From assembly GCF_000194985.1 (NCBI RefSeq), contig NZ_GL878519.1, positions 476,815-511,309 on the forward strand: 34,495 bases of DNA. The letters are read 5' to 3'. Shown piece by piece: positions 1 to 34,495 of this stretch (positions within the stretch are counted from its first letter, which is position 1; the number at the start of each line of letters is the position of its first letter). The stretch comes from Dialister micraerophilus DSM 19965. Lineage in GTDB: Bacteria > Bacillota > Negativicutes > Veillonellales > Dialisteraceae. The notes under the pieces were generated by a model. The model was not told the DNA's origin and ran no database searches. It saw nothing but the letters and a program-made list of their open reading frames with translations. Made by a program: the position numbers and the translations under genes.

Positions 1-306
1 CTATTCATGCGACTCAATCATTATACCACCAGTTAAACAAATTGTCAACAGGTGTTCAGGATATTCTTTTTCAAGACTGTCCTGCATCATCATTTCATTG
101 ACGATGTTGATAATATTATCACAAGAAAAAGTCTTCGTCAAGTATTATTTCAAAAAAATATCAAATAAAATACGTCCTTAAAATTTAAGATGCGAGATAT
201 TTTCTTTTATAAAATCAATTACACGATTGAAACAAACTCCGTCTTATTAAATTTATTATTTGTAAATAGAAAAAGGAAAGATTTTCATCTCCCCTCTTAT
301 GTAGAG
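1..306. other. Left-edge stretch without a supported gene
   Basis: No gene is supported here. On the minus strand an open frame runs from about 144 to a TAG at 1-3; its best ATG (91-93) would give only 31 residues, ending in ...GGIMIESHE. Its composition looks protein-like and it could be the 3' remnant of a gene, but I recognise no family and see no Shine-Dalgarno sequence. The plus-strand frame 190-474 has no ribosome site and overlaps the autotransporter remnant antisense, so I do not call it. Confidence 0.3.
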
Positions 307-1192
307 TTATTTATGTATAAAACTTCTTACAAGAACTTCCAATTCCTTTATTTTTTCATTTTGTTCTTGTATCGTCTTTTCCATTACTCCGTTCTTTTCC
401 TTCAATGTGTCTACTTCTTATTGAAGTTGAGTTTGACGATTTTCTTTCGGTGTAGTTTTTCCGAGTTTCCATGAAATATCGGCATTGAAAATATGATCTT
501 CTCCGTCCATTGTACCGCCAAAAGATATCATAGCGTTTTCATTCAGTCTATAGTATGCACCAATCGCTACCGCACTTGTTCCTTTATAATTTCCAAATCC
601 CACTGCAAAATCTAATTTATTTTCCGGACTGTAATCAAGAGAATGAAGTGCCGCAAGTGCCGCTACTCCTACTCCGTTCACTCTGTTGCTTATAGAAGAA
701 ACTCCCTGCTTTATTTTATCTTCTACCAAGTCAAGGTTTACCGCATTCCCTGAATCACCCTTAGGTCCTTTAAATGCATTATCATTTTTAAGTGATCCTT
801 TATCAAGAGTTAATCTCGTGTATTCATTATTTTTTCGTCTTTTACTTTTTCCGCTTTAATCCGTCACCGAAAACAATGCGTGTTGCACTCCACGTATTAT
901 CTCCAACTGCAGGTTTATAAATTTTATTCGAATATTCACCGCCATTGAAAACCGTCAGCGGCACTGCGGTACGTGCGTTAAGTTGTGCCATGTTAACCGC
1001 ATCATTATCATTTACTCCGTTTGCCACATTAGTTACTCGTCTGTATATAGCACCATTTTTCGTCTATTTTATCTCTTCCTACTGAAAACTCATTTGAATC
1101 TTTTGCTACGAATCCTGCTCCCAGTGCAACGGAACCTTCACCGATGGCACTCGCACCAAACCCTAATGCCGACGAGTACTTTCCTTTCATAA
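307..1192 (-). pseudogene. Degenerate trimeric autotransporter (YadA-type) C-terminal remnant
   Basis: Intact members are outer-membrane adhesins with a head of short repeats, a neck/stalk, and a C-terminal trimeric beta-barrel anchor. Read on the minus strand, 1192-1068 encodes a YadA head repeat (SSALGFGASAIGEGSVALGAG). 1050-850 encodes a neck motif (VANGVNDNDAVNMAQLN). 790-421 encodes the anchor (VNGVGVAALAALHSLDY, then GFGNYKGTSAVAIGAYYRLN). In-frame after the stop at 418-420 the text continues as a coiled coil (about 36 residues, ending LVRSFIHK) to a TAA at 307-309. The pieces lie in different frames. I infer shifts at A-runs near 1066-1070, 850-856 and 826-832, plus a probable CAA-to-TAA nonsense change at 418-420. 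The signal peptide and most of the head are absent, with stops and a terminator hairpin just upstream. No intact product is expected. Confidence 0.85.
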
Positions 1193-1241
1193 ATGATTCT
1201 TATTAATAATTTTCAGCTTTTATCAATATGACGTCCGAAAT

Positions 1242-1274
1242 AAAACACATTGCACCAATAATGCAATGTGTTTT
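1242..1274. terminator. Perfect 13-bp hairpin, bidirectional terminator
   Basis: A perfect 13-bp stem, AAAACACATTGCA at 1242-1254 and TGCAATGTGTTTT at 1262-1274, encloses a 7-nt loop. A-T ends on both sides give short U-runs in either direction. It lies between phoR and the autotransporter remnant and probably ends read-through from the pst-pho operon. Confidence 0.7.
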
Positions 1275-1353
1275 GAGATAATATTACAGATTTTGTATTC
1301 CTGTTTCCGATTATTCCGTGTTTTACTTGTATTTGTATATACAGTCTTTAAAT

Positions 1354-1389
1354 ATACCCTCATTACCGGTTCGCCGATAATGAGGGTAT
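1354..1389 (-). terminator. Strong inverted repeat just after phoR
   Basis: A 12-bp stem (ATACCCTCATTA at 1354-1365, TAATGAGGGTAT at 1378-1389) encloses a GC-rich 12-nt loop about 20 bp after the phoR stop codon. The U-run after it on the minus strand is poor, so it may serve as a 3' stabilising hairpin, with the terminator at 1242-1274 doing the termination. Confidence 0.5.
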
Positions 1390-1411
1390 TCATTTACAGG
1401 GTGTTTTGTTT

Positions 1412-3364
1412 TTATTCTTTTCCTTTGTTCTTTTTCTTCTTTTTTTCCTTTTTACGTTTTTCTTTTCTCATTTGTGCTTTTTCATCTTTTTTATATTTTC
1501 GTCTTACTTGCAAAATTTCTTTATTTTCTTTTATTTCTTTTTCGATTTCTTTGTCTTCTACCGCTTCCATTGCCGCCAATTCTCCGGATTCAACTTCTTC
1601 CACTTCTTGTTGTGCCGTAATTTCGGTTGCATTTTCACGAAGTATTTCTTCATCGCTCAGGCATGGAAGTTCAGCCGTTACAGTTGTTCCTTTTCCCTCA
1701 ATGCTGCTTATTTCTATTTTTCCGTTGTGTCTTTCTATTATGTGTTTGCATATTGAAAGTCCCAGTCCGCTTCCGCCGGTCGCTTTGTTTCGACTTTCTT
1801 CCACACGGAAAAATCTTTCGAATACACGATTTTGTTTTTCTTCCGGTATTCCTACGCCTGTGTCGGATATTGTTATTTTCATTAATTTTTCTTTCACACG
1901 TTTTATATGTACCGTTATATTTCCGCCTTCTACGTTGTATTTTACCGCATTATCCAACAGGTTCATGAAAAGTTCGGATAAAAGTGCCGCATTTCCGTAC
2001 ATGTATACCGGTTCGATGTCCAGGTTTATTTTCAAATCTTTTTTTGTGGCTTGTGAGGTTATAAGGTCCGCCACGTATTTCAATACGCTGTCTACCGAAA
2101 CGAGTTTCCATGAAATTGTCGTTTCTTTTTCTTCTATTTTGGACAGGTGCATTATTGTGTCTATAAGGCTTAACATGCGTCTTGATTCTTGGTGTATTTT
2201 GTTGCTGAAATTTTTTATGTCTTCGGTGTCTTTGCACATTCCTTTTGCTATCATTTCGGCAAATCCGCTTATTGTGGTGAGCGGTGTTTTCAGTTCATGT
2301 GATACGTTTGCCGAAAATTCTCTGCGCATTTTTTCGGCAATATGTTCCGCCGTCATGTCTCGCAGTACTATTAATACTCCGTGTTGTTCTTCCGGAAGTA
2401 TTGTACGTGTCATTATGACTTTGAAGGGTTTATCCGCTATTGTCATTGTGTATTTTTGTCTGTTTGCGTCACGATATGCCCGGTCTACGGCTCTGAGCCA
2501 ATCATGATCGCAGTACATCGAGGATATTTTTCGAAATCTTTTGTCTTCCGACGGGTTAAATATTTTTTCCGCTCTTCGGTTATAGTCGATTATTTCTTTT
2601 TTGTCGTTCAAAAGAATAATTCCGTCATAAATCGTATTCATTACTATACGTATATTGTTACGATCTTCTTCCATGTCTTCGAGGTATTTTTCTATTTGAT
2701 TTCTTTGTTCGGCAACCCTTTTATATAAGGGTTGAAATTCCGAGTAATTTACGGGAAGTTCTTTTATGTTTTCTCCCGACATTATTCGTTGCACCATATC
2801 GCCGAGTGATTGCAGGGGACTTAGAATTCTGTCCGTTCTGTATTTTGCAAGCATTACACTTGCAAACAAAAATACTATTATGAAAATGAATATTTCCGGT
2901 GAAAAATTTGAAAAAATATTTATCGGCAGGTTTCGTTCAAGTGAAAATCTCAAAATTGTACCGTCTTCAATTTTTTGTGCAATGTAGATTTTCGGCATGT
3001 CGTTTTTGTCTTTGTGTACATTGTATCCGCTGCCGGTTTTAATCGCTTCGTTTACTTCGGGACTTCCTAGATAATAATCGGCATCGTTGTCGTCTTCGTT
3101 GTCGTAGTAAATTATTCCTTTTTGATCGAACCATGCTATATGTATTTTTTCATGTCTCGCATTTGAAAATTCTTCGAGATATTTTTTACTGTTGCTTTCG
3201 TCTTCAGTTGTAATTACGGAAGATACTACCTTGTTCAAATTTATTAATTCTTCCGTTCTTCTTTCCTGCATTCCTTGATAATAGAATACGCCCAAAACTA
3301 TAAATACTATTATTGCGGTCGTTATTCCCGTTATCAGAAGACTGTTGAATATTTTATTTCTCAT
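1412..3364 (-). CDS. phoR: Phosphate-regulon sensor histidine kinase PhoR
   Basis: Membrane sensor kinase that phosphorylates PhoP when phosphate is scarce. The 650 residues show a first membrane helix (about 9-29), an extracytoplasmic sensor segment (about 30-155), a second helix (about 157-173), a HAMP-like linker, a PAS domain (about 235-340), HisKA with the phospho-acceptor His356 in VSHELKTPL, and HATPase with the N-box (LLDNAVKYN), DTGVGIP and GGSGLGLSI. The start overlaps the phoP stop by 4 bp (ATGA), so translation is probably coupled. Family members normally end shortly after the ATPase domain. Here about 85 extra residues (566-650) form a Glu-rich stretch and then a very Lys/Arg-rich end. 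The kinase call is firm. The PhoR assignment rests on the pst operon context. Confidence 0.93.
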   Translation of the reverse strand: MRNKIFNSLLITGITTAIIVFIVLGVFYYQGMQERRTEELINLNKVVSSVITTEDESNSKKYLEEFSNARHEKIHIAWFDQKGIIYYDNEDDNDADYYLGSPEVNEAIKTGSGYNVHKDKNDMPKIYIAQKIEDGTILRFSLERNLPINIFSNFSPEIFIFIIVFLFASVMLAKYRTDRILSPLQSLGDMVQRIMSGENIKELPVNYSEFQPLYKRVAEQRNQIEKYLEDMEEDRNNIRIVMNTIYDGIILLNDKKEIIDYNRRAEKIFNPSEDKRFRKISSMYCDHDWLRAVDRAYRDANRQKYTMTIADKPFKVIMTRTILPEEQHGVLIVLRDMTAEHIAEKMRREFSANVSHELKTPLTTISGFAEMIAKGMCKDTEDIKNFSNKIHQESRRMLSLIDTIMHLSKIEEKETTISWKLVSVDSVLKYVADLITSQATKKDLKINLDIEPVYMYGNAALLSELFMNLLDNAVKYNVEGGNITVHIKRVKEKLMKITISDTGVGIPEEKQNRVFERFFRVEESRNKATGGSGLGLSICKHIIERHNGKIEISSIEGKGTTVTAELPCLSDEEILRENATEITAQQEVEEVESGELAAMEAVEDKEIEKEIKENKEILQVRRKYKKDEKAQMRKEKRKKEKKKKKNKGKE

Positions 3365-4065
3365 TTATCTTCCTTTTCGTGTTCCAATCGGTATCCTATA
3401 CCTCGCACGGTATTTATGTATTTATCACAATCTTTGATTTTTTTACGCAAACCTTTTATGTGCATGTCTACCGTTCTGCTTTCTATTTCTATCGGTGAGT
3501 CCCATACAGCTTCCATAATGCGATCTCGTGAGAGAACTATTCCTTTGTTTATCACCAGGTATTGAAGCAGTTTGAATTCTTTCAACGTCAAAAAGACTTC
3601 TTTTCCGTTTTCGGTTACAACGTGCTTTGCTTCATCTATTATTGTGTTTTTATATTTTAATATTTTCGGCTCTTCTTTTGAAGTATTTTTCCCATAATTA
3701 CTTCTACGTAAAAGAGATTTCACACGTGAAATCAGTTCCATTATTCCGAAGGGTTTCGTTATATAATCGTCGGCGCCCGAGTCGAGGCCTTTTACTATGT
3801 CATATTCGCTCGTTTTTGCCGTCATCATGACAATTGGAATTGTGGAGTATTCATTTGTATTTCTCAGTTTTTTCAATACGCATAATCCGTCTTCACCGGG
3901 TAACATTATATCCAGCAATATTAAATCCGGTATTTTATTTTCCAATTCTTTGTAAAATTTTTCCGCTCCGGCAAAGCCTTTTACATCAAATTTTTGACCT
4001 TTCAGTGCATACATAACGAGTTCACGTATTCCGGAATCATCTTCTACGCAATAAATAAGTGCCAT
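3361..4065 (-). CDS. phoP: Phosphate-regulon response regulator PhoP (PhoB-type)
   Basis: OmpR/PhoB-class DNA-binding response regulator, 234 residues. The receiver domain (about 1-120) has the acidic pair at 9-10, phospho-acceptor Asp52 in LLDIMLPGEDG, and Lys104 in ITKPFG. The winged-helix output domain (about 135-230) carries the typical VDMHIKGLRKKI recognition-helix region and ends with VRGIGYRLE. It follows pstB after 35 bp, with a GAAAGGA ribosome site, and overlaps phoR. Its likely target is the 11-bp repeat array in front of pstS, so the system would induce its own genes. The symbol phoP follows Firmicute usage. Confidence 0.94.
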   Translation of the reverse strand: MALIYCVEDDSGIRELVMYALKGQKFDVKGFAGAEKFYKELENKIPDLILLDIMLPGEDGLCVLKKLRNTNEYSTIPIVMMTAKTSEYDIVKGLDSGADDYITKPFGIMELISRVKSLLRRSNYGKNTSKEEPKILKYKNTIIDEAKHVVTENGKEVFLTLKEFKLLQYLVINKGIVLSRDRIMEAVWDSPIEIESRTVDMHIKGLRKKIKDCDKYINTVRGIGYRLEHEKEDK

Positions 4066-4100
4066 ATTTGTTCCTTTCTTTTTTATTTATTGTATCATAT

Positions 4101-4886
4101 CTATCCGAATTGTCCCGAAATATATCTGTATGTACGTTCATTTTTCGGAGTTGTAAATATTTTTTCGGTTTTTCCGTATTCTATAAGTTCTCCGAGATAG
4201 AAAAATGCGGTCTTGTCAGATATTCTTCGTGCTTGCTGCATATTGTGCGTTACCATAATTATCGTGTATTTTTCTTTCAATTTCATAGTGAGTTCTTCTA
4301 TCGCCGCCGATGATACCGGATCCAATGATGCCGTGGATTCGTCCATAAGCAGTATTTCAGGTTCCATTGCAAGCGCTCTTGCAATGCACAGTCTTTGTTG
4401 TTGACCGCCGGACAGTCCGAGTGCGGATTTTTTCAGTCTGTCTTTTACTTCGTTCCATATCGCAGCTTGTTTCAAACTTTTTTCCACGATTTCGTCAAGT
4501 TCGTCTTTTTTCGTAATTCCTTTGAGTCTTACTCCATATGCTATATTGTCGTAGATACTTTTCGCAAAGGGGTTCGGTTGTTGAAATACCATTCCGACTT
4601 CTCTTCTGAGCGATATGGGATCCGTTTCGTTGTAAATATCTTTTCCTCTATATAAAATTTTTCCTTCAACTCTGCAATTTTCTATAAAGTCGTTCATTCT
4701 GTTCAATGTCCGCAGAAATGTGGATTTTCCGCAGCCTGAAGGTCCGATGAGTGCCGTTATTTTATTTTTTTCTATATTTGTTGAAATATTTTTAAGTGCT
4801 TGCGTTTTTCCGTAGTACAAGTACAAGTTTTTTATTTGAAAGGATATGTTTTGTGAATTTTCATTTTCTTTTGTGTGTTTTTCCAT
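4101..4886 (-). CDS. pstB: Phosphate ABC transporter ATP-binding protein PstB
   Basis: Cytoplasmic ATPase that powers phosphate import through PstCA. The 261 residues have Walker [10 protein letters not shown], a Q-loop in [13 protein letters not shown], the ABC signature LSGGQQQR, Walker [14 protein letters not shown] and the switch His in [24 protein letters not shown] and the Asn-Pro after the Q-loop are typical of PstB. The Pro of the usual DEP(T/C) triplet is Ser here (DEST). The start codon overlaps the pstA stop by a single base pair, which implies coupled translation. Confidence 0.96.
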
Positions 4887-5815
4887 TATTTACTTCCTTC
4901 GCTTTTTCTTGAAAAGTACTTACTTATATAGTTTGCGCTTAAACAGAATACAATTGTCATTATTACCAATATTGCAGATGCTGCAGATGCGGTATCATAT
5001 GCTCCGCTGCCTATTCCGTCCATTCTCGATGCCCATACTTGAAGTGCCAATGTTTCTCCGGGTCTTAAAGGATTAAGCGGACATTGCGATGATGCAATGT
5101 TCCAAACTTTCCAACTGAAATCGGTACTCATTCCTGCGGTATACAAAAGTGCCGCAGCTTCTCCGAATACTCTTCCGGATGCGAGAATGACGCCTGTCAT
5201 TATTCTCGTTGATGCTGCCGGCAATATTACTTTTCTTATCGTTTCGAAGCGTGTCGCTCCGAGTGCAAAACTTCCTTGTTTGTAGTTGTCGGGTACTTCT
5301 TTGCATGCGTCATATGTGGTTGCGGTGATGAGCGGTATCGTAAATATCGAGACCGTCAATGCTCCCGACAGTAAGTTCCATTGAGTTCCTACGTACGTTA
5401 CAAATGCAAAGTATCCGAAGAGTCCGACAACTATTGACGGTAATGACGATAGTGTTTCTACCGCCATTTTCAAGATGCTTGAAATTTTTCCGGATGTAAC
5501 GTATTCGGACATGTATATTCCCGAAAAAATTCCTATCGGAACAGATACGAAAAGTGAAAGCACGAGAAGGTATATTGTATTGAACAGTTGATTTCCTATA
5601 CCTTTTTCCGTAAATGACAGTATTTCGGGTGAAAATACTTTTATTCCGTTATAGAGTACGTTTGCAAGAAATAATGCAAATACGACAACTGTTATTCCTG
5701 TGAATATTTTTATAATCGAAGTTGCAACACGATTCGTAATTCTGTTTCTTTTTATATTTCCGATTTTTATTTTTTCACTATGAACGATTTTGTAAATTTC
5801 GATTGTTTCTTCCAT
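4886..5815 (-). CDS. pstA: Phosphate ABC transporter permease PstA
   Basis: Inner-membrane subunit that pairs with PstC to form the phosphate channel. I start it at the ATG at 5813-5815 (MEETIEIYK), which overlaps the pstC stop codon as TGATG. The frame stays open further upstream, but that stretch translates to non-membrane sequence antisense-like to PstC and is discarded. This gives 309 residues. There is a cytoplasmic N-terminal tail of about 30 residues, then six hydrophobic segments, with the permease loop around [20 protein letters not shown] (EAA-like, then GATRFETI). The C-terminus has the family feature AVGASRMDG-like [14 protein letters not shown]. Confidence 0.95.
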
Positions 5816-6693
5816 CACTTGTTGTCCTTTCGGTGAAGCATATGAATGACTATTACGAAGAACATAGATATGAAAAATAAGAGTAACGCCATGGACCATA
5901 GCGCATAGCTGAGTTCTCCTCCTGCCGTAGCCCCTCCCATGTCGGATGCAATTGCCGTTGTAAGGTTTACCGCCGGTGATAAAATCGAGTCCGGTATTAT
6001 TCTCATTTTTCCTATTACCATAGATACGGCAAGTGCTTCTCCGAATGCTCTTGTAAGTCCTAAAACAAATCCTGTCACTATACCGGATGATGCCGAGGGT
6101 ATCAATATGCTGTAAATCATTTGCCAACGTGTGGCTCCAAGTCCGTAGGCGCCTTCAATATATTTCGGAGGTACATTTTTGAATGCATCGGCAATAACGG
6201 CTGTCACTGTAGGAAAAATCATCATCGCAAGTACGATTGATGCAGCAAGTACGGTTTGTCCCGTCGGAAGATTGAATATATCCCGTATAAACGGAACAAG
6301 TACCGTAAGTGCGGTCCAGCCATATACAACGGAGGGTATTCCGGCGAAAATCCCTATCATCGGTTTTATATATTTTTCTCCGTTCTTTTTATCCATTACC
6401 GATATGTATAGTGCAGTTGCTATCGAAAACGGTGCAACCATAAGGACGGATGCAAGACATACTGCAACGGATCCTATTATGAATACGCTTGCTCCGACTT
6501 TTCCTCCACCCAATTCCGTATCGGAAGGATTCCATGCCGATGAAAAAATAAATTCTCCGATTGTATGATTGAAATATGTAAAAAGCCGAGTTCCGTTCCA
6601 CAAAAGACTTGCGGCTACCGCAATTGTCAATATCAGCAGTACCGATGCCGATACTGCCGATATATATTTTCCTAAATATTCACGTTTGAGCAT
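5815..6693 (-). CDS. pstC: Phosphate ABC transporter permease PstC
   Basis: Inner-membrane partner of PstA, 292 residues with six predicted helices. The first is at about 11-32 and is followed by an extracytoplasmic segment containing FIFSSAWNPSD, typical of PstC. The permease EAA-like loop reads AFKNVPPKYIEGAYGLGATR. ATG at 6691-6693 lies 11 bp after the pstS stop, with only a weak GGTG ribosome site, so expression relative to PstS may be tuned down, as is usual when a binding protein precedes its permeases. Confidence 0.95.
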   Translation of the reverse strand: MLKREYLGKYISAVSASVLLILTIAVAASLLWNGTRLFTYFNHTIGEFIFSSAWNPSDTELGGGKVGASVFIIGSVAVCLASVLMVAPFSIATALYISVMDKKNGEKYIKPMIGIFAGIPSVVYGWTALTVLVPFIRDIFNLPTGQTVLAASIVLAMMIFPTVTAVIADAFKNVPPKYIEGAYGLGATRWQMIYSILIPSASSGIVTGFVLGLTRAFGEALAVSMVIGKMRIIPDSILSPAVNLTTAIASDMGGATAGGELSYALWSMALLLFFISMFFVIVIHMLHRKDNK

Positions 6694-6704
6694 ATGTCAC
6701 CAAA

Positions 6705-7568
6705 TCAGCGTGAAACTTGCATTTTGCTTGTAATTCCGTATCCGAGTTCTTCAATTATTTTTCCGAATTCTTCAGATGTAAAGAAGTCGATATAGTTTTT
6801 TACGGCACCTTTTGCTTCACCTTTTGTATACATATGTTCGTATCCCCATACAGGATATTTTCCGTTATATGTGTTTTCAACTGTCGGTTCTACTCCGTCA
6901 ATTGCAAGGACATTTACAAATTTACTGTTTCTTACATACGGCAATGCAACATATCCTATCGCTCCTTTTGTCTGCGATACATTTTCGATTAATGTTCCGT
7001 TGTCGTCAGTTTCCAAAGTTGCATTTGCAGTTTCATCCATGCCGTCAAGTGCATACTTTGTAAAAAGCATTCTTGTGCCTGAGGTTTTCGGTCTTGTTAT
7101 CAATACGATTTCTTCGTCCGGTCCTCCGACTTCTTTCCAGTTTTTTATTTTTGAGGTGAAAATATCTCTTAATTGTTCTTTTGTTATATTTTTCACGTCT
7201 TGATAAATATCTTTATTTACCACTGCCGCTACCGTTACTATGCAAACTTTATGATCTTGTAATTCTTTCGCTTTTTCGGAAGGAAGTTTCATTGAGGCAT
7301 CTACGTCCGAATTTCCGATATCTACACTGCCTTCGGATACTTGTTTCAAACCTACGCCGGATCCGCCTGCATTAAGTATGATTGATACATCCGGATTTTT
7401 TTCTTTAAATGCGGAGGCCGCTTTTTTTGCGAGCGGCAATAATGCCGATGACCCCGATCCCGTAACGGTACTACCTTTATGCTGGCTTTCACCGCTTCCG
7501 CAACCTGCCAACAATACGGATATTCCTAATGCCGCAACACCTGCTACCAACCATTTTCTTAATTTCAT
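6705..7568 (-). CDS. pstS: Phosphate-binding lipoprotein PstS
   Basis: Extracytoplasmic phosphate-binding protein and first gene of the pst-pho operon, 287 residues. The start ATG at 7566-7568 is preceded by AAAGGAGAAAGTAT. The signal peptide MKLRKWLVAGVAALGISVLL ends in the lipobox LAGC with lipidated Cys23. Phosphate-binding signatures are visible: TGSGSSALLPL (the usual AGAS-like site), GGSGVGLKQ, and RPKTSGTR. The open frame upstream of this start lies in the promoter and Pho-box region, is not protein-like, and lacks a Shine-Dalgarno sequence. Confidence 0.95.
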   Translation of the reverse strand: MKLRKWLVAGVAALGISVLLAGCGSGESQHKGSTVTGSGSSALLPLAKKAASAFKEKNPDVSIILNAGGSGVGLKQVSEGSVDIGNSDVDASMKLPSEKAKELQDHKVCIVTVAAVVNKDIYQDVKNITKEQLRDIFTSKIKNWKEVGGPDEEIVLITRPKTSGTRMLFTKYALDGMDETANATLETDDNGTLIENVSQTKGAIGYVALPYVRNSKFVNVLAIDGVEPTVENTYNGKYPVWGYEHMYTKGEAKGAVKNYIDFFTSEEFGKIIEELGYGITSKMQVSR

Positions 7569-7610
7569 ATACTTTCTCCTTTCATTTTCCAATTTCATTA
7601 TTCTGATTTC

Positions 7611-7694
7611 ATTATAAAAAGAGAATGTAAAATACTCGCATATCTTTTGTATAGTTTTTGTATAATAAAATGTTTTTTGTAATTTTTTTGTAAA
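7611..7694 (-). promoter_or_regulatory. pst operon promoter with PhoP-box-like repeats
   Basis: On the minus strand the -10 TATAAT lies at 7616-7611. At -35 (17 bp upstream) there is only a poor match (GCGAGT), as expected for an activator-dependent promoter. Upstream are two pairs of 11-bp direct repeats: TTACAAAAAAA / TTACAAAAAAC, with TGTAA cores at 7689-7693 and 7678-7682, and TATACAAAAAC / TATACAAAAGA, with TGTATA cores at 7659-7664 and 7648-7653. TT(A/T/C)ACA half-sites repeated every 11 bp is the known Gram-positive PhoP box. Binding here is inferred. Confidence 0.75.
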
Positions 7695-7695
7695 A

Positions 7696-7728
7696 TAAAA
7701 AAATGTATCGCTTTTTTTGCAATACATT
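7696..7728 (-). terminator. Intrinsic terminator after dusB
   Basis: On the minus strand, a 10-bp stem (AATGTATTGC at 7728-7719, GCGATACATT at 7711-7702, one G-U pair) with an A7 loop is followed by TTTTTT. It starts about 11 bp after the dusB stop and abuts the Pho-box array, separating the dusB and pst transcription units. Confidence 0.8.
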
Positions 7729-7738
7729 TTCATGTTTT

Positions 7739-8722
7739 TTATTCTGAAAGTCCCAATTCTTCTTCGTACAAGTCCACTACTTGATTGAATGTTCCTTCGC
7801 TTTCGCATTTCATTATTTCTCTTCTGAGTGCGGTCGCTTTCGGAAGTCCGTAAAAGTAGTGACTTGCATGTGCACGCATTTCTCTGATTGCCGTATATTC
7901 ACCTTTTTCTTTTACCAAATTTCCAAGGTGAGTTCTCGCCATTGAAAGTCTCATTTCCCAAGACGGTTCTTCTACCGTTTCTCCGCTTTCAAGATATGTA
8001 TTTACCGCATTGAATATCCACGGGTTTCCCCATGCGGCTCTTCCTATCGCCACTCCTACGCAACCTGTTTCTTCCATCATTCTTTTTGCACTCGGTCCGT
8101 CCACTATATCACCGTTTCCGAATACGGGAATTTTTACCGTTTCAACAACTTTTCTTATTGCATCGAGGTCCGCTTTCCCGCTGTACATTTCTTCTCTTGT
8201 TCTTCCGTGTACGGTAATTGCTGCGGCACCTGCGGCTTCTACGGCTTTTGCAAGCTCAGGGGAGTTCAAATTTTCTCTGTCCCAACCTATACGCATTTTT
8301 ACGGTAACGGGAACTTTTACGGCTTTTACCATTGCTTCGACTACTTTTGCGGAATTGTCTATATCTTTCATCATCGAGCATCCGTCACCGTTTTTTACAA
8401 CTTTTTGCATCGGACATCCCATATTTATATCTATTACATCCGCACCGGCCTCTTCAACTTCTTTTGCCGCCAATGCCATTATTTCCGCTTGATTTCCGAA
8501 AAGCTGCAACGCTACCGGATGTTCGTCAGGTGCTATTTTCAGCATTTCTTCGGTTTTTTCATTTTTATAATAAAGTCCTCGTGAACTTACCATTTCGGCA
8601 GTCGTCATGGCTGCACCGTGTTTTCTTGCGATAACTCTGTATGCAAGGTCACTTACTCCTGCCATAGGCGCCAATACCGCCCATCCGTCCAACTTCACCG
8701 ATCCTATTACCGGTTTTTTCAT
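7739..8722 (-). CDS. dusB: tRNA-dihydrouridine synthase, DusB/NifR3 type
   Basis: FMN-dependent enzyme that reduces specific uridines in tRNA to dihydrouridine. The 327 residues begin with the flavin-barrel signature VLAPMAGVSDLAYR (about 17-30). The catalytic Cys103 lies in DINMGCPMQKV, followed by GDGCSMM. Later come VTVKMRIGWD and AAITVHGRTREEMYSGKADL, as in the DusB group. The ribosome site GGAGGGA lies inside the last codons of the nitroreductase gene just upstream, so the two are probably cotranscribed. Length is normal for the family. Confidence 0.93.
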   Translation of the reverse strand: MKKPVIGSVKLDGWAVLAPMAGVSDLAYRVIARKHGAAMTTAEMVSSRGLYYKNEKTEEMLKIAPDEHPVALQLFGNQAEIMALAAKEVEEAGADVIDINMGCPMQKVVKNGDGCSMMKDIDNSAKVVEAMVKAVKVPVTVKMRIGWDRENLNSPELAKAVEAAGAAAITVHGRTREEMYSGKADLDAIRKVVETVKIPVFGNGDIVDGPSAKRMMEETGCVGVAIGRAAWGNPWIFNAVNTYLESGETVEEPSWEMRLSMARTHLGNLVKEKGEYTAIREMRAHASHYFYGLPKATALRREIMKCESEGTFNQVVDLYEEELGLSE

Positions 8723-8730
8723 ATCTGTAT

Positions 8731-9252
8731 TTATCCCTCCACACGAATTATTTTAAAATTTCTTTTTGACGGCTTTACGCTGTCGGATTTTTTTGCATAT
8801 CCTATGCCTATCGCAATAACGGGCTTTATATCATTACCCAATCCGAATAATTTCAAATATTGCGCTTTTTCTCCCAAATGTCCGACAAAACCTCTGAGTA
8901 TTACCGAACTCAATCCCAATTCGGTCGCTTTCAAGTGTATATTTTCGACAATTATTCCGCAATCGAAGTCAACCAGATTTTCTATCGCTTTTTCGGTTTT
9001 GCAAGCAATAATTACAAGCGGAACTCCATATAAAGGATCTTTTTTCGCTCCCGATTTTATACTTTCTTCAGTTATACTTTTTAAAATTTTTTCATCACTT
9101 ATTGAAACAATTGCATACCCCTCGTCATTGTGCATTCCTACGGGTACACGTATCGCCGCATTTAAAAGTTCATCTACCATACTTGAAGGTATTTTTTCGT
9201 TTGTATATTCTCTTACGGTTTTTCTGTTTTCCAAAACTTTTTCAAATTCCAT
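8731..9252 (-). CDS. Nitroreductase-family flavoprotein
   Basis: Small FMN-binding NAD(P)H oxidoreductase of the nitroreductase superfamily, 173 residues from the ATG at 9250-9252 (MEFEKVLENRKTVREYTN). This start has GGCGGGG six bases upstream; an alternative TTG 18 bp earlier would leave it without a site. Visible features are the N-terminal R-x(3)-R-Y/E-type flavin motif (NRKTVREYTNEKIP), the PVGMHNDEGYAIVSI segment, and the C-terminal AIGIGYAKKSDSVKPSKR (usual GYP..KP form). The substrate cannot be predicted. It shares a promoter with dusB. Confidence 0.85.
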   Translation of the reverse strand: MEFEKVLENRKTVREYTNEKIPSSMVDELLNAAIRVPVGMHNDEGYAIVSISDEKILKSITEESIKSGAKKDPLYGVPLVIIACKTEKAIENLVDFDCGIIVENIHLKATELGLSSVILRGFVGHLGEKAQYLKLFGLGNDIKPVIAIGIGYAKKSDSVKPSKRNFKIIRVEG

Positions 9253-9288
9253 TATACCCCGCCTTTTCAAAATTTTCTCATGCTTTTT

Positions 9289-9317
9289 ATTATGTCACGT
9301 TTTTTTACAAGTAACAA
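9289..9317 (-). promoter_or_regulatory. Promoter for nitroreductase-dusB
   Basis: Minus strand: -35 TTGTTA (9317-9312), 17-bp spacer, -10 CATAAT (9294-9289), about 37 bp from the start codon. It is divergent from the strong transporter promoter at 9363-9391. Confidence 0.6.
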
Positions 9318-9362
9318 GCAAGCGTTTTACACCTTTGACAACAAACATTTTCATCAATTTTG

Positions 9363-9391
9363 TTGACATTGATTATTTTACATGCTATCAT
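9363..9391 (+). promoter_or_regulatory. Strong sigma-70-type promoter of the cysteine-type transporter operon
   Basis: TTGACA (9363-9368), an exact 17-bp spacer and TATCAT (9386-9391) match the vegetative consensus in 11 of 12 positions. Transcription should begin near 9398, only about 22 nt before the leader ORF start, leaving room just for its ribosome site. Confidence 0.85.
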
Positions 9392-9420
9392 GTTAAAAAT
9401 TTATAAAGGAGGAACACATC

Positions 9421-9534
9421 ATGAGAAACACATGGAATACAATTACAATTTGCTGTTGTTGTACCTGCATGGTTTGTTGCTGCCATGTTTCTTTTGCGTG
9501 TGCTCCTGTCGATCGAATAGGTACAATTTTGTAA
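9421..9534 (+). CDS. Cysteine-rich leader peptide (37 aa), candidate attenuator ORF
   Basis: Short ORF between a consensus promoter and the transporter genes. It has a near-perfect ribosome site, AAAGGAGG at 9405-9412, eight bases before the ATG. The 37 codons include nine Cys: four in a row at codons 11-14 (9451-9462), one at 16, three in a row at 19-21 (9475-9483), and one at 27. It ends at TAA 9532-9534, 27 bp before an intrinsic terminator that precedes the permease gene. Such an arrangement is that of ribosome-mediated attenuation, where stalling at Cys codons under low Cys-tRNA would prevent termination. The downstream binding protein resembles the cysteine receptor CjaA, which fits. 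A functional Cys-rich metal-binding peptide is an alternative I consider less likely. Too short for ordinary gene callers. Confidence 0.85.
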   Translation: MRNTWNTITICCCCTCMVCCCHVSFACAPVDRIGTIL

Positions 9535-9589
9535 CGATATTTTTGCATATTTGTCATCAAAGGCGGGAATACACTTCCCGTCTTTTTTT
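9458..9589 (+). promoter_or_regulatory. Attenuator: alternative RNA pairings plus intrinsic terminator (9562-9589)
   Basis: The terminator stem is GGCGGGAA (9562-9569) with TTCCCGTC (9575-9582), loop TACAC and a T7 tract (9583-9589). It stands 23 bp before the permease start codon, so it must be bypassed for expression. Two competing pairings are visible. GUUGUACC (9458-9465, in the first Cys run) can pair with GGUACAAU (9520-9527). GUUGCUGCC (9476-9484, the second Cys run) can pair, with one mismatch, with GGCGGGAAU (9562-9570), the 5' arm of the terminator. The first would form in untranslated RNA; the second is a candidate, though weak, antiterminator when a ribosome stalls at codons 11-14. 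The terminator is directly seen; the switching is inferred. Confidence 0.75.
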
Positions 9590-9611
9590 GTCGTTTGAAA
9601 AGGAAAATAAA

Positions 9612-10268
9612 ATGGATACTGTTTATATTTTCAAATATCTTCACTTGTTTGTCGATGCAGGTTTGACGACGTTGAGAATTGCTTTTTTCGGAATTGTGCT
9701 TTCTCTTTTATTCGGACTTTTTATAAGTGTAATACGCTACAAAAAAGTTCCGATAATTTCACAAATATGCAAATTTTACATAGAACTTTCGAGAAATACT
9801 CCTCTGCTCGTGCAATTATTTTTTCTCTACTTCGGTCTTCCTAAAGCGGGAATACATATTTCCGGTGAAAATTGCGCACTTTCGGGGCTTGTATTTTTGG
9901 GAGCAAGTTACATGGCGGAAACGTTTCGAAGCGGATTGGAATCTGTTGCAAAATCTCAAATCGAATCTGCGGCGGCATTGGGAATGGGTGAGTATCAAAT
10001 TTTCCGTTTCGTTATTATTCCTCAAGCGGTTTCGGTTTCTATTCCTTCCGTTTGTGCAAACATAATTTTTCTTATAAAAGAAACTTCGGTTTTCAGTGTT
10101 TGTGCAATTCCCGATCTTATGTATGTGGCAAAAGATTTAATAGGTCTTTATTACAAGACCGATGAAACTTTATTCATGCTCGTTATTGCATACTTAATTA
10201 TTTTATTGCCCGTTTCTATAATCGCTTATTTATTGGAAAGGAAGACGCTATGGGTTTATCGGAATTAA
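9612..10268 (+). CDS. Polar amino-acid (cysteine-type) ABC transporter permease 1
   Basis: Inner-membrane subunit of the HisMQ/GlnP family, 218 residues from ATG 9612 (MDTVYIFKYLHLF), preceded by AGGAAAATAAA. The open frame extends further upstream, but that part crosses the terminator and the leader ORF in another frame and is rejected. It shows the family's N-terminal GLTTLRIAFFGIVLSLLFGL, the ELSRNTPLLVQLFFLYFGLP motif, and the EAA loop ESAAALGMGEYQIFRFVIIPQA. It probably forms a heterodimer with the next permease, which it overlaps by 19 bp. Confidence 0.92.
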   Translation: MDTVYIFKYLHLFVDAGLTTLRIAFFGIVLSLLFGLFISVIRYKKVPIISQICKFYIELSRNTPLLVQLFFLYFGLPKAGIHISGENCALSGLVFLGASYMAETFRSGLESVAKSQIESAAALGMGEYQIFRFVIIPQAVSVSIPSVCANIIFLIKETSVFSVCAIPDLMYVAKDLIGLYYKTDETLFMLVIAYLIILLPVSIIAYLLERKTLWVYRN

Positions 10269-10939
10269 ATTTTCTGTTTGAAGGTGTGAACGGTTTGAGA
10301 TTGCTTCAAGGGTTGGGAACTACTTTGACGATTTCATTGCTTTCGGTAGCAGGCTCTTGTATATTGGGACTTTTTGTCGGATTGATAATGACTTTGAAAA
10401 ATCCGTTTATACAATTGCTTTCGAAATTCTATCTCGAGTTCATGCGTATAATGCCGCAGCTTGTACTTCTTTTTATCGCATATTTCGGAATTGCAAAAGC
10501 ATTTAATATACACATTTCGGGCTTCATCGCTTCATTGACAGTTTTCATTTTATGGGGCACGGCGGAGATGGGCGACCTTGTACGTTCGGCAGTAGAGTCG
10601 ATACCTGAAAATCAATATGAAAGTGCGGCAGCTCTCGGTTTTTCAAAATTTCAAATGTATCGTTTCATAATTATTCCTCAAGCTGTCGGATTTCTTCTTC
10701 CTCCCGCAATAAACTTGTTTACACGAATTATAAAGACAACTTCGCTTGTAGTTATGATCGGAGTTGTGGAAGTTCTCAAAACGGGACAGCAGCTTATAGA
10801 AGCAAATCGCTACACTGCACCCGATGCGGCACTTCCCATGTACGGTTTGATATTTTTCCTTTATTTCTTCTCTTGTTGGCCTCTTTCAAAATTATCTTCT
10901 TATTTGGAAAAGAAACGGAGCGGCAGATATGCAAAATAA
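10250..10939 (+). CDS. Polar amino-acid (cysteine-type) ABC transporter permease 2
   Basis: Second HisMQ/GlnP-family permease, 229 residues. The start ATG at 10250 lies inside the end of permease 1, with GGAAAGGA ahead of it. Motifs include LLQGLGTTLTISLLSVAGSC, EFMRIMPQLVLLFIAYFG (in place of the more usual RGTPL), and the EAA loop YESAAALGFSKFQMYRFIII. RYTAPDAALPMYGLIFFLYF near the C-terminus is typical of the family. The last 11 bases overlap the ATPase gene, so the four transporter genes are tightly coupled. Confidence 0.92.
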   Translation: MGLSELNFLFEGVNGLRLLQGLGTTLTISLLSVAGSCILGLFVGLIMTLKNPFIQLLSKFYLEFMRIMPQLVLLFIAYFGIAKAFNIHISGFIASLTVFILWGTAEMGDLVRSAVESIPENQYESAAALGFSKFQMYRFIIIPQAVGFLLPPAINLFTRIIKTTSLVVMIGVVEVLKTGQQLIEANRYTAPDAALPMYGLIFFLYFFSCWPLSKLSSYLEKKRSGRYAK

Positions 10940-11666
10940 AATATTGCTTTCAATAAAAAATTTAAAAAAGAATTTCGGCGAAAATACCGTTTTAAAAAAT
11001 ATTTCTCTTGATGTAAAAGAAGGTGAAGTAATCGCTGTAATAGGTCCTTCCGGTTGCGGAAAATCCACTTTCCTGCGTTGTATAAACGGACTTGAATCTA
11101 TAGATGACGGTTCTATATACCTTTATGACGAATGTATTTCAGACGGTTCTATTTCAGGTAAATATGTACGTCAACGTATCGGAATGATTTTCCAAAGTTA
11201 TGACTTGTTCAATCATATGAAAGTTTTACAAAATATTATGCTTGCTCCGGTGGAAGTGCAAAAAAGAGATAAAAAAGAAGTAAAACGTCAAGCTCTTGAA
11301 TTGTTGGAGCGTGTACACCTTTCGGATAAAGCCGATGCATGGCCTTCTCAATTGTCCGGTGGACAAAAGCAGCGAATTGCAATTATTCGTGCATTGATTA
11401 TGAATCCCAAGTTGGTACTTATGGATGAAATTACCGCTTCTCTCGATCCGGAAACCGTAAGTGAAGTTTTACAGTTTGTAACTGAACTTGCAAAAAGCGG
11501 AATGACAATGATTATAGTTACTCACGAATTGTCTTTTGCAAAAGCGGTTGCAGACCGAATACTGTTTTTCGATAAAGGTCTGATTTCCGAGGAAGGTACA
11601 CCGGATAAAATTTTCAATCACCCCGATAAGGAACGTACAAAACAATTTCTCACATCCGGTTTTTGA
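10929..11666 (+). CDS. Polar amino-acid (cysteine-type) ABC transporter ATP-binding protein
   Basis: Cytoplasmic ATPase of the GlnQ/HisP family, 245 residues. Walker A is GPSGCGKST, the Q-loop lies in GMIFQSYDLFNHM, the signature is LSGGQKQR, Walker B LVLMDEITASLDPE, and the switch His in IVTHELSFA. The residue after the catalytic Glu is Ile where most relatives have Pro (DEIT for DEPT). The gene overlaps the preceding permease by 11 bp and is followed after 23 bp by the binding protein. Confidence 0.94.
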   Translation: MQNKILLSIKNLKKNFGENTVLKNISLDVKEGEVIAVIGPSGCGKSTFLRCINGLESIDDGSIYLYDECISDGSISGKYVRQRIGMIFQSYDLFNHMKVLQNIMLAPVEVQKRDKKEVKRQALELLERVHLSDKADAWPSQLSGGQKQRIAIIRALIMNPKLVLMDEITASLDPETVSEVLQFVTELAKSGMTMIIVTHELSFAKAVADRILFFDKGLISEEGTPDKIFNHPDKERTKQFLTSGF

Positions 11667-11689
11667 ATTTATACAAAGAGGAGTTCACT

Positions 11690-12535
11690 ATGAAAAAATT
11701 TACAACGTTTTTAATGGCAATCGTTTCAATTTTGGCATTGACTTTTGCCTCAGGCTGCGCATCAAATTCGGAAACGGAATCGAAACCTTATCGCTCCATC
11801 GCAGAAATTAAAAAGAGCGGAGAATTGATAATAGGTGTTTTCAGCGACAAAGCTCCGTTCGGATATATAGATAAAAACGGTAATTACCGAGGATATGATA
11901 TTTATTTTGCAGAACGTCTTGCAAAAGATTTGGGAGTAAAGCCCAAGTACATTTCTCTTGAACCGGCAAACCGTACCGAATATGCAAAAACAGGAAAGGT
12001 AGATATAATTCTTGCAAATTTCACTGTGACAAAGGAGCGTGCCGAGCAAGTGGACTTCGCACTTCCGTACATGAAAGTCGCAATAGGTGTGGTTTCACCA
12101 AAAAATCAAAACATCACATCTGTCGAGCAGTTGAAAGGCAAAAAATTGATTGTCGCAAAAGGAACGACTGCGGAAACTTATTTCACTGAAAATCATCCTG
12201 AAATAGAATTACTCAAATTCGATCAATATGCCGAAACTTACAGTGCTTTGCTCGATAAAAGGGGCGATGCATTTTCTACCGACAACACCGAAGTGCTTGC
12301 ATGGGCCATGAAAAACCCCGAATACAAAGTGGGTATTACACATTTGGGAAAAGATGAAGTAATTGCACCTGCGGTGCAGAAAGGCAATAAAGAGCTTCTC
12401 GATTATATAAATAATGAAATAAAAGAATCGGCAAAGGAAAATTTCTTCCACAAAGATTATGAGGAAACACTTGCTCCGGTTTACGGAAGCTCCGTAAATC
12501 CCGACGATCTTGTAATCGAAGGCGGAAAATTGTAA
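11690..12535 (+). CDS. Solute-binding lipoprotein, CjaA-like (probable cysteine receptor)
   Basis: Extracytoplasmic family-3 binding protein, 281 residues from ATG 11690, preceded by AGAGGAG. The signal peptide ends in the lipobox FASGC (lipidated Cys23). Segments such as IGVFSDKAPFGYID, VDIILANFTVTKERAEQVDF, LPYMKVAIGV, KGTTAETYF, LLDKRGDAFSTDNT and the C-terminal DDLVIEGGKL closely resemble, from memory, the Campylobacter jejuni cysteine-binding protein CjaA, whose structure contains cysteine. The cysteine specificity is therefore inferred from resemblance and is supported independently by the Cys-codon leader. Cystine or another polar amino acid remains possible. It is the last gene before a strong terminator. 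Confidence 0.88.
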   Translation: MKKFTTFLMAIVSILALTFASGCASNSETESKPYRSIAEIKKSGELIIGVFSDKAPFGYIDKNGNYRGYDIYFAERLAKDLGVKPKYISLEPANRTEYAKTGKVDIILANFTVTKERAEQVDFALPYMKVAIGVVSPKNQNITSVEQLKGKKLIVAKGTTAETYFTENHPEIELLKFDQYAETYSALLDKRGDAFSTDNTEVLAWAMKNPEYKVGITHLGKDEVIAPAVQKGNKELLDYINNEIKESAKENFFHKDYEETLAPVYGSSVNPDDLVIEGGKL

Positions 12536-12565
12536 TAAAAAAGGCGACTTCAGTCGCCTTTTTTT
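12536..12565. terminator. Bidirectional intrinsic terminator
   Basis: The stem AAGGCGACT (12541-12549) with AGTCGCCTT (12552-12560) is flanked by an A-run and a T-run, so it works on both strands. It ends the transporter operon (plus) and ahpF (minus), whose stop codon lies at 12564-12566. Confidence 0.9.
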
Positions 12566-14183
12566 ATACACCGAGTATATCCAATATCTGAGATAAATTT
12601 TTCTTTCCGAAATGTATTTCTTCTCCGTTTATTATCATACAAGGTACACTCATTATATTGTACTTTTCACGCATTTGCGGATAGTACTGCAAATCATGCA
12701 CGTCAACAGTTACATTCGTATTTTCGGAAGCTATACGCTGAGCGGCAGCTACCAAGTCAGGACACATCGTACATGAAAGTGAAACTGCAATCTGTATTTT
12801 CACCGATTTCTTTATATTCGCAATACGTTTACTTGCTTCTTCACCTATATTTTGTCCCGGACCTGCCACATTGTACATTGCAAGTACAAATGAATTGAAT
12901 TCGTGTCCGCCGGGTATACCGTGAAATCTCAATCCTCTGTCCGCACCGTCTTTACTACATATGGAAATCATGTATCTTTCGCTTTCTTGTGATACCGGAA
13001 CAAATTCGGATTTTATCTTTTCGCAAAGAGATGTTATTTCATTTACAATTTTTGTGTTTTCTCTCGAAACCTTGCTGTCATCGGTATATACACGAAGTAC
13101 AATTTGATTTTCAAATTTATCAAATACCGGCACAAGTGCTTTACGCATATTATCATCCAAAAAGGCATTTGAAGATGCTTTCAGTACATTTTTCTCTTCA
13201 ACATTTTGAGTTTTCGGCTTTACGAAAGTTCTCTCCAAATTCAGTTTGCGATACTGAATGCCCAAATATTTTTCGGCACTTGTCGCAGCAATTGCACCGT
13301 CGGATACGGCGGTAACAACCTGTCTTAAATTCTTTATACAAATATCTCCAGCGGCATACACACCTTTTATATTCGTTTCTTGATTGCGATCAGTTACCAC
13401 GTAGCCCTGTGCATTCAATTCCAGTAAATCTTTTACGAGTGAATTTTCCGGTTCATATCCGATGAATACGAATACTCCGAAAAAGTCTTTGTCGAATGAT
13501 TTATATGCGGTTTCTTTTTCGGTTACATTGTTTTTCAATACAACTTTACGAATTGAATTATCTCCCTGAACCGATTTGAGTCGAGTATTGTACATTACGG
13601 TAACTTTGGGATGATTTATCAATTCTTCAACTTCCGCAGATGAAATCGAGAATTTATCTCTGCGAACTACCACGGTAATGCTTTTTGCATAACGTGTCAA
13701 AAACAATGCTTCTTCTACGGCGGAAAATCCTCCACCGATTACAAATATATCCTTGTCGGTAAAAAATTCTCCGTCACATGTCGCACAGTAAGCCACACCA
13801 TGACCGCGGAATTCATCTTCACCTTCAAACTCCGCTCTCTTGGGATGAGCACCTGCTGCATATATGACACTCAAAGCTTTGAAACTTCCCACATCGGTAT
13901 GTACAACTTTGTAATCACCCTCAAGCTCAAGCTTGTTTACTTTTGAAATTAAAAATTCCGCACCGAAATTTTCAGCCTGAACTTTCATCTGTTTTGTAAG
14001 AGTCGAACCGTCCGTTTTTACAACTCCCGGATAATTTACTATGTCCGAAGTAATCGTAATTTGTCCGCCTATGGTTTCCTTTTCGACAACAAGTACCTTG
14101 AACTGCGCTCTCGCCATATAAATGGCGGCAGAAAGCCCCGCAGGCCCTCCACCGACTATTATTGCATCATATAACTTTTCCAT
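12564..14183 (-). CDS. ahpF: AhpF-like flavoprotein with swapped domain order (TrxR then AhpF-N)
   Basis: FAD/NAD(P)H disulfide reductase that probably reduces AhpC, encoded 13 bp upstream. The 539 residues contain first a thioredoxin-reductase module: FAD site GGGPAG at 11-16, redox pair CATC at Cys133/Cys136, pyridine-nucleotide site GGGFSA near 150, and the second FAD site VYAAGDI near 280. A linker of about 30 residues follows. Then comes the double thioredoxin-fold domain that is N-terminal in classical AhpF: GLRFHGIPGGHEF near 416, then SLSCTMCPD with the redox pair Cys471/Cys474. Classical AhpF has the opposite order. All catalytic cysteines are present, so it looks functional. A dual role in thioredoxin or glutaredoxin-like reduction is possible. 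Confidence 0.9.
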   Translation of the reverse strand: MEKLYDAIIVGGGPAGLSAAIYMARAQFKVLVVEKETIGGQITITSDIVNYPGVVKTDGSTLTKQMKVQAENFGAEFLISKVNKLELEGDYKVVHTDVGSFKALSVIYAAGAHPKRAEFEGEDEFRGHGVAYCATCDGEFFTDKDIFVIGGGFSAVEEALFLTRYAKSITVVVRRDKFSISSAEVEELINHPKVTVMYNTRLKSVQGDNSIRKVVLKNNVTEKETAYKSFDKDFFGVFVFIGYEPENSLVKDLLELNAQGYVVTDRNQETNIKGVYAAGDICIKNLRQVVTAVSDGAIAATSAEKYLGIQYRKLNLERTFVKPKTQNVEEKNVLKASSNAFLDDNMRKALVPVFDKFENQIVLRVYTDDSKVSRENTKIVNEITSLCEKIKSEFVPVSQESERYMISICSKDGADRGLRFHGIPGGHEFNSFVLAMYNVAGPGQNIGEEASKRIANIKKSVKIQIAVSLSCTMCPDLVAAAQRIASENTNVTVDVHDLQYYPQMREKYNIMSVPCMIINGEEIHFGKKNLSQILDILGV

Positions 14184-14196
14184 TCACAAGTACCTT

Positions 14197-14760
14197 TTAA
14201 AGTTTACCGGACAAATCAAAGGAAGGTTTCAAAGTATCATCACCGGGTTCCCACTTTGCCGGACAAACTTCATCACCGTGTTCGTAAACGAACTGTGCCG
14301 CCTGTACCTTACGAAGAAGTTCATCGGCATTACGTCCGATATTATCCGCACTTACTTCATACAATACGACTTTGCCTTCCGGATTGATTACAAATGTACC
14401 ACGTTCCGCCATTCCGTCACTTTCCACGTAAATATCGAAACTCTTTGCCAAATTTCCGTTGGGATCTGCAAGCATTGTGTATTCAACCTTGCCTATTCTG
14501 TCGGAATTTTCATGCCAAGCCTTGTGAACATATTCACTGTCACAAGAAACTGAATAAATTTCACAACCCATTTTCTTGAACTCGTCATACTTGTTCTGTA
14601 AATCTTCCAATTCTGTCGGACATACAAATGTGAAATCTGCCGGATAAAAGAAAAGTACACTCCACTTACCCTGCAAATCCTTGTCCGTTACAACCTTGAA
14701 TTCACCTGTCTGATACGCATTTACCTTAAATTCCGCAATGCTCTTTCCTGCCATTGACAT
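14197..14760 (-). CDS. ahpC: Alkyl hydroperoxide reductase AhpC (2-Cys peroxiredoxin)
   Basis: Typical 2-Cys peroxiredoxin that detoxifies H2O2, organic peroxides and peroxynitrite. At 187 residues it matches the family's length. The peroxidatic Cys47 lies in FTFVCPTE and the resolving Cys166 in DEVCPAKW; GTFVINPEGKV is also characteristic. ATG 14758-14760 follows GGAGG by eight bases; an ATG two codons later is possible but worse placed. It has its own consensus promoter and is followed by the AhpF-like reductase, giving a two-gene peroxide-defence operon. Confidence 0.97.
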   Translation of the reverse strand: MSMAGKSIAEFKVNAYQTGEFKVVTDKDLQGKWSVLFFYPADFTFVCPTELEDLQNKYDEFKKMGCEIYSVSCDSEYVHKAWHENSDRIGKVEYTMLADPNGNLAKSFDIYVESDGMAERGTFVINPEGKVVLYEVSADNIGRNADELLRKVQAAQFVYEHGDEVCPAKWEPGDDTLKPSFDLSGKL

Positions 14761-14779
14761 AATTAATTCCTCCTATGTT

Positions 14780-14799
14780 AAATAAATCTATATTTATTT
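14780..14799. repeat. 20-bp palindrome in the ahpC 5' leader
   Basis: AAATAAAT and ATTTATTT form a perfect inverted repeat around a 4-bp centre, between the transcription start (about 14812) and the ribosome site. It could be an operator (a peroxide regulator would make sense) or an mRNA hairpin. It does not match the PerR-box consensus well, and AT-richness makes chance plausible. Confidence 0.35.
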
Positions 14800-14818
14800 T
14801 TTTCGTTTTAGCGTCTTT

Positions 14819-14847
14819 ATTATAGCAAGCATATCTAAAAAAGTCAA
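14819..14847 (-). promoter_or_regulatory. Promoter of ahpC-ahpF
   Basis: Minus strand: -35 TTGACT (14847-14842), 17-bp spacer, -10 TATAAT (14824-14819). Eleven of twelve consensus positions match, consistent with high expression of a peroxiredoxin. Confidence 0.85.
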
Positions 14848-14969
14848 TTCAATATAAATTCAAATCCGACTTCAATGCAAAAGCGAAAACGACAAACTCA
14901 AAAGTTTAAAATTCCAAGTACGAACTCCCCTTTCATTTCAAATTTTTGCTCCAAACATATCGGACTTGC

Positions 14970-14994
14970 AGTTGCATTTCGGTGCAACTTTTTT
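14970..14994 (+). terminator. Terminator-like hairpin upstream of addB
   Basis: AGTTGCA (14970-14976) and TGCAACT (14983-14989) with loop TTTCGG are followed by TTTTT. It is a good plus-strand intrinsic terminator shape, yet no plus-strand gene lies upstream in the interval from the divergent ahpC promoter. It may end a small RNA or attenuate addB transcription started further upstream. Nothing else was recognised in 14848-14969. Confidence 0.6.
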
Positions 14995-15004
14995 GTATCT
15001 CATT

Positions 15005-15010
15005 TATAAT
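15005..15010 (+). promoter_or_regulatory. Possible -10 element of addB-addA
   Basis: TATAAT stands 36 bp before the addB start codon and 11 bp after the hairpin tract. No good -35 sequence lies 16-18 bp upstream, so promoter strength is unclear. Confidence 0.45.
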
Positions 15011-15046
15011 ATAAATTAATGAAATATTTTTTATAGAGGAGATTTT

Positions 15047-18000
15047 ATGTCACTAAAATTCATTTTCGGACTTTCAGGCTCGGGCAAAACCGCACGCTGC
15101 TGCAAAGAAATATTCGAATACACACAAAACAAAGATTCAAGTGCGTACTTTATCGTACCCGATCAAAGCACATACACAACCGAATACATTCTTGCACAAA
15201 CATTTCCCGAAGGCGGATTTACAAATGTAACGGTTACGGGATTTTCACGACTTGCATACAAAATTTTTCGTGAAGTGAAAACACGTAAACACGATGCAAT
15301 TTCAAAATTGGGACAAGACCTCGTTTTAAGTCTTATATTGAGTGAAGAGAAAAATAATCTTTCCGTACTTTCTCAAATGTCATCTCAACCTAAATTTATA
15401 AAATCTTTAAAAGATATTTTTCATCAATTCAACAGTTCCCTCATAACTGAAGAAATGCTCGAAAATGCGGCAAAAAAAGAAAAAGGCTCTCACTTGGGAA
15501 AAAAACTCGGCGATTTGCACCTTCTTTTCAAAAAATATCATGAATATCTCACAAACCGTTTTTCTTACAACGGTGAAATTTTTGATTTGCTTGCAACTGA
15601 AATATCTAAATCGGACTCTATAAAAAAATCTGCAATATGGATAGACGGATACCACGGATTTACACTTCAAGAAATGAAAATAATTTCGGCACTTGTAAAA
15701 AATGCAAAAAAAGTGACAATTACACTCCCGTTTGAATCTACCGAGCAGGCAATGCAAAATCCTCTTTTCATGAAACCTTCGGAAACATGGAGAATACTTT
15801 CAGAAAATGAAAAAGCATCGGATGCGACAATACTTACAACACTGCATAGATTTCAATCAAGTCGCATACGCTCGCTGGTAAAACACGGATTTGAAACGAC
15901 ACCTTACGAATGTCGTGAAAAAGAAGAAACCGACGGCGGAATATATCCGTCATCGGCAGCAGACAGATCTGTCGAGATAGATTTTATCGCAAGAAAAATA
16001 CTCACACTCGTACGTGATAAAAAATTGCGCTACAGAGATATAACCGTACTTTTGAGAAACCCCGAATTGTATACGGACTTAATCGAAAGAATATTCAAAA
16101 AATATGAATTACCCGTTTTCATAAACAAAAAAGATACAATGAACAATCATCCGCTTATAGTATCGGTAACGGGACTTCTGGAATTTCTCACCGCACAGGC
16201 AAACAGAAAAAATTCCGGATACTCAAGACATATTTTATTTCCGATACTAAAAACCGGACTTTTGAAAAATTTCCCGCCGGAAAAAGTAAATAAACTTGAA
16301 AATTACATAATCAAAAACGGAATAAGATTTTTCCAATGGGATAAAGAATGGAATTATCGAACGGTAAAAGACATAGACAATCCGGAAAACGAACTTTCCG
16401 AAATTGAAAAATCTGAAAACGAAGAAGCAAACAGCTGCAGAAAAAAACTTCTCGAAACGCTCGGAAATCTTGAAAAAGAATGGAACACCAACACCTCGGT
16501 AAAAGAACGTTGCCGCATACTTTACGAATGGCTCGTTTCTCAAAATATACCTCAAATACTTTCCGAACGTGACAAAATCGAATTTGAAAAAACACGAAAA
16601 AAGCCACACATTCAGGCGTGGAAAAAATTCATCTCGCTTTTGGACGAACTTGTAAATATCGCAGGAGAAGACACACTTCCCGAAGAATATTTCATGAACG
16701 TTTTGAAAAGCGGACTTTTCAACTTGTCATTTGCAACCATACCCGACACATTGGACCACATTACCGCAACTTCCATAAGCAGAGGCTATCACATGGAAAG
16801 CGCCGCAGTCTTTATCCCCGGAATGGCAAACGGAGAATTTCCGAAAGACATTGAAAACACAAACTTCATAACGGAAGCGGAAAGAAAACATCTTGCAAAG
16901 GAAAATACACTTACACTCGGAAACGACTTTGTATTTAACATATACGAAGAACAATTTTACACATACCTTGCATTGACACGTGCAAAAAAATACATGTATA
17001 TCTCATATCCGAAAACGGATTCCGAAAACAAACCTTTGGAACCGTCATTCATTTACAAAAAAATAATTTCTCTGAACTACGCACACGCAGAGGAAATTGC
17101 CGACAGACCCACCTACGACACAAAGGACATGACATTCTTCTCAAATCCCAAGCAGGCAATAACACTTCTGCCGGAAATTTTAAGGCAAGGAATTCCGGAA
17201 AAAAACAGCTGCTGGACCTATCTCAAAAATTGGGCGACACAATCGCATAATGAATACGCCGAACTTTTTTACGATCAACAAAAAAGTTTTAAATACAACT
17301 CGACTGCAAGCACACTGTCGCAAGACATAGTGAATAAACTTTTCAAACCGTACGGAAAATTTTACGGTTCAATTTCACAATTGGAAGAGTATCGTTCATG
17401 CCCGTATAAATATTTCCTCAACAGAGGACTGAAACTGAGCGACCGTCAAGACGGACGGATACAAAACATCGACTTCGGAAATTACCTTCACTCGGGACTT
17501 AAACGTTTCGGAAATCTTTTATCATCAATGAACAAAACATGGAAGGACCTGAGTGATGATGAAATAGACGCTTTCTCAAATCAAATTTCTTCAATAATTA
17601 CACCGCTTGTAGCACACGGAACACTTACCGCGGACGCAACAAACGCATACACACATCGACTTTTGAACATGACATTCAAAAAATCAATAAAACAATTCAA
17701 AAACTGGAGCGAAAACAGCGATTTCAAAACGACGGACTTGGAACGTGAATTCAAAATAAATATAAAAGCCGATGACAAAGATACGTTTACGCTGCGTGGA
17801 AAAATAGACAGAATAGACTCATATACAACGGAAACATCCCAATGCGCACTTGCGGTATGCGACTATAAAACGGGCATACAGTCAATAGACTTGCAAAGCA
17901 TAATTTCAGGAATAAAACTCCAACTTGTTACATACATGCTGGCAATGATAAAAGAAAATCCCGAAAAAAATATTATTCCGACAGCACTCATGTACATCTA

Positions 18001-18463
18001 TCTGTCAAACGATGCGGAAAATTTCAAAAACGTTCCGCCGGACGGAATACCCGCAAAAGAAGAAACATCGGCATGCGACGGATTTTACCTTTCGGATGCA
18101 AATCTGCTCACAAAGCTGGATAAATACATCGAAGATAAAAATTCGAAAACAAAAAAACATATAAACGTAACACTGAACAAAAACGGAACACTGAGAGCAA
18201 ATAAAAACACACTGACACCTCAGGAAATGGAAAACCTTACAAAAGCCGTAGAGCAAAAACTCATAGACCTTTACAAACAAATTTCACAAGGAAATATAAG
18301 TATTTCACCGACACTCTACGACACACACACGGCATGCGACTATTGCCCGTACAAAAGCATATGTCGATTCGACATCGCACTCAAAAACAAGTACAACTTT
18401 GTAAACAAACTGAACAACAACGAAGTAAAAGAAATATTAAACGAGAAAGGAAATGACAAATGA
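15047..18463 (+). CDS. addB: ATP-dependent helicase/nuclease subunit B, AddB (RexB)
   Basis: Subunit of the AddAB (RecBCD-equivalent) double-strand-break end-processing enzyme. The 1138 residues begin right away with a Walker A, FGLSGSGKTARC. The C-terminal RecB-family nuclease shows CDYKTG with its catalytic Asp/Lys. The four Fe-S cluster cysteines are present: Cys785 in SCPYKYF, and Cys1097, Cys1100 and Cys1106 in CDYCPYKSICRFD. ATG at 15047 follows TAGAGGAGATTTT. The stop overlaps the addA start by 4 bp (ATGA). Coding sequence is A- and C-rich, with many ATA and ACA codons. Confidence 0.95.
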   Translation: MSLKFIFGLSGSGKTARCCKEIFEYTQNKDSSAYFIVPDQSTYTTEYILAQTFPEGGFTNVTVTGFSRLAYKIFREVKTRKHDAISKLGQDLVLSLILSEEKNNLSVLSQMSSQPKFIKSLKDIFHQFNSSLITEEMLENAAKKEKGSHLGKKLGDLHLLFKKYHEYLTNRFSYNGEIFDLLATEISKSDSIKKSAIWIDGYHGFTLQEMKIISALVKNAKKVTITLPFESTEQAMQNPLFMKPSETWRILSENEKASDATILTTLHRFQSSRIRSLVKHGFETTPYECREKEETDGGIYPSSAADRSVEIDFIARKILTLVRDKKLRYRDITVLLRNPELYTDLIERIFKKYELPVFINKKDTMNNHPLIVSVTGLLEFLTAQANRKNSGYSRHILFPILKTGLLKNFPPEKVNKLENYIIKNGIRFFQWDKEWNYRTVKDIDNPENELSEIEKSENEEANSCRKKLLETLGNLEKEWNTNTSVKERCRILYEWLVSQNIPQILSERDKIEFEKTRKKPHIQAWKKFISLLDELVNIAGEDTLPEEYFMNVLKSGLFNLSFATIPDTLDHITATSISRGYHMESAAVFIPGMANGEFPKDIENTNFITEAERKHLAKENTLTLGNDFVFNIYEEQFYTYLALTRAKKYMYISYPKTDSENKPLEPSFIYKKIISLNYAHAEEIADRPTYDTKDMTFFSNPKQAITLLPEILRQGIPEKNSCWTYLKNWATQSHNEYAELFYDQQKSFKYNSTASTLSQDIVNKLFKPYGKFYGSISQLEEYRSCPYKYFLNRGLKLSDRQDGRIQNIDFGNYLHSGLKRFGNLLSSMNKTWKDLSDDEIDAFSNQISSIITPLVAHGTLTADATNAYTHRLLNMTFKKSIKQFKNWSENSDFKTTDLEREFKINIKADDKDTFTLRGKIDRIDSYTTETSQCALAVCDYKTGIQSIDLQSIISGIKLQLVTYMLAMIKENPEKNIIPTALMYIYLSNDAENFKNVPPDGIPAKEETSACDGFYLSDANLLTKLDKYIEDKNSKTKKHINVTLNKNGTLRANKNTLTPQEMENLTKAVEQKLIDLYKQISQGNISISPTLYDTHTACDYCPYKSICRFDIALKNKYNFVNKLNNNEVKEILNEKGNDK

Positions 18464-21400
18464 GCGACAAAAAATGGACCTCGTCACAAAGCGAAGCACT
18501 GAAATCGAGAAACTGCAACCTTCTTCTTTCTGCAGCTGCCGGAAGCGGAAAAACAGCCGTACTCGTAGAACGCATCATACGAAGAATAACCGACCTTGAC
18601 GATCCGACAGACGTAACCGACCTTCTCGTACTCACATTCACAAAAGCCGCCGCATCGGAAATGAAATCCCGTGTAACAATCGCACTCAACAACGCACTCT
18701 CAAAAGCCGCAAAAGAACATAACGAAAAACTGGTAATGCACCTTCATAAACAAATAGCACTCATGTCGGGAGCGCAATTTTCCACACTCGACTCATTCTT
18801 TCTCGGTATAGTACGACAATACTTCTATCTCATAAACATTCCGCCGGACATATCAATAATCAACAACCAAAAAGAACTCTACCTCATGCAACAGGAAATA
18901 CTCTCGGAAATACTCGAAAAATACTACTCATCAAACGACAAAGACTTTCTGAACTGTGCAGACATGTTCGCCGGAAAATTCAGAGATACAAAACTGAAAG
19001 AAATAATATTGAAACTCTACACATTCTCATGCTCGATGCCGTTTCCCGAAGAATGGTTGAATTCACTTTCAACTCCATACAAACTTGAAAGTACAACAAA
19101 CATAGACGAACTTCCGTACACAAAAATAATATTGACCCACCTTCACAACCTTGCAAAAGAATGGGAAGACAATTACCGTATAATGTTCAACCTCATAGAA
19201 AAAGAAAAAGCGCTTATGAATTACACCGAAACACTCAGTGAAGAACTGGCGGCGATAAGCATACTTTGCAATGCAAAAACATGGAAAGAATGGCACGAAA
19301 CTATAAATGAGATAACATTCAGAAGCTTAAAACCCGTAAAGAAAACTCAAGCGGAAAACCCCGAAGCACTTGAAATATACAAAACAACAATACTAAGTAC
19401 ACGCAAAAACATAAAAGACAAATTAAAGGAAATAGCCGCCATGTACTTTGCGATAGACGAAACACGCTGGATAGAAGAAATGAAAAAAACCTGTCCTACA
19501 ATAGAAATACTCTCAAAAATCACAACGGAATTTTACAATGAATACCTGAAAAGAAAGCAAAAAGAAAGTACAATGGAATTTTCCGACACCACGCACTATG
19601 CACTCAACATACTCATAAAAAAACACAAACTTGAAAACGGAAAACAAGAAATCGAACTCTCCGAAGCCGCAAAAGAACTCCAAAAAAAATACAAAGAAAT
19701 AATGATAGACGAATACCAAGACACAAACTCCATACAAGAACTGATAACAACACTCATATCAAACGGCCGCAACCTCTTCATGGTAGGAGACCTCAAGCAA
19801 AGCATTTACCGTTTCAGAATGGCGGATCACACAATATTTCTCGACAAATACTCCACATTCACAAAAGATGAAAACGCAAAAAACCGCCTGATTGTACTGA
19901 ACAAAAACTTCAGAAGCGATCATGCGCTCCTGTCGTCAATCAACTACATATTCAGACAAATAATGAACCCTGAAATATTGGAACTGAGCTACAACGACGA
20001 TGAAGCGCTGCATGCCGGAAGACTGCAAGAAACACCGCCGGATACATATATAGGAAACAAAGAACACGGATCCGTTTCGATAAACATAATAAACAACAAA
20101 GAACTCGAAGAAAAAATCAGCGATCAGGACAAATCTCAAATCGAAAACGGAGAAACCGAAATAATATACATCGCAGAAGAAATAAAAAATATAATAAACA
20201 ACGAACTCACAGTAACAAACCCCGACGGTACGTATCGCAAAGCGGAATACAAAGACATCGCAATACTTGCACGCTCACTTTCAAAAAAAGCATCACTCTT
20301 TTTGAAAATATTCAACGAATACAACATACCGGCAGCAACACAAAACGATGACAACTTCTTGGATGCGACAGAAACGAAAATACTTCGTGCATTACTCGAA
20401 ATCATCGACAACCCATACAGAGATTTGCCGCTGGTTGCAGTGCTGCGTTCATACTTTGCGAACATGGACGAAACGGAATTTGCAAAAATAGCAATCGCAA
20501 AAAACGAACTGAAAACACAAACATGGTGGGAAACATTACCGCTTACCGAAAAATACGTAAGCGAAAAAACATTTGAAAAAATAAAAAAATTCATCGAAAA
20601 ATACAATAATTGGAAAGACTACTCGCTAAACAACAGTATATCCGAACTCCTTCAACGCATACTTGAAGAAACGGGATACATGACATATATAAGCGGACTT
20701 GCAGAAGGAACATTCAGAAAATCTCACATAGAAAACTTCTACAAACTTGCACTCGACTTTGACGAAAAAGAAAAAAACGGACTATACAGATTTCTCTACA
20801 TGCTCGAAAAACTCACCGAAGAAGGCCGTACACCGGAAGGAAAATCAATAAAAACGGAAACAAATGCAGTACAAATAATGACAATACACAAAAGCAAAGG
20901 TCTCGAATATCCCATAGTATTTCTTGTAAACTGCAACAAAACATTCAACGAAACTGACTACAAACCATCATACATCACACATAAAACGATGGGACTGGGA
21001 CTTCACTACTACAGCAAAGAACACACCGCACACTGGCCCACGCTGTATTGGTACGCAACAAAAGAAGACTCAATACGCTCCAACAAAGCCGAAGAAGCAA
21101 GACTCCTATACGTTGCAATGACACGAGCAAAAGACAAACTCTACATAACCGGAACAACAAAAGACTTCCTCAAAGATCTTGAAAAATGGACAATATCACT
21201 AAACGAAAACTCAAACAACACATCCCCCGCACTGCTTGAATCACACATAATAAGCACCGCCAAAAACTACCTCGACTGGATAATGCCTGCAGTTATGGGA
21301 CACAAAACACTATACCAAGCGTGGAACATGGTAAACACGCAACCCAAAATACAAAAAGATGCACCGACCGACCAATCAAACTACACACTGAAAAGCATAT

Positions 21401-22317
21401 CGGCAATAAACTGTCTTCCGCCCGAACTCAAAAGAAAATACGCACAAACAAACGAACAACAAAACACGAAAGAAAATACGGAAGAGACCGCACTCGAATT
21501 CTTCAAACCGGAAAACGACACAACCGTCCCCGACCGGCTCAACAGACAACTCACATGGACATACCCATACCCGCAAGCAACAAAAACCCCCGTAAAACTT
21601 ACAGCCACACAAGCGGTCGCAATGAAAAACCTGGAAGAAAACCGGTGGACGGAAGAAAATGACAACGACACCGTACTGGTAACGGAAATTGACGAAACGG
21701 AAGAAAACGAAACACCAAAAGAAAATGAAATCCCGCCGGAATTTAGAGCGGAACCTGAATTCATGCAAGAAAACAAACCGATTACCGGAACAAGCTACGG
21801 TACACTCATGCACAAAACAATGGAACTCTTACCATTTGAAAAACTTGAAAATGAAACCGAAATAACAACCGAAATAACAAAACTGAAAAACAACAACTCC
21901 ATAACGGACGAAGAATACGAAATACTTACACAAAAAGGAAAACACTCACCCGTAACAAAAATAATGACATTCATAAAAAGTCCGCTCGGAAGTGAACTCA
22001 AAAACGCAAGCGAAATAAAAAAAGAAATGCCGTTCTCAATACTTCTACCGGCAGACGACTTCTACAAAAACTGTGAAAAAGGCGAAAAAATATTCATGCA
22101 AGGTATCATAGACTGCATGTTTGAAACGGACGGAAAAATAACAATCATAGACTACAAAACCGACAAAACTAAAAACGAAGAAAAACTCATAAACCACTAC
22201 AAAACCCAACTTCAAATCTACGCAAACGCAGCAAGCAAAATTCTGAAAAAAGAAATAAAAAACATCTACATATGGTCCTTCTCAATGGGTAAAGCAATAA
22301 AAGTACCGATGAAGTAA
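18460..22317 (+). CDS. addA: ATP-dependent helicase/nuclease subunit A, AddA (RexA)
   Basis: UvrD-type helicase plus nuclease subunit of AddAB, 1285 residues. Helicase motifs appear in order: Q-like WTSSQSEAL, motif I SAAAGSGKTAVLVERI, motif Ia LTFTKAAASEM, motif II IMIDEYQDTN, motif III VGDLKQSIYRFR, motif V IHKSKGLEYPIVFLVN, motif VI LYVAMTRAKDKLYI. The C-terminal nuclease has GIIDCMFE followed by IIDYKTDKT. Length is slightly above the usual 1200-1250, with low-complexity charged linkers around residues 1000-1110. It overlaps addB and ends at an intrinsic terminator. Confidence 0.96.
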   Translation: MSDKKWTSSQSEALKSRNCNLLLSAAAGSGKTAVLVERIIRRITDLDDPTDVTDLLVLTFTKAAASEMKSRVTIALNNALSKAAKEHNEKLVMHLHKQIALMSGAQFSTLDSFFLGIVRQYFYLINIPPDISIINNQKELYLMQQEILSEILEKYYSSNDKDFLNCADMFAGKFRDTKLKEIILKLYTFSCSMPFPEEWLNSLSTPYKLESTTNIDELPYTKIILTHLHNLAKEWEDNYRIMFNLIEKEKALMNYTETLSEELAAISILCNAKTWKEWHETINEITFRSLKPVKKTQAENPEALEIYKTTILSTRKNIKDKLKEIAAMYFAIDETRWIEEMKKTCPTIEILSKITTEFYNEYLKRKQKESTMEFSDTTHYALNILIKKHKLENGKQEIELSEAAKELQKKYKEIMIDEYQDTNSIQELITTLISNGRNLFMVGDLKQSIYRFRMADHTIFLDKYSTFTKDENAKNRLIVLNKNFRSDHALLSSINYIFRQIMNPEILELSYNDDEALHAGRLQETPPDTYIGNKEHGSVSINIINNKELEEKISDQDKSQIENGETEIIYIAEEIKNIINNELTVTNPDGTYRKAEYKDIAILARSLSKKASLFLKIFNEYNIPAATQNDDNFLDATETKILRALLEIIDNPYRDLPLVAVLRSYFANMDETEFAKIAIAKNELKTQTWWETLPLTEKYVSEKTFEKIKKFIEKYNNWKDYSLNNSISELLQRILEETGYMTYISGLAEGTFRKSHIENFYKLALDFDEKEKNGLYRFLYMLEKLTEEGRTPEGKSIKTETNAVQIMTIHKSKGLEYPIVFLVNCNKTFNETDYKPSYITHKTMGLGLHYYSKEHTAHWPTLYWYATKEDSIRSNKAEEARLLYVAMTRAKDKLYITGTTKDFLKDLEKWTISLNENSNNTSPALLESHIISTAKNYLDWIMPAVMGHKTLYQAWNMVNTQPKIQKDAPTDQSNYTLKSISAINCLPPELKRKYAQTNEQQNTKENTEETALEFFKPENDTTVPDRLNRQLTWTYPYPQATKTPVKLTATQAVAMKNLEENRWTEENDNDTVLVTEIDETEENETPKENEIPPEFRAEPEFMQENKPITGTSYGTLMHKTMELLPFEKLENETEITTEITKLKNNNSITDEEYEILTQKGKHSPVTKIMTFIKSPLGSELKNASEIKKEMPFSILLPADDFYKNCEKGEKIFMQGIIDCMFETDGKITIIDYKTDKTKNEEKLINHYKTQLQIYANAASKILKKEIKNIYIWSFSMGKAIKVPMK

Positions 22318-22320
22318 TAA

Positions 22321-22354
22321 AAATCCGACATAAAAAAATGTCGGATTTTTTATT
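22321..22354 (+). terminator. Intrinsic terminator of addB-addA
   Basis: AAATCCGACAT (22321-22331) and ATGTCGGATTT (22338-22348) form an 11-bp stem followed by a T-rich tract, four bases after the addA stop. From here to 22490 I see no gene. Confidence 0.9.
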
Positions 22355-22493
22355 TTGTTATATTCATTTGACTGATATAACGATTTTTAAAATCTTTGCA
22401 TAGATGTATATCAACATTTGCGAGTTTTTATTTAATTATTTACGAAATTTTTTCATCGGCTTGAATGAATTTTCAAAATATTTTTGCAATCAA

Positions 22494-22527
22494 AAAGCAT
22501 GATTTCCGTGTTGGAATTTCATGCTTT
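22494..22527 (-). terminator. Terminator hairpin overlapping the end of the rluA-family gene
   Basis: On the minus strand the 9-bp outer stem AAAGCATGA (22527-22519) with TCATGCTTT (22502-22494), an inner 4-bp stem GGAA/TTCC and a 5-nt loop are followed by TTG. The left arm contains the gene's last sense codon and TGA stop, so termination and the end of translation overlap physically. Confidence 0.7.
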
Positions 22528-23430
22528 GTTTTTGAAGTATTTTTTTATGAAGGGTATTTTTTTCGCTTTGATTTCTTTTCCTTCCAAGTAATCGAGTATG
22601 TGGCCTTTTCCGTCAAAGTTTATTTTTATTTTGTATGCACACAGGAGTTGTTTTCGTTCTTTGTATGTTTTATTTATTGTTTTGTTTCCATATTTGTCAT
22701 CGCCCAAAATCGGGTAGCCTATGTATGAGAGTTGGCTTCTGATTTGGTGTGTTCGTCCGGTGATGAGTTCACATTCTACAAGTGAGAGTCCGTTTTCGGT
22801 TTTCAGACATTTGTAGTTCATTGTTGCCGTTTTGGATCCTTTGCAGGGTTTTTCGTATATGTATACTTTGTTGTTTTTTGCGTCTTTGAATAGTTGGTGT
22901 TCAAGTTTTCCGCTTTTCTTTTTCATTGTTCCCGTTGTTACGCACAGATAGTATTTTTTTATGTTTCTTTCTTTTATAGCTCTGTCGAGTATTGCTCGTG
23001 CGTGCATGTTTTTTGCAAATATTACAAGTCCTGTGGTGTTGAGGTCTATTCTGTGTACGGGGTATGCTTCCGGTTCGTTTTTTTCTTTGAGGTATTCGTT
23101 TATTTCGTCATGCAGCGTTTTTTCTTCTTTATTTGTCGTGTCGTTGCACAGTATTCCTGCTTCTTTTTCCACTATGATTATGTTTTCATCTTCATAGTTT
23201 ATACTGAAGTGTATTTTTTCTTTTTCGTTTTTGTTTTTGTTTTCGATGTATGAGGTTATAATATCTCCGGTTTTCAGTTTGTAGTTTCCGCTTTCTTTTT
23301 TACCGTTGACTTTTATTTTGTTTTTTTTGAGTGATTTTATGAAGATGAAATGAGGTATTTTTTCTTTTTCTTTTATGTAGTTGTCGAGTCTTTTTCCGTT
23401 TTTGTCGGGTGTTATTTTGTATTCTTTCAT
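22519..23430 (-). CDS. RluA-family 23S rRNA/tRNA pseudouridine synthase
   Basis: Isomerises uridine to pseudouridine in structured RNA. The 303 residues begin with an S4-like RNA-binding domain (about 12-60, RLDNYIKEKEKIPHFIFIKSL, KIKVNGKK). The catalytic domain carries Asp129 in HRIDLNTTGLVIFAK (family HRLDxxTSG), then LVECELITGRTHQIRSQL and GYPILGDDKYG. The Leu-to-Ile and Ser-to-Thr changes in the active-site motif are conservative. It resembles the RluC/RluD group; the target base cannot be told. ATG 23430 is preceded by AAGGAAAAT. It is a single-gene unit. Confidence 0.92.
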   Translation of the reverse strand: MKEYKITPDKNGKRLDNYIKEKEKIPHFIFIKSLKKNKIKVNGKKESGNYKLKTGDIITSYIENKNKNEKEKIHFSINYEDENIIIVEKEAGILCNDTTNKEEKTLHDEINEYLKEKNEPEAYPVHRIDLNTTGLVIFAKNMHARAILDRAIKERNIKKYYLCVTTGTMKKKSGKLEHQLFKDAKNNKVYIYEKPCKGSKTATMNYKCLKTENGLSLVECELITGRTHQIRSQLSYIGYPILGDDKYGNKTINKTYKERKQLLCAYKIKINFDGKGHILDYLEGKEIKAKKIPFIKKYFKNKA

Positions 23431-23510
23431 ATTTTCCTTTTTTTGTTTTTATAGTTATATTTTTTGTATTGTGTTACAATATACCCATATTTTAATAAGG
23501 AGTTTTTTAT

Positions 23511-23744
23511 ATGATTAATGAAAAGGTTATTATTTTTACATCGCCTGACGGCAATGTCGATATAAAGATAGACAGCAGCAATCGTATGAAAACTATTACG
23601 TCTTTGTCCGCTGCCATGTGCGGTGCTTTCAATCTTGCGGGTGAGCATGAGAAGGAAGTTTTGAGTACTATTTCCAAGATTGCATTGCAACAGTTACATA
23701 ACTACGGTGATGACGGTCTTTTGTCCGAGTCGGATTTTCAGTAA
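23511..23744 (+). CDS. Uncharacterised 77-aa protein
   Basis: I do not recognise the family. The ORF has a good ribosome site (AATAAGGAG, eight bases ahead of ATG) and protein-like sequence: MINEKVIIFTSPDGNVDIKI followed by a segment with Ala/Cys (SAAMCGAFNLAGEHEKEV), a likely helix (LSTISKIALQQLHNY) and an acidic end. It has no signal peptide or membrane segment and one Cys. It runs divergently from the pseudouridine synthase (80 bp apart, possible -10 TACAAT at 23475-23480). Its stop codon directly abuts the stop codon of convergent folE. Expression seems likely; function is unknown. Confidence 0.75.
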   Translation: MINEKVIIFTSPDGNVDIKIDSSNRMKTITSLSAAMCGAFNLAGEHEKEVLSTISKIALQQLHNYGDDGLLSESDFQ

Positions 23745-24311
23745 TCAGTTTTTTACCATTTTCAGAAATTCGGCTCTTGTTTCATAGTTTTCTTTAAATA
23801 TCCCGGATGACGCTATCGTTTCGGTAACGGCTCCGGGTTTTTGTATGCCTCTTGCGGTCATACAGGAGTGTTCTCCCGATATGTGTACGATTACGTCTTC
23901 GGATTTTGTTATTTTTTTCATTATTTCTCTTATGTCGGTACCTATTCGTTCTTGTATTTGAAAGCGTTTTCCTACGGCATCGGCTATTCTTGCCATTTTG
24001 GAGAGTCCTATTACTCTTCCTTTCGGTTTGTATCCGATTGATACTTTCATGTTGTACATTATCGCTATGTGGTGTTCACAGTGCGAGAATATCGGTATTT
24101 GTTTTACTATTACTATGTCGTTTTCTGTCGTTTCGAATGTTTTGTCGAATTTTTTTGCTATTTCATCGTTTGTTATTCCTACGTATGCAAATTGTTCTTG
24201 TATCATTTCGGCAAAACGTTTCGGCGTTTCGAAGAGTCCTTCACGTTTCGGGTCGTCTCCTATAGCTTCTATCAAAAGTTTTGCGGCTTGTTCAAGTTTT
24301 TCTTTGTTCAT
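23745..24311 (-). CDS. folE: GTP cyclohydrolase I, FolE
   Basis: Zinc enzyme converting GTP to 7,8-dihydroneopterin triphosphate, the shared precursor of folate and queuosine. The 188 residues start at ATG 24309-24311 ([13 protein letters not shown]), which overlaps the queE stop by 4 bp; the longer frame upstream is QueE antisense-frame sequence. Signatures are [26 protein letters not shown] with zinc ligands Cys and His, [21 protein letters not shown] and [16 protein letters not shown]. As the last gene of the queC-queD-queE-folE set it supplies the QueD substrate. Confidence 0.96.
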
Positions 24312-24988
24312 ACTCCTCTTGCCTCCGGATTCCATATAATTTTGTGCAGTTGCACTTGTACGCACACGTTTGTCATTTTGTGATCTTTTACGTAGTTTAC
24401 GAGTTCGACGGGTTTTATTTTTCCCCATACGGGGCTTACGTAAAATCTGGGTTGTTCTGCGTTATTGTACTTTATTTTTATTATTTTTCTCATATCTCCC
24501 AGGTCCGTCAAATCTCCTACAACAAATTTAAGTACGTCGTCTTTGTTCAATTTTTCAAAGTTTTCTTCTATCATGTGTTGTTTCATTCCGCTGCCGGTAC
24601 ATTTGAAGTCCATCGTATAGAAGAGGTTGGGCGGTCTTTTGTCGAATAACGGTATCGAGCCGCTTGTTTCTATATTTATTTCATAGCCTTCTTTTCCGAG
24701 TGTTTCGCATATGTTTTGAAGGGGGTGAAGCATCGGTTCTCCGCCCGTAAATGTAATTTTTTTCCACGGATATGAGTGTATTTTTTCAATCAGTTCTTTT
24801 TCACTTAAAATTTCTTTTGTGTCTTTCAGTGTAAGTGCATAAGATGTGTCACAGTATGTGCAGCGAAGGTTGCATGATGCAAGTCTTACAAATATTGCCA
24901 TGTATCCTGTGCGTTTTCCTTCTCCTTCTATGCTATCGAATATTTCTACGATATGAAAACCGCCTTTTATCGTTCCGTTATTTTTCAT
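24308..24988 (-). CDS. queE: 7-carboxy-7-deazaguanine synthase QueE (radical SAM)
   Basis: Radical SAM enzyme that contracts 6-carboxy-tetrahydropterin to 7-carboxy-7-deazaguanine in preQ0 synthesis. The 226 residues have the 4Fe-4S motif CNLRCTYC (CX3CX2C) at about residues 39-46, preceded by [20 protein letters not shown]. The SAM-binding [10 protein letters not shown] and the strand EINIETSG follow. ATG 24986-24988 is chosen. A TTG nine bases upstream (24997) is closer to the GAAGGAAA site and cannot be excluded. The start lies inside the end of queD and the stop overlaps folE. Confidence 0.94.
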
Positions 24989-25307
24989 ATGTTGCAATAT
25001 TTCCTTCAGTTTCCTGTACTGATACTTTTATGCAGTTGGGAATTTGGTCGCAAAGCCATTTTGCTATGTTTTCCGCAGTCGGGTTCATGGATCCGATTAC
25101 TTCATTTACTACATTGTGATCGAGTCGGTTTACAACTTTTTTTATGTCGGTAAAATCCACTACCATTCCATGTTCGTTCAATGTTTCGCTTTGTACGGTT
25201 ATTGTCACTATCCAATTGTGTCCATGAAGTTTTTTACATTTGCTTTCGTAGTCAAGTTTCAGAAAGTGTGCTCCGCTTATTTCCATTCTTTTTGTTACAG
25301 TATACAT
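24978..25307 (-). CDS. queD: 6-carboxy-5,6,7,8-tetrahydropterin synthase QueD
   Basis: Zinc enzyme of the PTPS family acting on dihydroneopterin triphosphate in queuosine synthesis. The 109 residues show zinc ligands His14 (SGAHFLK) and His28/His30 (KKLHGHNW), and catalytic Cys24 four residues before, the ESKCKKLHGH arrangement specific to QueD. VDFTDIKKVV and LDHNVVNE follow, and NPTAENIAKWL and [14 protein letters not shown] complete the family's C-terminal half. It begins two bases after the queC stop. Confidence 0.95.
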   Translation of the reverse strand: MYTVTKRMEISGAHFLKLDYESKCKKLHGHNWIVTITVQSETLNEHGMVVDFTDIKKVVNRLDHNVVNEVIGSMNPTAENIAKWLCDQIPNCIKVSVQETEGNIATYEK

Positions 25308-25309
25308 TT

Positions 25310-26002
25310 TTATGCCTCCAATGCCGGATCTTTTACTCCGTTTTCTTCAAATGCTTTTTGTCTGTCTATACATGTTCCGCATGTTCCACAGGGTTTTTCT
25401 CCGCCTTCGTAGCAGCTCCATGTGAGTTCGTACGGTGTTTTGAGTTTCAGTCCGGTTGCTACTACTCCGGCTTTGTTTGTATTTGCAAAAGGAAATACGA
25501 GTTTCACTTTTTCATATGTTCCTATCATAATTGCATCGTTCATTGATTTCAGAAATTCTTCGCTGCAGTCCGCATATGCGTTTCCTGCCGCATCATCTGC
25601 GTGTGCGCCTATGTAAATTCCCGTTTCTTCATTTTCAAATATACTTGCCGCAAGACTTGCAGCTACCGACAACATGAGTCCGTTTCGAAACGGTACGTAT
25701 GTTGCGACTTTCCCGCTGTTTTCTCTTACTTGTTCTTCGTAGCTTGCGTGTTCTATTTCTTTTGTTGATTTTGCAAGCAGCGGACAATTTGAGTATTGCA
25801 GAACTTGCGCCAAGTTGAATTCATAGTGTTTAAGGTTGTAAAATTGTGCAACTTTTCTTGCACATTCCAATTCTTTTTCGTGTTTTTGTCCATAAAAAAT
25901 AGAGGCTGTAGCGACATTTTCTCTGCCGAGTTTGTCTACGGCGACAGATATACATGTCGTTGAGTCTACTCCTCCGCTTGACAGTATAATTGCTCTTTTC
26001 AT
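25310..26002 (-). CDS. queC: 7-cyano-7-deazaguanine synthase QueC
   Basis: ATP-dependent enzyme converting 7-carboxy-7-deazaguanine to preQ0. The 230 residues start with the PP-loop SGGVDST at 9-15. FYGQKHEKELE, YVPFRNGLMLSVAAS and GAHADDAAGNAYADC are family segments. The zinc site is the Cys cluster CYEGGEKPCGTCGTC near residues 195-210. It is the first gene of the queC-D-E-folE operon, with its own promoter and a candidate preQ1 riboswitch whose 3' tail includes the GGAGG ribosome site, so translation is likely controlled by preQ1. Confidence 0.96.
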   Translation of the reverse strand: MKRAIILSSGGVDSTTCISVAVDKLGRENVATASIFYGQKHEKELECARKVAQFYNLKHYEFNLAQVLQYSNCPLLAKSTKEIEHASYEEQVRENSGKVATYVPFRNGLMLSVAASLAASIFENEETGIYIGAHADDAAGNAYADCSEEFLKSMNDAIMIGTYEKVKLVFPFANTNKAGVVATGLKLKTPYELTWSCYEGGEKPCGTCGTCIDRQKAFEENGVKDPALEA

Positions 26003-26008
26003 TTTTTA

Positions 26009-26044
26009 CCTCCGGTTTTTTTAGGTTGGTTTTCAGAAACAACC
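26009..26044 (-). promoter_or_regulatory. Candidate preQ1-I riboswitch (translational)
   Basis: Read on the minus strand, P1 is GGUUG (26044-26040) with CAACC (26028-26024). The 11-nt loop UUUCUGAAAAC and an A-rich tail UAAAAAAACCGGAGG follow, ending in the queC ribosome site. The loop segment UUCUG can pair with CGGAG in the tail, forming an H-type pseudoknot that masks the Shine-Dalgarno sequence. Size (about 36 nt), layout, the C-x-G...AAC loop and the A-rich tail match class I preQ1 aptamers such as that of Thermoanaerobacter tengcongensis. The gene context is the expected one. No covariance search was possible. Confidence 0.75.
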
Positions 26045-26054
26045 ATATTAGTGC

Positions 26055-26083
26055 ATTATAACATATGCTTTTTCATTTACCAA
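26055..26083 (-). promoter_or_regulatory. Promoter of queC-queD-queE-folE
   Basis: Minus strand: -35 TTGGTA (26083-26078), 17-bp spacer, -10 TATAAT (26060-26055). The start would be near 26048, placing the riboswitch at the very 5' end of the mRNA. The -35 overlaps the last codons of the 100-aa gene upstream. Confidence 0.8.
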
Positions 26084-26379
26084 TCTATAAGTTGTAATGC
26101 TTTTTCAAGTTGGTAGAATGTTTTTCCGTCCCACAGAGTATCTTGGGTGAGTTTGTCCAGACAGATGTTTTCATCTTCGTCTTCAACGTAGTATACGCAT
26201 TCTATAAATTCTTCAAACGGTTCTTTTGTGCGTCTGTATTTTTCGATGCTTATCGAGTAAGTATTTCTTGCCGGATGATAAATAACTCCCGAAAAGCGGT
26301 ATATGCAACTTTTGTATCTTACGCTTGCTTCGCCGTCAAGCATCGAGTCTATAAATTCATCTGCATTTATACCTTGCAT
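26077..26379 (-). CDS. Uncharacterised 100-aa protein
   Basis: I do not recognise the family. The frame starts at ATG 26377-26379 after AAAGGAGAAAACGA, a good ribosome site. The sequence is acidic and rich in aromatic residues, with an N-terminal helix-like part (NADEFIDSMLDGEASVRY), a beta-rich middle (CIYRFSGVIYHPARNTYSIS) and an acidic stretch (YYVEDEDENICLDKL), then an FYQLEKALQLIDW end. It has no membrane segment or signal peptide. It has its own upstream AT-rich region with two copies of a -10-like sequence. It may be cotranscribed into queC, but queC has an internal promoter. Confidence 0.75.
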   Translation of the reverse strand: MQGINADEFIDSMLDGEASVRYKSCIYRFSGVIYHPARNTYSISIEKYRRTKEPFEEFIECVYYVEDEDENICLDKLTQDTLWDGKTFYQLEKALQLIDW

Positions 26380-26402
26380 TCGTTTTCTCCTTTATTTTTC
26401 TT

Positions 26403-26430
26403 TTTATATTATATCCTTTATATTATATCC
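26403..26430. repeat. Two perfect 14-bp tandem repeats with -10-like cores
   Basis: TTTATATTATATCC occurs twice in direct succession. On the minus strand each copy contains TATAAT, giving two alternative -10 elements 14 bp apart upstream of the 100-aa gene. No clear -35 was found for either. The rest of 26431-26546 is AT-rich without recognisable content. Confidence 0.6.
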
Positions 26431-26546
26431 TTTATTTTTAAGTTTTTAAATATATATTCTCTTTTCTTTTATTCAAGTTATATTTTCATCCGAGTTTTTA
26501 TTTTTTTCAATTTTGTAAAATTACATATTTTGCTTCATTTCATAAA

Positions 26547-26589
26547 AAAAAGTATTCATTTTATCGTAAAAAACAAATGAATACTTTTT
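26547..26589 (-). terminator. Terminator of the ylxM-yebC operon
   Basis: AAAAAGTATTCATTT (26547-26561) and AAATGAATACTTTTT (26575-26589) form a perfect 15-bp stem with a 13-nt loop, followed on the minus strand by further Ts, nine bases after the yebC stop. Confidence 0.85.
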
Positions 26590-26597
26590 GTTTGTCG

Positions 26598-27320
26598 TTA
26601 CTGCATATCCGCATTGTGATATACTTCTTGAACGTCGTCGATTTCTTCCAATGCTTCTATCATTTTCTGCATTGATTCGGCTTTTTCTCCGTCCAAGCTT
26701 ACCGTGTTGTCGGGAATCATGGATACTTCAGAAGATTCGACTTCGATGCCTTCTTTTTCAAGTGCTTCCGATACCGCTATGAATGCGTCCGGTTCGGTTA
26801 TGATTTCGTATACTTCTTCGTGTGCCTGTACGTCTTCGGCGCCGGAGTCGAGTGCAAGAAGCATCAGTGTGTCTTCGTCTGCTACCTCTTTATCTACTAT
26901 AATGATTCCTTTTTTCTTGAACATCCAACCTACACAGCCCGGTGTTCCTATACTTCCGCCATGATGTGTGAACGCATAACGCACATCTGCAGCTGTACGG
27001 TTTTTGTTGTCGGTGCTGCATTCAACTATTATTGCAACTCCGCCCGGTCCGTATCCTTCGTAGGACATTTCTTCAAATCCTTCGCCGGATGTGGCTCCTA
27101 TACCTTTTGCTATGGCACGTTGAATATTTTCTTTCGGCACGTTGTTTTGTTTTGCTTTGGTCAATGCCAATTTCAAACGCATATTTCCGACCGGATCACC
27201 ACCGCCCATACGTGCCGCAAGGGTAATTTCTTTTGAAATTTTTGTAGTAATTCTAGCTCTTAAAGCATCTGTCTTGCCTTTTTTATGCTTTATGTTGGCC
27301 CATTTTGAATGTCCGGACAT
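26598..27320 (-). CDS. yebC: YebC/PmpR-family protein (TACO1-like)
   Basis: Member of the YebC/TACO1 family; relatives act as DNA-binding regulators or help ribosomes through proline stretches. The 240 residues start with the invariant MSGHSKWANIKHKKGKTDA. The next hallmarks are ARMGGGDPVGNMRL, NVPKENIQRAIAKG, YEGYGPGGVAIIVE, and FTHHGGSIGTPGCVGWMF. Length is standard. ATG 27318-27320 follows AAAGGAGGAACAAT. It is the last gene of the trmD operon, 18 bp after the SPOUT protein gene. Confidence 0.96.
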   Translation of the reverse strand: MSGHSKWANIKHKKGKTDALRARITTKISKEITLAARMGGGDPVGNMRLKLALTKAKQNNVPKENIQRAIAKGIGATSGEGFEEMSYEGYGPGGVAIIVECSTDNKNRTAADVRYAFTHHGGSIGTPGCVGWMFKKKGIIIVDKEVADEDTLMLLALDSGAEDVQAHEEVYEIITEPDAFIAVSEALEKEGIEVESSEVSMIPDNTVSLDGEKAESMQKMIEALEEIDDVQEVYHNADMQ

Positions 27321-27338
27321 ATTGTTCCTCCTTTTGAA

Positions 27339-27923
27339 TCACAAGGATTCTTTCGTATTCCACCACGTTTCGCCGAGCAGGCGATCAAGTATAATGGCAA
27401 CGGCGCTTCTTACACATAAATGATTATAACTTCCCGCACCGTAAATAGGTTCGATTATATAATCAAATTTTTTCATCATTTCTTTTGTCATTCCGTATCC
27501 GGTTCCGAAGAGTATCAGAAACGGTGTTTCGTCTTCGTGAATTTTTTTACGCATTTCACAATAGGTGACGGTATTCGGATATACACGTGCATCCGTTGTG
27601 ACTATTACCGGTTCTTTGCCGCAATCTTTTTTTATAAAGTTTATCGCGTCTTCCAAATTGCATACGAGTTCCGTATCTTCAAAAGCTTCTTTGCGATTGG
27701 GATTGTAATATACTCCGCTTCCGGTTTTCCAATGGTTCATTATTCTGCTTGCCACTACACGTTGGCTTTCCAACGGATGAATGATGAAGTAAGTTTTCAC
27801 GTTGTACGTTTTTGCAGTTCGTGCAATGTCGTGCAGATCATAATTTGTAAGTGCGGTTGTAATTACTTCCATGTGCTTATTGTAAATCGGATAATGTATG
27901 AGTCCGATGTATACAGGTGCCAT
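27339..27923 (-). CDS. SPOUT-fold RNA methyltransferase (COG4752 / Methyltrn_RNA_4 type)
   Basis: Predicted SAM-dependent RNA methyltransferase of unknown target, 194 residues. Family-typical segments include the N-terminal VYIGLIHYPIYNK, TTALTNYDLHDIARTAKTY (helix at the dimer interface), YFIIHPLESQ, and the SAM-knot region FLILFGTGYGMTKEM with IIEPIYGAGSYNHLCVRSA. The start overlaps the trmD stop by one base (TAATG). Adjacency to trmD is seen for this family elsewhere and suggests a tRNA or rRNA target. Substrate is not predictable here. Confidence 0.85.
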   Translation of the reverse strand: MAPVYIGLIHYPIYNKHMEVITTALTNYDLHDIARTAKTYNVKTYFIIHPLESQRVVASRIMNHWKTGSGVYYNPNRKEAFEDTELVCNLEDAINFIKKDCGKEPVIVTTDARVYPNTVTYCEMRKKIHEDETPFLILFGTGYGMTKEMMKKFDYIIEPIYGAGSYNHLCVRSAVAIILDRLLGETWWNTKESL

Positions 27924-28666
27924 TATGTTTTTCCTTCTTTCCGCAATTCTTCAAGCATTTCTTCGTCTTTTTCGGTTTTTTTCAACTTTACCAGTAAATC
28001 CGGTCTTTTGAGAAGTGTACGCTTAAGTGCTTCTTTTCTTCTCCATTGTGCGATGTTTGCATGATGTCCCGAAAGCAGCACTTCCGGCACTTTCCATCCT
28101 CGAAATTCGGCAGGTTTCGTGTATTGAGGACATTCGAGTATTGGTTCGTAGAATGAATCATATATGGCGCTTCCTTCACTTCCCAATACTCCCGGAATCA
28201 TTCTTGCTACCGCATCCGATATAACCATCGCTCCGAGTTCTCCGCCGGTAATTACATAGTCGCCGATGGATATTTCTTCGTCCGCCAAGTGCTCTTCAAC
28301 CCTATAGTCCACGCCTTCATAGTGGCCGCAAACAAGTACGAGATGATCGTATTTTTTATAGAGTTCTTTTGCTTTGTCTTGTGTGAACGGAGTTCCCGCC
28401 GGAGACAGAAATATAATTCTGTCCTTTTCACTTTTTTCAGGCAATGCCGATTCTACCGCTTCGAATATCGGTTGGCATTGCATGAGCATACCGTCACCGC
28501 CTCCGTAGACAGTATCATCTACATGACGGTGTTTGTTGTGCGAAAAATCTCTCGGATTTACTACGTTCATTTCCAAAAGTCCGTTTTCAATTGCACGTTT
28601 CATTATACTTTGATTGAAAAATGCTTCCACGAATTCAGGAAATAAGGAAATAACTGTAATTTTCAT
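27923..28666 (-). CDS. trmD: tRNA (guanine37-N1)-methyltransferase TrmD
   Basis: SPOUT enzyme making m1G37 in tRNA, which prevents +1 frameshifting. The 247 residues start at ATG 28664-28666 ([16 protein letters not shown]), two bases after the rimM stop; a GTG/alternative start eight codons earlier is unlikely. Motifs are the SAM-knot and catalytic segments [55 protein letters not shown] and [14 protein letters not shown]. Part of the ribosome/SRP operon. Confidence 0.96.
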
Positions 28667-28667
28667 A

Positions 28668-29165
28668 TTAAGCCCATTCCGGTAATTCAACTGTCATTTT
28701 GCGGCTTTCCACATCTACTTTTTTTATACATGAAGGAATTGCCGGCAAGTATATTTCTTCTTTGTCGGGACCGATTACGGTGTATACGTCATTTGCACCT
28801 GTTTCGATAATTTCTTTCAAAGTTCCTACAAATGTACCTTCTTGCGTATAAACTTCCATGTCCAAAAGTTCGAAACAATAGTATTCGCCTTCTTTGCATG
28901 GAGGTATTTCATCTTTTGACAGACTTGCCGAAAGTCCTACCATACTTTCGGATGTATTTCTGTCAGTCACTCCTTCAACTTTCATTATATAAATGTTTTT
29001 GTGAGGGCGTGAGGAAATAACTTTGTAGGATTTTTCACCGAAATAAATATGCTTGATATTTTTAAATATTTCCGGTTTATCTATTTCAGGTAATACACGC
29101 AAATCACCCCGCACTCCATGCGGGGCAACTATTCGACCGACTACTGTCATTTCATCAGTTTTCAT
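28668..29165 (-). CDS. rimM: 16S rRNA processing protein RimM
   Basis: Assists 30S head maturation by binding uS19. The 165 residues start at ATG 29163-29165 ([13 protein letters not shown]). They show the N-terminal RimM domain with [14 protein letters not shown] and a C-terminal PRC-barrel with [23 protein letters not shown] and [14 protein letters not shown]. The start lies two bases after the ylqD stop with no good ribosome site, so translation is presumably coupled. It stands in the canonical order khpA-ylqD-rimM-trmD. Confidence 0.94.
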
Positions 29166-29166
29166 A

Positions 29167-29574
29167 TTAATCACGGAAAGCGATAATTTTTCCGTCTTCC
29201 ACCAAAATTTCTCCGCCCATAATCGTATTCATATCATCACCGATATGTAATGTTACAATGCGGTTCATCGGTGTACGCGGAATTTCCGCACCGATTGTCA
29301 ATTTTTCCAAATGTTCTTTGTCTGCAATCAGTTTGTCTTTTACTTGTTGCATGCGTACGCGTTGAGCTTCATACTGTGCACGAAGCGGTGCTATCGCTTG
29401 TACGTTTAGTTTTGCCTGTTCGGCAACTTTTTCTTTTTCGTCCGAAATAAGCTGTGACATATCATGGTCTACACGACTGATATTTTGCATAATTTCATTC
29501 ATTAAAGCTGTTTTCAATGATTCGGTAAGCTTTGATTTTACAGCTACCGGAACCAATATTTGCATTTCTTCCAT
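29167..29574 (-). CDS. ylqD: YlqD-family protein
   Basis: Conserved Firmicute protein of unknown function found between khpA and rimM. The 135 residues start at ATG 29572-29574 (MEEMQILVPVAVKSKLTE), preceded by AAGAGGTATCTG. A longer frame would begin with a TTG inside the khpA stop region. The central part (about 25-85) is a charged helix, likely a coiled coil (ISDEKEKVAEQAKLN, APLRAQYEAQRVRMQQVKD). The C-terminus is a small beta domain (GDDMNTIMGGEILVEDGKII). No catalytic motif is seen. Confidence 0.85.
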   Translation of the reverse strand: MEEMQILVPVAVKSKLTESLKTALMNEIMQNISRVDHDMSQLISDEKEKVAEQAKLNVQAIAPLRAQYEAQRVRMQQVKDKLIADKEHLEKLTIGAEIPRTPMNRIVTLHIGDDMNTIMGGEILVEDGKIIAFRD

Positions 29575-29584
29575 CAGATACCTC

Positions 29585-29812
29585 TTATACAATATCGACA
29601 GCTACTCTGCGATTTTCACGCAAAGCACCCGCCTTTACAACAGTACGAATTGCATTGGCAATACGACCTCTTCTGCCGATAACTTTTCCCATATCTTCAG
29701 GGGCAACGTGGATTTGATATACTTCCAGGTTGCCCTTTGTGATCATGGTCACGGAGACGGCTTCAGGGTCTGTAACAATAGCCCGAGCAATTGTTTCAAC
29801 CAATTCTTTCAT
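29585..29812 (-). CDS. khpA: KH-domain RNA-binding protein KhpA
   Basis: Small single-KH RNA-binding protein, 75 residues; in other Firmicutes KhpA partners KhpB and affects cell division and RNA stability. The KH signature GKVIGRRGRIANAIRTVVKA contains the GxxG loop (GRRG). The N-terminus MKELVETIARAIVTDPEAV is typical. It lies between rpsP and ylqD, 12 bp after rpsP. Confidence 0.93.
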   Translation of the reverse strand: MKELVETIARAIVTDPEAVSVTMITKGNLEVYQIHVAPEDMGKVIGRRGRIANAIRTVVKAGALRENRRVAVDIV

Positions 29813-29824
29813 GCTGCGCCTCCA

Positions 29825-30088
29825 TTACTTCTTTGCATCTGCAAACTTGGCAATAACACCTTTTTTTCTCAAAATGCTGCGTACGGTGTCTGTAGGCTGT
29901 GCACCCTTTCCCAACCAGAAAAGTGCTCTTTCTTCGTCAAGTTTTACCGGTGCATCAGTCTTTGCCGGATCATACCATCCGATTGTTTCGGTCGGTACTC
30001 CGCTACGAGCCGCCTTGGAGTCGATAACGACAATGCGGTAGAAAGGATTCTTCTTTGCACCCATACGAGTTAAACGAATTTTTAACAT
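29825..30088 (-). CDS. rpsP: 30S ribosomal protein bS16
   Basis: Small-subunit protein needed for 30S assembly, 87 residues. MLKIRLTRMGAKKNPFYRIV and the segment GWYDPAKTDAPVKLDEERAL, LGKGAQPTDTVRSILRK are diagnostic. The start follows AAGAGGAGGTGAAAAT, a strong ribosome site consistent with high output from within the operon. The gene lies between ffh and khpA. Confidence 0.98.
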   Translation of the reverse strand: MLKIRLTRMGAKKNPFYRIVVIDSKAARSGVPTETIGWYDPAKTDAPVKLDEERALFWLGKGAQPTDTVRSILRKKGVIAKFADAKK

Positions 30089-30116
30089 ATTTTCACCTCC
30101 TCTTATTTATTCCGTT

Positions 30117-31475
30117 TTAGCGAAACATCCCTGTAAAATTTCCGAAATTTTTAAGCAAGGACGGATTAATCTTTTTGTTTTTCATGCGTTTCATTTGTTT
30201 ACGCATTTCTTTGAATTGTTTTACCAGACGATTTACATCTTGTATTTGTACTCCTGCACCTTGTGCAATACGTTTTCTGCGACTTCCATTCAATATATCC
30301 ACTTCATTGCGTTCTTCATTTGTCATGGAAAGTATAATCGCTTCCAAATGTTTCATTTCTTTGCTGTCAAGGTCCAAGTTTTTGAGTTGGTCTTTGAATT
30401 TTCCCATACCCGGAAGCATTCCTATGATACTTTGCAATGATCCCATTTTTTTGATTTGATGTAATTGTTTCAAGAAATCGTCAAGTGTAAATTGTCCTTT
30501 TCTCAGACGTGTAGCGGCTTCTTTCATCGTATCCTGATCGAGGTTTCTTTGTGCTTGTTCGAAAAGTGATGCCAAGTCTCCCAAGTCCAGAATGCGTCCC
30601 GCCATACGGTCGGGATAAAAATCTTCCAGTCCGCCGTCAAGTTTTTCACTGACACCGATAAGTTTTATCGGTTTGCCTGTTACCGCTTTTATGGAAAGTG
30701 CGGCACCGCCTCGTGCATCACCGTCCATCTTCGTCAAAACGGTTCCGTCAATTCCCAAACTTTCGTCAAATGCTTTTGCGGTAGTTACCGCATCTTGACC
30801 GGTCATGGAATCGAGTACGAGAAGAATTTCATGCGGCATAACGGCAGCTTTTATATTTTTCAATTCTTCCATTAAAACCGTATCTATGGTCAAACGACCT
30901 GCAGTGTCTATAAGAATTACATCGTTATTATGCTTTTTTGCGTATTCGACAGCTTCTTTTGCAATTGCAACCGGTTCTTTTGAACCTTCAATCGTGAATG
31001 CCGAAACTCCGACTTGCGATGCAAGTACTTGCAACTGCTTGATTGCCGCCGGACGATAAACGTCACATGCTGCAAGCAAAGGATTTTTACCTTTTTTCTT
31101 GAGCATCAATGCAAGTTTACCTACCGTTGTAGTTTTACCTGCACCTTGCAGCCCTACAAGCATAATCGTTGTCAATCCTTTAGATGACATGGTGATTTTA
31201 CTTTGAGTTCCACCCAAAAGTTGAGTCAATTCGTCACGAACTATTTTAATGACGGTTTGATCCGGCTTCAAACTTCCGAAAACTTCTTCACCGATTGCTT
31301 TTTCACGAACTTGTGCAATAAAGTCTTTTGCAACTTTGAAATTTACATCAGCTTCCAAAAGTGCTTTTCTGACTTCACGCAAAGCACCGTCTATATCGGA
31401 TTCGGATAATTTACCCTTACCGCGCAAATCTTTAAAAGCTTTTTGCAGTTTATCGCCTAAATTTTCAAACGCCAT
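30117..31475 (-). CDS. ffh: Signal recognition particle protein Ffh
   Basis: SRP54-family GTPase that targets nascent membrane proteins with 4.5S/6S RNA and FtsY. The 452 residues have an N-domain, then a G-domain with G1 GLQGAGKTTTVGKLA, the ACDVYRPAAIKQL insertion-box region, G3 DTAGRLTID, G4 TKMDGDARGG and GVSEKLDGLE-like GVSEKLDGG. The methionine-rich M-domain has MGSLQSIIGMLPGMGKF and GSRRKRIAQGAGVQIQDVNRL, which binds SRP RNA. It starts 10 bp after ylxM with GAAGGTG as ribosome site. Confidence 0.97.
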   Translation of the reverse strand: MAFENLGDKLQKAFKDLRGKGKLSESDIDGALREVRKALLEADVNFKVAKDFIAQVREKAIGEEVFGSLKPDQTVIKIVRDELTQLLGGTQSKITMSSKGLTTIMLVGLQGAGKTTTVGKLALMLKKKGKNPLLAACDVYRPAAIKQLQVLASQVGVSAFTIEGSKEPVAIAKEAVEYAKKHNNDVILIDTAGRLTIDTVLMEELKNIKAAVMPHEILLVLDSMTGQDAVTTAKAFDESLGIDGTVLTKMDGDARGGAALSIKAVTGKPIKLIGVSEKLDGGLEDFYPDRMAGRILDLGDLASLFEQAQRNLDQDTMKEAATRLRKGQFTLDDFLKQLHQIKKMGSLQSIIGMLPGMGKFKDQLKNLDLDSKEMKHLEAIILSMTNEERNEVDILNGSRRKRIAQGAGVQIQDVNRLVKQFKEMRKQMKRMKNKKINPSLLKNFGNFTGMFR

Positions 31476-31485
31476 TTGTTCACCT

Positions 31486-31809
31486 TCATTCCGATAAAAA
31501 ATCTAAAAGAGTTTCTATACGACTGTCCGTTTTTCCGGACAAAAGAATTTTCAACTTTTCTATATTGTTTTGTCTTTCTTTTCTTTTTGTAACAATATTG
31601 AGTTCTTTCTCATAAGTATAAAGTTGTTCTTCACCGTGTCGCATCGCATCATGTACGGCTTGACGAGAAATATTGAAATGCTCGGCAATTTCCGCCAATG
31701 TAAGATTTTCATCGTAGTACAATTCCAAGCATTCTCTTTGTCTTTTCGTCAAAAGTTTACCGTATATGTCAAGCAATTCACCCTTTTGTACAATTTTTTC
31801 CAATGACAT
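31486..31809 (-). CDS. ylxM: YlxM-family putative DNA-binding / SRP-associated protein
   Basis: Short helix-turn-helix protein conserved upstream of ffh in Firmicutes; relatives were reported to associate with SRP. The 107 residues contain a sigma-70 region 4-like HTH (LTKRQRECLELYYDENLTLAEIAEHF, then NISRQAVHDAMRHGEEQLY), and a charged C-terminal helix. It is the first gene of the ffh operon and has a consensus promoter; the usual preceding ftsY is not in this window. Confidence 0.9.
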   Translation of the reverse strand: MSLEKIVQKGELLDIYGKLLTKRQRECLELYYDENLTLAEIAEHFNISRQAVHDAMRHGEEQLYTYEKELNIVTKRKERQNNIEKLKILLSGKTDSRIETLLDFLSE

Positions 31810-31829
31810 ACCATCACCACACCTAAGTA

Positions 31830-31858
31830 ATTATATAGTAATTGCAAAACCATGTCAA
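31830..31858 (-). promoter_or_regulatory. Consensus promoter of the ylxM-ffh-...-yebC operon
   Basis: Minus strand: perfect -35 TTGACA (31858-31853), 17-bp spacer, perfect -10 TATAAT (31835-31830). All twelve consensus positions match, and GGTGTGGTGATGG leads into the start codon. The remaining 31861-31980 is AT-rich with no feature seen. Confidence 0.9.
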
Positions 31859-31980
31859 GCAAAAAAACTTTACACGTTTATTTGTATTTCACAAGATTAT
31901 TTTGTCGATGTTTCTTATTATTTATTTTTACATATTATATAAATTTATATAAATTCCGTTTCAATATATTTTCTCAAATG

Positions 31981-32009
31981 AAAAGACACTCCATTACAGA
32001 GTGCCTTTT
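31981..32009 (-). terminator. Terminator of the T-box-controlled operon
   Basis: AAAAGACACTC (31981-31991) with GAGTGCCTTTT (31999-32009) forms an 11-bp stem with one G-U pair, starting just after the dehydrogenase stop codon and followed on the minus strand by TTTTCATTT. Confidence 0.75.
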
Positions 32010-32014
32010 GTGTT

Positions 32015-33066
32015 TTATCCCAATTTTTCCAAATCGTAAATTGCTTTAAGTACCATTTCTTCCGTTACCGGATATGCCGTTTTTCTTAAATCCGGTTTTG
32101 TAAGTGCATTCTTTACAAGTTCGGTCGGATCGGTTAATCCGATGTGTGCAAGTTTGTGCGGAAGTTTTGTGTTTTTGCAGAACTGATACATTTTGTCACG
32201 TTCTTCAAATTGTTTATCCATTGTCAAAAGTACGAGTACGCCCCATGCAATTACCGCTCCGTGCAAGTGCTTTCCTTCGTGAGGTGTGCCGGTATGACTG
32301 TTGTAAAGTGCGTGCGCAAGGCTCGAGTTGTAATCTTCGAGTACCAAGTTTGAAATAATTCCCGTTGAGCAAATAATATTTTGAACTACATAGTCTACAT
32401 CTTTGTTCACTTCATTTTTTCAACGGCTTTCAATGCTTCTTCTCCGTAGCGGAGTAATCATTCAGAACAGTTTCTTGCAAGTTGTACTCCCAATCCTCTG
32501 CTGTAACTCAATTCGTCTCCTCTTGATGAGAATTACACTTCATACTATTTTGAGAGTGCGTCACCGATTCCTGCCCAGAAGTATTCGGTCGGTGCTTCAG
32601 CAATTACTCTTGTATTGATAAATGTGTGGTATGAAGGACGGTGTGCATACCATACGCTTCTGAATGCGTGTGTCGGATAGTAGTACGCACCTACCGCAGT
32701 AACGGGTGCACAGTTTGATGCAAGTGTAGGAAATACAAATAACGGTTTATTCATTTCACCTGCTGTTTTTTTGACGGTATCAATTGCACGACCGCCTCCG
32801 ACTGCAAAAATCATGTCGGATTTTTGTACGCTTTCGTGTTGTTTCAAAGCGTCCGCATTTTCAAATGTTGCATCATCTCCGTACCACAGAGAGTCCGTAA
32901 TTTCAAGTTTGCCTTTACAGGATTTTCTGAGTTCTTCTTCGGCTGCCGCTCTGGCTTTATTTCCTCCGATAATAACTGCAGTTTTCCCGAATTCTCCGCA
33001 GATTTTCGGTACTGCGTCATAAGCGTCTTCTCCTAATGTGTAACTTGGTAAAAATTGATGTTCCAT
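32015..33066 (-). pseudogene. Disrupted GldA-like iron/zinc alcohol dehydrogenase
   Basis: Relatives are metal-dependent NAD(P) dehydrogenases of the GldA/HcxA (YbdH) group acting on polyols or 2-oxo/2-hydroxy acids. ATG 33064-33066 (MEHQFLPSYTLGED) follows AGGAG. The N-terminal part has the nucleotide loop FAVGGGRAIDTVK and FPTLASNCAPVTAVG. The C-terminal part has metal ligands in LAHALYN and HLHGAVIAWG. Between them, clear homologous text is broken by in-frame TAG (32545-32547), TAA (32533-32535) and TGA (32458-32460) and by a frameshift at an A-run at 32415-32420. All three stop types occur, which argues against recoding. The flanking sequence reads smoothly through each break, so decay is recent. 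No full-length product is expected. Confidence 0.88.
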
Positions 33067-33112
33067 TTTAATACACTCCTTTTGTGTTAAATATTTTAAT
33101 GAATTTAATCTT

Positions 33113-34132
33113 TTAAGCACTTACTGCGACATTTTCATTTTTTGATGTGTCATCATTATTTTCTTTGTCGAAGTACGGATTCAGGTAAGTTGTACATACC
33201 CATGCAAGTACTGCGCCGGATATGGTGAACCATGCCGAGAATAATGCTCCCGGTATTACAGCTGCCGGTATTACAGCTGCCGGTAAACTTGCAAAATGAA
33301 CTTTTGAAAGTCCTGTCGCAAGTCCGGAATTCTGCATTCCTACTTCTATTGCAAGTGTTACGGATTTTTTCCACGAAAGTCCGTTGAGTTTTGCCGCTGC
33401 AAATCCGAGTAAGTAACCGAACAAGTTGAAGAGTACAACTACAAGCATTATCATTCCGAAATGGTTGAGTATCGCATCATGCGATGCACCGATTACTCCG
33501 GCAAGTATCAGGCATATTGTAAGTGATGATACGCCCGGTGTGTAAGATGCAACCGTTTCTCCGACTTTCGAAAGAAATGTTTTAAGCATAAGTCCCAATG
33601 CTACCGGAAGTATTACTATTTCCAGTATCGAGAGAAACATTCCGACCGGATCGAATTTTATGTTCGCACCTATGAGTCAAAATGTAAGCAGCGGTGTCAT
33701 TATCGGAGAAAACAATGTGGATACGGATGTCATCGTTACCGAATATACCAAATCTCCTTTACTCATGTATGTGATGACATTTGATGTCGTACCTCCGGGG
33801 CAAGTGCCCAAGAGTACAAGTCCTGCGGTAAGTCCGTCATCAAGTTGGAACAGTTTTGCAAGTGCAAATGCCAAGAACGGTATTATCGTATACTGTGCCA
33901 ACGCTCCCAAGAATACATCTTTCGGCCTTTTGAAAATTCCCAAAAAATCTTTGTAATCGGATGTAGTTCCCATTCCGAACATAATCAGGCCGAGCATCAG
34001 GCTCATAACGAAAACGCCTTTTACATTTCCCATTACCCACAGCCATTTGTCGGATGTGAAAAGTCCCAATAGCAGAAATACCACTGCCATAACGCCGAAA
34101 TACTTCGATAAAAGTTCAAAAAATTTCTTCAT
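33113..34132 (-). pseudogene. BASS-family (bile acid:Na+ symporter-like) transporter with in-frame UGA
   Basis: Family members are ten-helix Na+-coupled carriers for organic anions, including 2-oxo acids such as ketopantoate. The first half (ATG at 34130-34132, ribosome site GGAGG) has LMLGLIMFGMGTTSDYKDF and LVLLGTCPGGTTSNVITYMSKGD, the Na+-site crossover. Translation then meets TGA at 33677-33679 in the TPLLT-F-stop-LIGANIKF segment, where relatives continue. The second half contains VEVGMQNSGLATGL-like IEVGMQNSGLATGLS. It also contains a 5-residue tandem duplication (AAVIP twice) from a 15-bp repeat. The stop lies in a conserved helix, so a functional protein is unlikely unless read-through occurs. 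It is the first gene after the T-box and is followed by the decayed dehydrogenase. Confidence 0.85.
33251..33285. repeat. 15-bp tandem duplication within the transporter gene
   Basis: CGGTATTACAGCTGC occurs at 33251-33265 and again at 33266-33280, followed by a further CGGTA. It duplicates five codons (AAVIP) in the NPAAIPGALFSAW-type helix of the BASS protein. It looks like replication slippage in a gene no longer under constraint. Confidence 0.85.
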
Positions 34133-34192
34133 AATACACCTCCGTTAAAACATTATTTCGTCAGTGTTTAGAGCAAAGAGGCAAAAAGGTAT

Positions 34193-34466
34193 AAAAAAAC
34201 GCCCCTCATATTGAGGGACGGCTATGCCGCGTTACCACCCAGGTTCCTGAAAATAATTCAGACGCTCTACAACGTACTAACATACGCGTTTCCTATAACG
34301 TGGAAATTACGTCAGCCCTTAATTAAATAATTCAGGTCTGCACCTCAGGGAGGATTTTCATCTACCGGTAAACATCGACTTGCACCAAACATCGGCTCTC
34401 TGTTATTTACTTGAGTAAATTACTCATTCCCTTCAAAGGATTTTTCGTATACCTTATTTTGAAGTT
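34193..34466 (-). promoter_or_regulatory. T-box riboswitch (tRNA-sensing leader) with terminator
   Basis: Read on the minus strand, the leader has a Stem I with lower helix AGGGA/TCCCT, a GAGTA specifier-loop element, the AG-bulge region AGAGAGCCGATG and the GGTG-containing apical loop. The T-box sequence TGGGTGGTAACGCGG lies at 34241-34227 and binds the free tRNA acceptor end. The terminator is CGTCCCTC/GAGGGGCG (34220-34200) with T7 (34199-34193). The specifier is ambiguous: the 3' side of the loop reads UGAAAAUCC (34360-34352), allowing AAU (Asn) or AUC (Ile). It controls the BASS transporter and dehydrogenase pseudogenes. All core elements appear intact. Confidence 0.92.
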
Positions 34467-34472
34467 GCACTA

Positions 34473-34478
34473 ATTATA
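34473..34478 (-). promoter_or_regulatory. -10 element of the T-box leader promoter
   Basis: TATAAT on the minus strand, about seven bases before the inferred transcript start. The matching -35 would lie just beyond the right edge of the window. Confidence 0.55.
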
Positions 34479-34495
34479 AACGTAAAATGAATTTT

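Follow-up and report, generated by a model that had tools for sequence, protein, structure and literature searches.

The region upstream of a four-gene ABC importer operon (9612-12535; two permeases, an ATPase and a binding protein) in the analyzed window, a 34,495-nt stretch of the Dialister micraerophilus DSM 19965 genome, very probably acts as a ribosome-mediated transcription attenuator, by which a cysteine importer is regulated according to the level of charged Cys-tRNA. The initial annotation had arrived at the same reading, and it is now supported by leaders compared across genomes, by the association of terminators with these leaders and by base pairing that is specific to each leader. 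The ORF, its Cys codons, the terminator, the association with the importer gene and the leader-specific complementarities can be read from the sequences themselves, and the predicted elements of the locus are compiled in Table 1.

The promoter, the ribosome site, the 37-codon ORF with nine Cys codons, the intrinsic terminator behind it and the four importer genes were all recovered as the initial annotation had described them. The Shine-Dalgarno sequence AAAGGAGG lies 5′ of the leader ATG at 9421, and from the position of the promoter a 5′ UTR of about 23-30 nt is predicted. The cysteines occupy codons 11-14, 16, 19-21 and 27, the codons following the first run being located at 9466, 9475-9483 and 9499. 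Between the leader stop codon and the terminator stem 24 nt were counted, or 27 nt if the GC part alone is considered. The pattern GGAG-ATG-TGYTGYTGY has one occurrence genome-wide, and the leader site in the window matches it; applied to the whole class, this degenerate DNA-pattern search was flooded by out-of-frame Leu, Val and Ala codons and was usable only for the single-site count in the own genome. The predicted hairpin over the later Cys codons is a possible RNA polymerase pause hairpin. Similar hairpins over Cys codons were found in leaders of the Peptoniphilaceae, and another Dialister locus (L002, 4841-4865) carries a different 7-bp stem over its later Cys codons, whose base pairs deviate from those of the window at several positions.

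Table 1 Predicted features of the leader region and the importer operon (window positions).
Feature	Position	Strand	Details
Promoter, sigma-70-type, TTGACA-17-TATCAT	9363..9391	+	11/12 consensus; TG precedes the -10 element
Segment 1, RBS region of the leader ORF, AAGGAGGAACACAUC	9406..9420	+	predicted partner of segment 2 after ribosome passage
Leader ORF, 37 codons, nine Cys codons	9421..9534	+	translation MRNTWNTITICCCCTCMVCCCHVSFACAPVDRIGTIL
Cys codons 11-14, TGC TGT TGT TGT	9451..9462	+	proposed first stall site
Hairpin spanning later Cys codons, 7-bp	9467..9488	+	predicted fold; possible pause hairpin
Segment 2, 5′ strand of the antiterminator, GUGUGCUCCUGUC	9498..9510	+	alternative partner is segment 1
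Hairpin inside the antiterminator helix	9520..9558	+	predicted fold; mostly covered by a ribosome at the stop codon
Segment 3, terminator 5′ arm and loop, GGCGGGAAUACAC	9562..9574	+	partner of segment 2
Intrinsic terminator (segments 3:4), stem 9559-9585 with U-tract	9559..9589	+	-14.9 kcal/mol
Importer permease 1, polar amino acid family	9612..10268	+	
Importer permease 2	10250..10939	+	
Importer ATPase	10929..11666	+	
Importer binding protein	11690..12535	+	closest solved relatives 1xt8, 2yjp

The binding protein had been likened to CjaA, and its best matches are indeed 1xt8 and 2yjp, which we take to be CjaA and a cysteine receptor, respectively; to 1xt8 it is homologous along its length (311.7 bits, residues 12-281). 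CjaA binds cysteine (PMC4178425), and we infer from these relatives that cysteine is the substrate of the importer, whose nearest named relative was found in Dialister sp. UBA7295 (71% identity). The host genome (1.28 Mb, 99.6% complete) contains no match to CysK/CysM and just weak, partial matches to CysE, none of them convincing, while both families were detected in all 14 control genomes. Since CysK/CysM are absent and no convincing CysE was found, the host is probably a cysteine auxotroph dependent on imported cysteine, and cysteine uptake is probably vital to it.

For comparison, 80 orthologous permeases were collected from named genomes plus relatives in the class of the window and in the family of Aedoeadaptatus; a phylum-wide search provided no additional importer orthologue. 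About 27 Cys-rich leader ORFs were found at orthologous importers of Negativicutes, Lachnospiraceae, Oscillospiraceae, Erysipelotrichaceae and Peptoniphilaceae, and what appears to be the same attenuator design is encountered again in many gut and oral bacteria, built from unrelated sequences. The earlier framing as a control mechanism of Negativicutes was too narrow, as the leader is scattered across several Bacillota classes. Applying a fixed definition (at least four Cys in 12 codons, located within 300 nt 5′ of the gene and provided with a ribosome site), Cys-rich uORFs were counted before 9 of the 80 importer orthologues. The corresponding figures are 0.06% for shuffled sequences and 2 of 563 for the upstream regions of other genes at the same loci, and one of these two control hits is in turn an importer operon. 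This enrichment is far higher for Cys than for every other residue. Across about 108 loci scanned on both strands, all Cys-rich uORFs that do not overlap large ORFs directly precede the importer. At L055 the uORF is located before the gene of the binding protein (66% identical to that of the window), because this gene is the first one of the operon there. Additional CCC-codon candidates in the genomes of three relatives were recognized as long proteins or as antisense to genes and were dropped.

Comparing the orthologous leaders, as the initial annotation had proposed, showed that ahead of this importer the Cys codons are conserved, the remaining residues drift and alternative stems recur. In the Peptoniphilaceae a Cys-rich ORF was found at 10 of 11 orthologues, with drifting residues around the cysteines and, judged by eye, TTGACA-like promoters upstream of most of the leaders. 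The leader of Dialister UBA7295 is homologous to that of the window, and three of the four codons of the first Cys run differ synonymously. Among lineages Cys spacing, length and all other residues vary freely (for example MLCCCCCC... or MINVPINSFIHNTCCCKCCSCQSE), and two Negativicutes relatives (L117 and L120 in genomes G069 and G187) encode ...NCCCCEASCCDAC..CN from a TTG start. This pattern also bears on a Cys-rich arrest peptide, which would respond in the exit tunnel to a signal other than Cys-tRNA (free cysteine, sulfide or the redox state, for example) and stall at the same place. Such a peptide would be expected to act from the same position and within the same RNA architecture; arrest peptides, however, usually require conserved residues, whereas here the identity of Cys alone is kept, TGC and TGT are exchanged synonymously and the sequence drifts elsewhere, which leaves this explanation highly improbable. 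On the permease tree (row L120 was out of frame and disregarded) the leader is scattered, with 17 changes compared to 22 for shuffled labels and at least six of them forced by well-supported branches, which points to frequent gains, losses or transfer; a single origin of the leader is not supported.

The leaders are closely tied to terminators. In 14 of the 18 leaders first checked an intrinsic terminator follows the leader stop codon by 18-68 nt; L020, L053, L055 and L063 have none by the criteria used. Across the 80 importer loci a terminator was found at 9 of 14 Cys-leader loci but at only 1 of 66 others (controls 19 of 569; p 8e-8). According to the initial annotation, relatives that keep the transporter while missing the ORF or the terminator would count against its reading. 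The leader is in fact absent from about 65 of the 80 loci, yet nearly all of these are also without a terminator at this place, so that the two elements occur or are missing jointly. The sole seemingly leaderless locus with a terminator, L072 (4846-4977), carries an ORF of 21 codons that includes a tandem Cys pair, MKMYSAVCCMFEHKTEFLHTY, and by its sequence probably belongs, as a weak member, to this kind of attenuator. At 10 of 65 leaderless loci (L005, L006, L010, L012, L021, L025, L032, L033, L038 and L070), compared to 17 of 576 controls, an inverted repeat CCTAn...nTAGG is located next to the promoter, at most 120 nt before the importer; it perhaps represents a repressor site and resembles what we take to be an operator of the CymR kind.

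The link between leader and terminator also weighs on an explanation in which the same leader acts by translational coupling or Rho control, as for mycobacterial poly-Cys ORFs, with the hairpin being incidental. Cys-rich uORFs lacking terminators are known from mycobacteria (PMC1262725), and the four leaders without a clear terminator would fit such a mechanism. The strong association of terminators with the leader and the leader-specific pairing of these terminators described below speak against it, and we consider it very unlikely.

In the window, segment 2 pairs with segment 3 over 12 bp with one mismatch. In all 14 leaders with a terminator, its 5′ arm together with the loop matches a stretch 3′ of the first Cys codons, located in the ORF or just after it (Fisher p 2e-9 against shuffled leaders); such pairings extend over 10 bp in L015, L022 and L024, for instance, and over 11 bp in L117. 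When the arms were permuted among 13 leaders, none of the 20,000 permutations equalled the pairing of the leaders with their own arms (permutation p 5e-5). Taken alone, the match of the window reaches p 0.02-0.06 against shuffles; the strength of the pairing evidence lies in the set of leaders and not in the window alone. For L072 and L214 a significant antiterminator was not found. Covarying stems, which had been suggested as a further check, were seen in part: alternative stems recur, but the covariation within the closest family is thin, with one antiterminator pair changed on both sides (G-C to A-U in 3 of 8 Peptoniphilaceae leaders), and shuffles often reach the same.

The initial annotation had assigned the antiterminator to 9476-9484, pairing with the 5′ arm of the terminator. 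This pairing is possible (-10.2 kcal/mol, or -12.6 kcal/mol including the flanks), but it is weaker than that of segment 2 with segment 3 (-14.9 to -16.4 kcal/mol), and in the fold predicted for a ribosome at the first Cys codons, 9476-9484 sits in the loop of the 9467-9488 hairpin. Furthermore, the other Dialister leader (L002) employs the position equivalent to segment 2 despite a different terminator (GCGUGUGC-c-UCUG with CGGA-a-GCGCACGC). The earlier assignment was consequently replaced by segment 2 with segment 3. We regard 9476-9484 as a distinctly unlikely partner; this estimate refers to one step within the attenuator reading and is not additional to it.

The pairing data bear likewise on the question of whether the ORF is instead the gene of a small Cys-rich protein with a function of its own, a metal or redox peptide for instance, which is co-transcribed with the importer while the terminator sets the stoichiometry of the operon. 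Nine cysteines in 37 residues and the LPAQM sequence common to the Peptoniphilaceae leaders would suit such a protein. LPAQM, however, coincides with the segment 2 nucleotides that pair with the terminator, the spacing of the cysteines, the length and the other residues differ freely between lineages, and a leader-specific pairing to the terminator arm would be needless for a protein, making this reading barely plausible.

According to the attenuator model, for which we infer ribosome stalling, its kinetics and the response to cysteine, a ribosome translating the leader would halt at the Cys runs, 5′ of segment 2, when Cys-tRNA is scarce. Segment 2 could then capture segment 3 on its exit from RNA polymerase, before the 3′ arm is synthesized, the terminator would come too late and the importer would be transcribed. 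With abundant Cys-tRNA the ribosome would reach the stop codon at 9532 and occupy about 9515-9545, thereby parting segments 2 and 3; segment 2, now behind the ribosome, could pair with the RBS of its own leader, and the terminator would form. For the folding calculations the ribosome was represented by a simple footprint (A-site -17 to +12) masking the Cys codons, and the RNA ended before the 3′ arm of the terminator is made. Under a stall at the Cys codons the pairing of segments 2 and 3 was predicted for all 14 leaders, with probabilities of 0.5-1.0 at most stall codons and lower values at a few. In the window, stalling at codons 11, 12 and 19-21 gives a value of 0.91 and stalling at codon 14 one of 0.26; without a ribosome the pairing is still favoured prior to the synthesis of the 3′ arm (0.85 in the model). 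For the full-length stalled RNA at equilibrium the terminator (-32.9 kcal/mol) is preferred over the fold with segments 2 and 3 forced to pair (-29.1 kcal/mol) by 3.8 kcal/mol. The predicted switch must therefore be kinetic, with the antiterminator acting by forming first, as is usual in such switches.

The most novel part of the attenuator is the predicted mimicry of the RBS. With the ribosome modelled at the stop codon, segment 2 pairs with the RBS of its own leader, with a value of 0.74 in the window, in 9 of the 11 leaders in which this could be examined; L002 and L057 are without RBS pairing. The match is again leader-specific, although segment 2 had been selected solely by its pairing with the terminator. 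As segment 2 pairs with both, the arm of the terminator resembles the RBS of the leader, which is seen in the window for AAGGAGGAACACAUC and AAAGGCGGGAAUACACU. In L002 segment 1 is located immediately before the Cys codons instead, where it would be covered by the stalled ribosome according to the model. At L117 and L120 segment 2 lies immediately 3′ of the stop codon and would therefore be partly covered by a ribosome at the stop. That the RBS pairing competes with the antiterminator is the least certain step of the mechanism, and we consider it only slightly more likely than not. We further propose, with about even chances of being right or wrong, a recurrent Bacillota design in which the terminator arm mimics the leader RBS: one segment would either shut the RBS or hold the terminator open, one unhindered round of translation would close the leader and end transcription, and the arrangement would have been gained or lost repeatedly before cysteine importers, with unrelated sequences each time. 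In the trp attenuator segment 1 is the codon run, whereas here it is usually the RBS of the leader itself.

In analogy to the classical attenuators (trp, his, ilv and leu, including Listeria ilv-leu, which was tested by mutation, PMC5864092), the locus combines a presumably translated leader ORF, which has an RBS and consecutive codons for the amino acid under control, with an intrinsic terminator between leader and structural genes and a predicted antiterminator, which excludes the terminator, is free during the stall and is energetically weaker than the terminator at full length. The controlled genes serve the sensed amino acid as well, judging by the CjaA-like binding protein, with the substrate deduced from relatives. 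Unlike in the classical cases, the amino acid is cysteine, the target is an importer and the leaders are unrelated in sequence between lineages. The cysteine importer leader is accordingly most likely a variant of classical attenuation, and Cys attenuators are already known in Actinobacteria and predicted for cysS of Rhodobacterales. Canestrari 2020 is said to describe mycobacterial Cys leader ORFs as cysteine-responsive. For Actinobacteria, Cys leader ORFs that lack terminators have been predicted (PMC1262725); they share the short ORF, the runs of Cys codons and the location upstream of sulfur or cysteine genes. The mycobacterial ORFs are, however, leaderless, precede cys operons and lack conserved terminator hairpins (PMC1262725), whereas the leader described here has a Shine-Dalgarno sequence and an intrinsic terminator and precedes an importer; the window leader thus does not belong to the mycobacterial leaderless poly-Cys type. 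The uORFC-8-2 motif upstream of cysS in Rhodobacterales was likewise predicted to be a Cys-codon attenuator and has a terminator-like stem together with a U run (PMC8632094), but by its published description it has two tandem Cys codons, a cysS target, an occurrence in Alphaproteobacteria and a conserved RNA motif, in contrast to the fast-drifting leaders found here.

In Clostridium perfringens, Cys T-boxes control cyst(e)ine transporters (PMC2940859). They share the Cys-tRNA charging signal, the transporter targets and premature termination with the proposed attenuator, but T-box RNA binds the tRNA directly and without translation. No T-box was detected at 9300-9700 (Rfam, gathering and relaxed threshold) or in 28 other importer loci scanned, and the leader contains neither an Rfam family above gathering score nor a riboswitch at either threshold. 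Histidine leader peptides of bacilli, noted as replacing T-boxes (PMC2965389), are another case of Bacillota leader-peptide attenuation doing the work of a T-box, but concern histidine and hisS/hisZ instead of cysteine and transport. In a literature library with few subscription papers, no publication was found that describes attenuation by a Cys leader for this importer or for these lineages. If the attenuator reading is true, cysteine import in Bacillota joins the short list of processes under leader-peptide attenuation, and a leader peptide would do here what a Cys T-box does for the cyst(e)ine transporters of clostridia like C. perfringens. The set of leaders moreover represents a natural experiment, in which the same gene and the same sensor codon are combined with unrelated RNA sequences, and the logic of attenuation, including the RBS mimic, is therefore testable by swapping of parts.

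Elsewhere in the window, its sole T-box leader was identified at 34211-34445 on the minus strand (137.5 bits), upstream of a transporter-like gene, whose two ORFs (33677-34132 and 33113-33640) are not in the same frame. T-box control is therefore present in the host for another target. An alcohol/glycerol dehydrogenase-like gene at 32015-33120, also on the minus strand, is apparently split in the ORF list into 32545-33120 and 32015-32410 and is possibly frameshifted or decaying.
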